Shown: positions 1 through 64,000 of the stretch, piece by piece | How positions within the stretch are numbered: position 1 is the first letter of the stretch | Layout: each line of letters opens with the position of its first letter | From: Pseudonocardiaceae bacterium YIM PH 21723 | Lineage (GTDB): Bacteria > Actinomycetota > Actinomycetes > Mycobacteriales > Pseudonocardiaceae | Length of the DNA: 64,000 nt | Direction: 5' to 3' | Assembly (NCBI GenBank): GCA_003600225.1 | Contig: QZFT01000045.1 | Location: 186,001-250,000 of the forward strand | Notes under the pieces: generated by a model | Told to the model about the DNA's origin: nothing | The model's database searches: none | What the model saw: the letters and a program-made list of their open reading frames with translations, nothing else | Translations under genes and position numbers: made by a program

Positions 1-34
1 TTCAGGCGCGCACCGGCTCACGCCATGGGCGTCG

Positions 35-556
35 CTACCTGATGCCCGCCCTGACCGCCTCCAGCGACAGGCCTCGACCTGTGGTGCCGGCCATCCACGC
101 GCCCTCAGGGTCCACGCACTTGCGGGGCTGCCAGCCGATGTTCTGCACATGGCCCTCGCCGCAGGACATCTGGCTCATGTGGCCGAAAGCGATGGCCTCA
201 AGGCCCAGGTTCTGGCCGGTAGTGCCCACCGTGATGGTCTTACCATCGCCGCCACACTGTTGTTCCATCCACCCGAGGTTCTGCACGTGTGCCTGCACGC
301 ACACCGTGCCTCCGGTGTTGGACATGGTGATCTGAAGGGCTTCGAGGCGCAGGCCTCGACCTTCGGTCCCGGCGTATGCCCAACGTCCGTCATCGCAGCC
401 CCAGGACTGCCAGCCGAGGTTCTGCACATGGCCCCTGAGACACAGTCTCGGCTTATCGGCCCGCGCCTCGGCGGCGGTCGCCGCCGGAGCGAGCAGACCG
501 GACGCCAACAGGCAGGCGCCCAGCAGACCCGCGAACAGTCCACGCAAGCGTGTCAT
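35..556 (-). CDS. Secreted ChW-repeat protein (distal copy)
   Basis: This 173-residue protein has a clear signal peptide: an Arg-rich start, a hydrophobic core over about residues 6-24, and likely cleavage near residue 29. The mature part is three ChW-type repeats at about 38-80, 84-125 and 132-171. Each carries the signature GHVQN(L/I)GW near its start and GT(E/T)G(R/Q)xLxLEA near its end. Two Cys per repeat suggest one disulfide in each. ChW repeats (clostridial hydrophobic with conserved Trp) are extracellular modules thought to mediate surface or ligand binding; no catalytic domain is present. The gene starts 4 nt after its homologous upstream neighbour and its SD (GAGG) lies inside that gene's end, so the two are one operon. 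The ligand is unknown. Confidence 0.85.
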   Translation of the reverse strand: MTRLRGLFAGLLGACLLASGLLAPAATAAEARADKPRLCLRGHVQNLGWQSWGCDDGRWAYAGTEGRGLRLEALQITMSNTGGTVCVQAHVQNLGWMEQQCGGDGKTITVGTTGQNLGLEAIAFGHMSQMSCGEGHVQNIGWQPRKCVDPEGAWMAGTTGRGLSLEAVRAGIR

Positions 557-560
557 CGTC

Positions 561-1148
561 TCATTCCTCCACGCTCAGGATCTGGTACTTGACCTTCTCC
601 AGCGGCCGCGCCTGGCCCCTGGTGCCCACCTGCTTGCCCGACCTTGGCGGCACGCATTCCCAGTCCTGCCAGCCGATGTCACGCACGTGGCCCTGGCCGC
701 AGGTCCGCTTCACGTCATGGGCGAAGAGCATTTGCTCCAGTCCCAGCCCCTGGCCGGTCGTGCCGACCGTCAGCGTCTCGTAGTTGCCAGTGGACTGGAG
801 GTTCTGATCGCCGATGTTCTCGACGTGGCCCGCCGCGTGGTACCAGCCGCGCGTCCCGCGGACGTAGAGCCGCACGGCTTCAAGCCGGAGACCCCGTCCC
901 TCCGTCCCGGCCTCCGCCCAGCGCGTTTCGTCGCTGCAACTCCAGTTCTGCCAGCCGAGATTCTGCACATGCCCGCTCATGCACAACCGCAACCGGTCGT
1001 CGCGCTGCACCCAGGCGGGCAGGTCCCGCTCGTCCGGCGCGTGCTGGGTGTACTGCCGCCCATCGATCTCCGCCGCGGACGCGACCGGGGTGAACAGGCT
1101 CAGCGCCAGCGCCACGGCGCCGACAACACTCAAAGCTCTTCTCAACAT
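561..1148 (-). CDS. Secreted ChW-repeat protein (proximal copy)
   Basis: This is a paralogue of the next gene downstream, with a signal peptide over about residues 1-27. A linker of some 25 residues then precedes three ChW repeats at about 56-98, 104-145 and 150-190. The first repeat is canonical (GHVQNLGWQNW). The second has lost the conserved Trp (GHVENIGDQNL). The third has a degenerate end. The ATG at 1148 is preferred because GAGGA lies 5 nt upstream; a GTG at 1151 is the alternative. The uneven decay of repeats compared with the distal copy suggests an old tandem duplication with relaxed constraint on this copy. Function is unknown beyond being an extracellular binding protein. Confidence 0.83.
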   Translation of the reverse strand: MLRRALSVVGAVALALSLFTPVASAAEIDGRQYTQHAPDERDLPAWVQRDDRLRLCMSGHVQNLGWQNWSCSDETRWAEAGTEGRGLRLEAVRLYVRGTRGWYHAAGHVENIGDQNLQSTGNYETLTVGTTGQGLGLEQMLFAHDVKRTCGQGHVRDIGWQDWECVPPRSGKQVGTRGQARPLEKVKYQILSVEE

Positions 1149-1285
1149 CACATTCCTCAGTAGGAAACATTGCCGCGCACCAGCCTCCGGACGAGTCTGA
1201 GCAAAACCTCAAGAAAACCTGACGTCGCTGGTCAGCGGCGGAATCTCCCCTGGCTACCCGGCGGTAACTTGGCTACGCTCCGAGC

Positions 1286-2062
1286 ATGACCGCACAGGAT
1301 TTCACCGGGAAGGCGGCCCTGGTCACCGGGGCGAGCCGGGGTATCGGACTGGGGATCGCCCGCGAACTGCTGGTCGGCGGCGGGTCGGTGACGATCACCG
1401 CGCGCAAGCCAGAGCCACTTCAGGCCGCCGCCGACGAGCTGGCCGCGGAGAACCCGGACTGGAAGGACCGGATCCTCACCGTCCCGGGCAACGCGGGCAA
1501 GGACGAGGACCGGCAGCAGGCCGTCAGTGAGACCATCGCCCGGTTCGGCAGCCTGGACGTGCTGGTCAACAACACCGGCATCAACCCGGTGTTCGGCTTC
1601 CTGATGGAGGCCGACCTGGACGCGGTCCGCAAGATCTTCGATGTCAACGTCGTCGCGGCGCTCGGCTTCACCCAGCTCGCGTTCAAGGCGTGGATGGGTG
1701 AGCACGGTGGCGCGGTGGTCAACATCGCCTCGACCGGCGGCATCCGGTCCACCGGCGTGATCGGTGCCTACGGCGCGTCCAAGGCGGCGCTGATCCGGCT
1801 CACCGAGGAACTCGCCTGGCAGCTCGGCCCGAAGATCCGGGTCAACGCGGTCGCCCCGGCCGTGATCAAGACGAAGTTCGCCGAGGCGTTGTACTCCACC
1901 CGCGAGGAGGAGTCGGCGGCGCTGTACCCGATGAAGCGGCTCGGCAGCCCGGTGGACGTCGCCCGGCTGGTCGCCTTCCTGGCCTCGGACAACGCGTCGT
2001 GGATCACCGGCGAGACGGTCCGGGTGGACGGCGGCCTGCTCGCCACCGGTTCCCTGGCTTGA
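1286..2062 (+). CDS. SDR family oxidoreductase
   Basis: A 258-residue classical short-chain dehydrogenase/reductase. It shows the Rossmann cofactor motif TGASRGIG near residue 16, the NNTG motif that stabilises the central sheet near 96, and the catalytic YGASK with an upstream Ser around 145-165. The C-terminal region ends with the family's usual ITGETVRVDGG. An Arg after the glycine motif and another basic residue at the end of beta-2 (TARK) suggest NADP(H) preference. The substrate is not evident, because SDR specificity cannot be read from these motifs. The gene is monocistronic: it is divergent from the ChW operon and followed by a strong hairpin at 2096-2131. Confidence 0.88.
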   Translation: MTAQDFTGKAALVTGASRGIGLGIARELLVGGGSVTITARKPEPLQAAADELAAENPDWKDRILTVPGNAGKDEDRQQAVSETIARFGSLDVLVNNTGINPVFGFLMEADLDAVRKIFDVNVVAALGFTQLAFKAWMGEHGGAVVNIASTGGIRSTGVIGAYGASKAALIRLTEELAWQLGPKIRVNAVAPAVIKTKFAEALYSTREEESAALYPMKRLGSPVDVARLVAFLASDNASWITGETVRVDGGLLATGSLA

Positions 2063-2095
2063 TCAGAAACCTTCTCCCCTCAAGATCGTTGATCT

Positions 2096-2131
2096 AGTGG
2101 CGGGGCACCCGGCTTGGGGTGCCCCGCCACT
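2096..2131. terminator. Strong hairpin terminator after the SDR gene
   Basis: A perfect 15-bp GC-rich inverted repeat: arm agtggcggggcaccc at 2096-2110, loop 2111-2116, complementary arm 2117-2131. It lies between the SDR stop (2062) and the GTG start of the DUF1906 gene (2149), whose SD begins only a few bases downstream. No U-tract follows, as is usual in high-GC actinobacteria. Confidence 0.75.
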
Positions 2132-2148
2132 GTCATGAGGGGGCTGGA

Positions 2149-3264
2149 GTGCGTGTTCTGAGGTGGGCCGCCGTCGTACTGGTGGGCGGACTGGTGCTGT
2201 CGGCAGCCGTCGTGCGGGAGGACCGGCAGGTCGAGTACCTGGGCTATCAGTTCACCGTGCCCGACTCCTGGGAGGTGGTCGAACTGGCCGCCGAGCCCGC
2301 CCGCTGCGTCCGGCTCGACCGGCACGCCCTCTACCTGGGCACCCCGTCCACCGAGCAGGACTGCCCGGCCAAGCTGGTCGGCCGCACCGAGGCGATCCTC
2401 GTGCAACCCGGCAACGGTCCCGCGGGCCGATCGGAGAACGAGGTCGCGCGGGAGATCAGCGTCGACACCGGCCGGGCGCGGATCACCGCCGTCTACAACG
2501 GTGACCGGGACCTGGTCCGGCGGGTCCTGGCTCAGGCCGGGCTGTCCGCGATCGCCGAGGCGGTTCCGGTCGATCGCACGGCATCGGCGGCGGCCGGACC
2601 GGTGATGACCGACCACTCCGGGAAGGGCTTCGACACCTGCGCCGCGCCGAGCACCGGCCAGATGCGGGCCTGGCGGAAGCACTCCCCCTACTCCGCCGTC
2701 GGCATCTACATCGGCGGCGGCTGGCGCGCCTGCACCCAACCGAACCTGACCGCGGCCTGGATCCGGGACCAGGCGGCGGCCGGCTGGAAGTTCATCCCGA
2801 TCTACGTGGGCCCACAGGCGGCGGACCTCACCAATCCGGACACCCAGGGCCAGGACGCCGCGAACGACGCGGCCGATCAGGCGGCGGCGCTGGGCTTCAG
2901 CGCCGGGTCGCTGCTGCACTACGACATGGAGCACTACGAGGCCGACCGGCGGAACATGGTGCTGGGCTTCCTGTCCGGCTGGACCCGGCAGATCCACGCG
3001 CGTGGATTCCGGTCCGGGGTGTACAGCGGCAGCGACTCCGGGGTCGCCGACCTCGCCGCGAAGAACGGGACCGGGTACCTACTGCCGGACGCGATCTTCG
3101 CCGCCGACTGGGACGGCCGGGACAACACCGCGATCAGCGGGCTGGGAACCGAGCCGTGGAGCGGTCACCGGCGGATCAAGCAGCACGCCGCCGACGTGCG
3201 GGAGGCACACGGCGGGGTGACCATGAACATCGACCGGGACCGCCTGGACATCCGCTTCGGCTGA
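2149..3264 (+). CDS. Exported DUF1906 (Rv2525c-like) glycoside-hydrolase-like protein
   Basis: The GTG at 2149 is chosen because GAGGGGG lies just upstream; the frame is open for ten more codons. The 371-residue product has an N-terminal hydrophobic segment (about residues 3-21) that acts as signal peptide or anchor. A variable region of about 140 residues follows. The C-terminal DUF1906 domain begins at GKGFDTCAAPS and continues through YIGGGW, PIYVGPQ, HYDMEHYE and SGVYSG. DUF1906 proteins such as mycobacterial Rv2525c have a TIM-barrel fold related to GH25-like enzymes and are exported to the cell envelope. The acidic residues in DMEHYE sit where such barrels place catalytic carboxylates. 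A role in envelope glycan turnover is inferred, not shown. Confidence 0.82.
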   Translation: MRVLRWAAVVLVGGLVLSAAVVREDRQVEYLGYQFTVPDSWEVVELAAEPARCVRLDRHALYLGTPSTEQDCPAKLVGRTEAILVQPGNGPAGRSENEVAREISVDTGRARITAVYNGDRDLVRRVLAQAGLSAIAEAVPVDRTASAAAGPVMTDHSGKGFDTCAAPSTGQMRAWRKHSPYSAVGIYIGGGWRACTQPNLTAAWIRDQAAAGWKFIPIYVGPQAADLTNPDTQGQDAANDAADQAAALGFSAGSLLHYDMEHYEADRRNMVLGFLSGWTRQIHARGFRSGVYSGSDSGVADLAAKNGTGYLLPDAIFAADWDGRDNTAISGLGTEPWSGHRRIKQHAADVREAHGGVTMNIDRDRLDIRFG

Positions 3265-3266
3265 GG

Positions 3267-3689
3267 TCAGGGCGCCCAGCCGACGTTGAGCCAGGTCTCG
3301 TGCAGGTGCCGCCAGCGCAGTCCGTGCCGCGCATCGCTGTCCAGGGTGAACACCACGGTACTGGTGCGCGCGTTGCTGCCGCCGATCCAGCGCCGCCATT
3401 CCTCGTAGCTGGCGATCACCAGATCACCGGTGCTGAGCACGGGCTGCACATTGCGGATCTCGATGGACAGCCCGGGAACCGACGCGTATCCGTCGCGGAG
3501 CCGCTTGATCAGGTGCTCGCCCTGACAGAGCTGACCGTCCGGACCGATCAGGGCGGCGTCCGGCTCGTGCCGTTCCAGGATTCGGTCGAGCTCGGCTTCG
3601 GTGCCCGGCACAGCGCCGTTGAACCAGGCTTCAATGAGCCGATGGTGATCCACGATCTCCATGTCGGAGCCCGTGCGGAAGGTTGCCAT
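3267..3689 (-). CDS. NTF2-like (SnoaL/DUF4440-type) protein
   Basis: This 140-residue protein fits the small alpha+beta cone fold of NTF2-like proteins. It has an N-terminal helix (DHHRLIEAWFNGAVPG), a conserved stretch on loss and variety of the active site (ERHEPDAALIGPDGQL), and a closing strand HLHETWLNVG. Proteins of this kind are either small enzymes (isomerases, cyclases) or ligand-binding domains. No catalytic set can be assigned here. The gene converges on the DUF1906 gene, with two bases between the stop codons, and lies 12 nt from the next minus-strand gene. Function is unassigned. Confidence 0.7.
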   Translation of the reverse strand: MATFRTGSDMEIVDHHRLIEAWFNGAVPGTEAELDRILERHEPDAALIGPDGQLCQGEHLIKRLRDGYASVPGLSIEIRNVQPVLSTGDLVIASYEEWRRWIGGSNARTSTVVFTLDSDARHGLRWRHLHETWLNVGWAP

Positions 3690-3701
3690 ATAACGGTTGT
3701 A

Positions 3702-4376
3702 TCACGGCGTGCGATCGTGCAGCACGATCTCCACCGATCGAGCGCGTACGGCTACCTGATCCAGCACGCTGCGCCGTGGTTCGGGCACATCGAGTACCCG
3801 CGGCTGCGCCAACTGGAAGATCGGTGCCAGCCTGCGGTCCTCGCGCAGTACCTCCAGTGCGGCGTGATCACCGCCGAGCACCACGGCATCCACGGTGTCC
3901 AGTACCGGCAGCAGCACCCGGACCGCGGTGTCGGCGGCGGACTGCAGCGCCACCCGGGCCTGCCCCTCCCGGCGACGGGCGAACCGTTGCTGGGACCAGC
4001 CGCCCGCCTTGTTCCTGCCGTGTACCGGCTTACTGTCGGTGGACGAGCTGAGCACCTGGCCATCGCGGGCGAGGCCCATGCTGTAACCGCCCAGCCGGAC
4101 CAGGAGTAGGCCGAGGGTGCGGGAACGCGAGACGTGTTCGAGGAACTCATCGATGGCGAGACCGTCTCGTTCTCCGGTCACCGCGAACGGCCCGAACGGC
4201 ACCTCAGCCGTGGCCCGCGTGCCATTACCGGCGTGCAGCAATACGGTGTCCGGGCCGAATTCGGTGCGCAGTACGCCCTCGTTGCGTTCGGCGAATCGGT
4301 CGAACCAGCCCGCGAGCCGCTCCGGTTCCACCTCGACCGCCCGGCCGCCCCCGGCGACCTGACGGGCCTTGCTCAT
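3702..4376 (-). CDS. acVLRF1 family peptidyl-tRNA hydrolase
   Basis: This 224-residue protein matches the actinobacterial VLRF1 group, distant relatives of Vms1/eRF1-type release factors. The diagnostic segment is around residues 125-150, where GRNKAGGWSQQRFARRRE contains the Gln-bearing loop (SQQRF) that corresponds to the catalytic loop of VLRF1 proteins. The family is thought to release nascent chains from tRNA on stalled 60S/50S subunits; in bacteria this is inferred by homology. The ATG at 4376 overlaps the stop of the upstream methyltransferase-like gene (ATGA), so the two are translationally coupled. An upstream extension of the reading frame is only antisense to nothing useful and lacks family similarity. 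Confidence 0.8.
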   Translation of the reverse strand: MSKARQVAGGGRAVEVEPERLAGWFDRFAERNEGVLRTEFGPDTVLLHAGNGTRATAEVPFGPFAVTGERDGLAIDEFLEHVSRSRTLGLLLVRLGGYSMGLARDGQVLSSSTDSKPVHGRNKAGGWSQQRFARRREGQARVALQSAADTAVRVLLPVLDTVDAVVLGGDHAALEVLREDRRLAPIFQLAQPRVLDVPEPRRSVLDQVAVRARSVEIVLHDRTP

Positions 4377-5014
4377 CGAGGAACCAGACCCAGCCAGACG
4401 GGCAGCGGGTGCCCGCTCTCCGCCGGGGTGAGGCGCTGGACTCCGACGAAGCCGGCGGCCATCAGCGCGGAGGACATCTCCTCCGGAGTCAGCACGCGGT
4501 GCCGGGTGGACACGGCCTGGGAGATCTCCCAGCCGCCCTGGTGCTGCACCAGCTGCACGACGTCGAGCCCGTAGTTGGAGCCGTCCTGGGCCCAGTCCCA
4601 CAGCTGCACGGTGACCTGGCGGCCGTCGGGGCGCTGGACCACCTTGGGCGGCGGCGCGGTCGGCCGCAGCCGGCGCAGCCGGTCGAGTTCGGGAACGGCG
4701 CAGATCAGCAGGCCGCCGGGGCGCAGGTTGCGGTGGGCCTCGGACAACGCGGCGGTCATCGCGTTCTCATGCGCGAGGCGGGGCAGCAGATCGTCACCGG
4801 CGCGCACCACGTCGGCGGGACCGTGCGCGGCACCTTCTAAAACGTCGAGCAGTTCGATGCTGCGGTGCACCGGGTGACCGAGGACGGACGAGGCGACATC
4901 GTGCAGGACGTCACCGGGTTCACGGTGTGCCGGAATCCCCTGTCCTGGGCCCCATTGCGACGGCACGGCATCCGGCGGGAAGTCGTGCTGCAGGCGGCTG
5001 GGGTGGGTCGTCAC
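4373..5014 (-). CDS. Methyltransferase-like protein lacking an obvious SAM motif I
   Basis: The C-terminal half reads like a class I SAM-dependent methyltransferase: a helix EAHRNLRPGGLLICAVPELD followed by the strand-rich end DGSNYGLDVVQL...GGWEISQ and VLTPEEMSSALMAAGF. The N-terminal half, however, has no glycine-rich DxGxGxG cofactor loop. The stretch where it should be (around residues 30-75) reads GDVLHDVASSVLG...IELLDVLEG. The reading frame is continuous and I see no alternative frame that restores the loop. Two GTG starts are possible (5014 or 5041); neither has a strong SD. It is coupled to the acVLRF1 gene by a 4-nt overlap. It could be a degenerate or regulatory methyltransferase fold. 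Confidence 0.55.
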   Translation of the reverse strand: MTTHPSRLQHDFPPDAVPSQWGPGQGIPAHREPGDVLHDVASSVLGHPVHRSIELLDVLEGAAHGPADVVRAGDDLLPRLAHENAMTAALSEAHRNLRPGGLLICAVPELDRLRRLRPTAPPPKVVQRPDGRQVTVQLWDWAQDGSNYGLDVVQLVQHQGGWEISQAVSTRHRVLTPEEMSSALMAAGFVGVQRLTPAESGHPLPVWLGLVPR

Positions 5015-5083
5015 CGTTCTGAGACTACGGCTTTCCCTCACCGGAAGAATACTGAGCCCCCCGTAATGGGATGACCCGAATGG

Positions 5084-5119
5084 CCGGTCCCACTCCCGGC
5101 GAGGCGGGAGTGGGACCGG
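5084..5119. terminator. Terminator hairpin for the S8 protease gene
   Basis: A perfect 14-bp inverted repeat (ccggtcccactccc at 5084-5097, complement at 5106-5119, 8-nt loop) lies 12 nt beyond the stop codon of the minus-strand subtilase gene. It also lies upstream of the methyltransferase-like gene, so it separates the two transcription units. Confidence 0.75.
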
Positions 5120-5130
5120 TGCCGGATCGG

Positions 5131-6369
5131 CTAACCGACGTACAGCAGCTTGTTCGGTGTTCCGGTGCCGGGGCTGGTCACCTTGCCGCTACTGGCGGCG
5201 TTGACCAGGCCGTCCCGCGCCTGTTGCGGCGTCGCACCGGGGTGCTGCCCCAGGTAGATCGCCGCCGCGCCCGCCACGTGCGGGGTGGCCATCGAGGTAC
5301 CGCTGATGGTCTTGGTACCGGTGTCACTGGTTCCCCAGGACGAGGTGATGTCCACCCCGGGGGCGAAGATGTCCACGCAGGTGCCGTAGTTGGCCCACTT
5401 GGCCTTCTTGTCCGTCTTGTCGGTGGCGCTCACGGTGATCGCCTCCGCCACCCGCGAGGGCGAGCCCGCGCAGGCGTTCTGCTGCTGGCCGAAGGCGTTG
5501 CCGTTGCCGGCCGCGATCGCGTAGGTGATGCCGGCGGCGATCGACCGGCGCACCGCGTCATCCAGCAGCGGGTCGGCCGTGCCACCCAGGCTCATGTTGG
5601 CCACGGCCGGCTTCTGCGCGTTCTTGGTGACCCAGTCGATGCCCGCGACGACCTGTTCGGTGCTGCCGCTGCCCTTGTCGTCCAGCACCCGCACGCCCCA
5701 CAGCGTCACGTTCTTCGCCACGCCGTACTCGGCGCCGCCGATGGTGCCCGCGACGTGGGTGCCGTGCCCGTGCCCGTCACTGGCGTCGGCGTCGTTGTCC
5801 ACGAAGTCCCAGCCGGAGTGGGCGCGGCCGCCGAACGTGCTGTGCGTGGTGCGCAGGCCGGTGTCGATGATGTACGCGTTCACCCCGCTGCCGTCGGCTG
5901 GATACGTGTACTTCGCGTCCAGGGGAAGATCCTGCTGATCGATCCGGTCGATTCCCCAGGCGGGCGGATTCTCCTGCGTCCCCGCGGCGCTCATCGGCTG
6001 AATGCTCAGCGTCCGGTTCTGTTCGACCCTGGCCACGCCGGGGTCGGCGGCCAGTTCCCTGGCCTGCTGCTCGGACATGGTGGCGGAGAACCCGCCGATG
6101 CCGGTGAACGTGCGGCGAACCGCTCCCCCATGCCTGTCCAGCAACTGCCCGGCGAGGGCGGAAACCCCGGCTCGTGGCTGCTGATCAGTGAGAACCACCA
6201 GGTAGCTGTCCGGGATGGCGGTGGGCTCCCCCATGCCATAGACCGTGCCCTCCGGCTCCGACTGAGCCGGGAGTGTCAACCCCAGTGCCAATAACGACGC
6301 CGCTGCCGCCGTCAGCCACCTGCCCGTGCGCGAAATACCCACTCCGACCTCCCGTGGGACGCGTGCCAT
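5131..6369 (-). CDS. Secreted S8 family serine protease with I9 propeptide
   Basis: A preproprotease of 412 residues from the ATG at 6369 (an ATG at 6414 is a poorer choice because it puts 15 extra residues before the signal peptide). Residues about 10-36 are a signal peptide. An I9 inhibitor-type propeptide follows ([10 protein letters not shown] to [10 protein letters not shown]). The mature subtilase has the full triad: Asp in YIIDTG, His in [10 protein letters not shown], and Ser in [11 protein letters not shown], with the oxyanion Asn in AAGNG. Cys residues in NACAG and YGTCVD suggest a disulfide. There is no C-terminal P-domain or anchor, so it should be a free extracellular endopeptidase of the proteinase K/thermitase type, self-cleaved from its propeptide. 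Confidence 0.93.
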
Positions 6370-6793
6370 CGCCCCCCGGCGACTTTTCTGGGTAGGCCGG
6401 GAAAACGGACACAAGGAAAAAGAACTGGCAGATAACGACGTCGTTACCGGACAGTATTAACCCGACTAGGCTAAATAACCTAGTCGCCCGATCGGGTGAG
6501 CTCGCTCACAACTCACCCGCCGCATGTGGATCTTCCTGGATAGCGCATTCCCTCCGTCGTCCGGAGTGGAACCCCCAGTTCACGGGACGATAACGGTGAC
6601 CCATTCGGTCCATAGCCGGGTGTCGATAGGGTCTCGGCTGTCGGAAGTTAAGATGACCGAACGTTATCCCCTCATCGCCCGTAGCCGGTGAACTTCCACC
6701 GTGACCCGGTGAAGCCCCCATCACCACTGGTGACCGACCCCGGGTTACCAATTCGGTGCAGCGGGCTGTGCTGCAATTGTTCGGTGATGGACC
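6370..6793. other. Intergenic region with palindromic sites upstream of the protease gene
   Basis: No convincing gene is seen in these 424 bases. Near the protease start are a perfect 12-bp palindrome aacgacgtcgtt (6434-6445) and an inverted repeat cgactagg/cctagtcg (6463-6470 and 6479-6486, 8-nt spacer). The spacer is A/T rich and could be part of a promoter. These are candidate operator sites for the protease gene or the divergent lycopene cyclase gene. The rest (about 6500-6780) shows no structure I can assign. Confidence 0.4.
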
Positions 6794-7942
6794 GTGAATG
6801 ATGTCCTGATTGCCGGTGGTGGTCCCGCCGGTCGCGCGCTGGCCGCCGCCTGCGTGGACGCCGGGCTGGACACCGCCCTGGTCGACCCGGCGCCGGAACG
6901 GGCGTGGCGGGCCACCTACGCGGCCTGGTCAGATGAGCTGCCCACCGGCCTGACCGGCATCGCGGGCACCGTCAGCCGCGCCCGGATACACGCGGTCCAG
7001 GAGCATCGCCTCGACCGCTCCTACACGGTGCTGGACAACGGCCTGCTGCGCCGCGCACTGGATCGCGAGGATCTCCAGGTGATCACCGGCCAGGTGGTGC
7101 GCAGCGCCGCCGACTCACAGTCCACGCTGGTCCGGCTGCTGGACGGCCGGGGACTGCGTTGCCGGATCATGATCGACTGCACCGGAGGCGCCCGGCCACA
7201 TCAGCGGCTCGCGCCGCAGACCACCACCGCGCAGAGCGCGTACGGGGTGATCGTCGCCGCCACCGAAGCCGGCGGGCTGATCGCCCCCGGCGAGGCACTG
7301 ATCATGGACTGGCGGGCGGCGGACCAGGGGCCCGCCACCTTCCTCTATGCGGTGCCGCTGCCCGGGGACCGCGTCCTGCTGGAGGAGACCTGCCTGGCCG
7401 GACGGCCCGCCCTGCCGATGCCCGTACTGCGGCAACGCCTCTACCGGCGGCTCAGCGGCCACGGCGTGGATACCGGTGCGCTGCACGGAAAACCGGTCGA
7501 ACGTGTGTGGTTCCCGCTCGACGTTCCACTGCCCGGCACCGGCTCCCCCGCGGTGTTCGGTTCGGCGGCCGGGCTGATCCACCCGGCGACCGGCTACGGC
7601 GTGGCGATGTCCCTGCGGCTGGCTCCGCTGGTGGCCGCCCTGCTGGCCGACACCACGGGATACAGCACGGCCCGCCGGCACGCGGAGATCAACCATCTCG
7701 TCTGGCCACGCGGCGCCCGGCTGGTCCACACGCTGCGCCGATATGGGCTGCATCGGCTATTGGCCATGCCGCCCAGTGAAATTCCCAGATTCTTCGATGC
7801 CTTCTTTCGGCTGCCCGCCGACCGGCAACTGGCCTATCTGTCCAACCGCACCGATGTCCGCGCGGTACTGGGCGCCATGGCCGGAGTTTTCGCCCTCTCC
7901 CCATGGCGGTTGCGTAAACGGCTGATGGCCGGAGTGGGGTAA
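6794..7942 (+). CDS. Lycopene cyclase family FAD/NAD(P)-binding protein
   Basis: A 382-residue flavoprotein of the lycopene cyclase (CrtL/CrtY) family. The N-terminal dinucleotide-binding motif VLIAGGGPAGRALAAACVDAG starts at residue 4, followed by DPAPERAWRATYAAW, which matches the family's conserved PxxxWxxxYGxW region. FLYAVPLPGDRVLLEETCLAGRP (about 183-205) contains the conserved L(L)EET motif typical of cyclases. FGSAAGLIHPATGYGVAMSLRLAP (about 253-276) is the family's C-terminal FAD motif. Such enzymes convert lycopene psi-ends to beta or related rings without net redox change. No other carotenoid gene is visible nearby, so the substrate may be supplied in trans or may differ. Confidence 0.85.
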   Translation: MNDVLIAGGGPAGRALAAACVDAGLDTALVDPAPERAWRATYAAWSDELPTGLTGIAGTVSRARIHAVQEHRLDRSYTVLDNGLLRRALDREDLQVITGQVVRSAADSQSTLVRLLDGRGLRCRIMIDCTGGARPHQRLAPQTTTAQSAYGVIVAATEAGGLIAPGEALIMDWRAADQGPATFLYAVPLPGDRVLLEETCLAGRPALPMPVLRQRLYRRLSGHGVDTGALHGKPVERVWFPLDVPLPGTGSPAVFGSAAGLIHPATGYGVAMSLRLAPLVAALLADTTGYSTARRHAEINHLVWPRGARLVHTLRRYGLHRLLAMPPSEIPRFFDAFFRLPADRQLAYLSNRTDVRAVLGAMAGVFALSPWRLRKRLMAGVG

Positions 7943-8117
7943 CCCCGCGCAGATCACCGGACTGCAACGAAACGGTGCGCGGTTGGTTGTGCGTAAACGG
8001 CCACGTCGTGACGTTCCGCATCGTCATTAGTCCGCTTGGGCGAGGAATGGTCAGGCTTACGTGAATACTTCATGAATGGACTCGAAGTCACGGTGACAAC
8101 CAGGCACGATCACTATC

Positions 8118-9899
8118 GTGCTTGCGCTCACGGAGACCGTCCGCTACGCGTTCCAGCCGCTCGTGAATCTGAACACCGGCGGCATGATCGCGATTGAGGC
8201 GCTGGCCCGACCCACCGAGGGCCGGCTCTACGACATGTACCGCCAGGCCGCCAAGGCCGGGCAGGTAGCCGAATTCGACCTCGAACTGGCCATCGGTGCT
8301 GTCCGGAGTGCGGCGGACCACGACGCCATACTCCCCCTCCACCTGAACCTGCTGGCTGGAACGGTGGCCCGCAACACCGCGGGCATGGCCCGGCTGAGCG
8401 ATGTGCTCGCCGAGGTCGGCAGACACCCCCAAGATGTCGTGCTGGAGATCGGCTCGCCGTTCTCCCGCATCGACCCGCACCTGTTACTGACCAAACTGCG
8501 CCCGCTGCGCGCCGAGGGTTATCCGGTGTGCCTGGACGGAGTCGGCGGCGGAGACCTGCCGCTGAGCCTCCTCGCGGAGGTCGCCCCGGACATGATGAAG
8601 CTGGACCGCACCGTGGTCAGCGGACTCACCGAGGATGATCACCGGGACGCGCTGCTGGACGCCATCGTGCTGTACTGCCAGCAGACCGGGATCCAGTTGC
8701 TGGCCGAGGGCGTGTTCACCGAGCAACAGCTGAACGCGTTGCGCCGCAAGAAGGTGCACATCGCCCAGGGCGACCTGCTGGCCCCGGCCAAGCGTCGCCC
8801 GCCGACCACCACCTCGGTCGCCGGACTGCTGGCCGAGCTGGTCGAGCCCGACGAGGTACCCGTGTCGGCCGCCGCCGCGGGCCCGATGGTGACCGACTAC
8901 CTGTACCCGGCGACGGTGCTACCGGTGACGGCCACCGCCGACGAGGTCCGGCAGATGCTGGCCAACCAGCAGGGCATCACCAGCGTGGTGCTCGCCGACG
9001 AGACCGGTCGTCCCCAGTCGACCATCGACCGGAATCGGTTCCTGCTCGCGGTGACCGGACCGTACGGTCACGCGTTGCACGCCAACCGGGCCGCGTCCCG
9101 GCTGGCCGACGAACCCCGGACGGTCAGCACCTACACGACGTCCCTGGAAGCCCTGGACATCGTCGCCACCTCCGCACCGGAGCGGACCTACGACGACATC
9201 ATCGTGGTCGACGAGGCCGGGCGATGCCTGGGCGCGGTCCGGGTCAGTGACCTGTTCCGCGGCATGGCCGAGATGAAGGTCGAGGAGGCGGCGGCGCTCA
9301 ACCCGCTGACCAGGCTCCCAGGCACCGACGCCATCGCCCACGACGTCACGCTGAAGCTGTCCGAGAACCAGGTGTTCGCGGTGAGCTGGCTGGACGTGGA
9401 CAGCTTCAAACACGTCAACGACACCGCCGGTTTCTCCGCCGGTGACGACCTGATCCGCTCCATCGGCCGCGGCCTCACCGATGCGGCGGCGGCACTCGGA
9501 TCGGTGTTCGTCAGCCACGTCGGCGGCGACGACTTCCTGTTCGTCACCGACCTGGACGACCTGGTCCCGCTGGCGACCATGCTGCTGGACGTGGACCGCA
9601 CGGTGGAGGGCATGGGCGTGACCATGTCCGTGGCCACCATCGTCTGCACCCCGGGCTCGGTGACGGAGTACCGCGAGGTCTCCCGGGCACTGGCCCCGCT
9701 CAAGCGGCAGGCCAAGTCGTTGCGGGGCAACAGCTGGGTCGTCGGCAGACCCGGCTCCGAACACATCGACGTCCTGCGTGGCCGTCCGGTCTCCCCAGTC
9801 CCGGACCCCAGGCTCACCCAGGCTCAGGCCCACTTCCCCCGCGGCGCCGGCGGCCCCGGCTCCGCGCCGTCCTACGACCACCAGCACGCCGCAGGCTGA
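8118..9899 (+). CDS. EAL-CBS-GGDEF protein with substituted catalytic motifs
   Basis: A 593-residue soluble protein with reversed domain order compared with the usual GGDEF-EAL. Residues about 5-225 are an EAL domain: EAL at 27-29, Asn77, Glu110, Lys161 and AEG at 196-198 are kept. The DDFGTG loop, however, reads DGVGGG (140-145), so the second metal-binding Asp is lost. Residues about 255-390 contain a CBS pair. Residues about 395-560 are a GGDEF domain with GGDDF at 469-473 preceded by His-Val instead of Arg-Ile. The protein is therefore a candidate nucleotide-sensing or weak cyclase/effector protein rather than an ordinary phosphodiesterase. The GTG at 8118 is the chosen start. The gene ends at a palindrome at 9915-9979. 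Confidence 0.85.
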   Translation: MLALTETVRYAFQPLVNLNTGGMIAIEALARPTEGRLYDMYRQAAKAGQVAEFDLELAIGAVRSAADHDAILPLHLNLLAGTVARNTAGMARLSDVLAEVGRHPQDVVLEIGSPFSRIDPHLLLTKLRPLRAEGYPVCLDGVGGGDLPLSLLAEVAPDMMKLDRTVVSGLTEDDHRDALLDAIVLYCQQTGIQLLAEGVFTEQQLNALRRKKVHIAQGDLLAPAKRRPPTTTSVAGLLAELVEPDEVPVSAAAAGPMVTDYLYPATVLPVTATADEVRQMLANQQGITSVVLADETGRPQSTIDRNRFLLAVTGPYGHALHANRAASRLADEPRTVSTYTTSLEALDIVATSAPERTYDDIIVVDEAGRCLGAVRVSDLFRGMAEMKVEEAAALNPLTRLPGTDAIAHDVTLKLSENQVFAVSWLDVDSFKHVNDTAGFSAGDDLIRSIGRGLTDAAAALGSVFVSHVGGDDFLFVTDLDDLVPLATMLLDVDRTVEGMGVTMSVATIVCTPGSVTEYREVSRALAPLKRQAKSLRGNSWVVGRPGSEHIDVLRGRPVSPVPDPRLTQAQAHFPRGAGGPGSAPSYDHQHAAG

Positions 9900-9914
9900 C
9901 CCTCCGCTCAGGTG

Positions 9915-9979
9915 CCACTTGTCGCGTCTTGAAGCCCCGACAAGTGGCACCCGTCGTGGGAAGAAGACGCGACAAGTGG
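9915..9979. repeat. 64-bp repeat copy A, palindromic (likely bidirectional terminator)
   Basis: The outer arms ccacttgtcgcgtctt (9915-9930) and aagacgcgacaagtgg (9964-9979) are perfectly complementary over 16 bp. A second partial arm gacaagtgg lies at 9939-9947. The element sits between the convergent stops of the EAL-CBS-GGDEF gene (9899) and the AbiEi/DUF559 gene (9982). The segment 9916-9979 is 58/64 identical by hand alignment to 10923-10986, in the same orientation. Confidence 0.8.
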
Positions 9980-9981
9980 GC

Positions 9982-10878
9982 TCAGCGATCTAGCGCGGCA
10001 CGGATTTCGGCGAGCGTTTGCGGTATGCGGCGGGTGAAGTCCCAGTGCGTGAAGCGCAGTAGTCGCCAGTCCAGCAGCTGCAGTTGGTTCTGTCGCCAGC
10101 GATCTCGGTAGACGGCCGCTGGGGTGCCATGGACCGCGGAACCGTCAAGCTCAATACCCACTCGGTGCTCCCGGTAGCCAAAATCCAGGAAGGCGGTGCG
10201 GCCATTGGGCAGTGGCACCTCGATCTGCGACTCTGGGACTGGGATCCCACCCTCGATCATGGCGAGTCGGGCACGCGTCTCCAGTTGTGACTGCGACCGC
10301 GGATCAACAGCAGCTATCAGATGGCGGACCTGCTTGAGGCCTGGCGATCGACTCATTCTCCGCATGACCGCGGCAAGTTCGTCGGCAGTCACCAACCTCT
10401 CCCGAATCCCGCTTTCAAGGGCCCACAATGCCGACACAGCATCCATACTTCGGCAGAGATCAACCAGGGTCCGGGCCACAGAGGTCACCGGCACCCCCTC
10501 CACAACACAGATGTCTGACTCGGTCAGTTTCGCGGTGTGGATCTCCAGGCTCTCGCGGTGCGGACGGCGTTCAGATCGCGGGATCGTGACTGACGCGACG
10601 CCTGACTCCGCCGGCACGTCCAAGCCGTGGACCAAAGCCGCAGTGGTGTGACTGACTGCGAATCGCCCGGACACGAACGGAGCGATGGCTTCCGCTGCGG
10701 CCCGGGCCAGTTCTATCGGGACCGGCTCCCGGTCTCCGATGAGATAGATCCCGCGCTGGATCGGCGTGACCCATTTTCTCCGCCGCGCCTGGTCCAGCAC
10801 GCTCAACGCCATACCCGCTGCGGCCACATCGGTGCGCCGCAGCAGCAGTGTCTGTTCATAGGTAGTGGTGTTATCCAT
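9982..10878 (-). CDS. AbiEi-like wHTH plus DUF559 (Vsr-like nuclease fold) protein
   Basis: A 298-residue protein from the ATG at 10878. The N-terminal half resembles the AbiEi antitoxin-type region: a helix-turn-helix (AAGMALSVLDQARRRKWVTPI), RGIYLIGD, then SHTTAALVHGLDVP and IPRSERRPHR. The C-terminal part (about 205-298) is a DUF559/Vsr-like PD-(D/E)XK module: ETRAR, FLDFGY, VGIELDGS followed by RDRWRQNQLQLLDWRLLRF. The residues Glu, Asp and ExD expected for metal binding are present. Actinobacterial genomes carry many such proteins, often single and in defence-gene neighbourhoods, and their role is unproven. It is flanked by two near-identical repeats, which makes the gene-plus-repeat unit a candidate duplicated or mobile module. 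Confidence 0.75.
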   Translation of the reverse strand: MDNTTTYEQTLLLRRTDVAAAGMALSVLDQARRRKWVTPIQRGIYLIGDREPVPIELARAAAEAIAPFVSGRFAVSHTTAALVHGLDVPAESGVASVTIPRSERRPHRESLEIHTAKLTESDICVVEGVPVTSVARTLVDLCRSMDAVSALWALESGIRERLVTADELAAVMRRMSRSPGLKQVRHLIAAVDPRSQSQLETRARLAMIEGGIPVPESQIEVPLPNGRTAFLDFGYREHRVGIELDGSAVHGTPAAVYRDRWRQNQLQLLDWRLLRFTHWDFTRRIPQTLAEIRAALDR

Positions 10879-10922
10879 GCGAGCACTGTGGCAGCCACCT
10901 CTGACAACTCCGGCGCACAGCT

Positions 10923-10986
10923 CACTTGTCGCGGCTTCAAGACGCGACAAGTGGCACTTGTCGTGGGAAGAAGACGCGACAAGTGG
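10923..10986. repeat. 64-bp repeat copy B
   Basis: Direct-repeat partner of 9916-9979, with 6 differences in 64 bases. It contains an 11-bp hairpin (cacttgtcgcg 10923-10933 with cgcgacaagtg 10943-10953), followed by a second cacttgtcg...cgcgacaagtgg pair. It lies 16 nt beyond the stop codon of the DUF1232 gene (11003) and upstream of the AbiEi/DUF559 gene, so it can serve as that gene's terminator. Confidence 0.78.
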
Positions 10987-11002
10987 AGACGGTCAGCAGA
11001 AC

Positions 11003-11476
11003 TCAGGGCTTCGTGCGGCGCCAGGAGAGGTAGCGGCCGGATTCGCCGAACATGCTGCTCAGCAACGCGATGAGCACTCCGGCGTCGTCGGCCTGACCGG
11101 CCACCGGGATGAAGTCGGGGATCACGTCGATCGGCGAGACGATGTACACGACCGCCGCCGCCCACAGCAGCAGCTGCCGCTTCGTGACGACGGTGTAGCG
11201 CCCGGCGCGGACCTCGCGGATCAGCGCGGGGATCGCCCTGAACCGTTCCCAGGGGTTACCGACGGCGTCCCGGCGGTACTCGGCCACTCCGCCGACCACC
11301 CGGCCCGCCGGCGTGCGGCGCAGCAGCCTGCGCGCGACACCGGCCACAAAGGACAGTCCACCCAGGACGATCAGGATGCCGCCGAGCAGGCCGGGGCTCA
11401 TCCCGAGATGCTCGCCCTCCAGCCCGAACACGGCCACCAGACCGAGGCCGACGAGTACCGCACCGAAGACGAGCAT
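11003..11476 (-). CDS. DUF1232 (YkvA-type) membrane protein
   Basis: A 157-residue protein with two hydrophobic segments near the N-terminus (about 3-19 and 29-47) and a third at about 103-125. That third segment holds the DUF1232 signature VYIVSPIDVIPDFIPVAGQ followed by DDAGVL. The YkvA/DUF1232 family is widespread and uncharacterised; the motif is a re-entrant or single membrane helix plus an acidic cytosolic tip. The gene lies 20 nt downstream of the CDF exporter gene on the same strand, so the two may be cotranscribed, and a role at the membrane beside metal export is possible but not shown. Confidence 0.82.
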   Translation of the reverse strand: MLVFGAVLVGLGLVAVFGLEGEHLGMSPGLLGGILIVLGGLSFVAGVARRLLRRTPAGRVVGGVAEYRRDAVGNPWERFRAIPALIREVRAGRYTVVTKRQLLLWAAAVVYIVSPIDVIPDFIPVAGQADDAGVLIALLSSMFGESGRYLSWRRTKP

Positions 11477-11496
11477 TCGCCGACCTCCCGAGTGTT

Positions 11497-12474
11497 TCAG
11501 CTACTGCCGACTGTAGCGGGCCGGAACACCGGTCCATGCGGCTCGTCGCAGTGTTCCGGCTGCGGATGCGGTTCGTCGTGGTCCAGCTGCAGCGTCACGT
11601 GCAGCAGACCGAACCTGGCCCCGAGGAGCCGCTCCAGTTCCTGCCGGACGCCGTGGCAGTCCTCCTCCTCGGTCACCAGCACGTGCGCGGAGATCGCGGG
11701 CTGGCCGGAGGTGATCTCCCAGATGTGCAGGTCGTGCACCTCGGAGACGTGCGGGGTGGCGACCATGGCGGCGCCGATCACGGCCGGGTTCAGTCCGGCG
11801 GGAGCCGCTTCGAGGAGGATCCGCCCGGATTCGCGGACCAGGCCGACGCCCGCCTTGACCATCAGCACCACGACCACCAGCGAGGCCACCCCGTCGGCGC
11901 GGTTCCAGCCGGTCAGCAGCACGATCGCGCCGGCCACGGCGGTGGCGATGAAGGCGAACATGTCGTTGAGGATGTGCTGGAAGGCGCCTTCGACATTCAG
12001 GCTGGTCCGGTTGGCCTTGCTGATCAGCCAGGCGGCGGCGATGTTGACCACGATGCCGACCAGCGCGGTGACCAGCACCAGGCCACCCTCGACCGGGGGC
12101 GGGTCGATCAGCCGCTGGATGGCCTCATAGGTCAGCCAGAGGGCGAGCAGCAGCAGGGTGAGGCCGTTGGCCTGGGCCGACAGGATCTCGGCGCGCTTCC
12201 AGCCGTAGGTCATCCGGCCACGCGCGGGGCGGGCGGCCAGATGGATGGCCCACAGGGCCAGCACGATGGAGGCGGCGTCGGTGAGCATGTGCGCGGCGTC
12301 GGAGAGCAGGGCCAGCGAGCCCGCCAGCAGACCGACGATCACCTCGCCGATCATGAAGACGACGATCAGTGCGAGCGCACCGGACAGCAGGCGCCGGTCG
12401 GTGTCGGCGGACACGCCGTGGCCGTGCCCGGCACCCGCATGCCCGTGGCTGTGTCCGTGTCCTTTGGTACCCAT
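11497..12474 (-). CDS. CDF family divalent metal exporter (CzcD/ZnT-like)
   Basis: A 325-residue cation diffusion facilitator. A His-rich N-terminal tail (residues 5-20, alternating Gly-His) precedes six membrane helices. TM2 carries SDAAHMLTDA, and TM5 has HILNDMFAF; together these give the HxxxD/DxxxD transport site of the Zn-type CDF proteins. The cytosolic C-terminal domain (about 205-300) has the ferredoxin-like fold segments HVSEVHDLHIWEI and HVTLQLDH, and the tail is again His-rich. It should export Zn2+ (possibly Co2+ or Cd2+) in exchange for protons at the plasma membrane. The ATG at 12474 is the first in frame. No metal-regulator gene is adjacent. Confidence 0.92.
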   Translation of the reverse strand: MGTKGHGHSHGHAGAGHGHGVSADTDRRLLSGALALIVVFMIGEVIVGLLAGSLALLSDAAHMLTDAASIVLALWAIHLAARPARGRMTYGWKRAEILSAQANGLTLLLLALWLTYEAIQRLIDPPPVEGGLVLVTALVGIVVNIAAAWLISKANRTSLNVEGAFQHILNDMFAFIATAVAGAIVLLTGWNRADGVASLVVVVLMVKAGVGLVRESGRILLEAAPAGLNPAVIGAAMVATPHVSEVHDLHIWEITSGQPAISAHVLVTEEEDCHGVRQELERLLGARFGLLHVTLQLDHDEPHPQPEHCDEPHGPVFRPATVGSS

Positions 12475-12644
12475 GAGACGAATGTATGCAGACTTCGCTA
12501 TGTGTGCAATGGATTCGTGACCATCGGCACCATCCGGTCACCGGAAGTGACAACCTGGGCACGCGTGATGCATTTTGCGCCTGCTTGTCACCCACACGGA
12601 TGACATCTGGGACTATGGCACGTCCATCGGTGTGATGGAGCGTT

Positions 12645-12683
12645 AGCCCGTCCGGAGCCGCTATCGGCTCCGGCGACCACGGG
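12645..12683 (+). promoter_or_regulatory. Structured leader before the 86-residue Gly-rich protein gene
   Basis: An 8-bp hairpin cggagccg/cggctccg (12653-12660 and 12665-12672, loop ctat) is nested in a second possible pairing, agcccgt (12645-12651) with acgggtt, immediately before the SD gggagg of the gene at 12699. The layout could be a translational control structure; I cannot match it to a known riboswitch class. Confidence 0.35.
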
Positions 12684-12698
12684 TTTCCGGGAGGCGAG

Positions 12699-12959
12699 AT
12701 GGGTCAGCACGCGGCATACGCCTGGGACTCCATGACGTCTGCCACGTTCGACACCTCCGGCTCCGGTGCGCTCCCCGCCGGTTCCGGCACCCCGCCGGTC
12801 TTCCCCCATGAGCTCCCGGTGGATCTGGAGCAGGGCCGGCACGCACGCGGTGCCCTGTCCGGCTTCGACGGCGGCCTGCCCGGCTTGAGCAGCAGCCTGC
12901 CGATGTCCGGAGATCTACCGGTTTTCGGCGCGGGCGGCATGCCCCTGGCCGGCATCTGA
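12699..12959 (+). CDS. Small Gly/Pro/Ser-rich protein of unknown function
   Basis: An 86-residue protein with a good SD (gggaggcg, 5-9 nt before the ATG) and a strong hairpin soon after its stop. It is therefore probably a real gene rather than a chance reading frame. It has no Cys, no signal peptide and no membrane segment. The second half is low-complexity and built of short Gly/Leu/Pro/Ser stretches (GGLPGLSSSLPMSGDLP, FGAGGMPLAG), suggesting disorder or coat-like assembly. I recognise no family. It is transcribed away from the CDF gene and followed by a small membrane-protein gene. Confidence 0.5.
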   Translation: MGQHAAYAWDSMTSATFDTSGSGALPAGSGTPPVFPHELPVDLEQGRHARGALSGFDGGLPGLSSSLPMSGDLPVFGAGGMPLAGI

Positions 12960-12975
12960 GCTCCCGGCAACCCCG

Positions 12976-13014
12976 CTGCCGTCCCGAGACCTCCTACACT
13001 GCTCGGGACGGCAG
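12976..13014. terminator. Hairpin between the two small genes
   Basis: A perfect 13-bp inverted repeat (ctgccgtcccgag 12976-12988, complement 13002-13014) lies 17 nt after the stop of the 86-residue protein gene. The 13-nt loop contains tacact, which resembles a -10 element, so the same stretch may also hold the promoter of the next gene at 13036. Confidence 0.6.
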
Positions 13015-13035
13015 ACGTGGTTTCAGGGAGGGTGA

Positions 13036-13218
13036 GTGAACCGGCGCAGGTTTCGGCTGATCATGGGCGGTCTGGTGTTCGGCGTCGCGCTGGCCAACGT
13101 CATCGTGAACGGGTTCGTCGGCGGCCACTACGACTGGAAGTTCTGGCTGGGCCTGGCACTCGTCCTCGGATACCTGCTCGTCTTCGTCGCGTACGGCGCC
13201 GCCCGGCAGCGGACCTGA
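13036..13218 (+). CDS. Small two-helix membrane protein
   Basis: A 60-residue protein starting at a GTG with a strong SD (gggaggg). An N-terminal basic stretch (NRRRFR) precedes one hydrophobic segment at about 8-27 and another at about 36-55, joined by a short loop GGHYDWKF. The basic N-terminus suggests that both ends face the cytoplasm. It converges on the ANTAR gene with one base between the stop codons. No function or family can be assigned. Confidence 0.62.
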   Translation: MNRRRFRLIMGGLVFGVALANVIVNGFVGGHYDWKFWLGLALVLGYLLVFVAYGAARQRT

Positions 13219-13219
13219 C

Positions 13220-13543
13220 TCACGGCGGCTGCCGGGGCACGTACCCGGTGCGCACCATCTCGTGGGCGACCTCGAAAACCGTGCGGCCGGTGCGATTACT
13301 GATCGCCAGCAGCATGCCGGTCCCGTCCTGCGGCGAGATCCGGTGCCGCTCGGCGATCATCCCGGTGGCGATGCCGACCATCCGCGCGTGTCGCAGGGCC
13401 GCCTTAAGCCGGGTGATGGACTGATTGGCCTCCTGTAGCGCGGACCACGACTCCAGGTTCGTCGGGTCGTCCGGCTTGTCACGAATACTCCGATTCACGG
13501 CTGCCCCACCATCAGTAGGAGACGCTTCCACTAGATCGGACAC
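13220..13543 (-). CDS. ANTAR domain RNA-binding regulator
   Basis: A 107-residue protein whose C-terminal two-thirds is an ANTAR domain: an N-terminal helix (SALQEANQSITRLKAAL), then HARMVGIATGMIAERHRISPQDGTGMLL and TVFEVAHEMV. These carry the conserved IxxAxGxLxxRxxxxxxxAxxxL pattern. ANTAR domains bind paired hairpins in nascent mRNA and block terminators. There is no attached GAF, PAS or receiver domain, so its activity must be controlled by oligomerisation or by a partner protein. Its target may be the divergent AraC-type gene or genes elsewhere. Confidence 0.85.
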   Translation of the reverse strand: MSDLVEASPTDGGAAVNRSIRDKPDDPTNLESWSALQEANQSITRLKAALRHARMVGIATGMIAERHRISPQDGTGMLLAISNRTGRTVFEVAHEMVRTGYVPRQPP

Positions 13544-13659
13544 ACCGGTCGGCGCCTAGCCCGCAGAGCGACGGCCCGGTACCGATTTACGAACTCCACC
13601 AGCGGCCGGAACAGGCCGAATCCCGTACAACGCGGGACGGACGCGGGTAGACCGGAGCC

Positions 13660-14573
13660 ATGCGCTCGCTGGTGTTCGACAGCACGGATCTGGGCCGGAC
13701 CGAGGAATTCCTCAGCAGTTCGTACGCCCCGCTGCGGATCTGCAGCGGCGCCGAGGGTTCCGGGTTCCACCTGACCCGGCTGTCCGCCGGCTCGGTCGAC
13801 GCCGATCTGCTGGACATCGACTTCGCCCTGCGTTACGACGTGCAGCCGCTGCACCGGATCTGCCTGTGCGACATCGAATCCGGCTCCATCGAGACCCGGT
13901 CCGGGACCTTCGGCGCCGGGTCGCTGTTGTCCATCTCCCCGCCGGACCAGGGGCACTCCGGGTGGATCCGCCGGGCCCGGTACCGCGCTGTGCTGGTCTC
14001 CCCTGACCTGCTCAGCGAGGTGTCGGGCAGCGAACGACCGGTCCGGTTACTCGATGGGCGGCCGCTGGACTCCCGCCGGACCGACCACGTGCGCAGCGCG
14101 ATCGCCCAGCTCAGGGAACACGTGCTCGTCATCCCGGAGGTGGCGGGCAACCCCCTGGTGGTCGGCGCGGCCACCCGGTACCTGGCCGCGTCGGTGCTGA
14201 ACGCCTTCCCCACCACGCTCGCGACCGGCTCCGCGCCACGGGACGCGCACCCGCGCGCCCTGCGCCGGGCGATCTCGTTCATCGAGTCGCACACGGACCG
14301 GGACATCGGCGCCGCCGACCTCGCCCGGGCCGCGTACGTCTCGGTCCGCTCGGTGCGACTGGCGTTCCGCCGGCACCTGGGCACCACTCCGCTGGCCTAC
14401 CTGCGCCGGGTCCGGCTCGGCCTCGCCCGCGAGGATCTGTGCGCGGCCTGTCCCGGGCAGACCACCGTGACCCAGGTGGCCGGGCGCTGGGGTTCGCCCG
14501 GCCGAGCGTGTTCGCCGCCCACTACCGGGCAGCCTACGACGAGACCCCCTCACAGACGCTGCACCGGGGGTGA
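13660..14573 (+). pseudogene. AraC family regulator with a single-base frameshift
   Basis: The first 277 codons encode a normal AraC-type activator: an N-terminal effector-like region of about 190 residues, then the first helix-turn-helix (IGAADLARAAYVSVRSVRLAFRRHLG) and the start of the second (LRRVRLGLAREDL, TVTQVAGRWG). At 14489-14492 the run of four G shifts the frame. Adding one G gives GFARPSVFAAHYRAAYDETPS, the standard end of an AraC DNA-binding domain, with a stop at 14571-14573 just before the next gene. As it stands, the protein reads through antisense-like sequence to about residue 356 and lacks its last recognition helix. It is either a recent pseudogene or a homopolymer sequencing error. 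Confidence 0.8.
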
Positions 14574-14577
14574 CGGG

Positions 14578-16233
14578 TCAGCCGGTCGCCTTGGCCGCGG
14601 CGCGACCCGCGATGCGGCCGGAGAACAGGCAGCCGCCGAGGAAGGTGCCCTCCAGCGCGCGATAGCCGTGCACGCCACCGCCGCCGAAGCCGGCCACCTC
14701 GCCGGCGGCGTACACGCCCGGCAGCGGTGATCCGTCGGCCCGCAGCACCCTGGCCGACAGGTCGGTGTGCACGCCGCCGAGGGTCTTGCGGGTGAGGATG
14801 TGCAGCCGCACCGCCACCAGTGGGCCGGAGTCCGGGTCGGTGATCGCGTGCGGCTTGACGATCCGGGTGAGCCGGTCGCCGATGTACCGGCGCGCGGCCG
14901 AGGTGGCGACCACCTGGGGGTCCTTGCCCAGACCGGTGTGCACCTGCTGGTCGCGAAGGCGGATCAGGTCGGCCAGCTGCTGCGGGTCGATCAGGTCCTG
15001 GCCCGTCAGGGCGTTCATCGCGTCGGCGAGTTCCTTGGCCGAGTCGCGCTGGATGAAGTCGGCGCCGTCGTCCAGGAACGCCTGCAGCGGCGCGGGCATG
15101 CCACCCTTGCGGCGTTCCAGCACGCCGCGCACGGTCTTCCCGGTCAGATCCGGGTTCTGCTCCGAACCGGACAGGCCGAACTCCACGCCGACGGTCCGGC
15201 GGTTGGCCACGAACCAGGAGTGGCTGTGGCCGGTCTTGGCGATGTGTTCGAGGGCGCCGTAGCAGTCGAAACCGGGGAACAGCGGCGGCGGCAGCCGACG
15301 GCCGGTGGCGTCGAGCCACAGCGGCGAAGGGCCGCTCAGGATGCGGATGCCGTGCCTGGTCCAGATCGGGCTGTGGTTCTGGATGCCCTCCGGGTAGTGC
15401 CACATCCGGTCCTCGTTGATCAGGCCACCGCCCGCGGTGCGCACCACGTCCAGCATCAGCCCGTCCACGTGGTCCGGCACACCACTGATCATGTGCTGGG
15501 GGACTGGTCCCATCCGGGACGGCCAGTTGCGCCGCACCAGGTCGTGGTTACCGCCGATGCCACCGGAGGTGACGATCACGGCTTGGGCCTTGAGCTCGAA
15601 GTCGGCCGCGACCGTGCGGGAGCTCTTCTCCCCCCGCGCCACGGAACTGGCCTCCAGGACCTCGCCGCGCACGCCGTCCACGGCGCCGCCGGACACCGTC
15701 AGCTCGGTGACCCGGTGCCGGAATCGCAGTGACACCAGGCCTTTCTCCACCGCGGCGCGGACCCGGTTCACGAACGGTTCGATCAGCCCGGGACCGGTTC
15801 CCCAGGTAACGTGGAACCGGGGCACCGAGTTGCCGTGCCCGCCGACCGGATAACCGCCGCGTTCGGCCCACTGCACCACCGGGAACCACCGCACGCCCTG
15901 ATCGTGCAACCAGGCCCGCTTCTCCCCGCAGGTGAAATCCACGTAAGCCTCGGCCCACTGCCGGGGCCAGTGGTCCTCCTCGCGATCGAAGCCCGCCGTG
16001 CCCATCCAGTCGCTCAACGCAAGCTCGTGCGAGTCCCGGATGCCCAACCGTCGTTGTTCTGGAGAATCGACGAACATCAACCCGCCGAACGACCAGAAAG
16101 CCTGACCTCCCAGTGACACTTCGGGTTCCTGATCGAGCAGAATCACCCTGCGGCCTGCGTCAGCGAGTTCGGCCGTCGCGACCAGACCCGACAGCCCGCC
16201 CCCGACCACGATCACATCAGCGTCCAGCGCCAT
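14578..16233 (-). CDS. FAD-binding dehydrogenase of the KstD/flavocytochrome c fumarate reductase type
   Basis: A 551-residue flavoprotein. The N-terminal FAD motif VIVVGGGLSGLVATAELADAG begins at residue 7 and is followed by the acidic ribose-binding end LLDQEPEVSLGGQAF. The middle region contains SGGIGGNHDLV. The C-terminus has the flavin-contacting GVYAAGEVAGFGGGGVHGYRALEG and GGCLFSGRIAG. The family includes 3-ketosteroid-delta1-dehydrogenases and the PRK12834-type actinobacterial enzymes; the latter match best in length and in the ends. The substrate is unknown. It converges on the AraC-type gene with four bases between stop codons. Confidence 0.83.
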   Translation of the reverse strand: MALDADVIVVGGGLSGLVATAELADAGRRVILLDQEPEVSLGGQAFWSFGGLMFVDSPEQRRLGIRDSHELALSDWMGTAGFDREEDHWPRQWAEAYVDFTCGEKRAWLHDQGVRWFPVVQWAERGGYPVGGHGNSVPRFHVTWGTGPGLIEPFVNRVRAAVEKGLVSLRFRHRVTELTVSGGAVDGVRGEVLEASSVARGEKSSRTVAADFELKAQAVIVTSGGIGGNHDLVRRNWPSRMGPVPQHMISGVPDHVDGLMLDVVRTAGGGLINEDRMWHYPEGIQNHSPIWTRHGIRILSGPSPLWLDATGRRLPPPLFPGFDCYGALEHIAKTGHSHSWFVANRRTVGVEFGLSGSEQNPDLTGKTVRGVLERRKGGMPAPLQAFLDDGADFIQRDSAKELADAMNALTGQDLIDPQQLADLIRLRDQQVHTGLGKDPQVVATSAARRYIGDRLTRIVKPHAITDPDSGPLVAVRLHILTRKTLGGVHTDLSARVLRADGSPLPGVYAAGEVAGFGGGGVHGYRALEGTFLGGCLFSGRIAGRAAAKATG

Positions 16234-16402
16234 GTGCTCTTCAACCCTTCTCAGCTGCGGAAACCTGGTCCGAACAGCCTAAGTCTGGCTACAGCGCCCC
16301 GAGTCCGCCAGACTGGACCATGCTTCGATGGCTGCTCGCCGGCAGGAGGTTAACGGGTGTGTGGCAGTTGTGTGATGAATTAGAGACTGCTAGGAATCAC
16401 TG

Positions 16403-18628
16403 GTGCCAACCTCACGATCTCCCATAGTGAGTTTGCACTCTGGGGACCATCAGTCACTCTCCCACTCCGAGACTCCGGGCGCAGCGCTCGAGCCGAGGTC
16501 GGTGGAAGAGAGTTCGGTGCTGGACGTGTTCGGCAGCCAGTGGGCCAACATCGTGCTGGAGACCGGCTTCTCCGCGCTCAACCGCGGCGACCTGGCCACC
16601 GAGTTGACCGTGCTCGCCGGAGACATCGCGGACGCACTGCTCACCGACCCGTTCAGCGACGAGGCCGGCTTCCGCACCGGGGTCGCCCTGGTGCACACCC
16701 GGCTCACCGACGTCGTCGTGCTGCGCAAGTCCTCGCAGCTGCTGTCCCGGCTGCCGCGGATCATCGGCCGGGCTTCGCCGGAGACCGCCGTCCGGATGTC
16801 CATGCTCATCGGTGCCCTCGGCGCCGGTTTCGCGCACGCGCTCAAAGAGCAGACGGTGCACGAGCAGGAGACCATCCACAGCGCCGTGCTCGCCGCCCGC
16901 GGCCGGGCCGAACTGGCCCTGCGCGCCAGCGAGGAGCGGTTCCGCGCGGTCTTCGAGGGCGCCGCGATCGCGGTGGCGATCTGCGATGTGAACGGCACCT
17001 TCCTGGACGTCAACCCGGTGCTGGCGAACATGGTCGGCGAGCCGACCAGCGCGATCCGCGGCCGCTCGGTGTTCGACTTCGTGCACCCCGACGACGCGAT
17101 CGACATGCACCGCGAGGTGTTCGACAAGCTGGCCCGCGGCGAAGCCGGCCGGGCACACGTGGAGAAGCGGTTCCGCCGGGGCAACGGCGAGATGGGCTGG
17201 ACCCGGCTGGCGCTGTCCCTGGTGCGCTCCGAGGACGGCTCGCCCGACTACCTGGTCGCGATGGGTGAGGACGTCACCGAGCGGCACCAACTCCAGCACC
17301 AGCTGCGTCACCAGGCCCTGCACGACCCGCTGACCGGGCTGCCGAACCGCTCCCTGCTGTACGAGAAGCTGGACGAGACCTTCAGCCGGTCCCGGCACGA
17401 CGGCCGGATCGGCCTGCTGTTCCTGGATCTGGACGGCTTCAAGGTGATCAACGACCGGCTGGGTCACGGCACCGGCGACCGGTTGCTGGTGGAGGTGGCC
17501 GACCGGCTGCACGCCACCGTCACCAAGCGCGGCCACATGGTGGCCCGCATCGGCGGTGACGAGTTCGTGGTGCTGGTGTCCGACTCCCCCGGCCTGGACG
17601 ACCTCACCGTGCTGGCCGACGAAATCCTGGACACCATCAAGAAGCCGATCAAGGTGGACGAGCACGCCCTGCCGGTCAACGCCAGTATCGGCATCGTGGA
17701 GCGGCCGATCGCCGGTACCGAGCCGGCCGAGCTGATGCGCGCCGCCGACTCGACCATGTACTGGGCCAAGGCCGAGGGCAAGGGCCGCTGGCGGGTCTAC
17801 GACGAGCAGCGCAGCGAGTACGAGCTGTTCCTGTACCGCCTCGAAAGCGAGATGGCCGGGGCCCTGGATCGCGGCGAGTTCATCCTGAACTACCAGCCCC
17901 TGGTGGGTCTGGAGGACGGCCGGATCCGCGGCCTGGAGGCGCTCATCCGCTGGATGCACCCCGAATACGGGCTGCTGTCCCCGGACAAGTTCATCCCGAA
18001 GGCCGAGGAGAACGGGTTCATCCTGGAGCTGGGCCGCTGGGTGCTCCAGCAGGCCTGCATGCAGGGCAAAGCCTGGCAGCTGTCCGGGGCGCAGCCGTTC
18101 GTCAGCGTCAACGTGGCGATGCTGCAGTGCACCGAGGGCGATCTGCGGGCCGATGTGCTCACCGCGCTGGAGCACTCCGGGCTGGCCCCGGAGAAGTTGC
18201 AGCTGGAGATCACCGAGAGCGCCATGATGGGCGGTCCGATGGAACCGGTCGCGGTCCTGGGCGACGTGGTCTGCGAGGGCGTGCGGGTGGCCATCGACGA
18301 CTTCGGCACCGGCTACTCGAACTGGTCCGCGCTGCGCAGGCTTCCGGTGCACGACCTGAAGCTGGCGGGTGCCTTCGTGGAGGGCCTGCGGCCCCGGGAG
18401 GGCTCGCTGGTGGAGGTGGACACCAGGATCGTCGGCACGATGATCTCCATGGCGCACGCGCTCGGCCTGTCGGTCACCGCGGAGAACGTGGAGACCCAGG
18501 AGCAGGCCACCAGGCTGCGGGAGCTGGGCTGCGACGCCGGTCAGGGCTGGTTGTTCGCCAAGCCCATGTCGGTCCTCGAGGTGGACAAGCTACTGGCCGC
18601 CAACGGTCGTTTCGACACCGGTTTCTAG
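16403..18628 (+). CDS. PAS-GGDEF-EAL cyclic-di-GMP protein
   Basis: A 741-residue soluble protein. Residues about 35-165 are helical and unassigned. A PAS domain spans about 173-292. It is followed by GGDEF (about 303-470, motif GGDEF at 384-388, preceded by Arg-Ile) and EAL (about 485-735, EAL at 512-514). In the EAL domain, the Asn (VNVAM), Glu (LEITES), both Asp (DDFGTGYS) and AENVET are kept. The usual KID is KLA, so the Lys remains but the Asp is changed. No RxxD inhibitory site lies before GGDEF. Both synthesis and breakdown of c-di-GMP are plausible, switched by a PAS ligand. The GTG at 16403 has AGGA upstream. It ends two bases before the DUF574 gene. Confidence 0.87.
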   Translation: MPTSRSPIVSLHSGDHQSLSHSETPGAALEPRSVEESSVLDVFGSQWANIVLETGFSALNRGDLATELTVLAGDIADALLTDPFSDEAGFRTGVALVHTRLTDVVVLRKSSQLLSRLPRIIGRASPETAVRMSMLIGALGAGFAHALKEQTVHEQETIHSAVLAARGRAELALRASEERFRAVFEGAAIAVAICDVNGTFLDVNPVLANMVGEPTSAIRGRSVFDFVHPDDAIDMHREVFDKLARGEAGRAHVEKRFRRGNGEMGWTRLALSLVRSEDGSPDYLVAMGEDVTERHQLQHQLRHQALHDPLTGLPNRSLLYEKLDETFSRSRHDGRIGLLFLDLDGFKVINDRLGHGTGDRLLVEVADRLHATVTKRGHMVARIGGDEFVVLVSDSPGLDDLTVLADEILDTIKKPIKVDEHALPVNASIGIVERPIAGTEPAELMRAADSTMYWAKAEGKGRWRVYDEQRSEYELFLYRLESEMAGALDRGEFILNYQPLVGLEDGRIRGLEALIRWMHPEYGLLSPDKFIPKAEENGFILELGRWVLQQACMQGKAWQLSGAQPFVSVNVAMLQCTEGDLRADVLTALEHSGLAPEKLQLEITESAMMGGPMEPVAVLGDVVCEGVRVAIDDFGTGYSNWSALRRLPVHDLKLAGAFVEGLRPREGSLVEVDTRIVGTMISMAHALGLSVTAENVETQEQATRLRELGCDAGQGWLFAKPMSVLEVDKLLAANGRFDTGF

Positions 18629-18630
18629 CC

Positions 18631-19425
18631 GTGCCACGCCGGGAATGGGTCCCCGACTCCGCGGACACCGGCAGACCCAGCGCCGCTCGGGTGTACGACT
18701 ACTTCCTGGGCGGCATGCACAACTTCGCCGCGGACCGGGCCAACGCCACCGCGGCGGCCGGCGTGTATCCGGACCTGCCCCGGATCATGCGGGCCAACCG
18801 GTCCTACCTGGGCCGGGTAGTGCGTTACCTGGTGCGCGCCGGGATCCGGCAGTTCCTCGACCTGGGTTCGGGGATCCCGACGGCGGGCAACGTCCACGAA
18901 CTGGCGCACGCCCTGCAACCGCGTACCCGGATCGTCTACGTGGACATCGATCCGGTGGCGGTCGCGCACAGCGAAGCCCTGGTGCACGGTGACCCCAGGA
19001 TCTCGGTGCTCCAGGCCGACGTCCGGCAGGTGGAGAGCGTGCTCCAGGCGGCCGAGTCCACGCTGGACTTCGAGCGGCCGATCGGCGTGCTCATGGTGTC
19101 GCTGCTGCACTTCATCCCGGAGAACCCCGGCGAACTGATCCGCGCCTACCTGTCCCGGCTGGACGCGGGAAGCTACGTGGCGCTGTCCCACGTGAGCACC
19201 GAGGGTCCGGCCGATCAGCTGGCGGAGCTGGTCCGGCTGTCCGGGCAGACCTCGACGCCGCTGCACCTGCGGCCGCGCACGGAGATCGAGCAGATGATCT
19301 CCGGGCTCGACCTGGTGGAGCCGGGCCTGGTCTACCTGCCCCAGTGGCACCCGGATCTGCCCGAGGACGTGGGCGCCAACCCGGAACGCGCCAACGACTA
19401 CGCCGCCGTCATCCACAAACCCTGA
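18631..19425 (+). CDS. SAM-dependent methyltransferase, DUF574 (PF04672) type
   Basis: A 264-residue protein starting with GTG immediately after the c-di-GMP gene. It shows the DUF574 signature RVYDYFLGGMHNFAADR at about residues 16-32. The SAM-binding motif FLDLGSGIPT (about 73-82), the acidic motif YVDIDPVAVAH, and the family's GVLMVSLLHFIPE around 150 follow. DUF574 proteins are abundant in Actinobacteria, often beside regulators. A few act in natural-product or DNA-linked contexts, but most have no known substrate. Close coupling to the cyclase/phosphodiesterase gene suggests a common transcript. Confidence 0.87.
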   Translation: MPRREWVPDSADTGRPSAARVYDYFLGGMHNFAADRANATAAAGVYPDLPRIMRANRSYLGRVVRYLVRAGIRQFLDLGSGIPTAGNVHELAHALQPRTRIVYVDIDPVAVAHSEALVHGDPRISVLQADVRQVESVLQAAESTLDFERPIGVLMVSLLHFIPENPGELIRAYLSRLDAGSYVALSHVSTEGPADQLAELVRLSGQTSTPLHLRPRTEIEQMISGLDLVEPGLVYLPQWHPDLPEDVGANPERANDYAAVIHKP

Positions 19426-19431
19426 GCGGCG

Positions 19432-20562
19432 CTACAGCAAGCCTTCCAAGCGCTCCTTCAGGTGAGCCGGTGAGATGAGCTCGAAGTGGTCATAGGTCGA
19501 GCACTCCAGGTCACTCGTGTCCAAACCCCGGGCAACGGCCCCTCTGGCCAGGCCGTTGAAGAGGGATTCATAGTTGAACGACAAGACCACGTGCACTCCG
19601 GCGGACAGGCCCATCAACCTGCCCAGCAGATCGAGAAACCTGTCGTAGGTGTCATCCGGCCATTCATCGACGACTTCCCGCGCGTGCCGTTGTATCTGAG
19701 CGAAGTTCTTGGACGTGATCTTGTACAGGTACTCCGACAGGTACCTGAACTCGGCCACATTTCCGGCCGACTCCAGTATCGCGACCAGTTGGGCCAGCGG
19801 TTGCTCCTGGTCGACACGGCTGATCTTCGACGAAATCGTCGTAGTGGACCGGTTGACATTGGGATCGAGGAGCACGGCCTTACGAATATGCAACCGGGCC
19901 AGCGCCTCCGGTTTGACCTTCGACAGGAACAACGCCATGTCGGCGCCGAAAGAGAAGCCGACCAAGGTCAGGCGCTTGCCGCCATACCGTTGAGAGAACC
20001 GCTCCAACGCGTACATCAGCAGATTGATGTGCGAGTCCAGCGAAATCGGACCGTAGTGCTCGTCGCCACGCTCTTCGACATTGAACCCGAACATGGTCAG
20101 CGAGATGCAATGGAACTTGCTCTCCAGCATGTAGGGCCGGAAGTCATGGGCATCCAGCCCCAGGCCGTGCAGGAACACCACCAGGTCATCCCCTGGCCGC
20201 TTCGCCTCAAGATACGCCAGTCGCCGGCCCACGACGGAGTCGCGGTCACTGGTCAGATTCACCACGGCGTCCGACTTTATGAAGATCTCCCCGCGGGTGA
20301 TACTGCCATTCCACCGCCGGCGGATGATCAACCGATAGAACATGATGGAAGAAATGCTGGTCACTATGGTGGAGATCAGGACGACGGTCAATGTCGAGGT
20401 GAACCGGAGATGCCGCGCGGAGAGCTCGATCGCCGACCTCAATTCCCGCGAATAGAGACCGGAGACTATTCCGACGAACGTCCCCAACAGTCCGGACACC
20501 GGCGCCAGCCACGGCGGAACCCGGACGGAAACCCTGGCCTGACCTGAGGGCTTAGGGTTCAT
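19432..20562 (-). CDS. Membrane-anchored alpha/beta hydrolase
   Basis: A 376-residue protein. The N-terminus has two membrane segments (about 15-37 and 55-80) separated by a short loop with LYSRELRSAIELS. The remainder is an alpha/beta-hydrolase domain with the HG oxyanion motif in VVFLHGLGLDAHDF (about 130), the nucleophile elbow GFSFGADM (about 203) and a likely catalytic His in STYDHFEL near 360. An acid residue in DPNVNRST follows the nucleophile strand. The base composition is lower in GC than that of neighbouring genes. It overlaps the upstream gene by 11 nt, so it is coupled to the DUF2332-like protein. Substrate is unknown. Confidence 0.7.
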   Translation of the reverse strand: MNPKPSGQARVSVRVPPWLAPVSGLLGTFVGIVSGLYSRELRSAIELSARHLRFTSTLTVVLISTIVTSISSIMFYRLIIRRRWNGSITRGEIFIKSDAVVNLTSDRDSVVGRRLAYLEAKRPGDDLVVFLHGLGLDAHDFRPYMLESKFHCISLTMFGFNVEERGDEHYGPISLDSHINLLMYALERFSQRYGGKRLTLVGFSFGADMALFLSKVKPEALARLHIRKAVLLDPNVNRSTTTISSKISRVDQEQPLAQLVAILESAGNVAEFRYLSEYLYKITSKNFAQIQRHAREVVDEWPDDTYDRFLDLLGRLMGLSAGVHVVLSFNYESLFNGLARGAVARGLDTSDLECSTYDHFELISPAHLKERLEGLL

Positions 20563-21643
20563 TGCGCACCGACTCCCGGGAGAACTCTATCGGGTACCTG
20601 TCGGTGAAGTACTCATAGTCGTCCCCGGCACGAACGACTCCCTTGAAATGGCCGTCCGATACCGTGCACAGGCTCAGCGGCCGGCCGTGGTCCCGGGAAT
20701 GCAGCACCACCTCGCAGCCCTGCTGGGTCAGTTCGGCCCTGGGCTCAATGACCAGGGCCAGGCCCGGAGGAGCCAGGGAATCGAGAACCGTGGCGATCAC
20801 CTGAGTCCTTTTCTCCCAGGAGAACTCGTACAGCGAGTAGCAGAAGTTCGCCATACCGATTCGATTGTCCTGAACGAATCTCCGCAACGCGTCCGAGTCG
20901 AGCAGGTCCACGGCGACCAGGCAGGTATCCGCCGGATCATCCGACAACACGGCGAGGACATCCAGCACCTCCCCATACAGATCCCGGTAATAGGCGGAGG
21001 AGCCGTAACATGCCCGCACCCATTTCAGGCTCGGGAACTCGGCGCGATCGACACCGAATTTCCGCCCGACCGGTAGCGGGCAGAAGGCCGGGATACCGGA
21101 GGGCCACCGCAGGTCACCGGCGAACCGCTCGTACATCGACACAGAATTCAGCTGCCTGGGCAGAATTCCCAGACCGGTGCCGAAGTCCGCGAAGTTCACC
21201 GCCGGACCACGATAGCCGGACATGCACGCGGCCAGGATCGTCTGTGGCACGAGGAACCGGCGGGCCCCGGTGAAGGAGTTCTGCCTGCTCGCCAGGGTCG
21301 ACGCGATCTCCGCAAGATGGTTCTGCACCGCATCGTCGAGCAGCGTGAGCCGAGCGGCACGGGAATCGCTGTTCACCAGCCCGGTGAATTGCTGCTCCGG
21401 CAGGTTGAACTTCAGTGCGATCCCGATCATCGTGACAAAATGCGTATCACTGAATTCGAGTCTGCCGGCCCGGCAGTCGCGGACAAGCCGCGCGAATTCA
21501 CTCTCCGGCCGGCCGAGTGCCCCCGCGATCAATCGATAGAGTTCGCGCCACCCGTGGTCTTGCGGGTGGCGCCCTAGCCTGACCGCAGCACAACGAAGCG
21601 AGTCGATCACCATCGTCCCCCTCAGCAGGTGGGTACCGACCAT
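20552..21643 (-). CDS. DUF2332-like protein (unrecognised beyond a methyltransferase-like fold)
   Basis: A 363-residue protein. The stretch VNFADFGTGLGILPRQL near the middle resembles the glycine-rich loop of a SAM-dependent methyltransferase. The later blocks, GVDRAEFPSLKWV, TCLVAVDLLD and ANFCYSLYEFSW, align loosely with DUF2332, a family of uncertain function with a degenerate methyltransferase fold. I could not confirm a full domain match. A second ATG at 21613 follows GAGGGGG closely and may be the true start. The gene overlaps the downstream hydrolase gene, and an unrelated hydrolase lies upstream on the same strand; together they form a small unknown metabolic group. Confidence 0.5.
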   Translation of the reverse strand: MVGTHLLRGTMVIDSLRCAAVRLGRHPQDHGWRELYRLIAGALGRPESEFARLVRDCRAGRLEFSDTHFVTMIGIALKFNLPEQQFTGLVNSDSRAARLTLLDDAVQNHLAEIASTLASRQNSFTGARRFLVPQTILAACMSGYRGPAVNFADFGTGLGILPRQLNSVSMYERFAGDLRWPSGIPAFCPLPVGRKFGVDRAEFPSLKWVRACYGSSAYYRDLYGEVLDVLAVLSDDPADTCLVAVDLLDSDALRRFVQDNRIGMANFCYSLYEFSWEKRTQVIATVLDSLAPPGLALVIEPRAELTQQGCEVVLHSRDHGRPLSLCTVSDGHFKGVVRAGDDYEYFTDRYPIEFSRESVRNEP

Positions 21644-21895
21644 GCGTGATGGTGCAGAGTCCGATTCCTACAGATGGACGTGCGCAACACAGCTGGAGGT
21701 TCAACCTGAGGGCTTCTGGGAGGTCGATAACCAGGCACTGCGAGATGTGGAGCGATCAGCCTTCAGACCTCGAACTCCTTCATGATCGACCATGGTGCCA
21801 CACGAACAGGCTTCCCGTGAACCGGTATTTCCGGGTGCAACTTCGAGTTGGCGATTCGTCCACGTTCGGCGCAGTCCGGCCACCACCGCATAGGG
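21644..21895. other. Intergenic gap between hydrolase and DUF2332-like genes
   Basis: A stretch of 252 bases without an open reading frame that I would support. It is less GC rich than the surrounding genes. I see no strong hairpin or repeat, so the promoter of the DUF2332-like/hydrolase pair is probably here. Confidence 0.4.
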
Positions 21896-22792
21896 TCATT
21901 CCCCGGCGACGCCACCACCCAGAATCCCGGCCAATGCGCGGTAGGTGAATGTCGGATTGTCCACCATCGCGAAATGCCCGGAATCAGGAACTTCGACGAC
22001 GTTTCCCACCTGCAGCCGAGGAAGGAGGTAATTCGGCGCGCTACTCGTACCATAAAAATAGGAAGCCCTCGGCCGTGCATTCATCCAGTCGAGCAGTTTC
22101 CCGCTGTCCGACCACTCCACGAGCGAACGCGCGGATCCATGGAGGGCGTACGGATCGGCCTGGCGAATCCACGATGCCCACAGATGGGAGGCCGAATCGG
22201 TCGAGTCCTCCAGTTTCCGGAGCAACTCCGCGTAGCCGGATTCCACGAACTCACCTGGCGACTGGGCCGCGATGTTGCGGCTCACCAGGCCGCTGTCCTC
22301 GGAGACCAGGTTCCCCTCGATGCTGATGAAGTGGTCGACAGCCTGCAGCTCCTGACTGGCGAGCAGCCCGAGCGCGCCTCCCATGCTGTGCCCCACGATT
22401 GATACGTGCGCGAAATCCAGCTTCTCCAGAACATGACCCACCACGTCGGTGTAGGTCTCCAGGGAATAGCAATGCGCCGGTAAGCAGTCCGAATCCCCGA
22501 ATCCAGGCAAATCAATCGAACACAGTGAATAACCGATCAGCTCATCGGATGCGAAGGCGTCCGAAAAGCTCTGCTTACTGCACCCCAGACCATGCACCAA
22601 CAGGATCAGATGTTCACCGGCGCGCCGAAACAGACTGGAAATTCTGAGCTCTCGACCATGCAAGTTCATCTCAACACATTTTGTGGTCAATCCCCTAGTG
22701 TTGAGGTTTAGCGTTCTTACCATTGACCGATGGTCTCGAACCGTCCAAGCCCTGTCAAACTTGACTCGGCCGGTCGGGGTGGAGTAACTCAT
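21896..22792 (-). CDS. Alpha/beta hydrolase
   Basis: A 298-residue hydrolase of the alpha/beta fold. LILLVHGLGCSKQSF carries the oxyanion HG, SIVGHSMGGALG is the nucleophile elbow (Ser near residue 139), and DSGHFAMVD contains the catalytic His. The first 41 residues are poorly conserved, so ATGs at 22723 or 22669 are also possible starts. The protein resembles serine hydrolases that act on esters or small lactones. It lies 252 nt from the next gene downstream on the strand, with no terminator I can identify, so cotranscription with the DUF2332-like gene is uncertain. Confidence 0.75.
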   Translation of the reverse strand: MSYSTPTGRVKFDRAWTVRDHRSMVRTLNLNTRGLTTKCVEMNLHGRELRISSLFRRAGEHLILLVHGLGCSKQSFSDAFASDELIGYSLCSIDLPGFGDSDCLPAHCYSLETYTDVVGHVLEKLDFAHVSIVGHSMGGALGLLASQELQAVDHFISIEGNLVSEDSGLVSRNIAAQSPGEFVESGYAELLRKLEDSTDSASHLWASWIRQADPYALHGSARSLVEWSDSGKLLDWMNARPRASYFYGTSSAPNYLLPRLQVGNVVEVPDSGHFAMVDNPTFTYRALAGILGGGVAGE

Positions 22793-22856
22793 CAGGGAAA
22801 TAGGTAGACAGCCGAGTCACTTTATCAATCACGAAACATGGTCGACAATTCGGCGA

Positions 22857-23522
22857 TTACTTTTGCTCTTGCCGGCGGACGATCTCGGCGATCCAGCCGG
22901 GGGCGAACGGCGAGGTGCAGTTCGGCGGCGTCGGATAGTCCTTGAGCACCTCAAGGCGCTCGCCGATGTCGATCGCCCTGGCCCGGTGTTCCGGGTGCTC
23001 GATCCCGATCTGGGCCAGGCAGTGGTTCTGCGCCCACTGCAACCGGTCCGGCGCCTGCTTCATCTCCGCCTCGATGGTGTCCAGCAGCCCGGCGAGGTCG
23101 AGCCCGGCCGGCCGCTTCGCCACGCGTTCGGTGGTCAACGCCCAGCCCGCACTCCCGACGACCGGATCCGGGTCGGCGAACCAGGCCAGGCGCAGGTCCT
23201 CGGCGTGCGGGCTCTTCTTGACGACGTAGTTCACCAGCCAGTCCTGCACCTTGGGGATACGCGCCGCCCGCAGCATGGCGTCCAGCTCGTCCCGCTCGAA
23301 CGCCTTCGGGCGGCAGATCAGCAGCGCCAGCAGCCGGGCCGCGGAGTCCCCGGTGTCCCACAGCTCGCGCGCCAGTTCCTGCTGGGTCTTCAGCCGCTTG
23401 GCGATAGCCCGCAGCTTGCCGAGGTTAACCCCGTGATCGTCACCGTGCTTCTCGTTCACCGCGCGCGCCTTCGGATCCTCCAGCGCGGCCAGCTCGGCCA
23501 TGATCTCGGGCACCGTCACCAC
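22857..23522 (-). CDS. DNA alkylation repair protein (AlkD-type HEAT-repeat glycosylase)
   Basis: A 221-residue all-helical protein of the AlkD family. The start region (VPEIMAELAALEDPKARAVNEKHG) and the HEAT-like pairs in LAREL WDTGDSAARLLALLICRP and WLVNYVVKKSPHAEDLRLAW are typical. The family excises alkylated bases such as 3-methyladenine or 7-methylguanine without base flipping, and Trp/Asp residues in the concave surface contact the lesion. Length agrees with AlkD (about 235 residues). It reads toward the hydrolase cluster and lies 19 nt upstream of the MFS gene's end on the same strand, so it starts from its own promoter or from MFS readthrough. Confidence 0.87.
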   Translation of the reverse strand: MVTVPEIMAELAALEDPKARAVNEKHGDDHGVNLGKLRAIAKRLKTQQELARELWDTGDSAARLLALLICRPKAFERDELDAMLRAARIPKVQDWLVNYVVKKSPHAEDLRLAWFADPDPVVGSAGWALTTERVAKRPAGLDLAGLLDTIEAEMKQAPDRLQWAQNHCLAQIGIEHPEHRARAIDIGERLEVLKDYPTPPNCTSPFAPGWIAEIVRRQEQK

Positions 23523-23541
23523 AGTCTCCTGTCCGTGCGGG

Positions 23542-24708
23542 TCAGGCGGGCACCGGTACCGGGCGGGACCCGGCCCGGTGGAGCGCGCCCGCCCAGACCG
23601 TCGCGGCCAAGCCTAGTGCGGTCAGCAGGGCTCCCGCCCAGTTCACCGCGGCGTAGCCCAGTCCGGCGGAGATGACCAGGCCACCGATCCAGGCGCCCAG
23701 CGCGTTGGCCAGGTTGAAGCCCGCGATGTTCGCCGCGGAGGCCAGTTCCGGAGCTCCGGCCGCCCGATCCATGATCCAGGTCTGCAACGGCGCCACGGTG
23801 GCGAAGCCGGTGAGGCCGAGCAGCAGCACGGTGATCGCGGCGGTGATCGGGTTGTGCACGGTGAACCCGAACACCAGCAGCACCACGAGCAACGCCCCCA
23901 GGGTCAGGTACAGGCTGCGCAGCAGCGACCGGTCCGCCAGCCGGCCGCCCAGGATGTTGCCCACCCCGAAGCCGAGGCCGAACAGCACCAATAGCCAGAC
24001 GATCACCGAGGAGGAGAATCCGGCCAGTTCGGCCAGCATCGGCGTGATGTAGGTGAAGGACGCGAACACCCCGCCGTAGCCCAGCGTGGTCATCAGCAGT
24101 CCCAGCCACACCTGCGGATCACGGAAGACCCGCAGCTGGCTGCGCAACCCGGTGTCCGAGGCCGGAGTCGCCGGGACGAGGGCCGCGATCCCGGCGATGC
24201 CCAGCAGCCCCAGCGCCGCGACCGCCCAGAACGCGGACCGCCAGCCGGCCGCGTGTCCCAGCGCGGTCCCCATCGGAACGCCGAGGATCGTGGCCACGGT
24301 CAGCCCGGTGAACATCATCGACACCGCGCTGGCCCGCCGGTCCGGCGTGACCAGGTCGGCCGCCACCACGGCGCCGATGCCGAAGAACGCGCCGTGGCAC
24401 AACGCCGCGACCGCCCGGCCGGCCATCAGCAACCCGTAGCCCGGGGCCAGGGCGCACAGCACGTTGCCCAGGATGAACACCGCCATCAACCCGATCAGCA
24501 TGGGTTTGCGGGGTACTCGCGACCCCAGCGCGGTCATGATCGGCGCGCCGATGGTCACGCTCAACGCGTACCCGGACACCAGCAGGCCCGCCGTCGGAAT
24601 GGACACCCTCAGGTCATCGGCGACCTCGGGTAACAGTCCCATGATGATGAATTCCGTCGTACCGATACCAAAGGCACCTATCGCCAGCGCGAACAGCGCA
24701 ACAGGCAT
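23542..24708 (-). CDS. MFS drug efflux transporter (DHA1, CmlR/AraJ-like)
   Basis: A 388-residue 12-helix major facilitator. TM1 carries GTTEFIIMGLLPEVADDL, typical of the DHA1 chloramphenicol/arabinose-efflux group. SRVPRKPMLIG is the loop 2-3 signature, and the TM5 motif is GVPMGTALGHAAGWRSAFW. These are proton-driven exporters of drugs or sugars. The XRE-family gene lies 35 nt upstream on the same strand, and this arrangement suggests that regulator controls pump expression. Substrate cannot be read from the sequence. Confidence 0.9.
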   Translation of the reverse strand: MPVALFALAIGAFGIGTTEFIIMGLLPEVADDLRVSIPTAGLLVSGYALSVTIGAPIMTALGSRVPRKPMLIGLMAVFILGNVLCALAPGYGLLMAGRAVAALCHGAFFGIGAVVAADLVTPDRRASAVSMMFTGLTVATILGVPMGTALGHAAGWRSAFWAVAALGLLGIAGIAALVPATPASDTGLRSQLRVFRDPQVWLGLLMTTLGYGGVFASFTYITPMLAELAGFSSSVIVWLLVLFGLGFGVGNILGGRLADRSLLRSLYLTLGALLVVLLVFGFTVHNPITAAITVLLLGLTGFATVAPLQTWIMDRAAGAPELASAANIAGFNLANALGAWIGGLVISAGLGYAAVNWAGALLTALGLAATVWAGALHRAGSRPVPVPA

Positions 24709-24743
24709 GGCTATCCCCTCGAAAGTATTGCCAGGAAAAGAAA

Positions 24744-25613
24744 TCAGTTCGCGGCGGCGCGCTGGGACAGCGAGTCCAGCAGCCGCAGCAGCGCCCGGTG
24801 GGTGGCCGAACCCCGCGGTGAGCTGTATCGGTCGATGCGGTGGCCGGTGCCGTCATGCAGATGCACGGCCTCGAAATCGAGCTCCAGTTCCCCCACTTCG
24901 GGATGGTGGAAATACTTTGTTCCGGACACGCAGTTCAGCACCGGATGGGTGGCCCACAACGCGGCGAATTCACCGCTCTTCATGGTGAGCTCGCCGACCA
25001 GTTCCGCCATGTCCCGGTCGTCGGCATGCAGTCCGGCATAGGCCCGCAGCGAGGCGACCTTGCGTTGCGCCTCCTCGTCCCAGCGGGTGTGAAAGGCGCG
25101 GGAGCGTGGGTCCAGGAAGAACATCCGGGTCAGGTTCGGCCGGGTCGCCGGATCCTCCGGCGCGTCGAAGGCGTGCTGCGGGCCGAACAACTGGTGGCCC
25201 AGCGTGTTCCAGGCCAGCACCTCACTGCGGATACCCAGTACGACGGCGGGCACCTCGGGCATGGCGTCGATCAGCTGCCGGGTGGTCGGCCGCACGGTGG
25301 CCGGCTTCGGTGCCCGGCGCCGCTTCAGCGGAGGCGGGCCGGCCAGGTTGTGCAGGTGCGCGCGTTCGTCCTCGGTGAGCCGCAGCGCGGTGGCCAATGC
25401 GTCGATCACCGCGGCGGAGGCGTTGACGTGCTGCCCCTGTTCGAGGCGCGTGTAGTACATGACGCTCACCCCGGCCAGCTCGGCCAGTTCCTCCCGGCGC
25501 AGGCCGGGCACCCGGCGGGCGCCGTACGCGGTGAGACCGACGTCCTGCGGTTGCAGCCGGGACCGGTGCAGCCGGAGGAACGCCCCCAGTTCGGTGCTGT
25601 CCGTCGTGCTCAT
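24744..25613 (-). CDS. XRE/MmyB family helix-turn-helix regulator
   Basis: A 289-residue regulator. The N-terminal HTH (about 9-75) includes the MmyB signature GARRVPGLRREELAELAGVSVMYYTRLEQG, then the ligand-binding MLTR-like domain (about 108-280), with VLGIRSEVLAWNTLGHQLFG and HHPEVGELELDFEAVHLHDGTGHRI. The family responds to small hydrophobic ligands and often regulates an adjacent oxidoreductase or pump. It is cotranscribed with the MFS gene. The start is an ATG at 25613 with no competing upstream codon. Confidence 0.9.
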   Translation of the reverse strand: MSTTDSTELGAFLRLHRSRLQPQDVGLTAYGARRVPGLRREELAELAGVSVMYYTRLEQGQHVNASAAVIDALATALRLTEDERAHLHNLAGPPPLKRRRAPKPATVRPTTRQLIDAMPEVPAVVLGIRSEVLAWNTLGHQLFGPQHAFDAPEDPATRPNLTRMFFLDPRSRAFHTRWDEEAQRKVASLRAYAGLHADDRDMAELVGELTMKSGEFAALWATHPVLNCVSGTKYFHHPEVGELELDFEAVHLHDGTGHRIDRYSSPRGSATHRALLRLLDSLSQRAAAN

Positions 25614-25670
25614 GCCTCCATCTTCACCGACCGCGGCGGCCCGTGCCTGTCCCTGCGATGGACAGGCTGG

Positions 25671-26354
25671 TCAGGCCTCGGGATGCGCCGGGCTCAGCGT
25701 GAACTCCAGGTTCGAGGTGACCAGTCCCAGGTGCTTGCCGGGCCGCAGCCAGCCGTTCAGCTCCCGGTCCGATTCCACCCGGGCGTCCACCACGGCCAGC
25801 CGGGCGCTGGATCGTAAGCGCATCAGGGCTCGCCGGATCTGTCCGTCCGGCCACTGCTGTGCGGCGACCATGGACATACGCAGCGGCAGTCGCGGACCGA
25901 AGGGGCGCACGGTGGCGTCGACCTGCCAGCCGTCGCCGGACGCCTGCATGGCGTCGCCGGGGCTGCCCGCGAACGACGCCACGGTCTTGGGCATGGCCCA
26001 GTTGGTGCGCCCGCCGGCCAGGCTGGTGAGCGAGTCGACGGCCATGAAAGCCACATTGCCGAGCAGCGAGAAGCCGTCCCGGAAGCCGACGATGCCCATC
26101 ACCTCATCATAGGAACCGACGGGGGTGTCGGTGTACCGGATGAAGCCGCCCGCCGCGAACAGCCCGCGCGTCCGGATGCCGTCGGGCAACGCGGCGGAGG
26201 CGGCGGCACCGCCCCGGCTGAGCCACAGCACGGCGGATCCCCGGCAACGCCAGGGCGCCGGCGGTACCTCGGTGGGCAACTGGGCGAGCACCTCCGGCGC
26301 GACCGCGGTCTCGGGCACTCCAGGGACTCGCAGCAGCTCGGCCGGTTGCATCAT
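25671..26354 (-). CDS. Acetoacetate decarboxylase family protein
   Basis: A 227-residue protein from the ATG at 26354. It has the ADC-family core: FIRYTDTPVGSYDEVMGIVGF, then NVAFMAVDSLTSLAGGRTNWAMPK with a Lys in MPK, at the place of the Schiff-base Lys of acetoacetate decarboxylase, and later DGWQVDATVRPFGPRLPLRMSMV. Family members include true decarboxylases and ADC-like domains acting on other keto acids or polyketides. The reading frame extends upstream through the hairpin at 26406-26470 but has no homology there, so the ATG at 26354 is preferred. It stands alone after the suf operon terminator. Confidence 0.78.
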   Translation of the reverse strand: MMQPAELLRVPGVPETAVAPEVLAQLPTEVPPAPWRCRGSAVLWLSRGGAAASAALPDGIRTRGLFAAGGFIRYTDTPVGSYDEVMGIVGFRDGFSLLGNVAFMAVDSLTSLAGGRTNWAMPKTVASFAGSPGDAMQASGDGWQVDATVRPFGPRLPLRMSMVAAQQWPDGQIRRALMRLRSSARLAVVDARVESDRELNGWLRPGKHLGLVTSNLEFTLSPAHPEA

Positions 26355-26405
26355 TTGCTCAACATATCGGTGAAAGCTGAAAGATCGCTGAAGATGTGCG
26401 AGAAG

Positions 26406-26470
26406 CACTTTCCATGGAATTTGCTCCCGTTGGTGGTGACCACCGCAGGGAGCAAATTCCATGGAAAGTG
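26406..26470. terminator. Very strong hairpin closing the suf operon
   Basis: The arms 26406-26428 and 26448-26470 are perfectly complementary over 23 bp (start cactttccatggaatttg). The 19-nt loop itself contains ggtggt/accacc. It lies directly after the sufT stop codon (26471), so it terminates the suf operon, and shields the decarboxylase-like gene transcribed downstream in the same direction. Confidence 0.82.
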
Positions 26471-26860
26471 TCAGACAGTGAATCCGAGGGCCCGCAACTG
26501 CTCGCGGCCATCGTCGGTGATCTTCTCCGGACCCCACGGCGGCATCCAGACCCAGTTGATCCGGACATCGCCGACGAGGCCGCCGCCCGCGCCACCGGTC
26601 AGGGCGGCCCGGGTCTGGTCCTCGATCACGTCGGTCAGCGGACAGGCCGCCGAGGTCAGCGTCATGTCCAGCGTGACGGTGTTGTCCTGCTCGACGTGAA
26701 TGTCGTAGAGCAGGCCCAGGTCGACCACGTTGATGCCGAGCTCGGGGTCGACCACGTCACGCATGGCCTCCTCGACGTCCTCGTAGGCCGCCAGGTCGGC
26801 TTTCGGCTCCACGTCCGGCATTCCGGCCGCTCCGCGAACGACTTCGGTCTCTTCTGTCAT
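26471..26860 (-). CDS. sufT: SufT-type Fe-S assembly factor (DUF59)
   Basis: A 129-residue DUF59 protein from the ATG at 26860, which overlaps the sufU stop (ATGA). The core shows DPELGINVVDLGLLYDIHV and the family Cys in TSAACPLTDVIEDQ. SufT proteins act in Fe-S cluster maturation, often needed under high cluster demand, with a role accessory to SufBCD. The longer reading frame from 26914 runs over the end of sufU and has no family similarity. It is the last gene of the operon. Confidence 0.9.
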   Translation of the reverse strand: MTEETEVVRGAAGMPDVEPKADLAAYEDVEEAMRDVVDPELGINVVDLGLLYDIHVEQDNTVTLDMTLTSAACPLTDVIEDQTRAALTGGAGGGLVGDVRINWVWMPPWGPEKITDDGREQLRALGFTV

Positions 26861-27303
26861 GACTCCACCCGTGCTACGGCGTCCTTGAACGCCATCCAGC
26901 CTAGTAGTGCGCATTTGACCCGGGCCGGGTACTTGGCCACGCCGGCGAACGCGATGCCGTCCTCCAGGACGTCCTCGTCCGGCTCGACCTGTCCCCGGCC
27001 CTGCATCAGTTCCAGGAACGCCTGGTGCTTCTCGAAGGCCTCGCCGACCGTCTTGTTCAGCACCAGGTCGGTCAGTACCGAGGTGGCCGCCTGGCTGATC
27101 GAACAGCCCTGGGCGTCGTAGGAGACGTCCAGGACCTTCGCCTCGGGGCCGGCGCCCTCCAGGTGCACCCGGAGGGTCACCTCGTCACCGCAGGTCGGGT
27201 TGACGTGGTGCACCTCGGCCTCGAACGGCTCCCGCAGCCCGCGGTGATGCGGGTTGCGGTAATGATCCAGGATGATCTCCTGGTACATCTGATCCAGGCG
27301 CAC
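26857..27303 (-). CDS. sufU: SufU, Fe-S cluster assembly sulfur-transfer protein
   Basis: A 148-residue SufU/IscU-like protein. The start LDQMYQEIILDHYRNPHHRG is highly conserved. The three Cys ligands are in PTCGDEV (with its Asp), DAQGCSISQA, and VKCALLGW. In Actinobacteria and Firmicutes, SufU accepts sulfane sulfur from SufS by a zinc-dependent ligand exchange. It lies 3 nt after the sufS stop and overlaps sufT by 4 nt. Confidence 0.95.
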   Translation of the reverse strand: MRLDQMYQEIILDHYRNPHHRGLREPFEAEVHHVNPTCGDEVTLRVHLEGAGPEAKVLDVSYDAQGCSISQAATSVLTDLVLNKTVGEAFEKHQAFLELMQGRGQVEPDEDVLEDGIAFAGVAKYPARVKCALLGWMAFKDAVARVES

Positions 27304-27306
27304 TCG

Positions 27307-29336
<2,030 letters not shown>

Positions 29337-29353
29337 TGTTGTTTCTTCTCCTG

Positions 29354-29659
29354 CTAAAGATTCGGGTCTACGTAGACAACGCCGTCGCGAATGTCCACTG
29401 GGAACACGTCCACCGGGTCGGTGGCAGGCAGCGAGTTGGGCTCACCGGTGCGCAGGTCGAAGCAGGCGCCGTGCAGCCAGCATTCGATGCCCTGCTTGGT
29501 CACCTCGCCCTCGGAGAGGGCGACCGACGCGTGTGAGCACTCGTCGCGCAGGGCGTGCACGGTGTCGCCGTCGCGAACCAGTACGACCGGGGTGCCGTCC
29601 ACCTCTACGGGGAACGGCTTCCGGTCGTCCAGCTCGGACAGCGCACACGCCCGGTGCAT
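29354..29659 (-). CDS. Rieske-type [2Fe-2S] ferredoxin in the suf operon
   Basis: A 101-residue protein with a complete Rieske motif: the CxH pair in [10 protein letters not shown] and CxxH in [11 protein letters not shown]. It is of the soluble dioxygenase-ferredoxin type. In many Actinobacteria, including Streptomyces and Pseudonocardiales, a gene like this lies between sufD and sufC and it may carry electrons to the assembly machinery; the role is not settled. It overlaps sufD by one base and precedes sufC by 17 nt. Confidence 0.9.
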
Positions 29660-30801
29660 CAGGTACCCACCGCTTCCAGCTCGGCCTCGATCGCGGCCTC
29701 CAGCCGCTCGCGGACCGCGGACACCGGGATCTTGTGCAGGAGCTCGTTGAAGAAGCCCCGCACGACCAGGCGCCGGGCCTGCTCGGCCGGGATGCCCCGG
29801 GCCTGCAGGTAGAACAGCTGCTCGTCGTCGAACCGGCCGGTGGCGCTGGCGTGACCGGCGCCGGTGATCTCACCGGTCTCGATCTCCAGGTTCGGCACCG
29901 AGTCGGCGCGTGCCCCGTCGGTGAGCAGCAGGTTCCGGTTCAGCTCGAAGGTCTCGGTCGCCTCGGCGGCCACGCGGATCAGCACATCGCCGATCCACAC
30001 CGCGTGCGCGTCCTTGCCCTGCAGCGCGCCCTTGTAGACCACGTTCGACCGGCAGTTGGGGGTCGAGTGATCCATGAACAGCCGGTGCTCGTGGTGCTGG
30101 CCGGCGTCGGAGAAGTACAGGCCGAGGCACTCGGCGTCGCCGCCGCGGTCGGCGTAGTTCACCGTGGGGCTGACCCGGACCAGGTCACCGCCCAGGGTGA
30201 CGACCATGTGCCGCAGTACGGCATCCCGGCCCACCTTGGCGTGGTGCGCGGTCACGTGCACCGCGTCGTCGGCCCAGTCGTGCACCGCGACCACGTTCAG
30301 CCGGGCGCCGTCGGCGATGACGAACTCGACGTTCTCGCCGTACGCGCCGGAGCCGCGGTAGTCCAGGACCACGGTGCCCTCGGCAAACTGCTCGGCCCGG
30401 ATCTGGATGTGGCCGTAGGCGACCTGGCCCTCGCCGGGTCCGTCGATGGTCACCATGACCGGCTCGGCCGCCTGGGTGTCCTTGGCGAACTCGACGACCA
30501 GGGCCTCGGTGAAGCCGGTGTACGCGGCGGCCGCGACCTTGTCGGCGGGCTTGGCGGCCTCGCCGAGACGGGCGTCCGCGCGGTCCACGGTCTGCGCCGT
30601 GACACCGTCGGCGGTGCCGCCGACGGTGATCGCGGTCTTACCGGTGGCCTCGATGCCCTTGTGCAGGCCGGCCAGGCGCTTCAACGGGGTGAAGCGCCAG
30701 TCCTCTTCGCGGCCACTCGGAACCTCGAACGCATCCACGTCGAACGAGGTGAAGCGGTCTCCCTTGGTTCCCTGCGGGATGAGGGGTGATGCGACCGTCA
30801 T
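29659..30801 (-). CDS. sufD: SufD, Fe-S scaffold subunit
   Basis: A 380-residue beta-helix protein paired with SufB. SNVVYKGALQGKDAHAVW and PNLEIETGEITGAGHASATG match the family; the His in AGHASATG is the cluster-interface His of SufD, and the C-terminal helices QLFYLQARGIPAEQA bind SufC. It overlaps sufB by one base and the Rieske gene by one base. Confidence 0.95.
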   Translation of the reverse strand: MTVASPLIPQGTKGDRFTSFDVDAFEVPSGREEDWRFTPLKRLAGLHKGIEATGKTAITVGGTADGVTAQTVDRADARLGEAAKPADKVAAAAYTGFTEALVVEFAKDTQAAEPVMVTIDGPGEGQVAYGHIQIRAEQFAEGTVVLDYRGSGAYGENVEFVIADGARLNVVAVHDWADDAVHVTAHHAKVGRDAVLRHMVVTLGGDLVRVSPTVNYADRGGDAECLGLYFSDAGQHHEHRLFMDHSTPNCRSNVVYKGALQGKDAHAVWIGDVLIRVAAEATETFELNRNLLLTDGARADSVPNLEIETGEITGAGHASATGRFDDEQLFYLQARGIPAEQARRLVVRGFFNELLHKIPVSAVRERLEAAIEAELEAVGT

Positions 30802-32246
30802 CAGCCGACGGCTCCTTCCATCTGCAGCTCGATCAGCCGGTTCAGCTCCAGCGCGTACTCCATCGGCAGCTCGCGGGCGATGGGCTCCACGAAACCGCGG
30901 ACGATCATGGCCATGGCCTCGTCCTCGGTCAGGCCGCGCGACATGAGGTAGAAGAGCTGGTCCTCGCTGACCTTGGACACCGTGGCCTCGTGGCCCATCG
31001 ACACGTCGTCCTCACGGACATCGACGTACGGGTAGGTGTCCGAGCGGCTGATGGTGTCGACCAGCAGCGCGTCGCACTTCACGGTGGACTTGGAGCTGTG
31101 CGCACCCGGGTTGACCCGGACCAGGCCGCGGTAGGAGGTACGGCCACCGCCACGCGCCACCGACTTGGAGATGATCGTCGAGGAGGTGTGCGGCGCCAGG
31201 TGCACCATCTTGGCACCGGCGTCCTGGTGCTGGCCCTCACCGGCGAACGCGATGGAGAGCACCTCGCCCTTGGCGTGCGGGCCCATCATGAAGACGGCCG
31301 GGTACTTCATGGTCACCTTGGAGCCGATGTTGCCGTCGACCCACTCCATGGTCGCGCCCTCTTCGGCCTTGGCGCGCTTGGTGACCAGGTTGTAGACGTT
31401 GTTCGACCAGTTCTGGATGGTCGTGTAGCGGCAGCGGCCGCCCTTCTTCACGATGATCTCCACCACGGCGCTGTGCAGCGAGTCCGAGGAGTAGATCGGC
31501 GCGGTGCAGCCCTCGACGTAGTGGACGTAGGCGTCCTCGTCGACGATGATCAGCGTCCGCTCGAACTGGCCCATGTTCTCGGTGTTGATCCGGAAGTAGG
31601 CCTGGAGCGGGATGTCCACGTGGACACCCTTGGGGACGTAGATGAACGAGCCACCGGACCACACGGCGCCGTTCAGCGCGGAGAACTTGTTGTCACCGTG
31701 CGGAATGACGGATCCGTAGTACTCCTGGAACAGCTCCGGGTGCTCCTTGAGCGCGGAGTCGGTGTCCAGGAACAGGACGCCCTTCTCCTCCAGGTCCTCG
31801 CGGATCTGGTGGTAGACGACCTCGGACTCGTACTGCGCGGCGACACCGGCGACGAGGCGCTGCTTCTCGGCCTCCGGGATGCCCAGCCGGTCGTAGGTGT
31901 TCTTGATGTCCTCCGGCAGTTCCTCCCAGCTGGTGGCCTGCTTCTCGGTGGACCGAACGAAGTACTTGATGTTGTCGAAGTCGATGCCCGACAGGTCCGA
32001 GCCCCAGGAGGGCATCGGCTTACGGTCGAACAGCTTCAGGGCCTTGAGGCGGGACTCGAGCATCCACTCGGGCTCACTCTTCTTGGCCGAGATGTCGCGC
32101 ACCACGGCTTCAGAGAGTCCTCGCTGAGCTGTCGCGCCGGCGGTGTCCGAGTCGGACCAGCCGTACTCGTAGCTTCCGATGCTCGCGAGGGTTTCTTCCT
32201 GGGTGAGCGGCGTGGTGGGTGTTCGCTGCTCGGCAGCGGCAGTCAT
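30801..32246 (-). CDS. sufB: SufB, Fe-S scaffold subunit
   Basis: A 481-residue protein with the SufB core: [50 protein letters not shown] with its conserved Cys, and [19 protein letters not shown]. The Cys and nearby Glu/His receive persulfide sulfur and hold the nascent cluster. It overlaps the sufR stop by 4 nt. The N-terminal 30 residues are variable, but there is no intein of the type found in some mycobacterial SufB. Confidence 0.96.
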
Positions 32247-32986
32247 ATGAGCTGCCCTCCATCCGTGGCGTGTTGATCATTGGTACGAGTATTGCTGTCG
32301 ATCAGGTCCTGGTCCGGGACAGGTCCTGTTCGCGGTACGTGCGTGGTGCACACTGAATCACCCCTGGCGATGGTCGCCAGGCGTTGCACATGGGTGCCGA
32401 GTATCTCGGCGAAAGCGGCCGTCTCCGCCTCGCAGAGCTGCGGAAACTCGGCTGCGACGTGAGCGACCGGGCAATGGTGCTGGCACAGTTGCGCGCCCGC
32501 ACCGACATCGCGGGTGGAGGCCGCGTAGCCTTCACCGGACAACGCGGTGGCGAGGGCCTCGGCCCGCTCCACCGCACCCCGCCGGGCCGTGATGCTCGCC
32601 CGGTGCGGGTCGACCAGCTGGGCGACCCGGCGCTGCACGAACGTACGGAGCGCCTGCTCCCCCGCGTTCTCCGCGAGGAAGCGCAGCGCCGCGACGGCGA
32701 TGTCGTCGTAGGCGTGACCGAAGCGGGCTCGGCCCGACTCGGTCAACAGGAACTCCTTGGCCGGGCGGCCCCGGCCACGCTGACCTCGGCGCGGGGCGTC
32801 CCGCGTCTCGGCCTGACCTTCAGCGAGCAGGACGTCGAGGTGCCTGCGGACGGCGGCCGGGCTGATCCCCAGCTCGTCGGCCACCGCCGCCGCGGTGATC
32901 GGCCCCTGCTCCAGGAGCAGCCGAGCCACGGCGTGCCGGGTGCGCCCGTCAGCGGGCGGCGACCCGGCGGCGGTCTGCTCGACCAT
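32243..32986 (-). CDS. sufR: SufR-type transcriptional regulator
   Basis: A 247-residue regulator from the ATG at 32986, chosen for its SD GAGGAGG 8 nt upstream. The N-terminal winged helix ([37 protein letters not shown]) is followed by a dimerisation region. Cys residues in [20 protein letters not shown] and in SVCTTH fit the cluster-coordinating Cys of actinobacterial SufR. In mycobacteria the holo-form represses the operon and loss of the cluster releases it. It is first in the operon and overlaps sufB. Confidence 0.92.
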
Positions 32987-33021
32987 GCCGGATGCCTCCT
33001 CACGGAGCCCCTCGACGTATT

Positions 33022-33105
33022 TCACAACATAAGTGTGACCTATTTCCCCCGGGCTGTGCAATGAGGGTCCCGTCTCACCTGTTTTCGCAGGTAAGCCTAT
33101 CCTTA
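33022..33105 (-). promoter_or_regulatory. sufR promoter region with candidate SufR and iron-box sites
   Basis: Two sites lie upstream of the sufR ATG. TCACA-N7-TGTGA (33022-33038) is an inverted repeat some 36-52 nt before the start, at a position suitable for SufR autoregulation. Farther up, gcaggtaagcctatcctta (33087-33105) matches 15 of 19 positions of the DtxR/IdeR iron-box consensus TTAGGTWAGSCTWACCTAA. Iron control of suf is known in actinobacteria, so this pair is plausible, but both assignments are from pattern only. Confidence 0.5.
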
Positions 33106-33170
33106 CTTGCTGCCTACGCATCTAGCGGGCGCACCCGGTGGACGGGTTCTGGTTACCTGGTGTTCCACTC

Positions 33171-33350
33171 GGGGCGGTGGGGCGGGCGCAGGATATTTGC
33201 GCCCACTCACGCCTCAAGGGCGCTTCGCGTCCGGCTTCGCCGGATCAGCCTTCGGCTGACCCTTGACCCGTGAGCCTCTGGCGCAAAAACGGGCAGATGA
33301 AGGGCAGGCTGGGGCCTGCCCTCTTCAGGGGCGCGCCCGCCCCACCGCCC
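33171..33350 (+). repeat. Long inverted repeat, left copy, with cloverleaf-like fold
   Basis: About 180 bases, roughly 93% identical by hand alignment to the reverse complement of 34610-34794. It includes GGGCGCA/TGCGCCC (33184-33190 and 33198-33204), then a 69-nt fold at 33206-33274. Its outer stem is CTCACG/CGTGAG plus TCAAGGG/CCCTTGA, around three small hairpins with ttc loops. A further hairpin agggcagg/cctgccct follows at 33301-33322. It lies between the stop of the HNH gene and the sufR promoter. Confidence 0.85.
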
Positions 33351-33366
33351 TACCGGGCCTGCTCCG

Positions 33367-34506
33367 CTAACCATCTGGATCGGCTCCCGGATCCATCCGG
33401 ACCAAGATCTTGGTTCCCCTCGGCGAAGTCCACAGCAGGTCACCGTTCGGAAGGATCTCGTAGCTCCAGTGGTGCTGGTCTTTGAGGATGTGGTGCCGTC
33501 GACACAGTGGCGCCATGTCCCGGCCCCGGGTGATCTTGCAGTGTTGGTACTGCTCCCGATGATCCAGATCGCTGGCGACGGCCGGTGCCTGACAGTTCGG
33601 GAACCGGCATGTCTTGTGGCGAGCGATCAAGAAGTTCCGCTCGGCCTGACTCAGTCGATATCCCTTGCGGGAGAAGTCGATCCCCACACCGGTCATCGGA
33701 TCGGTGATCATCCGCAACCAGGTGGGGGCGGTCGCCGCCATCTGACGGGCCATCGACCCGAGGATCGCTCCGTGGCCCTGCATCTCGGCGCCATGCTCCT
33801 GCTTGCCCTCGATCACATCCTTCGGGATCGTGATCACGATCTTCGGATCCACCGGCGCGAAACCCTCACTACCGGCACCACCAGCAGTGAGCACCGCGGC
33901 GGCGAGGTCGGCGCGGGCTTGATCTTGAGTCCGTTCGTCATCGGTGGTTCGCGTGTTGCGGACCTGCTGATCAATCGCCTGATACGCCGCCTGCACCTCC
34001 GGCGCCGTCGAATACAACCGCAGCTCGCCCATCCCGTCCGGCTTGCTGCTCACCGTGAACGACCGGTCCTTCTTCCGACGCTCGTGCCGCTCCTGCGCGC
34101 CATGTGGATCAAGCTCTTGGATGTACCGCTCACCCAACGCCCGCATCTCCGAATTCGACAACTCATGCGCGGTGGGCAGAACCTTCTCCTCAACCAAACC
34201 CGCCAACTCACTGTCGAGGGGTTTGGTGAGGGAATGCAGCATCTGCGCTTTGGCGAGATCGATCCCACCTGAAGCGAGGGCTTCTTGCGTGCACGGCAAC
34301 TTCACGTGCAGCGCCTCGGCCAGCGCGATGAAATGGCGGAGCTGAGCCGAACTGACCGTCATCTCGACCCGGGTCTCTTCCCGATCCGAATCACAGTCCA
34401 ACGACGTCGACAACAACTCGCGCAGGTCCTGAAGGAAGTCAGCCGTCACCGTGGCGATGAGCCGGTATTTACCGGCCACGCTCTGCGGTGTCAGCTCTTT
34501 CCTCAT
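33367..34506 (-). CDS. DUF222/HNH endonuclease (13E12-repeat family), in the inverted repeats
   Basis: A 379-residue protein. The N-terminal DUF222 region (about 5-250) is helical, and the C-terminal HNH module has C(R)FPNC, SDLDHREQY, APLCRRHHILKDQHHW. The two pairs of zinc Cys, the Asp-His and the His-His residues are present. Proteins of this type are very numerous in actinobacterial genomes and in mycobacteria belong to the 13E12 repeat; their mode of spread is not known, and some act as phage integration sites. The ATG at 34506 is the natural start. It is enclosed by inverted repeats of about 180 bp, giving an element of about 1.6 kb (33171-34794). Confidence 0.88.
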   Translation of the reverse strand: MRKELTPQSVAGKYRLIATVTADFLQDLRELLSTSLDCDSDREETRVEMTVSSAQLRHFIALAEALHVKLPCTQEALASGGIDLAKAQMLHSLTKPLDSELAGLVEEKVLPTAHELSNSEMRALGERYIQELDPHGAQERHERRKKDRSFTVSSKPDGMGELRLYSTAPEVQAAYQAIDQQVRNTRTTDDERTQDQARADLAAAVLTAGGAGSEGFAPVDPKIVITIPKDVIEGKQEHGAEMQGHGAILGSMARQMAATAPTWLRMITDPMTGVGIDFSRKGYRLSQAERNFLIARHKTCRFPNCQAPAVASDLDHREQYQHCKITRGRDMAPLCRRHHILKDQHHWSYEILPNGDLLWTSPRGTKILVRMDPGADPDG

Positions 34507-34609
34507 GCCTCCATTTTAGTCGAACACCAAGGCGATTTCGAATCACTATCAGGTGATTAATACAAGATCAACTCGCGCCGTAGGTTACCCCTGAACTACT
34601 GGAGCGGGT

Positions 34610-34794
34610 CGGTGGTGGGCGGGCGCGCCCCCCAAGAGGGCAGGCCCCAGCCTGCCCTATATCTGCCCGTTTTTGCGCCAGAGGCTCACGGGTCAAGGGT
34701 CGCCCGAAGGGCGATCCGGCGGAGCCGGACGCGAAGCGCCCTTGAGGCGTGAGTGGGCGCAAATAAACTGCGCCCGCCCACCACCGCCCCGCCC
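34610..34794 (-). repeat. Long inverted repeat, right copy, with cloverleaf-like fold
   Basis: The reverse-complement partner of 33171-33350. The same 69-nt fold spans 34685-34753. Its third arm is TCGCCC/GGGCGA (34700-34705 and 34709-34714), whereas the left copy has TCAGCC/GGCTGA. Two base pairs differ on both arms, so pairing is preserved. It begins two bases beyond the AsnC gene stop codon (34796), and so may also end that transcript. Confidence 0.85.
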
Positions 34795-34795
34795 A

Positions 34796-35245
34796 TTAAG
34801 AGGGCGCCTGAACCCCCCGATAAGACAAAGTCTCGCTATAGACGATGTTCGTAGTGGTGCTCCCAAAAGCCGCCAACTCATCCACCACCCTCTCCAGGTG
34901 ACCCATCGAAAGAGCGGCCACCTTCAGCGTGTAGCAATCCTCCCCAGTAGTCCGAAGACACTCGACGATCTCCACCCGCTCAGCCAGCAACCGGTGCAAC
35001 GGCCCATGCTGACTCCCCGGGTATTTCAACCGGATCACCGCCAGCACCGCGTACCCGGTCGCCCCCAGATCCACGACGGCCCGGTACCCGGTGATCACCC
35101 CAGCCTGCTCCAGCCGCCGAACCCGTTCAGTGGTGGCCGACGCACTCAGGCTCACCCGCCGGCTGAGCTCGGTGAGCGGTAGCCGGCCGTCGGTTTGCAG
35201 CTCAGTCAGAATCGCCCAGTCCGTCGCATCAAGAGTCTCGGCCAC
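34796..35245 (-). CDS. Lrp/AsnC family transcriptional regulator
   Basis: A 149-residue regulator. The N-terminal HTH is LDATDWAILTELQTDGRLPLTELSRRVSLSASATTERVRRLEQAGVI, and the C-terminal RAM domain contains VIRLKYPGSQ and VECLRTTGEDCYTLKVA. AsnC-type proteins bind amino acids in the RAM domain and form octamers. It is divergent from the LLM oxidoreductase gene with 93 nt between starts, so it may control that gene and the deaminase and kinase genes following it. Confidence 0.92.
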   Translation of the reverse strand: MAETLDATDWAILTELQTDGRLPLTELSRRVSLSASATTERVRRLEQAGVITGYRAVVDLGATGYAVLAVIRLKYPGSQHGPLHRLLAERVEIVECLRTTGEDCYTLKVAALSMGHLERVVDELAAFGSTTTNIVYSETLSYRGVQAPS

Positions 35246-35338
35246 GACTGAAATGTACCGTCAGATCCACGGCGAAACGTCGCCAACACCGGGAAGAATC
35301 CCTTCAGCCCGAACAACAGCAGCTATAACCTTCAAAGC

Positions 35339-36175
35339 ATGTTGATCGGCGTGAACGTGCCGAATTTCGGCCCTGGAACGGATCCCGGTGTGCTGCGCGA
35401 CTGGGCGAGAACCGTTGAGGGCCTGGGGTTCGACCTCCTGATGATGTCCGACCACGTGGTGGTCACCCCCGACGTCGCCGCGCAGTATCCGGCGCCGTTC
35501 TACGACCCGTTCACCACGCTGTCCTGGCTGGCCGGGGTGACCGACAAGCTGACCCTGGGTACCACTGTGGTGATCGCCCCCTACCGGCATCCGTTGCTGG
35601 TGGCGCGGATGGCCGCGAACCTGAACGACCTGAGCGGCGGCCGGTTCGTGCTCGGGCTGGGAGTCGGCTGGGCCCGCGAGGAGTTCGCGGCCCTCGGCGT
35701 CCCCTTCGAACAGCGGGGCAAGCTGACCGATGAACTGATCGTCGCGGTGCGCGAGGCATGGGAGGACGACAAGTACCGCGCCGGGGACATCCCGATCTGG
35801 GTGGGCGGCAACAGCGAGGCCGCGATGCGGCGCGCGATCCGGCACGGCGACGCCTGGCACCCGATTCGCCAAACGCCCGATGGTTGGCGCGAATCCGTAG
35901 GCAGGCTCGGGGAAATCACCGGCGACAAGCAGCTGCCCGGGTTGGCACCGCGCATCCTGCTGCGGCTCACCGACGAGCCGATCGAGAACCGCAAACTCGG
36001 CGAAGGCACCCTGGAACAGATCGTCGACGACGTGGAACTGCTCCGGGCGGACGGCGCGCAGGCGGTCCTGCTGGACACCTTCATCGGCGACCCGGAGGAG
36101 ACCCGGCGCCCGGAGACCGCGTGGCGCGCGCTGGCCGCACTCCGGGATGGCCTGGCAGGAAAGGAGAATCGGTGA
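35339..36175 (+). CDS. LLM class F420-dependent oxidoreductase
   Basis: A 278-residue luciferase-like monooxygenase-class protein. The start LIGVNVPNFGPGTDPGVLRDWARTVEGLGFD, the LLMMSDHVV motif that contains the conserved Ser-Asp-His, and LSGGRFVLGLGVGWAREEF match the F420-dependent group. The latter uses deazaflavin for hydride transfer. The substrate is unknown. The last codon overlaps the start of the deaminase gene (GTGA), and a kinase-like gene follows. Confidence 0.88.
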   Translation: MLIGVNVPNFGPGTDPGVLRDWARTVEGLGFDLLMMSDHVVVTPDVAAQYPAPFYDPFTTLSWLAGVTDKLTLGTTVVIAPYRHPLLVARMAANLNDLSGGRFVLGLGVGWAREEFAALGVPFEQRGKLTDELIVAVREAWEDDKYRAGDIPIWVGGNSEAAMRRAIRHGDAWHPIRQTPDGWRESVGRLGEITGDKQLPGLAPRILLRLTDEPIENRKLGEGTLEQIVDDVELLRADGAQAVLLDTFIGDPEETRRPETAWRALAALRDGLAGKENR

Positions 36176-36597
36176 ACGAGGAACATCTGCGCCGGGCGAT
36201 CGCCCTGGCCGCCGACGCGCACGCGAGCGGCAACCCGCCGTTCGGCTCGCTGCTGGTCGGACCGGACGGTGACGTGCTGGTGGAGGACCACAATACGACC
36301 ATCACCGACCGGGACATCACCGCGCATCCGGAGCTGAAGCTGGCCCGGTGGGCCGCGGCGGAGCTCACCCCGGAGACCGCGGCCGGCACCACCATGTACA
36401 CCAGCTGCCAGCCGTGTGAGATGTGCAGCGGAGCGCTAGCCAGGTCCGGCATCGGGAAGGTCGTGTACGCGTTGTCGGCCGAGCAGTTCGGCGAGCTGGA
36501 CACCCCGCCCAAGCGACCGGCGGTGCCCCTGGATGGGCCGCATCTGTTCGAGGAGGCCCGGATCCCGATCGACACCTACTTCGGTGCCGCCGGCTGA
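36172..36597 (+). CDS. Nucleoside/guanine deaminase-like zinc enzyme
   Basis: A 141-residue cytidine/deoxycytidylate deaminase-fold protein from the GTG at 36172, with an AAAGGAG SD. The zinc motif is HPE (in TAHPELKLARWAA) rather than HAE, and the second half is PCEMCSGALARSGI. Members with HxE and PCxxC deaminate guanine, cytosine or related bases. The Pro in HPE is unusual but the Glu needed for proton transfer is present. It is translated as part of the LLM transcript. Confidence 0.83.
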   Translation: MNEEHLRRAIALAADAHASGNPPFGSLLVGPDGDVLVEDHNTTITDRDITAHPELKLARWAAAELTPETAAGTTMYTSCQPCEMCSGALARSGIGKVVYALSAEQFGELDTPPKRPAVPLDGPHLFEEARIPIDTYFGAAG

Positions 36598-37504
36598 TCT
36601 GCCCGACTGGCTGCCGGACTGGTGCGTGGGCCAGTTCGGCGAGCCGCCGGTCGGCGTGCTGTTCGACGTGCGGTCGATGTCGGCGGTGTTCGGGCTACGG
36701 CTGACCTCGGGGCGGGACGTGGTGGTGAAGGCCCGGGAACACGACGGCCGGGCCGCGTCGTGTGTCGCCGCGCAGGCCAGGCTGGCGGAGCAGGGGTTTC
36801 CGTGTGCCCGGCCGCTCACTCCCGTGCTCCGGGCCGGCACGTTGGCCGTACACGCCGAGGAGTATCGGCCCGGCGGGGAACTGCTTCGTGGGGATTCGCC
36901 GGAGGTCGCCAGGCGGTACGCGGCGGTGTTCGCCCGGCTGATGACCGAACTAGAGCACGTGTCCGTCGCGCCGCCGGTGCCGAATCCGCGCTGGATACGG
37001 TGGGACCACGCGGATTCCGGGGTGTGGCCGGCGATCGAAGGTCTCGATGAGCGGGACCAGAGCGCCGTGCCCGGGTACATCGTGGACGCGGCCACCCGGC
37101 TCCGGGAGCGGTTGCCGGCCACCGATCTGCCGCGGGTGCTGGGGCATGCCGACTTCGAGGCGCAGAACCTCCGCTGGCAGGACGGGGAGGTGTGGGCCGT
37201 GCATGACTGGGACAGCCTGGCGTGGCAGCCGGAGGCCGCACTGGTGGGCGCGGCGAGCGGGGTGTTCCCCAAGACCGGGCCGGCCACATTGCCGCCGATC
37301 GAGAGCTCGGCGGCTTTCCTGGTGGCCTATCAGGACTTCCGGGGGCGCCGGTTCAGCGCGGAGGAGCAGGAGATCGCCTGGGCGGCGAGCCTGTGGCCGG
37401 CCGCCCACGACGTCCGATGGGAGACGCTGCACGGCATTCCCCCGGGCTCCGATGAGGTCATCCGCAGGCAGGTGTCCGAACGCCTCCGCCGAGCGAAGGC
37501 CTGA
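36584..37504 (+). CDS. Aminoglycoside-phosphotransferase-like kinase
   Basis: A 306-residue protein with an APH/choline-kinase fold from a GTG inside the end of the deaminase gene. The catalytic loop is HADFEAQNLRW and the metal-binding Asp is in VHDWDS. RDVVVKAREH has the ATP-binding Lys. The protein lacks features of a named resistance enzyme, so it may phosphorylate a small metabolite. The GTG at 36584 overlaps the deaminase stop by 14 nt; an upstream ATG in the frame is a less likely start. Confidence 0.75.
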   Translation: MPPADLPDWLPDWCVGQFGEPPVGVLFDVRSMSAVFGLRLTSGRDVVVKAREHDGRAASCVAAQARLAEQGFPCARPLTPVLRAGTLAVHAEEYRPGGELLRGDSPEVARRYAAVFARLMTELEHVSVAPPVPNPRWIRWDHADSGVWPAIEGLDERDQSAVPGYIVDAATRLRERLPATDLPRVLGHADFEAQNLRWQDGEVWAVHDWDSLAWQPEAALVGAASGVFPKTGPATLPPIESSAAFLVAYQDFRGRRFSAEEQEIAWAASLWPAAHDVRWETLHGIPPGSDEVIRRQVSERLRRAKA

Positions 37505-37505
37505 A

Positions 37506-37554
37506 CCGAAGTTGACGATGTTCGGGAAATACACCCGAACATCGTCAACTTCGG
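37506..37554. terminator. Repeated palindrome, copy 1 (bidirectional terminator)
   Basis: A perfect 21-bp inverted repeat with arm ccgaagttgacgatgttcgg plus one G at 37506-37526 and complement at 37534-37554; the loop is aaataca. It is two bases after the kinase stop and eight bases from the stop of the convergent last gene of the biosynthetic operon. The same arm occurs again at 55973 and 57673. Confidence 0.83.
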
Positions 37555-37561
37555 AGGGCTC

Positions 37562-38062
37562 CTAGACCAGGATTCCGGTGCAGTAGTCGGCGATGTAGGC
37601 CTTCTTCGCGGCCTCATCCCTGGCGGAGGTCAGGTACCGGGACCACGCGCGACGCTCGTGCGAGGTGCAGTCCAGCTCGAACACGTTCTGGGTCGGCTTG
37701 AACGCGCCCTCCTTCGGCGGGTACGGGTGGAAGCCGTCCTCGCCCAGGCCGTACAGCACCTGGTGCATCTCGTTGGTGTTGCGCCACACGATGACGAGCA
37801 GGAAGTAGCCCTCACCGTCCAGGTGCAGCATCGCGTAGCCCAGCTCGTCCCGGAACTCCAGGCGGCCGGCGTCGACCTCGGTCTTCAGGAACTCGCGTGC
37901 CTGGTCCCGGACCTCAGCCGGGGTGTCCCGGCCGGCCAGGTAGATGTCGTACCACTTGAGGTGTGCCCCCGGCAGGATCAGATCATCGGCAGGGACGATC
38001 GACTTCTCGGTGTGCGTGTAACCGGCAGGAATCTCGGCCAGCCGAGTGATTGCCTCTGTCAT
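37562..38062 (-). CDS. Unknown protein, last gene of the ten-gene operon
   Basis: A 166-residue soluble protein from the ATG at 38062. It has no signal peptide or membrane segment. The pattern is alternating strands and helices, with KWYDIYLAG near residue 35, LGYAMLHLDGEGYFLLVIVW in the middle, and HERRAWSRYLTS near the end. The Trp/Tyr/Asp-rich composition is reminiscent of a small binding or cyclase protein, but I recognise no family. It lies 26 nt after the ATP-grasp gene and its stop faces the palindrome at 37506, so it completes the operon. Confidence 0.6.
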   Translation of the reverse strand: MTEAITRLAEIPAGYTHTEKSIVPADDLILPGAHLKWYDIYLAGRDTPAEVRDQAREFLKTEVDAGRLEFRDELGYAMLHLDGEGYFLLVIVWRNTNEMHQVLYGLGEDGFHPYPPKEGAFKPTQNVFELDCTSHERRAWSRYLTSARDEAAKKAYIADYCTGILV

Positions 38063-38088
38063 CTCACCATTCCCCTGTAGTGGTTGTT

Positions 38089-39321
38089 TCACTGCTCCGG
38101 GCTGTACAGCCCGTCGCGTTCGAGTTCGCGCAGTCGCTGGTAGTCGGCCTCGATCTGCGCCGGGTCGGCCGCGCTGAGGTACATGTATCCGGGAGAACTG
38201 GCCAGATCGACGGTGCGGTCGATCCGGGTGTGCGGCTTCTGCGTGACGATGAGTTCCAGGAACGACGGCAGCTCGCGCACCGGCGCCCAGCCCTGCTCGT
38301 CCGGGATCACGCCGTCGCTCGGCACGATCAGGTTCAGGAACCGCACGTGGTTCAGCAGCTGATAGCCGGGCAGGCCGCCGCCGGTGATCTCCGCCGGCCG
38401 GGCGATCGCCCTGGCCAGCAGATCCACCTGGTCGGTGCCGATGCAGCGGGACACGATCTCCGGCAGGTGCGCGCCGCCCAGCCGGGCACCGCTCTCCACC
38501 AGGACCGGTCCGTCGGCGGTCAGCATGATCTCGGTGTGCGCCGCGCCGTTGCGGATCTCCAGGGCGTCCAGCACGCCGAGGGCGTACTCGCCGACCGCCT
38601 TGGCGTCCGGTTCGTCGGCGGCCACCGGGTGCTCGTTGCTCACCATGGAGCGGTTGGCGTCGATCTGCTGCTTCCGGTAGCGCCAGATCTCCACGATGTG
38701 GTGGGCACCCTCGCGGCTGACGGTGTTCACGAAGTACTCGTCGCCGTCCAGGAATCCCTGGGCGAGGGCGGTCTCGTTGCGCCTGCCGTAGCGGTCCTCG
38801 GCGGACAGGATGCTCGCGTGCCCGTCCCGGATGTCCTGCTCCGAGTGGCAGAAGTGCACGTTGTCCATGCCGGCGCTGGCCACCGGCTTGAGCACGACCG
38901 GCCATTCGCCCCTGGCGAGCGCCCAGGCCACGACCTCGTCGGCGGACGGGGAGGCGAAGCTGTCCGCGACGGCCAGCCCGGCCCGCTCCGCCGCCAGGAC
39001 CATCCGGTGCTTGTCCCGCCGCGACGCCGGATCAGTGGTGCCGTTGGCGGGGGTTCCCGCCGCGACCGACAACGCGTCGGCCAGCAGCACACCGGATTCC
39101 ATGGCGGCCACGACGAATCCGACGCCCAGCTCGCGCAGCCGGGCCGCGGTGGCCTCGACATCGCCCTCGTGCTGGATGTCGATGTCGAAGTCACCGGGCT
39201 GGTAGTCCAGGTGGACGTCCGGGAACTGCGAGCGCACGTGGATCGGCTCCACGCCGTACTTCCGCAGCGCGTCGGGCAGGAATCGCCCGATGCCGTACGC
39301 GTCGACCACGGCGCATTTCAT
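38089..39321 (-). CDS. ATP-grasp ligase
   Basis: A 410-residue ATP-grasp enzyme from the ATG at 39321. The central domain contains PASRRDKHRMVLAAERAGLAVADS, PVVLKPVASAGMDNVHFCHS (ATP-binding Lys), FLDGDEYFVNTVS, and AAHTEIMLTADGPVLVESGARLGG with the metal ligands. The N-terminal region is a Rossmann-like preATP-grasp part. The group includes L-amino-acid ligases and enzymes joining amino acids with phosphorylated acids. In this operon it probably forms an amide between an amino acid and another carboxylate. It overlaps the exporter gene by 4 nt. Confidence 0.83.
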   Translation of the reverse strand: MKCAVVDAYGIGRFLPDALRKYGVEPIHVRSQFPDVHLDYQPGDFDIDIQHEGDVEATAARLRELGVGFVVAAMESGVLLADALSVAAGTPANGTTDPASRRDKHRMVLAAERAGLAVADSFASPSADEVVAWALARGEWPVVLKPVASAGMDNVHFCHSEQDIRDGHASILSAEDRYGRRNETALAQGFLDGDEYFVNTVSREGAHHIVEIWRYRKQQIDANRSMVSNEHPVAADEPDAKAVGEYALGVLDALEIRNGAAHTEIMLTADGPVLVESGARLGGAHLPEIVSRCIGTDQVDLLARAIARPAEITGGGLPGYQLLNHVRFLNLIVPSDGVIPDEQGWAPVRELPSFLELIVTQKPHTRIDRTVDLASSPGYMYLSAADPAQIEADYQRLRELERDGLYSPEQ

Positions 39322-40283
39322 GAGGGCTCCTTTATCCCGGCGACCTGCGCGGCCACCCTGGCGTCGTGCTTGGACCGGGCCACGGTGCTGATCGCGACGA
39401 GCGCGACGATGCCCACGACACCCGCGAACGTGACCGCCGACGGGGTAAGCCGCTGGTCGGGCAGTTGCAGGAAGAAGGCGAACAGCGGGGAGAGCGTCAG
39501 GATGATCGACGCGGTGATGGGCTCGGTGTGCTTGATGCCGACCTGCAGCAGGTACAGCGGAACCGCGACGCCGATCACCGCGATGACCGCGGACGGCAGG
39601 AACGCCGCACCGATCCCGGGCTGGGCGGTGAACGCCACGGTCACCCAGGTGACCGCCAGCATCAGGAAGAACCGCACGGCCAGCACGGACTGGGGCTTCA
39701 AACCCGCGTCGCTGAGCCGCTTCGAGTAGATCACGTTGGTCACCGAACCGATGCCGGTGAGCAGCGTGAGGCCGATGCCGATCGCGGTGTCCACAGTGGA
39801 CGTCTCGCCCACGCCACTGTGTCCGGTCAGCGATCCCCACACCAGCATCGCGATCATCACGCCGATACCCAGCGAGACGTACACCTCGGTACGCAGCACC
39901 GAGGTCCCCCGCCGCAGCAACGGGCTGATCAGCACGGTCAGCAGCGGGCCGAGCGCCAGCCCGACCACGTTGACGATCGCCGGCTCCAGGTACTTCAGCG
40001 CGTACAGCATCGACAGCCAGGTCGTCGCGGTGGTGATGTTGATCATGATCACATCGCCGCGGTTGACGGTCAGCGGTCGCAGCGTGGCGGCAAGCCCGCG
40101 CCTGGCCGAGTCCACGCCGATGAAGAACAACGCGGTGAGCGTGAAGGAGATCGCCGCGATGGTCGCCGGATTGTGCGCCTGCAGCTGGTTTCCGGCGAAC
40201 ACGTCCAGCGCCGCGGTGAGGAAGGCGAAGCCGCCCAGGGGGATGAGCCCCTGGGCCAGCTTCGTCCGGGGTACTTCGGTCAC
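39318..40283 (-). CDS. EamA-type (DMT) transporter
   Basis: A 321-residue protein with about ten hydrophobic helices in two EamA halves. LKYLEPAIVNVVGLALGPLLTVLISPLL and KHTEPITASIILTLSPLFAFFLQLPDQ are matching half-repeats. Drug/metabolite transporters of this type export amino acids and derivatives. Its place between the PLP enzyme and ATP-grasp genes, with 4-nt overlaps on both sides, suggests it exports the pathway product or an intermediate. Confidence 0.85.
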   Translation of the reverse strand: MTEVPRTKLAQGLIPLGGFAFLTAALDVFAGNQLQAHNPATIAAISFTLTALFFIGVDSARRGLAATLRPLTVNRGDVIMINITTATTWLSMLYALKYLEPAIVNVVGLALGPLLTVLISPLLRRGTSVLRTEVYVSLGIGVMIAMLVWGSLTGHSGVGETSTVDTAIGIGLTLLTGIGSVTNVIYSKRLSDAGLKPQSVLAVRFFLMLAVTWVTVAFTAQPGIGAAFLPSAVIAVIGVAVPLYLLQVGIKHTEPITASIILTLSPLFAFFLQLPDQRLTPSAVTFAGVVGIVALVAISTVARSKHDARVAAQVAGIKEPS

Positions 40284-41650
40284 AGAAGAGTCACCTCGGG
40301 GATGCTCGCGGCAGCCTGCTGCAGGATCGCCTCGTCGGCGATCTCGTCAGTCAGCTGACCCGCGAAGTACTTGTCATAAGCGGACAGATCAAAGTGTCCA
40401 TGGCCCGACAAGCCGAACAAGATCGCCCGGGACTGCCCTTCCTCGCGGCAGCGAATGGCCTCGTCGATGGCCCCGCGGATCGCGTGGGTGGACTCCGGAG
40501 CAGGCAGAATGCCCTCGGACCTGGCGAACTGCACGCCCGCCTCGAAGCACTCCAGCTGGCCGACGGCGGTCGCCTCGATCAGCTCCTCCTCCAGCACCCG
40601 GGTGATCAGCGGGCCGATGCCGTGTGCCCGCAGACCACCGGCGTGCACGGCGGGCGGCACGAACTTGTGGCCCAGCGTGTGCATCCGGAACAGCGGGCCG
40701 AGCCGGCCGGTGTCGCTGTAGTCGTAGGCGATCTGCCCCTTGGTCAGCGTCGGGCAGGCGGCGGGCTCCACCGCGATGACCCGCACCTTCTTCCCGCCGC
40801 GCAGCTGCTCGCCGAGGAACGGGAAGGACAGGCCGGCCAGGTTGCTGCCGCCGCCGGAGCAGCCGACCACGATGTCCGGGTAGTCGTCGGCCATCGCCAT
40901 CTGGAGCAGGGCCTCCTGGCCGATGACGGTCTGGTGCGCCAGCACGTGGTTGGCCGCGCTGCCCAGGCAGTACCCCAGTTCCGGGTTCTGCATGGCGACT
41001 TCGAGGGCCTCGGAGGTCGCGATGCCCAGGCTGCCCGGGGAGTCCGGGTCCTCGGCCAGGATCGCCCGGCCGGCGGCGGTCTCGATGCTGGGGCTGGGGA
41101 TGCAGGTCGCGCCGAAGGACTCCATCAACGCGCGGCGGTACGGCTTCTGCTCGAAGCTGACCTTCACCATGAAGACCTTGGCCGTCATCCCGAACATCGC
41201 CGTGCTGAGCGCGGCCGCGCTCCCCCACTGGCCGGCGCCGGTCTCGGTGACCAGGCCGGTCTTGCCCGCCAGCTTGTTGTAGTACGCCTGCGGGATGCCG
41301 GTGTTCGGCTTGTGACTGCCGGTCGGCGCGACGCCCTCGTACTTGTAGTAGATCCGGGCGGGCGTGCCGAGCGCCTTCTCCAGGCGGCGGGCCCGGAACA
41401 GCGGGGACGGCCGCCACTGCGCGTAGAGCTGCCGGACCGGCTCCGGGATCTCGAACTCCCGCTCCGTGCTGGTCTCCTGCTCGGCGAGCTCCTTGGGCAT
41501 CACGTGCAGCAGGTCATCCCGGCCCAGTGCCGCACCGGTGGCCGGGTCCAGCACGGTCGCGTCCTTGGCGTCCGGCAGATCGGCGACGATGTTGTACCAG
41601 GTGGTAGGGATGTCCTTCTCGTCGAGCTGAAACTTGATCTTCTCCACCAT
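40280..41650 (-). CDS. TrpB2-like PLP-dependent enzyme
   Basis: A 456-residue protein of the long TrpB2 class of tryptophan synthase beta subunits. The Schiff-base Lys is Lys114 in GSHKPNTGIPQAYYNK; TETGAGQWGSA, GCSGGGSNLAGL (phosphate-binding glycine loop), AVEPAACPTLTKGQ and NLSGHGHFDL-like sequence near the end match the family. No trpA or other trp gene is near, so a beta-replacement or amino-acid-forming role for a specialised product is likelier than primary tryptophan synthesis. The ATG at 41650 is selected because the upstream frame lies antisense-like over the transglutaminase-like gene. Confidence 0.85.
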   Translation of the reverse strand: MVEKIKFQLDEKDIPTTWYNIVADLPDAKDATVLDPATGAALGRDDLLHVMPKELAEQETSTEREFEIPEPVRQLYAQWRPSPLFRARRLEKALGTPARIYYKYEGVAPTGSHKPNTGIPQAYYNKLAGKTGLVTETGAGQWGSAAALSTAMFGMTAKVFMVKVSFEQKPYRRALMESFGATCIPSPSIETAAGRAILAEDPDSPGSLGIATSEALEVAMQNPELGYCLGSAANHVLAHQTVIGQEALLQMAMADDYPDIVVGCSGGGSNLAGLSFPFLGEQLRGGKKVRVIAVEPAACPTLTKGQIAYDYSDTGRLGPLFRMHTLGHKFVPPAVHAGGLRAHGIGPLITRVLEEELIEATAVGQLECFEAGVQFARSEGILPAPESTHAIRGAIDEAIRCREEGQSRAILFGLSGHGHFDLSAYDKYFAGQLTDEIADEAILQQAAASIPEVTLL

Positions 41651-41670
41651 GAGGTCCTTGAGCTCCCTGA

Positions 41671-42360
41671 CTAGACGGTTGTGGAGGAATCTGCTTCGTC
41701 CACGAGCGAACCCGGCGCGGTGACGGTCACCGATTCGGGGAAGAGCAGCGGGTGGGCCTGCCTGATGCCCTCGACCACCCGCTCGTAGGGCACGTCGTCG
41801 AAGTCGCCGTGCATCCGCAGGAACTCCATGTGCCTGCGGCCCAGCTGGTCGTGCGGGTGGTAAAGGCTGTCCTGGCGGCCGTCGAAATCGAGCGGCTTGA
41901 TCTGGTACAGCCGGCAGAGCAGCTTGTTGAACACCGGTGTGGCCTTGACCCACTTGCCGTCCAGGTACACCGAGTTGAGGCTGTGGTAGCGGAAGATGTC
42001 TCCGCCCACGAGCTTGCGCAGCCGATCGGAGGCCAGGTGGTTGCGCACGTCGCCGTAGGTGATCCGGCAGGGGATGCCCATCGATCGCACGGCGGCCGCG
42101 TACACGATCGCCTTGTGCACGCAGAAGCCGAATCCGGCCTCCAGGATGGAACTGGCCCGCAGCCCGGTGCGGGACAGGTCGGCGCCGTACACCTCGTAGT
42201 GGATGCCGTCGCGGACGGCGTAGTACAGCGCGACGGCCTTGTCGATGTCGGTCATCCCGGTCTCGTCCGGGATGGCCTCGGCGACGAACTTGCGCACCGC
42301 CGGTGTTTCGTAGTCCAGGAACTCCGTGGGGCCACGGAGCGCATCTAGGTCGGATGACAC
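41671..42360 (-). CDS. Transglutaminase-like cysteine enzyme
   Basis: A 229-residue protein of the transglutaminase-like (PF01841) type. The nucleophile Cys80 is in AGFGFCVHKA, and His126 in FRYHSLNSVYLDGKW. The usual Asp after the Trp is not present: the sequence reads KWVKATPVFN. The C-terminus has FDGRQDSLYHPHDQLG. The fold is used by cysteine proteases and by amide-forming enzymes; AdmF of andrimid biosynthesis is a precedent for joining a carrier-bound acyl group with an amine. It follows the acyl-CoA dehydrogenase gene by 10 nt. Confidence 0.75.
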   Translation of the reverse strand: MSSDLDALRGPTEFLDYETPAVRKFVAEAIPDETGMTDIDKAVALYYAVRDGIHYEVYGADLSRTGLRASSILEAGFGFCVHKAIVYAAAVRSMGIPCRITYGDVRNHLASDRLRKLVGGDIFRYHSLNSVYLDGKWVKATPVFNKLLCRLYQIKPLDFDGRQDSLYHPHDQLGRRHMEFLRMHGDFDDVPYERVVEGIRQAHPLLFPESVTVTAPGSLVDEADSSTTV

Positions 42361-42370
42361 GGTGGGGCTC

Positions 42371-43534
42371 CTACGCTTTCGTGGGTTTCACGGCGCGATG
42401 CAGGCCGATCAGGGTGGAGATCCGCTGTTTCTGGATCTCCGTGGTGCCGGAGTAGATCGTTCCGGCGACCGCGTTGCGCAGCTCCTTCTCCAGGCCGTAC
42501 TCGGCGGTGTAGCCGTAGCCGCCGAAGACCTGGATGGCGGACAGCGCGGTGCGCACATTCGCCTCACTGGTGATCAGCTTGGTGATCGCGATGTCGATGG
42601 AGACGTCCTCGCCCTCGGCGAGCTTCTCCGCCGTGTCGAAGATCCACTTGGCCGAGGTCTCCACGTCGATCTTCATCTCGACGATCTTGTTCGCCAGGGA
42701 CTGGTAGGACCCGATGTGTGCGCCGAACTGCGTTCTGGTGCGGGCGTATTCGACGCAGCGCTCCAGCCGGTTGCGCATCTCCCCCACGTTGATGACGAAG
42801 GAGCACAGGATCTCCCGCTTCATCACGTGGTCGAGGACCAGGAATCCGGCGCCGACCGAGCCGATCACGTTGCGCCGCGGCACCCGGACGTCGTCCAGGA
42901 ACAGCTCGCACAGCGGTGAGGTGCGCAGTCCCATCTTCTCGATGGGATTGCCCCTGGTCAGCCCCGGTGAGTCCGTCTCGACCAGGAAGGCGGTCAGCCC
43001 CGCGGGGTTCTCCGGCTTCCCGGTACGGGCGTACACCACGATCACGTCGGCGATGGGCCCGTTGCTGACGAAGGCCTTGGTGCCGTTGAGGATGAAGTCA
43101 TCCCCGTCGGCCACGGCGGTGGTGCGCATCCGCATGATGTCCGAGCCGCCCTCCGGCTCGGTGATGGCATGCGCGCCGATCGTCGTGCCGGCGCAGATCC
43201 CCGGCAGGTAGCGGGCTTTCAGGCCGGCGGAGCCGAACCGCTGCAGCGGCACACCCGCGCTGACCATGTGGGTGGACACCGAGAAGTTCAGCCCGCCGTC
43301 CCGGCAGCTCTCGCCCAGCCCCTCCAGCACGTACAGGGTGGTGACCAGGTCCTGACCGAGGCCGCCGGACTCCTCGTCGAACGGCAGCCCGAACAGGCCG
43401 GTCTCCGCGAGGAGTTTCCACCCGGTCTCACTGAAGGTGCCGCTGTGATCGCGGGCGATGTGACCGGCCTCGATGGCCGGTCCGATCGCCTGGATCCCCG
43501 CGCGCAGCTCGCGCTGCTGCTCAGTCGCCCGCAT
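42371..43534 (-). CDS. Acyl-CoA dehydrogenase homologue, probably acting on a carrier-bound substrate
   Basis: A 387-residue ACAD-fold flavoprotein. ITEPEGGSDIMRMRTTA and FVSNGPIADVIVVYARTG are FAD and substrate signatures, and the C-terminal motif is GGYGYTAEYGLEKELRNAVAGTIYSGTTEIQ. Where short-chain enzymes have Glu in IYEGT, this protein has Ser362 (IYSGT); a base elsewhere is possible, as in some ACADs. The gene sits beside an ACP and an adenylation gene, like PltE/RedW with PltL and PltF, which suggests oxidation of an aminoacyl-S-carrier. It overlaps the cupin gene by one base. Confidence 0.82.
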   Translation of the reverse strand: MRATEQQRELRAGIQAIGPAIEAGHIARDHSGTFSETGWKLLAETGLFGLPFDEESGGLGQDLVTTLYVLEGLGESCRDGGLNFSVSTHMVSAGVPLQRFGSAGLKARYLPGICAGTTIGAHAITEPEGGSDIMRMRTTAVADGDDFILNGTKAFVSNGPIADVIVVYARTGKPENPAGLTAFLVETDSPGLTRGNPIEKMGLRTSPLCELFLDDVRVPRRNVIGSVGAGFLVLDHVMKREILCSFVINVGEMRNRLERCVEYARTRTQFGAHIGSYQSLANKIVEMKIDVETSAKWIFDTAEKLAEGEDVSIDIAITKLITSEANVRTALSAIQVFGGYGYTAEYGLEKELRNAVAGTIYSGTTEIQKQRISTLIGLHRAVKPTKA

Positions 43535-43911
43535 CAGTATTCGGAGAATTCGTCGGTGTCCAGCCGGTGCCGCTCATCGCCGTGCAGCGGCGGGTTGAAC
43601 ACGCTGAGCAGCTCCAGATCCGAGTCCGGGGCGGCGATCAGGAAGTGCGCGTCGTGCTCGTTGAGCGCGTACAGCACGCCCGGCGTGATCTCGTACGTCG
43701 TGGCGCCGTCCGCGGTGACCACCTGACCACGGCCGCCGATGCAGTAGCAGGCCTCCAGATGTCTGCGGTACTGCAGCAGGGATTTCGTGCCCGCTCTGAC
43801 CACGGTGTGGCACACGGTGAAACCCATGCCGTCGGCCTCGAGCAGGAATCGGTGGCTGGTGCCGTTCCCCCACTCGACGACCTTCACCTCGTCCTTCTGC
43901 TTGACGATCAT
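43534..43911 (-). CDS. Ectoine-synthase-like cupin
   Basis: A 125-residue protein from the ATG at 43911. It aligns over its full length with EctC: start MIVKQKDEV, middle HLEACYCIGGRGQV, VLYALNEHDAHFL, and end SVFNPPLHGDERH. The putative iron ligands are Glu53, Tyr81 and His89. Their spacing (28 and 8 residues) equals that of Glu57, Tyr85 and His93 in characterised EctC. EctC cyclises N-gamma-acetyl-diaminobutyrate to a tetrahydropyrimidine. No ectA or ectB gene is nearby, so this copy probably closes a ring on a different amide substrate. Confidence 0.85.
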   Translation of the reverse strand: MIVKQKDEVKVVEWGNGTSHRFLLEADGMGFTVCHTVVRAGTKSLLQYRRHLEACYCIGGRGQVVTADGATTYEITPGVLYALNEHDAHFLIAAPDSDLELLSVFNPPLHGDERHRLDTDEFSEY

Positions 43912-43937
43912 TGTTCTTCCCCCCAAGGGTTCGGTTG

Positions 43938-44198
43938 TCAGCTACGGGTGGACGCCTCGACGAAGTGACCGATGGCGTCGATGGAGCGGAAGTCATCCGG
44001 CGAGAGCTCGACCTCGTCGAGCGGGACGTGGAAGCGCTGCTCGACCCAGCTGATCAGCCGCAACAGGCCCAGGCTGTCCACGACCCCGTTGTCGATCAGG
44101 TCGTAGGAGTTGTCGAGTTCCTCGCTGGGTGTGCCCGGCAGGAATTCCGCCAGGATGTGTGCCTTGATGGTCGATGCGACCGTTTCGGTCGTGCTCAT
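43938..44198 (-). CDS. Acyl/peptidyl carrier protein
   Basis: An 86-residue carrier protein. The phosphopantetheine site is Ser42 in NGVVDSLGLLRLIS, and helices flank it as usual. The highly acidic surface near DEVELSPDDF suits docking to an adenylation enzyme. It lies between the adenylation gene (4-nt overlap) and the cupin gene (26-nt gap). No condensation domain is present, so it serves free-standing enzymes. Confidence 0.9.
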   Translation of the reverse strand: MSTTETVASTIKAHILAEFLPGTPSEELDNSYDLIDNGVVDSLGLLRLISWVEQRFHVPLDEVELSPDDFRSIDAIGHFVEASTRS

Positions 44199-45625
44199 AC
44201 CTCTCCTGCCAATAAGGTTTCCTTGATCAGCTTTCGATTCACCTTGCCGGTCGAGGTCAGCGGGAGTGCCCGCTCGACGATCTGGATGTGCGACGGGATC
44301 GCGGCCCTGGCCAGCCGCGCGGCGCAGTGCCGGCGCAGACCGAGTCCGGTCAGCCGCGCGTCCTTGCCGCGGACGACGGCGTGCAACCGTTGCCCCGCCT
44401 CGGGATCGGGCAGCGCGACCACGCCGACCTCGGCGACCTGGTCGTGCTCGGCGATCACCCGCTCGATGTCCTCGATGCTCACCCGCACGCCGCGCACCTT
44501 GACCTGGAAGTCGGTGCGCCCGACGAGCGTCAGCTCGCCCTCGGCGTCCCGGTGCACCAGGTCACCGCTGCGGAAGAACGTGTGGCCACCGGGTCCAGCG
44601 ACGAACCGATCCGCCGCCTCGCCGAGGTAGCCCCGCGTCTGGAAGGGCGTGGTCACCCACAGCTCACCGGTGCCCGGCCCGGTCAGCTCGCCCTCGTCGG
44701 TCATCAGCAGCGCGGTGACGCCCGGCAGTGGGTTGCCGAGCGGCACCACGTCCCGCGCGGCTGCCTCCGCGCCGTCGAAGGAGTGCAGGAAACTGTCGTT
44801 GGTCTCGGTGCACCCGTAGATGTTGTGGAACCGGGCGTTCGGGAAGATCCCGGGCAGCGCGGCCCGCAGCGCTCGTGGCGTGTGGTCGCCGGTGAGCACG
44901 ACGTGCCGCACGTCCGGATAGCCGCGGTCCTCCGCCGCCTCCGCGAGGATCCGGAAGAACATCGGCACGGCCTGGATCACGTGTGGCTCGCCGGTGTCCA
45001 GGAGGTCCATCAGGTACCGCGCGTTCACCGCGTGCCCGGAGTCGACCAGCGTCACCCGGCCGCCGGCCCGCAGCGTCGCCCAGATGTCGAGTAGGCACAG
45101 GTCGAAGTTGAGCGGCGCGTAGTTGAACACCGTGCTGTCCGGTCCGAGCCCGAACTCGGCGATGGCCCAGTCCATGAACCGCTCGGTGGCCGCCGCGTCG
45201 AGGGGCACCACCTTGGGCCGGCCGGTGGAGCCGGAGGTGGTCAGCAGGAACCTGACCGGGTCGCCGGGGTCGGTGGTCACCGCGGTCTCCCGCAGTGCGA
45301 TTCCGGCGTCGGTGGCGGTGGCGATCTGCCTGCACCCGGTGCGGGTGAGCAGGTCGTCCAGGGCCTCGGCTCCGAGGTCGGCGGCGGGCAGCAGTACCGG
45401 CCTGCCCGCCTGGACGCAGGCCAGCACGAACGCGATCGTCTCGGGGGACTTGGCCGCCGCCACCGCGATCGGTCCTGTTCCGGGAGCCGCGTCCAGGGTG
45501 GCCGTCGCCCGCTCGACCAGTCCGGCCAGCTCCGGGTAACCGACATCGTTGCCATGCCACCGGAGCGCTGGGGCATCCGGACGCTGGACGGCGTGCGCGA
45601 GCACGTCCTCCACCAGGGAGTTCAT
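44195..45625 (-). CDS. Free-standing adenylation enzyme (amino-acid/AMP ligase)
   Basis: A 476-residue ANL-family enzyme without fused carrier or condensation domains. Core motif A3 is LTTSGSTGRPKVVP (129-141). A4 begins FDLCLLDIW with Asp175 at the position that normally contacts the amino group. A5 is IYGCTETND (269-277), A7 is FRSGDL, A8 is GRTDFQVKVRGVRV, and A10 Lys is Lys461 (STGKVNRK). A tentative pocket reading is D-L-L-Q-V-T-I-D-S. The first three agree with prolyl enzymes such as PltF, but the others do not, so the substrate is open. It probably loads the ACP encoded next. Confidence 0.85.
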   Translation of the reverse strand: MNSLVEDVLAHAVQRPDAPALRWHGNDVGYPELAGLVERATATLDAAPGTGPIAVAAAKSPETIAFVLACVQAGRPVLLPAADLGAEALDDLLTRTGCRQIATATDAGIALRETAVTTDPGDPVRFLLTTSGSTGRPKVVPLDAAATERFMDWAIAEFGLGPDSTVFNYAPLNFDLCLLDIWATLRAGGRVTLVDSGHAVNARYLMDLLDTGEPHVIQAVPMFFRILAEAAEDRGYPDVRHVVLTGDHTPRALRAALPGIFPNARFHNIYGCTETNDSFLHSFDGAEAAARDVVPLGNPLPGVTALLMTDEGELTGPGTGELWVTTPFQTRGYLGEAADRFVAGPGGHTFFRSGDLVHRDAEGELTLVGRTDFQVKVRGVRVSIEDIERVIAEHDQVAEVGVVALPDPEAGQRLHAVVRGKDARLTGLGLRRHCAARLARAAIPSHIQIVERALPLTSTGKVNRKLIKETLLAGEV

Positions 45626-47046
45626 CGCGACGACCCGTCGGCGGGCCGCACGGCCCGGGTACCGCGGAACAGGTTGTCCGGGTCGTAGCGGCGCTTCACC
45701 TCGGTCAACCGGGTGTAGATGGCTGAGCCGTATGTCGCCTCGGCGCCGGCCGGGTCGTCGTCGAGCGAAATATAATTGACGTAACCGCCGGGGTGTTCCC
45801 ATTCCTGCAACGTGGAAATGCACCCACGCGCCCAGTATTTGCCGGTATCATCCATTTCCGGCGCATCCCAGGAACCGTACGCACTGACCATGAACGGCGC
45901 GTGTCGCTGCGGAAAAGCGGAACTTTCGCCGTCGGCCCGGGAAACCTGCCCGAGGAGGAACTCGATGTCAATCGATCCGGTGCGGGACGGGTTTTTCGCG
46001 GCGGAGTCGATGAGCCGATCGATCGCCTCATCCGGAAGTTCCGTCACATATCCGGACTTGGTGTAGTACCGTCGCCCGTCGGGCGAGCTCTCATCGGTCA
46101 TGGTCTGCAATTCCAGATAACTCAGGACCGACTCGCCGGCAACCCCCTCCGGCATGCGATCAAACAGTTCGCGGGCCTGCTGCGCACTCGTTTCATCGTC
46201 GGCCGAATATATTGCCAGCATGTCCAGCACCGGGCGATCGGCCAGTTCCTCCGGGATCTCGTCGCCCGGGCGGGCGTGCCGCAGCCCGCCGAGCAGGTGG
46301 AAGTCATCGGAGATGGTCGCGGTCGCGTCCCGGTAGGCCCGGAGCGCGATGGCAACGTTGTCGCCGGCGTAAAGCCCGGTGCGCAGGACCAGCCGGCCGA
46401 CCGGGCGCAGGGCGAGCCGGAACTTCGTCACGACGCCGAAGTTGCCGCCACCGCCACGCAGCGCCCAGAGCAGGTCCGGGTTCTCCGTCTCGGAGGTCTG
46501 CACGATCGTTCCATCGGCCAGCACCACCTCGGCGCCGATGATGTGATCGCAGGTCAGACCCCATTTACGGCAACGCCAGCCGTATCCGCCACCCAGCGCC
46601 AGCCCGCCGAGACCGGTGTAGGAGAACACCCCGGCCGGGCAGCACAGACCGTGCTCCGTGGTGGCGATGTCGACATCGCGCAGCAGGCAGCCGCCATCGG
46701 CCTCGGCGACCCGCGCATCCACGTCAACGTTGACTGAACGCATCAAGGAAAGGTCGATCATCACACCGCCGTCGGTGACCGAGGTACCGGCCACGTTGTG
46801 CCCGCCGCAACGCACGGACACATCCAGCTCGGCGCCGCGGGCGTACCGGATGGCCGCACTGACATCGGCGGCCGACCGGCAGCGCGCGATCAACGCGGGC
46901 TTGCGGTCGATCATCCCGTTCCAGATTCGCCGGACCGTGTCGAATTCCGCGTCATCCGGCGCGAGTAGCACCCCCTGAAATAATTCCCGCAATTGCCCTG
47001 CGGTCACAACGTCACGCATTACGTCCCCAGCGCTCGACGAACTCAA
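45622..47046 (-). CDS. BBE-like FAD-linked oxidoreductase, first gene of the operon
   Basis: A 474-residue berberine-bridge-enzyme-like flavoprotein. VSVRCGGHNVAG carries His83, the expected covalent FAD attachment. The second Cys of bicovalent members is not at the usual spacing; the sequence TGLGGLALGGGYGW matches the mono-covalent class. The C-terminal RRYDPDNLFR is the standard BBE end. Such enzymes oxidise alcohols, amines or rings with O2. The TTG at 47046 has GAGGAA 5 nt upstream; an ATG at 47019 is the alternative. It overlaps the adenylation gene by 4 nt. Confidence 0.82.
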   Translation of the reverse strand: MSSSSAGDVMRDVVTAGQLRELFQGVLLAPDDAEFDTVRRIWNGMIDRKPALIARCRSAADVSAAIRYARGAELDVSVRCGGHNVAGTSVTDGGVMIDLSLMRSVNVDVDARVAEADGGCLLRDVDIATTEHGLCCPAGVFSYTGLGGLALGGGYGWRCRKWGLTCDHIIGAEVVLADGTIVQTSETENPDLLWALRGGGGNFGVVTKFRLALRPVGRLVLRTGLYAGDNVAIALRAYRDATATISDDFHLLGGLRHARPGDEIPEELADRPVLDMLAIYSADDETSAQQARELFDRMPEGVAGESVLSYLELQTMTDESSPDGRRYYTKSGYVTELPDEAIDRLIDSAAKNPSRTGSIDIEFLLGQVSRADGESSAFPQRHAPFMVSAYGSWDAPEMDDTGKYWARGCISTLQEWEHPGGYVNYISLDDDPAGAEATYGSAIYTRLTEVKRRYDPDNLFRGTRAVRPADGSSR

Positions 47047-47443
47047 CGAAGTTCCTCACGTTTCTACGGACGGAAAAATCACAAACACATGTGAAGCCTG
47101 CACTTAAAAAGGCCGCTCAGCCGTCCCCACCCAGAATAGCTCCGACTACTCGCCCGTCCGCCAACCTCTCGGCCGGTGGCGAAAGTTGGAATTAGCCCGT
47201 CATGATGCGCGGCCGTCATCAACCGGCCGAAATCCATAAAACCACCGGATTGACCATGGAGGCAAGTGACGTGGAGTAGTCACGAAAGCATAAACTCGAA
47301 CGGAGCAGTTTTCGGCGGGAAAAGGGCAATTCGGAGTAATGATCGTTCCGGCACAAGAGTTGACAATGGCCGTAAACGGCTGCGTAGGACCGCTACAGCC
47401 CTGTCCGGTCACCGGAGAGGCCGGACGGATAGGCTAGGCAATC
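47047..47443. promoter_or_regulatory. Divergent promoter region between the ten-gene operon and mptB
   Basis: About 400 bases without a supported gene, A/T rich for this genome. On the plus side, ttgaca with a possible -10 (taggac) about 18-19 nt later lies just before mptB (near 47360-47390). On the minus side, acacatgtgaa (47089-47099) lies about 45 nt before the BBE gene; the same 11 bases occur in the dhbA promoter region as part of a palindrome. The original sufR-mptB boundary may be somewhere near here. Confidence 0.45.
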
Positions 47444-49024
47444 GTGGCGACCGGTAACCAGACGAGCGAACTGGACCCGCCCCAGGCGGACGATCCGGCC
47501 AGGGGTGGGAACACCGGCGTCGCCGAACTGAACGACGCCGAGTGCGAGCAGCTGTCGGTGGTACGCCGGTTCGGCACCACCGGGTCCCTGCTGATGGCAC
47601 TCGGCGGCATGGGCGCGGGCGCCACCCCGGTGATCGACAACCCGCTGCAGGGTGTGCGGCTGTTCGGCCTGGCCACCCGGCTGCCCACCGTTTCCCTGGC
47701 CGTCTGCTACCTGGGCATCGGCATGGTCATCCTGGCCTGGCTGTGGCTGGGCAGGCTGGTCGCCGCGCAGCGCGGCCGCCGGCTGTCCCGCAGCCAACTG
47801 GACCGCACCCTGGCGATGTGGACCGTCCCGCTGCTGTTCGGCCCGCCGATGTTCAGCACGGACGTCTACAGCTACCTCGCGCAGTGCAAGATCGTCGCCA
47901 AGGGCCTCAACCCGTACGAGATCGGCCCGGCACTGGCCCTCGGCACCGACGACCCCCTCGCGCGCGGCGTGCCCACGATCTGGCGGGACACCCCGTCGCC
48001 GTACGGCCCGTTCTTCTTCACCTACGGCCGCATCCCGGAGTGGCTGGCCGGGGACAACGTCATCGCGGGCGTGCTGCTGCACCGGCTGATCGCGCTGGCC
48101 GGCATCGGGATGATCGTCTGGGCGCTTCCCCGGCTCGCCAAGCGGTGCGGCGTCAACCCGGTGGCCGCGCTGTGGCTCGGCGCCGCCAATCCCCTGGTGC
48201 TCTTCCACCTGGTCAGCGGCGCGCACAACGAGGCACTGATGATCGGCCTGCTGATGGTCGGCTTCGAGATCGGCCTGCGCCCCGGCTGGCGGATGGTCGT
48301 GCTGGGCACCGCGCTGATCACCCTGGCGGCGGCCATCAAGATCACCGCCGCGCCCGCGCTCGGCTTCCTCGGCATCGCCCTCGCCCGCCGGCACGGTGGC
48401 CGGTGGCTGGACCTGGTCAAGTCCGCCGTGGGAATGGGTGTGGTCTTCGTTACGGTCTTCGGCGCGCTGGCGGTGGCCAACGGCCTCGGCTTCGGCTGGC
48501 TGCACGCCCTGGAGACCCCGAACAAGGTCAAGAGCTGGCTGTCCCCGGTCACCGCGCTGGGCATGACGACCACCGCCGTCGGCCAGGCGATGGGTCTGGG
48601 CAACCACGAGGACGCGGTCGTCGGCGTGGCCCGCACCCTGGGCACCGGCATCGCCGCGCTGACCGTGCTGGCGCTGCTGCTGATCTCGTTCCGCGGCAGG
48701 CCGTTCCCCCTGGAACCCCTGGCCGGACTGGGCGCCGCCCTCGGCGCGCTGCTGGTCCTCGGCCCGATCATGCACCCCTGGTACCCGCTCTGGGCGATGA
48801 TCCCCCTGGCAGCGGTGATCAAGTCTCCCCGGTTCACCAAGGCCGCGGTGATCATCACCGTGGTGGTGGCGATCTCCATCCCGTCCACCGGCGCCGGGTT
48901 CTTCGGCCGCGCCTACGTACTGCCCCTGGCCATCATCGCGGGCATCGTCATGCTGCTCGTGCCGTTGTGGTTCGTGCGGGGCAAACTACCCGAGCCCGCC
49001 CCGCTGCCCACGGCGAGGACATGA
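47444..49024 (+). CDS. mptB: Polyprenol-phosphomannose-dependent alpha-1,6-mannosyltransferase (MptB-like)
   Basis: A 526-residue GT-C membrane glycosyltransferase with about 12 hydrophobic segments. The extracytoplasmic loop motif FSTDVYSYLAQCKIVAKGLNPYE contains the catalytic Asp typical of MptA/MptB. SPYGPFFF and HPWYPLW near the end complete the family's pattern. MptB builds the proximal alpha-1,6-mannan of lipomannan/lipoarabinomannan-type glycolipids. In mycobacteria mptB (Rv1459c) is divergently adjacent to sufR. A GTG start at 47444 is the first good one. It runs into the ABC transporter genes with an 8-nt gap. Confidence 0.88.
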   Translation: MATGNQTSELDPPQADDPARGGNTGVAELNDAECEQLSVVRRFGTTGSLLMALGGMGAGATPVIDNPLQGVRLFGLATRLPTVSLAVCYLGIGMVILAWLWLGRLVAAQRGRRLSRSQLDRTLAMWTVPLLFGPPMFSTDVYSYLAQCKIVAKGLNPYEIGPALALGTDDPLARGVPTIWRDTPSPYGPFFFTYGRIPEWLAGDNVIAGVLLHRLIALAGIGMIVWALPRLAKRCGVNPVAALWLGAANPLVLFHLVSGAHNEALMIGLLMVGFEIGLRPGWRMVVLGTALITLAAAIKITAAPALGFLGIALARRHGGRWLDLVKSAVGMGVVFVTVFGALAVANGLGFGWLHALETPNKVKSWLSPVTALGMTTTAVGQAMGLGNHEDAVVGVARTLGTGIAALTVLALLLISFRGRPFPLEPLAGLGAALGALLVLGPIMHPWYPLWAMIPLAAVIKSPRFTKAAVIITVVVAISIPSTGAGFFGRAYVLPLAIIAGIVMLLVPLWFVRGKLPEPAPLPTART

Positions 49025-49031
49025 GTCACAG

Positions 49032-50024
49032 ATGACACGATTGTCGATTTCCGCTCCACACGCCTTAGGCTCTTCTGCTGTGGGTTCTCCCGTTGACGAC
49101 GCGGCCATCTCGGTTTCCGGGCTGGTCAAGAGGTATGGCAGCACGACGGCCGTGCACGGTCTCGACCTGATCGTGGAACCGGGCACGGTTTTCGCCCTGC
49201 TCGGCCCCAACGGTGCGGGCAAGACCACCACGGTGGAGACCTGCGAGGGATTCATCAAGCCCGACGAGGGCACCGTCCGCGTGCTGGGCCTGGACCCCGT
49301 CGCCGACGGCCCCAAGCTGCGCCCGCTGATCGGCGTCATGCCACAGGGGGGCGGCGCCTACCCGGGTGTGCGGGCCGACGAGATGCTGCGACTGGTCGCC
49401 TCCTGCGCCGCGAACCCCCTCGATCCGCGCTGGCTGCTGGACGTTCTCGGACTCACCGGCGCGGCACGTACCCCGTACAAGCGGCTCTCCGGCGGTCAGC
49501 AGCAGCGGCTCTCGCTGGCCTGCGCCATCATCGGCCGGCCCAAGCTGGTGTTCCTGGACGAGCCCACGGCCGGCCTGGACCCGCAGGCCCAGCACCTGGT
49601 CTGGGAGCTGGTGAACGCGCTGCGCGCCGACGGCGTCACCGTGCTGCTCACCACGCACCGGATGGAAGAGGCCGAACAACTCGCCGACCAGATCGCGATC
49701 ATCGACCGCGGCAGGCTCGTCACCCAGGGCAGCCCGGCCGAGCTCACCGCGATCGACCCGGAGGCCGACAGCCAGCAGCTGCGCTTCCGCTCCAACCCCA
49801 AGCTGGACCTTGAACTGCTGGCGGCGGCACTGCCCGAGGAGTGCAAGGTCGAGGAGACCGTACCCGGCCGCTACCTGGTCCAGGGGCCGATCACCCCGCA
49901 GGTGCTGTCCGCGGTCACCGCCTGGTGCGCGCAGCACGGGGTACTGGCCCACGAACTCAACGTCTCCCGCCGCACGCTGGAAGACGTCTTCCTGGAACTC
50001 ACCGGACGGGAACTGCGCTCATGA
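49032..50024 (+). CDS. ABC transporter ATP-binding protein (Rv1458c-like)
   Basis: A 330-residue ATPase. Walker A is GPNGAGKTTT, the signature is LSGGQQQRLS, Walker B is LVFLDEPTAGLDPQ, and the H-loop is LLTTHRMEEAEQ. It belongs to the daunorubicin-resistance-type group. An N-terminal extension of about 25 residues precedes the domain. It is coupled to the permease gene by a 4-nt overlap and follows mptB, the same order as Rv1459c-Rv1457c in mycobacteria, where the substrate is unknown. Confidence 0.9.
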   Translation: MTRLSISAPHALGSSAVGSPVDDAAISVSGLVKRYGSTTAVHGLDLIVEPGTVFALLGPNGAGKTTTVETCEGFIKPDEGTVRVLGLDPVADGPKLRPLIGVMPQGGGAYPGVRADEMLRLVASCAANPLDPRWLLDVLGLTGAARTPYKRLSGGQQQRLSLACAIIGRPKLVFLDEPTAGLDPQAQHLVWELVNALRADGVTVLLTTHRMEEAEQLADQIAIIDRGRLVTQGSPAELTAIDPEADSQQLRFRSNPKLDLELLAAALPEECKVEETVPGRYLVQGPITPQVLSAVTAWCAQHGVLAHELNVSRRTLEDVFLELTGRELRS

Positions 50025-50797
50025 CCACCTTTGAGCCAGGCACCTTCACCCCGGCCCCCGGCGTCGGCCGGATCGGGCCGATGCTCGCCACGCACGTGCG
50101 CACCGAGGCGCTGCTGGTGCTGCGGCACGGCGAACAGCTGCTGCTCACCCTGATCATCCCCCTCGCACTGCTGATCGCGGGCAGCGAGCTGAAGATCGTG
50201 CCGCTGCCCGAACCCCGCGTGGATCACGTGATCCCGGCCGTGCTGGCCCTCGCGGTCATGTCCACCGCGTTCACCGGACAGGCCATCTCCCTCGGCTTCG
50301 ACCGTCGCTACGGCGTGATCAAGCGGCTCGCCGCCACCGCCCTGCCACACTGGCTCCTCGTGGTCGGCCGGGTGCTGGCCACCTTCGTAGTGGTCGCCGT
50401 GCAGCTGATCGTGTTGTGCGGCACCGCCTTCGCCCTCGGCTGGCGCCCGCCGCTGGCCGGCCTCGGCTGGATGCTGCTGCTGATCGTGCTGGGCACCCTG
50501 GCGTTCGGCGCCCTCGGCGTGCTCATCGGCGGCTCGCTGCGCGCCGATGTGGTCCTGGCACTGGCCAACACCCTGTGGCTGGTCCTCCTGGTCGGCGGTG
50601 GCATCGCGCTGCCCACCTCCCGGCAGCCCGCCGGGATGGCCGGATTCGTCGAACTGCTGCCCTCCGCCGCGCTCACCAACGGCCTGCGGGACGCCCTGGT
50701 GGACGGCACCGGTCCCGGGATCGCGGTCGTCCTGGTGCTCCTGGCCTGGATCGGCGGCGCCGGCTGGCTGGCCAGCCGCACCATGAAGCTGAGCTAG
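50021..50797 (+). CDS. ABC-2 type permease (Rv1457c-like)
   Basis: A 258-residue membrane protein with about six helices, including LLLTLIIPLALLIAG, a central pair near VVGRVLATFVVVAVQLIVL, and IAVVLVLLAWIGGAGWL. The conserved LPSAALTNGLRDAL is the ABC-2 signature after TM5. With the ATPase it forms an exporter of unknown substrate. In mycobacteria a CtaA-type gene follows directly; here 9 kb of other genes intervene. Confidence 0.88.
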   Translation: MTTFEPGTFTPAPGVGRIGPMLATHVRTEALLVLRHGEQLLLTLIIPLALLIAGSELKIVPLPEPRVDHVIPAVLALAVMSTAFTGQAISLGFDRRYGVIKRLAATALPHWLLVVGRVLATFVVVAVQLIVLCGTAFALGWRPPLAGLGWMLLLIVLGTLAFGALGVLIGGSLRADVVLALANTLWLVLLVGGGIALPTSRQPAGMAGFVELLPSAALTNGLRDALVDGTGPGIAVVLVLLAWIGGAGWLASRTMKLS

Positions 50798-50806
50798 ACC
50801 GGACCC

Positions 50807-51391
50807 GTGCGCTGGATCTGGGGAGTGGCGACAGCCGCGGTCGCCGTACTGGCCTGGGGCGAGTGGCAGAACCGGCGCTGGTCACGGACCCTCACCCATG
50901 TCGGCAGCGGTACCTCCGAGGCCGTGGTGGTGCTGGGCTACCGCAACCCGCGCCCGCCGATCAACTTCGTCAACCGGTGGCGGGTCCATGCCGGGCTTCG
51001 ATCGATCACCTCGCCCAGCAGTCGGGTGATCTTCACCGGCGGCGCCACCGGGAGCGCCCCCGCGGAGGCCCGGATGATGGCCGACTACGCGCGGTCCACG
51101 CTCGGCTTCGACGGCCACGTGGTCATCGAGGACCAGAGCCGAACGACCTGGGAGAACGTGACCAACGTGATCCCGCTGCTCGACGGCATCGAGCGCATCA
51201 AGTTCGCCTCCGAGCCGGCCCACGCGCTCAAGGCCCGCGCCTACCTGATCCGGCAACGTCCCGATCTCGCGGAGCGGCTCGTCAGATCGGCCGACTACCG
51301 GCTCGGCGAGCGACTGGTGCTCAAACCGCTCCTCGCCCTGCACGGACTCCGCGGACTGCGTGGCGTCAACGACGAGATCTCGGGGTGGTGA
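50807..51391 (+). CDS. YdcF-family (DUF218) protein
   Basis: A 194-residue protein with one N-terminal membrane segment (residues about 3-17) and a DUF218 domain: AVVVLGYRNPRPPINFVN, VIFTGGATGSAPAEARMMADYA and VVIEDQSRTTWENV. The last contains the conserved S-x-x-T-x-x-N pattern. The family has an alpha/beta fold, is linked to envelope or ElyC-like functions, and has no known reaction. The GTG start at 50807 follows the permease by 9 nt. Confidence 0.82.
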   Translation: MRWIWGVATAAVAVLAWGEWQNRRWSRTLTHVGSGTSEAVVVLGYRNPRPPINFVNRWRVHAGLRSITSPSSRVIFTGGATGSAPAEARMMADYARSTLGFDGHVVIEDQSRTTWENVTNVIPLLDGIERIKFASEPAHALKARAYLIRQRPDLAERLVRSADYRLGERLVLKPLLALHGLRGLRGVNDEISGW

Positions 51392-51462
51392 GCTTCCGCT
51401 GCGCGCAAGGGTCGAACGTCACAGCACCGGTACCTCCAAAGCGACCAATGCAGCGCCTCTTC

Positions 51463-51613
51463 CTAGGTTAGCCTTACCTACGGTTTTTCCTTGATTTCAC
51501 ACATGTGAAACGGCAAAACCTATGCTCTGGCTCACTTTCCGCCACAAGTCCGGAAGTCGTGACCGAGCTGCAATCTGTTTAAAGTTAGGTAAGCCTAACT
51601 AAGTATTTATGAT
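51463..51613 (+). promoter_or_regulatory. Two iron boxes and promoter of the dhb operon
   Basis: Box A (51463-51481, ctaggttagccttacctac) and box B (51585-51603, ttaggtaagcctaactaag) each match about 15-16 of 19 positions of the DtxR/IdeR consensus. Box B covers the -35-like ttaggt (51585-51590), 17 nt before tatgat (51608-51613), so a bound repressor would block transcription. A palindrome ttcacacatgtgaa lies between the boxes near 51496-51511. Confidence 0.75.
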
Positions 51614-51654
51614 AGTTCCCGGGGATATAGGACACCATCGGGGGGACCCTGCGG

Positions 51655-52380
51655 ATGAACCGATTTGACGGAAAGGTCGCGCTGGTCACCGGTGCCGGAC
51701 AGGGCATCGGCGCGGCCGTCGCGCGCGCGTTGGCCGACCACGGAGCGATCGTCGCGGCCACCGACCTGAAGAACACCGAACGCACCCTGGACGTCACCGA
51801 TGCCGACGCGGTGGAACGCACCGTAGCGGAGATCGAGGACGAACTGGGGCCGATAGACATCGTCGTCAATGTGGCCGGAATCCTGCGCCCCAACAAGGCC
51901 ATTGACATGTCCACTCAGGACTGGAAAGACACGTTCGCGGTCAACACGGACGGCGTCTTCCACGTCAGCCAGGCCGCGGCGAGGCGGATGGTCCCCCGCA
52001 ACCGCGGAGTGATCATCACGGTGGGCTCCAACGCCACCGGGGTGCCTCGCGCCCAGATGGCCGCCTATGGGGCCTCGAAAGCCGCGGCGACCATGTTCAC
52101 CCGGATCCTCGGCCTGGAAGTGGCCGAGCACGGTATCCGGTGCAACATCGTCTCCCCGGGTTCCACCGACACCGAGATGCAGCGCGCCCTCTGGACGGAA
52201 GCGGGTGCGCAGCCGGTGATCGATGGGGACCTGGCCGCCCATCGCGTCGGAATTCCGTTGCGCCGTATCGCCGATCCCGCCGACATCGCGGACGCGGTGG
52301 TGTTCCTCGCCTCTGACCAGGCCAGGCACATCACGATGCAGAACCTGTATGTCGACGGTGGCGCCACCCTGTACGCCTAA
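51655..52380 (+). CDS. dhbA: 2,3-dihydro-2,3-dihydroxybenzoate dehydrogenase
   Basis: A 241-residue SDR of the EntA/DhbA type. [15 protein letters not shown] is the NAD-binding motif, VNVAGI and [13 protein letters not shown] contain the active residues, and the C-terminus reads [14 protein letters not shown]. It oxidises 2,3-dihydro-DHB to 2,3-dihydroxybenzoate. It is the first gene after the iron boxes and is followed by the isochorismate synthase gene. Assignment comes from family features plus the complete DHB context. Confidence 0.9.
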
Positions 52381-52388
52381 GGATGATC

Positions 52389-53500
52389 ATGACCTCGCAC
52401 ATTGCCCACTCACTCAGACCGGTGACCGACGACTACCAGACCGGCGGCTTCTTCTTCAGCTCACCGTCCGGTGTGCTGCTGGCCGACAGCCTGGGTGAAT
52501 CCCTGACCGGACAGCGGATCCCGACGGGCGCCCTCGCCGTCGGCGCCCTGCCGTTCGTCGATCCGGCCAGTTCGGAGGCCACCGTCCCGGCGCGACTGTC
52601 CATTCCGGACGGCGTGCGCCGCGCGGAGCCGCTGCACATCCGGCCGCTGCCCCCTCATCCCGGCACCGGAACCCACTGGATCGACCAGCACACGGACTCG
52701 GACGCCTACCTCACCGGCGTCTCGCGTGCCCTGGAACTGATGGCCGACGGCACACTGTCCAAAGTGGTCCTGGCCCGCACCCTGGAGCTGACCGCCGCCG
52801 AACCGATCGACCTGCGCCGGGTCCTCGGCGCACTGGCCGCACGGGACCCGCACGGCTACACCTTCGCCACCGACGTCGGCGGCCGCACGCTGATCGGCAC
52901 CAGCCCGGAACTGCTGATCCGCAAGACCGGGGACAGCGTCGTCTCCAATCCCCTGGCCGGTTCCCGGCCACGCAGCGCGGATCCGGAGAGCGACGGCCGC
53001 AACGCCACCGAACTGCTCGCCTCGGCCAAGGACCGCGCCGAACACGCGCACGTGGTCACCGCGGTGGCCGACGCGCTCGCCCCGTTCTGCCTGAACCTGA
53101 CGGTGCCCAGCGGCCCGGAACTGCTGCCCACCCCGGCGATGTGGCACCTGTCCACCCGCATCACCGGCGAACTGCGCGCGGACGTCACCTCCCTGGAACT
53201 GGCCTCCGCCCTGCACCCGACCCCCGCGGTGTGCGGCGTGCCGATGACCACGGCGCGCACGGTGATCAGCGAGCTGGAACCGTTCGCCCGCGACTACTAC
53301 ACCGGCCTGGTCGGCTGGATGGACGAGCACGGCGACGGTGAGTGGATCATCGCCCTGCGCTGCGGCGAGGTACACGACCGCACCCTGCGGCTCTACGCGG
53401 GCGCCGGCATCGTGCCCGGTTCCACCCCGGAGTCCGAACTGGCCGAGACCAGCGCCAAGTTCCGCACCTTCCTCGGCGCCCTCGGTATCCAGGAGGCTCG

Positions 53501-53504
<4 letters not shown>
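52389..53504 (+). CDS. dhbC: Isochorismate synthase
   Basis: A 371-residue chorismate-binding enzyme. [12 protein letters not shown] has the conserved Lys, [24 protein letters not shown], and [10 protein letters not shown] follow, and the acidic metal site is in [14 protein letters not shown]. It converts chorismate to isochorismate as the first step to DHB. The ATG at 52389 with AAGGA upstream is preferred to that at 52383. It overlaps dhbE by 4 nt. Confidence 0.93.
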
Positions 53505-55114
<1,610 letters not shown>

Positions 55115-55116
55115 TC

Positions 55117-55761
55117 ATGGGTCTTCCGACCATCCAGCCCTACCCCATTCCGACCGAGGCCGAGCTACCGGTGAGCCGGGTCAACTGGATCCCGGAGCCG
55201 GACCGCGCGGTGCTGCTCGTGCACGACATGCAGAACTACTTCCTGCGCCCCTACCGCACCGACGAGTCGCCCATCGTGGACGTGGTGCAGAACATCGGCG
55301 CGCTGCGCGACACGTGCAAAGCGCTCGGCATCCCGGTGGTGTTCACCGCCCAGCCCGGCGGCCAGACCGAGCAGCAGCGCGGCCTGCAGCTGGACATGTG
55401 GGGCGCGGGTATCGGCCCGAACCCCCAGGAGGCGGAGATCTTCCCGGCGCTGGCGCCCGTTGACGACGATGTCCAGCTGACCAAGTGGCGGTACAACGCC
55501 TTCCACCGCACCGAGCTGCGCCGAGTGCTGGAGGAACGCGGCCGCGACCAGCTGATCGTCACCGGCATCTACGCGCACATCGGCTGCCTGATGACCGCCG
55601 CCGACGCGTTCATGCAGGACATCGAGGCGTTCTTCGTCGCCGACGCCACGGCCGACTTCAGCCGGGACGACCACCACATGGCGATCAACTACGCCGCCAA
55701 CCGCTGCGCGGTGGCCACCACCACCCGCCGGCTGATCGACACGCTGAGGGGCGACCGATGA
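55117..55761 (+). CDS. dhbB: Isochorismatase without fused ArCP
   Basis: A 214-residue isochorismatase. The catalytic Asp is in [12 protein letters not shown], the Lys in [15 protein letters not shown], and [19 protein letters not shown] has the product-contacting loop. It produces 2,3-dihydro-DHB and pyruvate. EntB and DhbB normally carry an aryl carrier domain at the C-terminus; here the protein stops where that domain would begin, and the carrier is a separate gene overlapping by 4 nt. Confidence 0.93.
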
Positions 55762-55970
55762 CGACCGACGAACTGCGCACCCAGGTCGCCGAGCTGCTGG
55801 ACATCGATCCGGCGGAGATCGCCGACGACGACAGCCTCCTGGACCACGGCCTGGACTCGGTCCGGGTGATGTCCCTCGTCGAGGCCTGGCGCGCCCAGGG
55901 CCGCACCATCGATTTCGTCGACCTGGCAGAGAATCCCACCCTCGAAGGCTGGGCCACCATCATCAAGTAA
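55758..55970 (+). CDS. Free-standing aryl carrier protein
   Basis: A 70-residue carrier protein. Phosphopantetheine attaches to the Ser in LDHGLDSVRVMSLVE, and the C-terminal TLEGWATII is typical of EntB/DhbB-like ArCP domains. It should receive DHB from dhbE. No condensation or NRPS gene lies downstream in this window, so the acceptor is encoded elsewhere. The gene's ATGA overlap with dhbB shows tight coupling. Confidence 0.92.
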   Translation: MTTDELRTQVAELLDIDPAEIADDDSLLDHGLDSVRVMSLVEAWRAQGRTIDFVDLAENPTLEGWATIIK

Positions 55971-55972
55971 CT

Positions 55973-56025
55973 CCGAAGTCGACGATGTTCGGGCACGCTT
56001 TTCACCCGAACATCGTCAACTTCGG
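55973..56025. terminator. Repeated palindrome, copy 2
   Basis: Arms ccgaagtcgacgatgttcgg plus G (55973-55993) and complement (56005-56025), with one C/A mismatch in 21 and an 11-nt loop. It is located between the convergent ArCP and TetR genes. It matches the element at 37506-37554 with one substitution in the left arm. Confidence 0.83.
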
Positions 56026-56615
56026 GAGCCCGTCAAACCCAGCGACCCGGCCAGATGGGCGGCCCACCAGTTCAGCTGCGCGGTGGAACTGGTGGCCGCC
56101 CGGCCGGTGATCCCGGCGCTGCGCCGGAAATCGGCGCCGTACAACGACTCCGTGACCAGGGCCTGGTGCAACGCGGCTACCGCGAGCCGGGTATCCATGA
56201 TCTCGCTGCCCGCCGGCCGCAACGCGTGGAGCGCGTCGACCACCGGATCGAGCATGCCGGAGCCCTCGTCGCGCCACCCGGCGGCATGCAGCGCCACAGC
56301 CAGCTCACCGAATCCCGTCCGGTAGAACGCGGCGAGCTCGGTGATCAGCTCACCGAGATCGGCACCGGTGTCGAGCCAGGACTCCAGCACCTGCGCCAGT
56401 CCACTGTGGATCTTCCGCCCGCCGTGCCGCAGCAGGGCTTCCAGGAGCCCGTTCCGGTTGCCGAAGTGGTGGTTGATCCCCGCGTCGGTCATCCCGACCC
56501 GCGCCGCGACGGCCCGCATCTGGACCGCGGCCACCCCACCTTCGGCCAGCAACGCCTCCGCGCCCTGCAGGATCAGTCGCCTCGCGTCCTCCGGCGAACG
56601 CCGCTGTCTCGTCAC
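56016..56615 (-). CDS. TetR family transcriptional regulator
   Basis: A 199-residue regulator from the GTG at 56615. The HTH region is ARRLILQGAEALLAEGGVAAVQMRAVAARVGMTDAGINHHFGNRNGLL, the expected DNA-binding part. The C-terminal domain is variable (LGELITELAAFYRTG). A second GTG at 56624 is possible. It overlaps the terminator at its 3' end and faces an operator-like repeat at 56626-56647, which suggests it represses itself and the divergent hydrolase. Confidence 0.88.
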   Translation of the reverse strand: MTRQRRSPEDARRLILQGAEALLAEGGVAAVQMRAVAARVGMTDAGINHHFGNRNGLLEALLRHGGRKIHSGLAQVLESWLDTGADLGELITELAAFYRTGFGELAVALHAAGWRDEGSGMLDPVVDALHALRPAGSEIMDTRLAVAALHQALVTESLYGADFRRSAGITGRAATSSTAQLNWWAAHLAGSLGLTGSRS

Positions 56616-56625
56616 ACGATCCACC

Positions 56626-56647
56626 TTACCTTGACTGCTCAAGGTAA
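56626..56647. promoter_or_regulatory. Operator candidate TTACCTTGA-N4-TCAAGGTAA
   Basis: A perfect 9-bp inverted repeat with a 4-nt spacer lies in the 41-bp gap between the TetR gene start and the hydrolase start at 56657. Size, spacing and position fit a TetR-dimer operator that controls both genes. Confidence 0.72.
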
Positions 56648-56656
56648 CCTCGATGC

Positions 56657-57682
56657 ATGGACGTTCTGCTGCTACACGCGGGTGGCGAACGCGGCTCGGT
56701 CTGGCATCCGGTGATCGATCGCCTGGCCGAGTTCCGTTGCACAGCCCCGGATCTGCGCGACCATCACACCCTGGCCGCGCACGCTGTGGACGTCGCCGCC
56801 ATGGCGACTCCCGGCTGCATTCTCGTCGGCGCCTCTCTGGGCGGGCTCGCCGCCATCGCCGCGCTCGCCGACCCGGTGGTCCGGGCGAAGGTGTCCAGCC
56901 TGGTGCTGGTGGACGTGGTCCCGAACCTCGATCAGGTCCGGGCCCGGGCCTTCCTGGCCACCCTCGACATCCCGGATCGGCACATCGCACTCGTCGCGGA
57001 CATCCTCGGCCAGGTACCCCGGCTCTCCGAGATAGCAGCGTCCCTCGACATCCCGGTGCTCCTGGCGCGCGGAGACGCCGGATCGGTCATCACCGACACC
57101 GACATCGACGGCCTGCACCGGCTGGTGCCCCAGGCCATGGTCCGCCGCGTCTCCGGCGCCGGGCACCTGATCGCCCGGGACCGGCCGACGGCACTCGCCG
57201 AGGTGATCGCCGAATGGCCGGCACTGGTTCTGCTCCAGGAACTCGGTGCCGCACGGCTCCCGCACCCCGGCGGGCTCCTGTTCGACCACCTGCTGCGCGT
57301 ACGTCATCAGGTGGCACTCCGGAACAGAAGCCGGGCGGCCAGGCTGGCCGCACTGTGCCACGCCGCCTATGGCACGGACGGCTTCCCGCACCCGCTGCTG
57401 CCGCTGACCGAGCGAGCTCGGCTGCGCGCCGCGATCGGCGAGCGGGCCGAGCGGCTCGTCTACCGCTACGCGTCCTGCGATCGGGCGGCGACCTACCCAC
57501 ACCTCGGCGAATCGCCGTTGCCGTTCACCGATCGGTTCACCGGTGAGGTCATCCCGCTCGGCGGCGATGACCTCACCGACTTCGCCCTGCTGAGCAGCGT
57601 CAACGAACGCGATGTGGTCCACGCGATCGAGGCGTTGATCAGCAGGTTCGAGGCCTACGTGGACCAGCGGTCCCGAAGTTGA
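56657..57682 (+). CDS. Alpha/beta hydrolase fused to a DUF6817-like domain
   Basis: A 341-residue protein with two parts. The N-terminal part (about 1-195) is a compact alpha/beta hydrolase: LLLHAGGERGSVWH is the oxyanion region, LVGASLGGLAAI is the nucleophile elbow with Ser near residue 60, and VSGAGHLIA the His. The C-terminal part (about 205-335) reads LLFDHLLRVRHQVAL...ALCHAAYGTDGF...GERAERLVYRYASCDR, the pattern of DUF6817 (a metal-site-like His/Asp helical domain). I know of no characterised protein with this pairing. It is divergent from the TetR gene and shares the operator. Confidence 0.7.
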   Translation: MDVLLLHAGGERGSVWHPVIDRLAEFRCTAPDLRDHHTLAAHAVDVAAMATPGCILVGASLGGLAAIAALADPVVRAKVSSLVLVDVVPNLDQVRARAFLATLDIPDRHIALVADILGQVPRLSEIAASLDIPVLLARGDAGSVITDTDIDGLHRLVPQAMVRRVSGAGHLIARDRPTALAEVIAEWPALVLLQELGAARLPHPGGLLFDHLLRVRHQVALRNRSRAARLAALCHAAYGTDGFPHPLLPLTERARLRAAIGERAERLVYRYASCDRAATYPHLGESPLPFTDRFTGEVIPLGGDDLTDFALLSSVNERDVVHAIEALISRFEAYVDQRSRS

Positions 57683-57727
57683 CGATGTTCGGGGCTCGTT
57701 CCTCGCCGCGAACATCGTCAACTTCGG
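57673..57727. terminator. Repeated palindrome, copy 3
   Basis: Arms ccgaagttgacgatgttcg (57673-57691) and cgaacatcgtcaacttcgg (57709-57727), perfect over 19 bp with a 17-nt loop. The stop codon of the hydrolase (57680-57682) lies inside the left arm, and the convergent enoyl-CoA hydratase gene ends at 57738. The arm is the same sequence as in copies 1 and 2. Confidence 0.83.
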
Positions 57728-57737
57728 AGCCATGGGA

Positions 57738-58394
57738 CTAGACGGTCTGCAACGCCTCGACGATCGGCGCGTACATGGTGTTCTTGATCGTGCTCAGCGT
57801 CGCGGGCAGCTTGCCGACGAGGGGGCGCGCGATCTCCAGGGCCGTGGCCAGCACCTCGTCCTGGGGCGCGGTGGCGTCCACGATGTCGTAGCGCTGCGCG
57901 TCCTCGCCGCCGAACCGGCGGCCGGTGGTCATCGCCAGCACAGCGGCCGACGGGGTCAGCTTGCCCTGGACCAGCGCGGACATGCCCTTGGAGAACGGGA
58001 TGTTGATGTCCGCTTCCGGCAGGCACCAGAAGCCGCGGTCGCCGCGCATGACCCGGAAGTCGTGCGACAGTGAGATCAACGCGCCACCACCGAACGCGTG
58101 CCCGTTGATCGCGGCCACCGTGGGTACCGGCAGGGTCAGCACCCGGCTGAGGAAGGCGTGCACCTCACCGATGTAGTCGATGAACTTGTCGCCGTTCGCC
58201 TGCACCCAGTCCAGGTCCAGGCCGTTGGAGAAGAACTTCCCGCTCGCCGTGGTGACCAGGGCCGTCGGCTCCGCGCTGGCCTCGACCTCGTCCAGGTGAG
58301 CGTGGACCACCTTGAGCCAGTCCGGGTGGAACCGGTTCTCGTCGTCGCCGAAGTCGAGAATGTGTACGGCGCCGTCCTGCCGGAGAGAGGGCAT
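57738..58394 (-). CDS. Enoyl-CoA hydratase/isomerase family protein
   Basis: A 218-residue crotonase-fold protein, shorter than the usual 255-260 residues because the C-terminal helices are trimmed. SGKFFSNGLDLDWV contains the first oxyanion contact and AAINGHAFGGGALISLSHDFRVM contains the second. The Glu residues that act on enoyl-CoA in true hydratases are not both visible (LPEADINIPF has one), so the reaction may be isomerisation or hydrolysis. An operator-like repeat lies upstream at 58421-58436. An MFS gene is next on the same strand. Confidence 0.82.
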   Translation of the reverse strand: MPSLRQDGAVHILDFGDDENRFHPDWLKVVHAHLDEVEASAEPTALVTTASGKFFSNGLDLDWVQANGDKFIDYIGEVHAFLSRVLTLPVPTVAAINGHAFGGGALISLSHDFRVMRGDRGFWCLPEADINIPFSKGMSALVQGKLTPSAAVLAMTTGRRFGGEDAQRYDIVDATAPQDEVLATALEIARPLVGKLPATLSTIKNTMYAPIVEALQTV

Positions 58395-58420
58395 CAGTCC
58401 ATCCTTAGACCCGAGATGCT

Positions 58421-58436
58421 GTTACTGACGAGTAAC
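58421..58436. promoter_or_regulatory. Inverted repeat GTTACT-gacg-AGTAAC upstream of the hydratase gene
   Basis: A perfect 6-bp inverted repeat with 4-nt spacer, 27 nt before the hydratase start and touching the MFS gene stop. The shape resembles TetR-family operators of acyl-CoA metabolism. No regulator for it is identified in the window. Confidence 0.4.
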
Positions 58437-59770
58437 TATAGAGCAGCGACGCTCTCCACGGAACGTCCTGTGGTGCGTGGACCGAGTATCCCGACGTTCA
58501 CCGCGACGAGGACCATCGCCGCGCCGATCAGCACGAACAACGCCGTGGCGCCGAAGCCGTGCAGGAACGGCACCAGCACGAACGGCATGGCGGCGATGGT
58601 CAGCCGGGAGATCGAATAGGTGCCGCTCGATGCCGTGGACCGCAGGCTCGTCGGGAAGATCTCAGCCTGATAGATGTGGAACGCGTTGGAGAAGACGTTG
58701 CTGACCGCCGTGTAGGCGACGCCGAACACGATGGCCACGGTGATCGACTCCGCCAGCCCGAAGGCCAGGCCACAGGCCCCCATCGCCAACGCCGAGCCGA
58801 TCACCAGATACTTGCGCTCGAAGCGCTCCACCAGCGGCAACGACAACGCGGATCCGATCGGGTACCCCAGGAAGGTCAACGCGGTGTACAGCAGCGACTT
58901 CGAGACCGGGTAGCCCTTCGCGGCGAGGATGAGCGGGACCATCGTGCCGAAGCCGTAGTAACCGACGGTCTGCAGGATGTGGAAGAACGTCATCATCAGC
59001 GTGCGGCGCCGGTAGGCCGGCCCGAGGAGGTCACTCAGCCCGGTCTTCTTCCCCACTTCCTCCGGCTCCAGCGGCGCCCCGGCGGCCTGACCGGCCTCAG
59101 CCTCCAACGCGCGGATACCCGCCTCGGCCTCGGCGGTTCGCCCGGCGGAGTGCAGCCAGCGCGGGGACTCCGGCAGCCCGCGGCGCAGCAGGAAGACGAT
59201 GACGGCGCCCAGCGCACCGATCACGAATAGCCAGCGCCAGCCCGCGATCCCCAGGATCGTCTGCTCGGTGAGCCCCTTCGCCAGGAAGCCGACGACCGGG
59301 ACACCGCAGAACGCGAGTGTGTAGGCCCACGCGATGAGCCTGCCGCGCTTGCGGGCGGGCAGCAGTTCACTGAGGTAGGCGTCCGCCAGGGGCAGTTCGG
59401 CGCCGAGCCCGATGCCGGCGAAGAACCGGGTGACCAGCAGCATCGTGGCGTTACCGCTGAAGGCGCCGAGCAGTGAGAAGACGGAGAACAGCCCCAGGTT
59501 GACCAGGAACGCGTTGCGCCTGCCGAAGCGGTCGGCGAACCGGCCGAGGACCACGGCGCCGACGAACATGCCCAGGAACGTGGAGGCCAGCAGCGGTGGC
59601 AGCGCGGACTTGCTCAGCTTGAACTCGGTGACCAGCACGGAGCTGATCGTCCCGGCCAGGAACACCTCGTAGAGCTCGAAGAACAGGCCGAGCCCGACGA
59701 TCACCGTCGCACGCCGGTGTGTCCGGGTGACCGGCAGCCGATCCAGGCGGTCGGCGATCGTGGTCGTCAT
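58436..59770 (-). CDS. MFS transporter, metabolite:H+ symporter type
   Basis: A 444-residue 12-helix transporter. The first loop region LGRFADRFGRRNAFLVNLG, the TM4 region ARFFAGIGLGAELPLADAYLSELLPARKRGR, and the middle loop PESPRWLHSAGRTAEAEAGI place it with the sugar-porter/aromatic-acid symporter group. It probably imports an organic acid or sugar acid with protons. It is 41 nt upstream of the hydratase gene on the same strand, so both may serve uptake and breakdown of the same compound. Confidence 0.87.
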   Translation of the reverse strand: MTTTIADRLDRLPVTRTHRRATVIVGLGLFFELYEVFLAGTISSVLVTEFKLSKSALPPLLASTFLGMFVGAVVLGRFADRFGRRNAFLVNLGLFSVFSLLGAFSGNATMLLVTRFFAGIGLGAELPLADAYLSELLPARKRGRLIAWAYTLAFCGVPVVGFLAKGLTEQTILGIAGWRWLFVIGALGAVIVFLLRRGLPESPRWLHSAGRTAEAEAGIRALEAEAGQAAGAPLEPEEVGKKTGLSDLLGPAYRRRTLMMTFFHILQTVGYYGFGTMVPLILAAKGYPVSKSLLYTALTFLGYPIGSALSLPLVERFERKYLVIGSALAMGACGLAFGLAESITVAIVFGVAYTAVSNVFSNAFHIYQAEIFPTSLRSTASSGTYSISRLTIAAMPFVLVPFLHGFGATALFVLIGAAMVLVAVNVGILGPRTTGRSVESVAAL

Positions 59771-59875
59771 CTGTCATCCCCCTGTCGTCGGGAGACAGCT
59801 TGTCAGCAAGACGGACCAAGGTCCTAGGACCGGGTCCCGGAGAGCGAGAATCCTCCGCCGACATACCATCGTCGG

Positions 59876-60847
59876 GTGCTGCAACGATGGATCGCCAGAA
59901 TCCCCCGACCGCACCGGGCACTGACCCGGGCCATCGCCATCGCCACCGTCGTGGCGCAGGGCGGCATCGCGGTGACCGGCTCCATTGTGCGGGTGACGGG
60001 ATCCGGGCTGGGTTGCCCGACCTGGCCACAGTGCTTCTCGGACAGCTTCACGCCCGCGCCGCACCCCGAGTTCAACCTGATCAACACCTGGATCGAGTTC
60101 ACCAACCGGATGCTCACCGGCGCGGTCGGCCTGCTGGCCGGATTGTGCCTGCTCATCGCGCTGCGCTACCACCAGGATCGACCGGATCGGCGCCTCGTCT
60201 GGCTGGCGGCCAGCATGCCGATCGGCGTGGTTCTGCAAGCCGTGATCGGTGGCTTCACCGTGCTGCTCGGACTGGTCTGGTGGTCGGTGTCCGTGCACTT
60301 CCTGGTGTCGATGGTGCTGGTCTGGCTGGCGGTGCTGATGACCGACGCCTTCGACCCCGCTCCGCTGCGCCGGCTCCCCCGTCCGGTGCGTGGCCTGCTC
60401 GGCGTCACCACGCTGGCGCTCACCGCGCTGCTCATCGCGGGAACGTTCGTCACCGCGGCCGGGCCACACGCGGGCGATGCGAAGACCCCGCGGTTGCACG
60501 CGAACATCGCCACCGTCGCCCAGGTGCACGCCGACCTGTTGTTCGCCTTCCTCGGCCTGCTCGTCGCGCTCGGTTTCACCCTGCGGCTGGCCAACGCCCA
60601 ACGCCGGGTGGCGCGCCGCTACGGCTGGCTGATCGCCGCCGTGCTCGTCCAGGGCGCGCTGGGCATCGTGCAGTACAACCTCGGCGTGCCCGAGGTACTG
60701 GTCTCGCTGCACGTACTGGGCGCCGGCCTGTGCGTCGCGGCCACCGCGGCCGTGTGGTCAGCCGCGCGAGGCAGCGTTGCCCCGGCGGTCCCAGAGACCG
60801 GTGAGCTCGTCGCCGAGCCAGCCGTAGAGCTCGTCGACGTGCCGTAG
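59876..60847 (+). CDS. ctaA: Heme A synthase (CtaA/COX15)
   Basis: A 323-residue membrane protein with about eight helices. VTGSIVRVTGSGLGCPTWPQC has the paired Cys-adjacent motif, EFTNRMLTGAVGLLAG carries one heme-ligand His/Arg region, VHFLVSMVLVW and ATVAQVHADLLFAF and LVSLHVLGAGLCVA supply the other His. It oxidises heme O to heme A for aa3-type oxidase. In mycobacteria a CtaA gene follows the ABC transporter genes. A GTG start at 59876 is used. Its last 90 bases overlap the convergent regulator gene. Confidence 0.92.
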   Translation: MLQRWIARIPRPHRALTRAIAIATVVAQGGIAVTGSIVRVTGSGLGCPTWPQCFSDSFTPAPHPEFNLINTWIEFTNRMLTGAVGLLAGLCLLIALRYHQDRPDRRLVWLAASMPIGVVLQAVIGGFTVLLGLVWWSVSVHFLVSMVLVWLAVLMTDAFDPAPLRRLPRPVRGLLGVTTLALTALLIAGTFVTAAGPHAGDAKTPRLHANIATVAQVHADLLFAFLGLLVALGFTLRLANAQRRVARRYGWLIAAVLVQGALGIVQYNLGVPEVLVSLHVLGAGLCVAATAAVWSAARGSVAPAVPETGELVAEPAVELVDVP

Positions 60848-61234
60848 CCGGGCCGCGCGCTCGGAATTACCGGAGAGCAACCGCAGGCCGGCCGCGGTCA
60901 GCTGCCTGGTCGCGGCGATGCGGTCCAGCTTGGCCTTGAGCATCCGCTCCCAGCGCTGCTCCTCGATCCGGTACAGCGCCGCTTCCCTGCCCCGGCGGGT
61001 CGTCTTGGACACGAGACCCAGTCGGATGAGGGCGCGGACGTTGGTGCTGATCGATCCGCTGGAGGCGTCCAGGGCCGCACCCAGCTCGGCGGCTGTGCGC
61101 TCGGCGGGCTCGCAGATCAGCAGGTAGCCGAGGATGCGGCCGGAGATGAGCGGGAGGCCGTCCTCCACGAAGAACGCGGCGACCTGCTCGATCCACTCAG
61201 CCGTTTTGGTGGAATGAGTGCCTCTCGTGGCCAT
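60758..61234 (-). CDS. GbsR/MarR-type transcriptional regulator
   Basis: A 158-residue winged-helix protein from the ATG at 61234. AEWIEQVAAFFVEDGLPLISGRILGYLLICEP is the GbsR-type start, followed by RTAAELGAALDASSGSISTNVRALIRLGLVSKTTRRGREAALY as the DNA-binding wing. GbsR-type proteins regulate osmolyte uptake and other transport genes. It overlaps the end of ctaA by 90 bp in the convergent direction, which is unusual. Its target may be ctaA or distant genes. Confidence 0.85.
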   Translation of the reverse strand: MATRGTHSTKTAEWIEQVAAFFVEDGLPLISGRILGYLLICEPAERTAAELGAALDASSGSISTNVRALIRLGLVSKTTRRGREAALYRIEEQRWERMLKAKLDRIAATRQLTAAGLRLLSGNSERAARLRHVDELYGWLGDELTGLWDRRGNAASRG

Positions 61235-61502
61235 TCTTTGCCTCTTGGTTCTTGGGGGCGAGCTGGTTTTAGTTGGCACTGAAACCATAGCAGGTTGGGA
61301 GGGGGTTGAGGGGTTGGCTGTTGCTTCTGGTGGGTTTTCGAAGGATGGCTTTGGAGGACGGGGCGGGATTGGGTCTTTCCTTTGGGTTGTCCCGTTGTGG
61401 GCGTTTTCGGGGTCTTAGGCGACTGTGGGGCCCCATTTTTACACCCATGTGGGTTATCTTGTGAATTCGATATCGGCATTGTGTGCGAGTAATATCGAAG
61501 AC
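61235..61502. other. G/T-rich leader of the second HNH gene
   Basis: No gene is supported. The segment 61261-61440 is 73% G+T on the plus strand by my count (G 73, T 59, C 28, A 20). A weak tata-like stretch lies near 61465-61480, so the promoter is probably there. The bias reverses to A+C after the gene. Confidence 0.6.
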
Positions 61503-62630
61503 ATGAGCGATGACTACGAGTACACGGCGGACGGGTTTGAGGTGCTGGTCAAACGGCACCGCAAGGACGCTGCTGTGATGCGCTCGTATGCCGCCCGCAT
61601 GGCCGAGGAACGCGGTGACTACCAGTTCGTCGCGGATGTGATCGGTGAGGTGATGGGGATGTCTCCTCGCCGTGCGGCGAACTGGCTGGAAGTCGCCCAG
61701 GCGTTGGATGGTCCGTTGCGGTCCACATTCGAAGCCTTGCTGGCTGGGGAGATCTGCGAGGAGCGGATGCACGCGATCTACTCGAAGACCCAATGGTTGG
61801 CGGCGGACAAGGTTGCGGCGGTGGAGCAGGTCGCGTTGGACAACGCCTTGTGGTCCTCACCGAGGGAACTCGCCGGGATCATGGACGAGGAGATCCTGCG
61901 GGTCGATCCCGATGGGTACGCGGATCGGAAGTCGCGGCGGATGCATCAACGAAAACTGGAGCACCGCACAGGATCCGACGGCGTCTCCACGCTGGCGATC
62001 ACCGGTGATGAAGCGACCAATCACGCGATCACCCAGCACGTGGGCGCGCTGGCGAAGAAGCTGCGGCGCGACGGTGATGAGCGGGAGATGGATCAACTGC
62101 GCTGCGACATCTCCCAACAACTCCTACTCGGCACCTTCGACGGTGCCGGGGAGGTGAAGGCGGAGATCATCGTCCACCTCACCCCGGACATCCTCGCCGG
62201 GTTCTCCGACGCACCCGCACAAGTCGCGGGAATGGGACCGATCGCAGCCCACGTCGCGAGGGACTACGCAACCAAAGGCGACTGGTACCGGTTGGTCGAG
62301 GACCCAGTGACTGGAGTCGGCATCAAAGCCGAGACCAAGTCACGGTTCCCCACGCCGGGAATGCGCAGGCTGTTGTTCTCCACCCACAAAACGTGCTCCG
62401 CACCGTTCTGCATGGCAGCGGCGGTGACCTGCGACATCGACCATTGCCGACGCCACGAGGACGGCGGCAAAACCTGCATCTGCAACCTGCTACCCCTGTG
62501 CCGACACCACCACCGACTCAAAGACGAAGGCAACTGGAACTACACCAAAAACCCGGATGGCTCGGTCAAGTGGACAACCGACGAAGGCCGCGTGATCACC
62601 AAACCCCTGAGGCCCCACAAACGCAACTGA
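61503..62630 (+). CDS. DUF222/HNH endonuclease (13E12-repeat family), second copy
   Basis: A 375-residue protein from the ATG at 61503. DUF222 spans about residues 10-250, and the HNH module contains SAPFCMAAAVTCDIDHCRRH, CNLLPLCRHHHRLKDEGNW. The zinc Cys, Asp-His and His-His residues are present. It shares little sequence with the copy at 33367-34506, so these are not recent duplicates. No flanking inverted repeat like the 33/34 kb pair is visible, but the flanks show opposite G+T and A+C bias (see findings). Confidence 0.88.
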   Translation: MSDDYEYTADGFEVLVKRHRKDAAVMRSYAARMAEERGDYQFVADVIGEVMGMSPRRAANWLEVAQALDGPLRSTFEALLAGEICEERMHAIYSKTQWLAADKVAAVEQVALDNALWSSPRELAGIMDEEILRVDPDGYADRKSRRMHQRKLEHRTGSDGVSTLAITGDEATNHAITQHVGALAKKLRRDGDEREMDQLRCDISQQLLLGTFDGAGEVKAEIIVHLTPDILAGFSDAPAQVAGMGPIAAHVARDYATKGDWYRLVEDPVTGVGIKAETKSRFPTPGMRRLLFSTHKTCSAPFCMAAAVTCDIDHCRRHEDGGKTCICNLLPLCRHHHRLKDEGNWNYTKNPDGSVKWTTDEGRVITKPLRPHKRN

Positions 62631-62759
62631 ACCCCGACCAGAGCCGGAGTGGGGCCGCACCCAACCCCGGCGTGTCCCCACCCACGACAAGGAGCCCCCA
62701 TGGATCTCCCCCACATCCCGGGGCCAACAGAGGGTGGGGCGTTGCGGCCCCAAGGAGGT

Positions 62760-62824
62760 GCTGGGCTGCGGCTGTCAACCACCACCAGAAGCCCAAAGCT
62801 GAGTTTTGACAGCCGCAGCCCAGC
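62760..62824. terminator. Terminator after the second HNH gene
   Basis: Perfect 19-bp inverted repeat: arm gctgggctgcggctgtcaa at 62760-62778 and complement at 62806-62824, with a 27-nt loop. It lies about 130 nt after the HNH stop codon in the 296-nt gap before the next gene. Confidence 0.75.
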
Positions 62825-62859
62825 GCCTCACCATCGAAAGCCGCCCCAGCCGCCCCACC

Positions 62860-62894
62860 AAAAAAGAGCCACCGTCCGACAACCGGACAGTGGC
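62860..62894 (-). terminator. Rho-independent terminator for the small conserved gene
   Basis: An 11-bp stem (62868-62878 with 62884-62894, one mismatch, 5-nt loop). On the minus strand, it is followed by a run of T from the plus-strand aaaaaa at about 62860-62865. It lies 32 nt after the stop of the gene at 62927-63244 and is one of the few hairpins here with a U-tract. Confidence 0.8.
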
Positions 62895-62926
62895 TCACCC
62901 CACACCAAACACCTGAAAACTCACAA

Positions 62927-63244
62927 TCAACGAGGCGAAGCCATCCGCCGGCGGTGCGCGGCCCCGATGGCAGTGGCCGAGACGGTCTCCCGATCCCACT
63001 CCGCGTCAGCGGCCTCCGGAACGGCGGCCACCACGGCGGCGGCAGCCTCGGCGTCAGGCACGATGACGTCCCCCATCACGCCGTCCTCACCGACCAGCAC
63101 CAACCGCACGCCGATGCGACCGATGTTCTCGGTGACCACGCGAACCGACGGGCCGTGCGAAGCCTGGAACGTCCGCAACGCCTTCACCGCACCGGCGGGG
63201 GCGGAAGGGGCATCCTTGCTGGTAGCGGTATCCGAAGCAGCCAT
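62927..63244 (-). CDS. Conserved small protein of unknown function
   Basis: A 105-residue protein from the ATG at 63244, with a low-complexity Ala/Ser/Pro start (about 20 residues) followed by an alpha/beta part: SVRVVTENIGRIGVRLVLVGEDGVMGDVIVPDAEAAAAVVAAV. The C-terminal Arg-rich tail ends HRRRMASPR. The layout suggests a small nucleic-acid-binding or scaffold protein, but I recognise no family. It is divergent from the DUF885 gene with 43 nt between starts. Confidence 0.65.
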   Translation of the reverse strand: MAASDTATSKDAPSAPAGAVKALRTFQASHGPSVRVVTENIGRIGVRLVLVGEDGVMGDVIVPDAEAAAAVVAAVPEAADAEWDRETVSATAIGAAHRRRMASPR

Positions 63245-63287
63245 AGCGCCAGATCTTAACCGGTTCGGCGACACTACGTTCGATGAC

Positions 63288-64000
63288 GTGACGCAGACCG
63301 CTACGCTGCCTGAACTGCTCGAAGTCTTCCTGGGCTGGCACCTGGACCATGATCCGGTCGGTGCCTCCGCGCTGGGTGCACCCGGCCGCGATCACACATT
63401 GGGCGACTTCAGTACGGCGGGCTTTGCCGCGCATCTCGCCGAGGCCCGCGAGTGGCTGACCCGGTTCGAGCAGCACCGTTCCGCCGCGCTCGGCCTGCAC
63501 GATTCGGTGGACGTGGAGCTGGCCATCTCCATGCTGCGCGGCACGATCCTGCGCGCCGAGGCCGAGCCGTGGCGGAGCGATCCGACGGAATACACCGCAC
63601 CGATCTTCAACGCCACCTTCACCACGTTCCTGCACCGCCTCCACCCCGAGGCTGAGCTGGTCGAATCTGTCTGCGCCCGGCTCTCCGAGGTACCCGAGGT
63701 GCTGCGCGCGTGCCGCCGCAACCTGGACCCGGATCGCACTCCGCAACTGGCGGTGGACCGCGCCCTCGGTCAGGCGGTCACCGCGGCGGAGTTCCTGCGC
63801 GAGACGCTGCCCGCCGAGGTCCACGATCCCCGGCTCCGCGCCGAGCTGCACCGGGCGGCGGAACCGGCCATCGCCGCGTTCGCCGAGCTGGAGGCGTTCC
63901 TGCGCGAGTTCCCGGCCCGCGGTGACTGGCGGATCGGTGAGGCCCGGTACTCGGCGCTGCTGCGGGACCACGAACTCCTCGGCTACGGCGCGGCCGAGCT
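63288..64000 (+). CDS. DUF885 family protein (partial, cut by window end)
   Basis: The first 237 codons of a DUF885 protein, open to the window end. The start LPELLEVFLGWHLDHDPVGASALGAPGRDHTLGDFS and the helical region RYTAPIFNATFTTFLHR-like segments match this family of putative metallohydrolases, in which the HExxH site lies farther downstream, beyond this window. GTG at 63288 is the start; the short ATG reading frame at 63283 stops at once. Full function cannot be judged from this part. Confidence 0.75.
   Translation, partial: MTQTATLPELLEVFLGWHLDHDPVGASALGAPGRDHTLGDFSTAGFAAHLAEAREWLTRFEQHRSAALGLHDSVDVELAISMLRGTILRAEAEPWRSDPTEYTAPIFNATFTTFLHRLHPEAELVESVCARLSEVPEVLRACRRNLDPDRTPQLAVDRALGQAVTAAEFLRETLPAEVHDPRLRAELHRAAEPAIAAFAELEAFLREFPARGDWRIGEARYSALLRDHELLGYGAAE

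Follow-up and report, generated by a model that had tools for sequence, protein, structure and literature searches.

The window, the whole stretch of 64,000 nucleotides from Pseudonocardiaceae bacterium YIM PH 21723 that we analysed, contains a unit that looks like a mobile element of a kind previously undescribed for the DUF222/HNH family. The unit is comprised of a single gene predicted to encode a DUF222/HNH protein and two inverted, structured repeats that form its ends (Table 1). The explanation that fits best, to which we give slightly less than an even chance, is that it is a mobile, gene-converting DUF222/HNH element that acts through its hairpin ends.

The unit and its copies in the host genome

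A repeat search of the window found two inverted arms (33180-33342 and 34617-34779) of 163 nt that are 93% complementary and spaced by 1274 nt, with one intact DUF222/HNH open reading frame between them. This agrees with an earlier note on this DNA, which had described repeats about 93% identical facing each other across a single gene. A 19-nt core of the repeat occurs only twice within the window compared to 0.04 occurrences expected. Relative to shuffled sequences, the two ends have z-scores of -9.6 and -8.6 when folded as DNA, and folding as RNA gave -7.8. About 1 nt separates the outer edge of the U end from the stop codon of an AsnC-type gene on the minus strand (34796-35245).

Table 1. 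Features of the unit, in positions of the window; the boundaries of the two ends are the edges common to all copies.
Feature	Position	Strand	Basis or remark
Whole unit, family-B copy, about 1.62 kb	33173..34794	-	Boundaries common to 14 copies
D end (3' of the gene), structured inverted repeat	33173..33350	-	GNA-loop strand is the gene's strand
D-end core	33203..33278	-	Model R1, 89.7 bits; C35:219203-219278
DUF222/HNH gene, 379 aa	33367..34506	-	Intact open reading frame, Pfam match
U end (5' of the gene), structured inverted repeat	34604..34794	+	Boundaries from comparison of all copies
U-end core	34681..34756	+	Model R1, 89.7 bits; C35:220681-220756

The earlier note had proposed searching the genome for further copies of the repeat. 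With the 200-bp end as query, the host genome (G000, 7.6 Mb in 111 contigs) yielded 40 matching pieces on many contigs, mostly in (-)...(+) pairs about 1.4 kb apart. Thus, the inverted-repeat arrangement is far beyond chance. The genome contains 14 genes of this family, which we call family B, each intact, 379 aa long and with 87-94% amino acid identity to the window copy. All 14 are at different loci and have the same inverted ends on both sides wherever the assembly shows both. Their flanks differ and similarity ends at the repeat edges, so that G000 holds multiple dispersed copies with the same inverted ends, as is expected of a transposable element with terminal inverted repeats. Several contigs terminate inside the repeat, so that a few further copies are hidden.

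A covariance model of the end core gave 29 strong matches in G000; judged by position, 24 of them adjoin a family-B gene, four are at contig ends and one is solo (C96:2646). This means that 24/25 of the assessable end cores adjoin a family-B gene. Assessable paired ends all enclose this same gene and no other cargo was found between them. There is also a shortened solo end on contig C41, and two U ends (L040 and L044) have internal deletions. The 5' edge of the unit is no more than 6 nt past the stop codon of a co-directional neighbour in 6 of 13 family-B copies compared to 1.9% of non-coding positions, and across all DUF222 families 18/41 units are within 30 nt of a stop codon compared to 7.5%, with unit boundaries that are partly motif-defined and genes called by a simple rule. 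No direct target duplication was evident at 13 family-B copies.

The protein from the window matches DUF222 (Pfam PF02720) with 89.3 bits, where the cutoff is 24.4, and an E-value of 3.8e-25. Its C-terminus has the HNH residues C300, C305, D315-H316, C335 and H338-H339, which are invariant in 20 relatives, and the central N of the HNH motif is replaced by D330 in family B. The Pfam HNH model did not match the protein, nor did any NCBIfam model, and a sequence search of solved structures returned none for it. An AlphaFold model (mean pLDDT 72, pTM 0.39) has a bba HNH unit and a helical part. In fold searches with this low-pTM model the DUF222 helices weakly resembled ParB/Noc DNA-binding domains (Z 7.4) and the HNH part weakly resembled TagI, IscB and McrA (Z 6-7); these predicted resemblances are leads only.

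The 14 family-B copies have a median dN/dS of 0.09 at a median dS of 0.64, showing that the protein is under strong purifying selection. The nearest relative of each copy switches from segment to segment along the gene, and this mosaic pattern indicates that the copies recombine with each other. The median dS means that they are old, with no recent burst. Thus, family-B copies are old, functional and recombining. In M. tuberculosis, gene conversion has hot spots at the REP13E12 loci, which belong to the DUF222/HNH family (PMC13061034).

Hairpin ends and the distribution of their core

The structure of each end starts with an outer stem of 17-23 bp, followed by a side hairpin and a second stem, and is topped by a head. 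The head is the core, in which three GNA-loop hairpins sit on the closing stem GGTCAAGGG/CCCTTGA. The base of the outer stem is the exact edge of the unit. Across 24 ends, 459/468 cells of the outer stem are Watson-Crick pairs, with six G-T pairs and three mismatches. Pairs in this stem swap among G-C, C-G and T-A, and these swaps fall in few haplotypes so that there are fewer independent events than cells. The variable stems also retain pairing. The pairs were counted helix by helix, as the MAFFT alignment had shifted hairpins 2 and 3 out of register. These results show that the ends are kept as a branched hairpin through compensatory changes. With a single exception, the head hairpins have GAA, GCA or GGA loops, nearly always closed by C-G, and GNA mini-hairpins are extraordinarily stable as DNA (PMC4686876). 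At both termini the GNA loops are on the strand whose 3' end points outward. In the U end of L033 the first hairpin is built from two different halves, which is expected of recombination within the repeat. Rfam gave no credible match in this region of the window or at four other core-bearing loci.

We found that the 50-nt core has matches to model R1, which was built from 18 sequences, in 67/297 genomes of the class, representing 24 of 115 genera. In an alignment of 63 distinct matches that was fitted to the model, and is therefore biased towards it, 96.1% of cells pair and 17/22 pairs covary compared to 0/500 shuffles. GNA triloops make up 115/140 of the core triloops compared to 6.7% in shuffles. 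Judged from these alignments, the end core is a conserved actinobacterial motif. None of 29 loci with such a core match has a DUF222 gene within about 1.5 kb, and four core-bearing genomes (G333, G323, G407 and G416) have no DUF222 gene anywhere. G333 has at least 16 cores. Here, inverted core-bearing arms of 360-470 bp (L331-L334) enclose genes for NmrA-like and APH-like, NUDIX, HAD and HTH, and GntR proteins, named by reading the translations and not by family search. At 42 loci of other DUF222 families the core is absent apart from two weak matches. Since the core occurs solo or paired around other genes, also in genomes lacking DUF222, the ends and the nuclease are modular. The earlier note had considered that the repeat might be a common terminator beside unrelated genes with no association to HNH genes. 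In the host genome the association holds at nearly every assessable end, but the 50-nt core is indeed widespread in actinobacteria beside unrelated genes.

Both G333 and G323 (L326-L329) have such core-bearing inverted repeats around unrelated cargo genes and, in addition, IR-IR palindromes of about 750 bp, one of them 37 kb from a contig end. Distant searches found the three-hairpin head solo in plasmids of Nocardia, Mycobacterium, Pseudonocardia, Micromonospora, Leifsonia and Curtobacterium. Solo cores (L293, L294 and L295 near 1500; L289 and L290 at 1501-1572; L282:597-655; L292:769-823) are near mobC/relaxase genes in three plasmids and near a primase-polymerase gene in two. A linear Streptomyces plasmid has one at 600 bp from its end, and another is on a 1.6-kb Curtobacterium plasmid. 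Solo GNA cores may act in single strands as a signal that serves transfer or priming.

Other DUF222 units and evidence for insertion

Among the 45 DUF222 matches in G000 there are at least four multicopy families. In families A, C and D the ends differ from those of family B and are simpler, with family A having one 55-bp palindrome. These three families (L121-L131, L132-L135 and L140) have the 5' motif GAAAGA.GGCTTTGGAGGGG upstream of the genes in common despite their different protein families. Family D has about eight copies in G000. One is in the window (61394-62859; gene 61425-62630 on the plus strand) with a 75-bp palindrome downstream at 62755-62829.

In several related genera DUF222 genes are inside long inverted repeats of unrelated sequence, about 55-380 bp long. 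These are about 130 bp in Goodfellowiella coeruleoviolacea, 57-97 bp in Lentzea flava and L. nigeriaca, and about 100-380 bp in five species of another genus (g27) that has species-specific amplified subfamilies. Long inverted-repeat pairs enclosing 0.7-2.8 kb surround a DUF222 gene in 60/63 cases from a set of 216 loci, most of which were picked for DUF222 and some of which are re-fetched duplicates. In several g27 elements, shuffled sequences fold as well as the inverted repeats do, which means that folding ends are no general property of DUF222 units. The mycobacterial DUF222 loci that we fetched have no enclosing repeats, in keeping with the earlier note, in which no described terminal inverted repeats were known for 13E12 genes.

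Empty sites were found in Lentzea. A unit common to L. alba and L. kentuckyensis sits between the stop codons of two convergent genes that are directly joined in another Lentzea species (G183). L. aerocolonigenes (G006) provides the empty site for a second DUF222 unit. The inserted unit is 1.4 kb long and extends no further than the stop codon of the gene it carries. The units at these sites are relatives that lack the second inverted repeat, and the empty sites therefore prove insertion of DUF222 units and not of family B itself. The earlier note had suggested looking for both empty sites and target duplications; no target duplication was seen at the Lentzea sites. Its description of the unit as being in the style of a mobile element gains support from these sites, from the dispersed family-B copies with the same ends and from the parallel DUF222 units bounded by inverted repeats elsewhere.

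At the L117 site the unit is absent in seven congeners. In genus g34, DUF222 copies are at orthologous loci in three species and our search for empty sites found only copies that were orthologous or decayed. In g27 the flanks could be aligned only in part. A 170-bp decayed remnant of a DUF222 unit (L141, G033:C1 about 718843-719014) occupies a site that holds the full unit in a sister species. Many DUF222 units (L222, L223 and L228-L230 of Lentzea, and L081-L087) have their 5' end right after a stop codon, and in several families the unit terminates precisely with the stop codon of the gene it carries. In L. kentuckyensis the right flank of one unit (L229 from 3567) is a high-copy repeat in several Lentzea genomes.

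Scanning genome contigs with the alignment of the 14 family-B copies, and viral contigs with the g27 alignment, found no relatives; a diverse DUF222 alignment was too variable as a search query. We found no copy of the family-B unit in phages and no near-identical copy in plasmids, and no literature on DUF222 with inverted or terminal repeats.

Candidate mechanism, alternatives and known systems

We propose a dispersed mobile element made of one DUF222/HNH nuclease gene between two inverted structured ends. The HNH protein would nick or cut single-stranded or cruciform DNA, in or close to the hairpin ends of its own unit. This would release the unit or copy it into new intergenic sites, many of them directly behind a stop codon, and would also drive gene conversion between the copies already present. 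A hairpin module that is widespread in actinobacteria is the probable source of the ends. We infer the action of the protein on the ends, and it need not recognise them, because the core is multicopy and inverted in genomes without DUF222 and other DUF222 families have unrelated ends. Those multicopy, paired cores in genomes lacking any DUF222 count against this explanation, as do the high median dS, the orthologous g34 copies in three species and the lack of visible target duplication. Target-site duplication is not universal among transposons. We are more doubtful of a broader claim, that the unit represents a new bacterial mobile-element class in which the nuclease is the sole mobility enzyme acting on folded single-stranded or cruciform GNA-hairpin ends, together with an undescribed actinobacterial DNA-structure module (three GNA hairpins on the GGTCAAGGG/CCCTTGA stem) of several mobile systems including plasmid transfer regions.

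The chief and serious rival is that the hairpin ends are an independent REP-like or MITE-like module moved or copied by other machinery, with the DUF222/HNH gene a captured passenger. We regard this as rather unlikely. The spread of the core over 24 genera, its presence in four genomes without DUF222, the differing genes enclosed by core-bearing arms in G333 and the solo ends in G000 itself all fit a passenger gene. By contrast, every assessable end pair in G000 encloses the same gene and never other cargo, and DUF222 is the constant partner in other genera where the inverted repeats are unrelated. No candidate machinery was identified and G000 has no Y1 transposase, though another enzyme could act.

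Old insertions of a resident homing-type nuclease, now engaged only in gene conversion between paralogues and with repeats that are recombination or insulation features and not transposition ends, would account for the high dS, low dN/dS and strong mosaicism, the orthologous copies in sister species, the decayed remnant in G033 and the conversion hot spots at REP13E12 loci (PMC13061034). We consider this improbable, as the empty sites speak for gains, as do the species-specific amplified subfamilies, and the insertion sites lack the extended homology that classical homing needs. A main role of the repeats at the RNA level, whether as bidirectional terminators or as processing structures flanking the gene, is very improbable. 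Each repeat is directly 3' of a minus-strand gene and the RNA fold is strong, but there is no T-tract, solo cores are near relaxase and primase genes and a plasmid end, and the C-G-closed GNA triloops, the rarity of G-U pairs and the switch of the GNA loops from one strand at one end to the opposite strand at the other are more in keeping with DNA.

The unit can be compared with several known systems. REP13E12/13E12 of mycobacteria has the same protein family, multicopy units and strong gene conversion (PMC13061034; PMC10589994). It differs in having no long structured inverted repeats around the gene at the loci fetched, and the papers that we found describe no such repeats. Free-standing HNH homing endonuclease genes are similar in that spread or conversion by cleavage and repair is plausible, and in purifying selection and decay to remnants. 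DUF222 sites, however, are dispersed and non-homologous and the units bring their own inverted ends. In REP/BIME sequences and REPINs with RAYTs, a nuclease gene lies between inverted extragenic palindromes and solo palindromes occur elsewhere, an arrangement like that of the unit. RAYTs are Y1 HUH enzymes and usually single copy, whereas the DUF222/HNH protein is in 14 copies here and the ends are about 180 nt long compared to 20-40 for REP. A REP-RAYT system was rejected, since G000 has no Y1 HUH gene (PF01797) and the same search was positive in 5/14 control genomes. IS200/IS605 elements and IscB/TnpB have structured ends, no target duplication and, in IscB, an HNH nuclease that the modelled HNH part of the protein may resemble (Z about 6; a lead only). 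In contrast to these, the unit has no TnpA or RuvC and has true long inverted repeats instead of unlike LE and RE hairpins. With DUF222/HNH as its only gene and no Y1 protein in G000, this system was rejected as well.

Many actinobacteria, M. tuberculosis among them, have abundant repeats of DUF222/HNH genes, which lack a known function. With units that are bounded, that insert and that have structured ends, it becomes testable whether the protein acts on hairpin DNA and spreads or converts its own unit. In the mobile DNA of actinobacteria, the GNA-hairpin core that these ends share with sites close to relaxases, to primases and to the end of a linear plasmid may serve as a general signal in single-stranded DNA.

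Follow-up and report, generated by a model that had tools for sequence, protein, structure and literature searches.

An EctC-like cupin as the probable ring-forming enzyme of a carrier-protein-dependent aminopyrrole module in a Pseudonocardiaceae genome

Results

A ten-gene operon surrounds the EctC-like gene

The window analysed here, a stretch of 64,000 nucleotides from Pseudonocardiaceae bacterium YIM PH 21723, carries ten closely spaced genes on the minus strand. The first encodes an FAD-linked oxidase (45622-47046; FAD_binding_4 and BBE domains, PF01565 E 4.3e-32 and PF08031 E 1.3e-7), and is followed by a stand-alone amino-acid adenylation domain (44195-45625; PF00501 E 9.1e-44, TIGR01733 E 1.2e-62) with the specificity code D-L-L-Q-V-T-I-D-S-K, an acyl/peptidyl carrier protein with a DSL motif (43938-44198; PF00550 E 7.2e-6) and the EctC-like cupin itself (43534-43911), our candidate for a glutamine-amidine cyclase. 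Downstream lie an acyl-CoA-dehydrogenase-fold protein nearest to PigA/RedW, the putative ring aromatase (42371-43534; NF053553 346 bits, NF045652 332 bits), a transglutaminase-like cysteine protein (TGL) that may act in carrier release (41671-42360; PF01841 E 9.1e-17), and a TrpB-like PLP enzyme of the TrpB2 type with a proposed beta-substitution on serine (40280-41650; NF009057 666 bits). An EamA/DMT-family exporter (39318-40283; PF00892 E 2.5e-13), an ATP-grasp L-amino acid ligase (38089-39321; NF005543 335 bits) and a small protein of 166 amino acids that matches no profile (37562-38062) complete the set.

From the FAD oxidase onward, the gaps between these genes are -4, -4, 26, -1, 10, 20, -4, -4 and 26 bases, with the FAD oxidase and adenylation genes overlapping by 4 bases, the start of the dehydrogenase gene overlapping the stop of the EctC-like gene by 1 base, and the EamA and TrpB genes overlapping by 4. 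The first-pass annotation had placed the EctC-like gene in an ACP-dependent operon beside adenylation and ligase genes, a setting that the profile matches and the gene spacing confirm. All ten genes also occur in Streptomyces palmae (L034) and Kitasatospora indigofera (L035), where the FAD oxidase homologues stand at 71% and 52%, respectively. Since these two loci carry the full set without the window's flanks, we delimit the unit at 37562-47046. The flanking genes (Lrp, LLM oxidoreductase, nucleoside deaminase, phosphotransferase, MptB-like and ABC transporter) are missing from both loci and were rejected as cluster members. The GC content of the operon equals that of the window (0.678), and a scan of promoters and terminators gave no signal exceeding shuffled sequence. 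Elsewhere in the window, at 52383-55114, isochorismate-synthase-like and 2,3-dihydroxybenzoate-AMP-ligase-like reading frames were recognised by eye and may represent a catecholate siderophore cluster.

Several of the neighbouring enzymes retain candidate functional residues. E241 of the dehydrogenase is kept in 84/84 aligned rows, and C80 and H126 of the TGL protein, which has no sequence match in the PDB, are kept in 62/62. The best PDB match of the ligase is the L-amino acid ligase 30vh (E 1.2e-61). The small protein has no match in Pfam, NCBIfam, PHROG or PADLOC, and none among PDB folds at E <= 0.001, the best Foldseek hit (E 0.028) and the best VIA hit (Z 5.3) being too weak to name a fold; it does have an invariant His, an invariant Glu and a KWYDI motif.

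The EctC-like protein has the fold and iron ligands of ectoine synthase

The EctC-like gene comprises 125 codons, with its ATG start at 43911 and its stop at 43534-43536. The first-pass coordinates were right, but they apply to the minus strand, and the plus-strand translation is unrelated. Its product is a genuine member of the family, as had been claimed, matching both the Pfam Ectoine_synth profile (PF06339; E 4.5e-34, 117.9 bits against a cut-off of 27) and the NCBIfam ectoine synthase profile (NF009806; 139.8 bits, above the cut-off of 128), matches that are far beyond chance. In line with this, an AlphaFold2 model built from 31 rows (pLDDT 90.5, pTM 0.82) has the cupin fold, and a Foldseek search of the PDB returned ectoine synthases as the eight best matches, led by 5onm (E 1.6e-11, 43% identity, rmsd 1.6).

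The iron ligands of the S. alaskensis enzyme are Glu-57, Tyr-85 and His-93 (PMC4795551). Their counterparts in the window protein are E53, Y81 and H89, with the spacings of 28 and 8 residues that the earlier annotation had described, and this arrangement is kept in 86/86 members of the clade defined below. Furthermore, all 13 EctC residues listed as strictly conserved in PMC4795551 are identical in the window protein once the alignment offset is applied. The equivalents of the substrate residues Thr-40, Tyr-52 and Arg-25 are kept as well, and two further substrate columns, Trp-21 and Asn/His-38, are changed, a difference on which the first-pass annotation did not remark.

The window protein lies outside the canonical ectoine synthases

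No ectA/ectB operon surrounds the window gene, and the reported lack of EctA and EctB therefore holds locally. It does not hold genome-wide: ectA, ectB, a canonical ectC and ectD are adjacent on another contig (C48), each above its NCBIfam cut-off. Across this genome (97.7% complete), no EctA match besides that on C48 and no further EctB match over the cut-off were found. The canonical EctC on C48 and the window protein are 37% identical over residues 15-115. Since a complete ectABCD set is present on a different contig, the window gene is not part of a split ectoine pathway, a possibility that the separate clade described next likewise rules out.

In a careful tree of 70 rows, the canonical EctC proteins, those of ect operons, fall on one side of a branch with 100/100 support and the window protein falls outside them; a quicker tree built on 87 rows gives the same picture. 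Both trees rest on 131 columns, with class II and class III rows (see below) thinned and with the interrelations of the branches weakly resolved. The phylogenetic placement that had been proposed as a check thus sets the window protein apart from true EctC. Among 390 genomes of the family, matches tallied by hand from the listing comprise 67 places in 54 genomes at 55-100% identity, four at 47-49% and a remainder at or below 46%. When 396 genomes were sampled evenly across the phylum, just two of them, the source genome included, exceeded 50% identity to the window protein.

Within the clade, the iron ligands and the equivalents of Ser23, Arg25, Thr40 and Tyr52 are kept in 86/86 members. The column of Trp-21 is Gly in all 86, and a WGNG motif three residues upstream of it supplies a Trp in every one. 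Position 38 is Cys in 29, Ala in 29 and Thr in 28, and mostly His in the canonical rows (13/14); in P. lautus EctC it is an Asn that contacts the substrate carboxylate (PMC6344544). Loss of this carboxylate contact might suit a carrier-bound substrate. In S. alaskensis EctC, a Cys-to-Ser change at position 103 is tolerated, with 84% activity (PMC4795551).

A conserved module accompanies the clade

We then surveyed the neighbours of the best 80 of 391 relatives, ranked by likeness to the window EctC-like protein. These 80 loci come from actinobacteria and from proteobacteria of marine origin (Vibrio, Grimontia, Alteromonas, Leisingera and Pseudovibrio). Encoded on the EctC strand are an adenylation domain in 79/80, a carrier protein in 77/80 and a dehydrogenase in 78/80. 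Together with the EctC-like gene these constitute what we call the aminopyrrole module, and all four occur together in the window. The remaining operon genes are less frequent among the same 80: TGL occurs in 58, TrpB in 19, the small protein in 8 and the ligase in 6, with the FAD oxidase and EamA exporter in 2 each.

As a control, the module was found at 0/14 canonical EctC loci, 12 of which extend over only ~4.3 kb so that ~2 kb on each side was covered, and at 0/6 loci with intermediate EctC proteins. Three rhizobial plasmid EctC proteins of ~60% identity also come without the module, and identity alone is therefore no marker of it; a locus at 54% identity (L181) was viewed over its 3.4 kb only. 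At two of the intermediate loci (L122, 7974-11619; L123, 7962-9325) the EctC gene adjoins an ectoine-hydroxylase-like reading frame, recognised by eye, and L122 has an NRPS-like gene too; neither locus has a canonical operon or the module.

One adenylation code is common to four classes of downstream genes

Beside the module, the loci differ in their downstream genes, from which we assigned four classes by hand on the basis of neighbour searches, the labels then serving to name groups in alignments and trees. Class I carries PsuG and a HAD phosphatase (12/80 loci plus Burkholderia L118, at least 13 clusters), and class II an arylmalonate-decarboxylase/EutA-like protein (Amdase), usually with a nucleoside deaminase. 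The nucleoside deaminase gene in the window is only distantly like the deaminases of other classes (26-43%). In Streptomyces triticisoli (L113, 900-5000, minus strand), a set of PsuG, HAD and Amdase-like genes lies on the opposite strand to an adjoining class II module. Class III has TrpD-, TrpF-, TrpC- and TrpA-like proteins beside the module (L117, 10000-15099; also L066, L073, L105 and others), as if an indole-type pathway ran on an aminopyrrole in place of anthranilate. Class IV, to which the window belongs, has TrpB beside the module. Some relatives of this TrpB branch (L037, L044, L050 and L069) carry additional biosynthetic genes: in L044 (15494-19944 and 1326-6661), profiles identified glutamate-mutase-like S and E genes and a further ATP-grasp ligase gene, together with PabAB-like and dihydropteroate-synthase-like genes, and inspection by eye added an S-like gene for L050 and a PabAB-like one for L069.

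The adenylation domains of the clade have a code D-L-L-Q-x-T-x-D-S-K that is nearly invariant over 85 rows (D235, T301 and K517 in 85/85; Q278 and D330 in 84/85 each), its positions read by alignment to those of GrsA. The PsuG, Amdase, TrpDFCA and TrpB classes all have this same code, and the substrate of the adenylation domain is therefore probably the same in all four.

For class I, the biosynthesis of showdomycin offers a precedent. In this pathway, SdmE cyclises L-glutamine to 2-amino-1-pyrroline-5-carboxylate, acting on free glutamine before loading and not on the carrier; SdmC activates and SdmD carries, oxidation and hydrolysis ensue, and SdmA (a C-glycosynthase) and SdmB (a phosphatase) then act (PMC8724604). 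In class I loci we found no cyclase candidate besides the EctC-like protein. As the class I gene set matches this logic, we read the module-bearing members of the clade as SdmE-type cyclases, from which gene content we infer that SdmE is itself an EctC homologue; the titles and abstract openings of the open-access literature searched yielded no paper tying EctC-like proteins by name to showdomycin. Moreover, H. elongata EctC is described as turning glutamine into the same cyclic amidine, ADPC, in a side reaction of very low efficiency (PMC5924519). The first-pass suggestion that the window protein cyclises an amide other than the ectoine precursor thus fits well with the separate clade and the ACP-dependent neighbours, but the absence of ectoine genes on which it leaned is only local, and the likely reaction has precedent in SdmE and in the formation of ADPC by EctC. 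None of the ten operon genes encodes a PsuG/YeiN-like C-glycosynthase or a HAD phosphatase, so the operon lacks the make-up of a C-nucleoside cluster, and the only Indigoidine_A match of the genome is on contig C17.

The TrpB-like enzyme belongs to a cluster-specific clade

The window TrpB matches NF009057 and TIGR01415 above both cut-offs (666 and 574 bits), and its PLP lysine (K114) and catalytic glutamate (E136) are kept in 21/21 rows. Together with the TrpB proteins of related clusters it forms a single clade (support 100) with nine diagnostic columns, from which the two other TrpB2 proteins and the TrpB1 of its own genome are excluded. The two TrpB2 paralogues, on contigs C21 and C20 (L172 and L173), are ~55% identical to the window TrpB.

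A search with TrpB alone across the 390 family genomes placed all of the 25 best matches (at least 671 bits) within 7 kb of an EctC gene of the orphan clade, and comparing the two listings by hand put none of the matches at or below 603 bits near a listed EctC of that clade. This tracking ties the TrpB subfamily to aminopyrrole-type clusters. Of the six matches in between, one (G042) has an EctC, and the 19-kb stretches of the other five (L214-L218) contain none. Among the latter, four are without the adenylation domain and the dehydrogenase and have only TrpC, in some cases joined by TrpD, TrpF and a carrier. In the fifth (L218, 8300-15700) an adenylation domain, carrier, dehydrogenase, TGL, TrpB and TrpD/F/C/A homologues occur with no EctC within the 19 kb; the cyclase can therefore be absent or encoded elsewhere.

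With TrpB present in 19/80 loci, the enzyme belongs to a branch and not to the core. The trio of TrpB, ligase and small protein recurs in L221, where the module is on the opposite strand, and the titles and abstract openings of the open-access literature searched gave no paper describing this TrpB-ligase variant. In two loci (L102 and L106) TrpB of the same clade also stands beside TrpD/F/C/A homologues, the simplest reading being that an indole-like heterocycle is built from the ring. Most simply, TrpB would carry out C-C coupling of an electron-rich aminopyrrole, the role that PsuG would have in class I. As this cluster-specific TrpB takes the place of the C-glycosidase in the window, the aminopyrrole would probably next be coupled to serine by TrpB and afterwards ligated into a peptide.

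Discussion

A proposed pathway from glutamine to an aminopyrrole and beyond

Taken together, the genomic context makes it probable that the EctC-like protein is the SdmE-type ring closer of a module producing a glutamine-derived 2-aminopyrrole carboxylate, with TrpB and the ligase acting downstream. This putative ring-forming role is well supported by the context in which the gene occurs. From the genes, their order, the clades and the conserved residues described above, we infer every reaction and product of the operon as follows. The adenylation domain would activate glutamine, or its cyclised form, and load it onto the carrier protein. The Fe-cupin would join the side-chain amide carbonyl and the alpha-amine of free or carrier-bound glutamine with loss of water, giving a five-membered cyclic amidine, which the PigA/RedW-like flavoprotein would oxidise to an aminopyrrole for the TGL cysteine protein to free from the carrier. 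The following steps would be specific to the window: the TrpB-like enzyme, instead of a PsuG-type C-glycosidase, would couple the ring to the aminoacrylate of serine to give an (aminopyrrolyl)alanine, ring oxidation may fall to the FAD oxidase, and the ATP-grasp ligase would add another amino acid before export by EamA. The presence of a ligase and an exporter suggests a small peptide as the product.

More tentatively, we put forward the possibility that, once TrpB has joined the serine aminoacrylate to the EctC-derived 2-aminopyrrole, the FAD oxidase or air converts the ring to a maleimide, the product being beta-(maleimidyl)alanine within a ligase-made peptide, and that a single EctC-built aminopyrrole feeds at least four branches: PsuG towards C-nucleosides, TrpD/F/C/A as an analogue of the indole pathway, Amdase with a deaminase, and TrpB.

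The best placed of the alternatives, in our judgement rather unlikely, concerns this second half of the pathway: the window TrpB may have nothing to do with the ring, making instead tryptophan or another beta-substituted alanine that the ATP-grasp protein merely ligates to the aminopyrrole acid. Tryptophan is a possible product of TrpB2 enzymes, both K114 and E136 are intact, and a ligase could join two independent building blocks; against this stand the specificity of the TrpB clade for these clusters and its occurrence beside the TrpD/F/C/A homologues in L102 and L106.

It is unlikely that the EctC-like protein cyclises a substrate other than glutamine (asparagine, an N-acyl-diaminobutyrate or an ornithine-derived amide) to yield a different amidine for a peptide. 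The altered EctC pocket would be compatible with such a substrate, as would an adenylation code which, read by alignment to the GrsA positions, is without an experimentally proven match, but the same code occurs in the PsuG-containing showdomycin-type clusters, for which the published precursor is glutamine (PMC8724604). Quite improbable, in turn, is a role in which the cupin closes no ring and instead hydrolyses or isomerises the amidine, or acts after ring oxidation. Such a role could draw on the report that ADPC formation by EctC is reversible, with its equilibrium towards glutamine (PMC5924519); however, the conserved module genes hold no alternative cyclase candidate, and carrier-bound coupling to the dehydrogenase would be expected to pull the equilibrium. 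Finally, a second ectoine synthase, kept as a spare or relocated copy for osmoprotection, would agree with the two profile matches over cut-off, with the identity of all 13 residues listed in PMC4795551 and with the rescue of ectoine synthesis in an H. elongata mutant by the solitary EctC of P. syringae (PMC5924519), but is very improbable given the complete canonical ectABCD on C48, the 100/100 branch to the canonical EctC proteins, the Gly in the Trp-21 column in 86/86 and the Cys, Ala or Thr in place of Asn/His-38, and the translational coupling of the gene to carrier-dependent genes.

Significance

The role of solitary EctC proteins has been called an open question (PMC5924519). Our analysis connects an entire clade of such proteins, through their gene context, with aminopyrrole assembly, and makes their role testable by a single carrier-protein assay. 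If the TrpB coupling is correct, this branch would represent a tryptophan-synthase-like enzyme acting on a showdomycin-type ring, and, with oxidation of the ring to a maleimide, would place the showdomycin warhead on an amino acid instead of ribose, giving an electrophilic amino acid. The combination of EctC-like protein, adenylation domain, carrier and TrpB would then provide a genome-mining handle for what may be a family of electrophilic amino-acid antibiotics.

Comparison with known systems

The window protein has the cupin fold, the iron ligands and the 13 residues in common with the ectoine synthases of P. lautus (5ONM) and S. alaskensis (5BXX), but unlike these it belongs to a separate clade, has Gly in place of Trp-21 near its WGNG motif and has no adjoining ectA or ectB. 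The prolyl-carrier-protein dehydrogenases PigA and RedW, which act on a carrier-bound five-membered ring, are the top NCBIfam matches of the window dehydrogenase and have the acyl-CoA-dehydrogenase fold in common with it; its scores of 346 and 332 bits, however, fall short of the curated thresholds (500 and 650), and it is not an equivalog. In the same manner, the window TrpB has the profile matches, the lysine and the glutamate of TrpB2 but forms a clade of its own, and the window ligase has the ATP-grasp fold of L-amino acid ligases such as the dapdiamide synthase DdaF, to which it scores 191 bits, well under the DdaF cut-off of 840. The closest parallel is the showdomycin (Sdm) system of Streptomyces showdoensis, in which a stand-alone adenylation domain, a carrier, a glutamine cyclase, oxidation and release lead to 2-aminopyrrole-5-carboxylate by the same logic as proposed for the window, and clade members with the showdomycin-type PsuG and HAD genes carry the window's adenylation code. 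The proposed cyclase thus fits a known logic for which showdomycin is the precedent and, compared by gene content alone, the window differs from the Sdm system in having the TrpB, the L-amino acid ligase, the FAD oxidase, EamA and the small protein.
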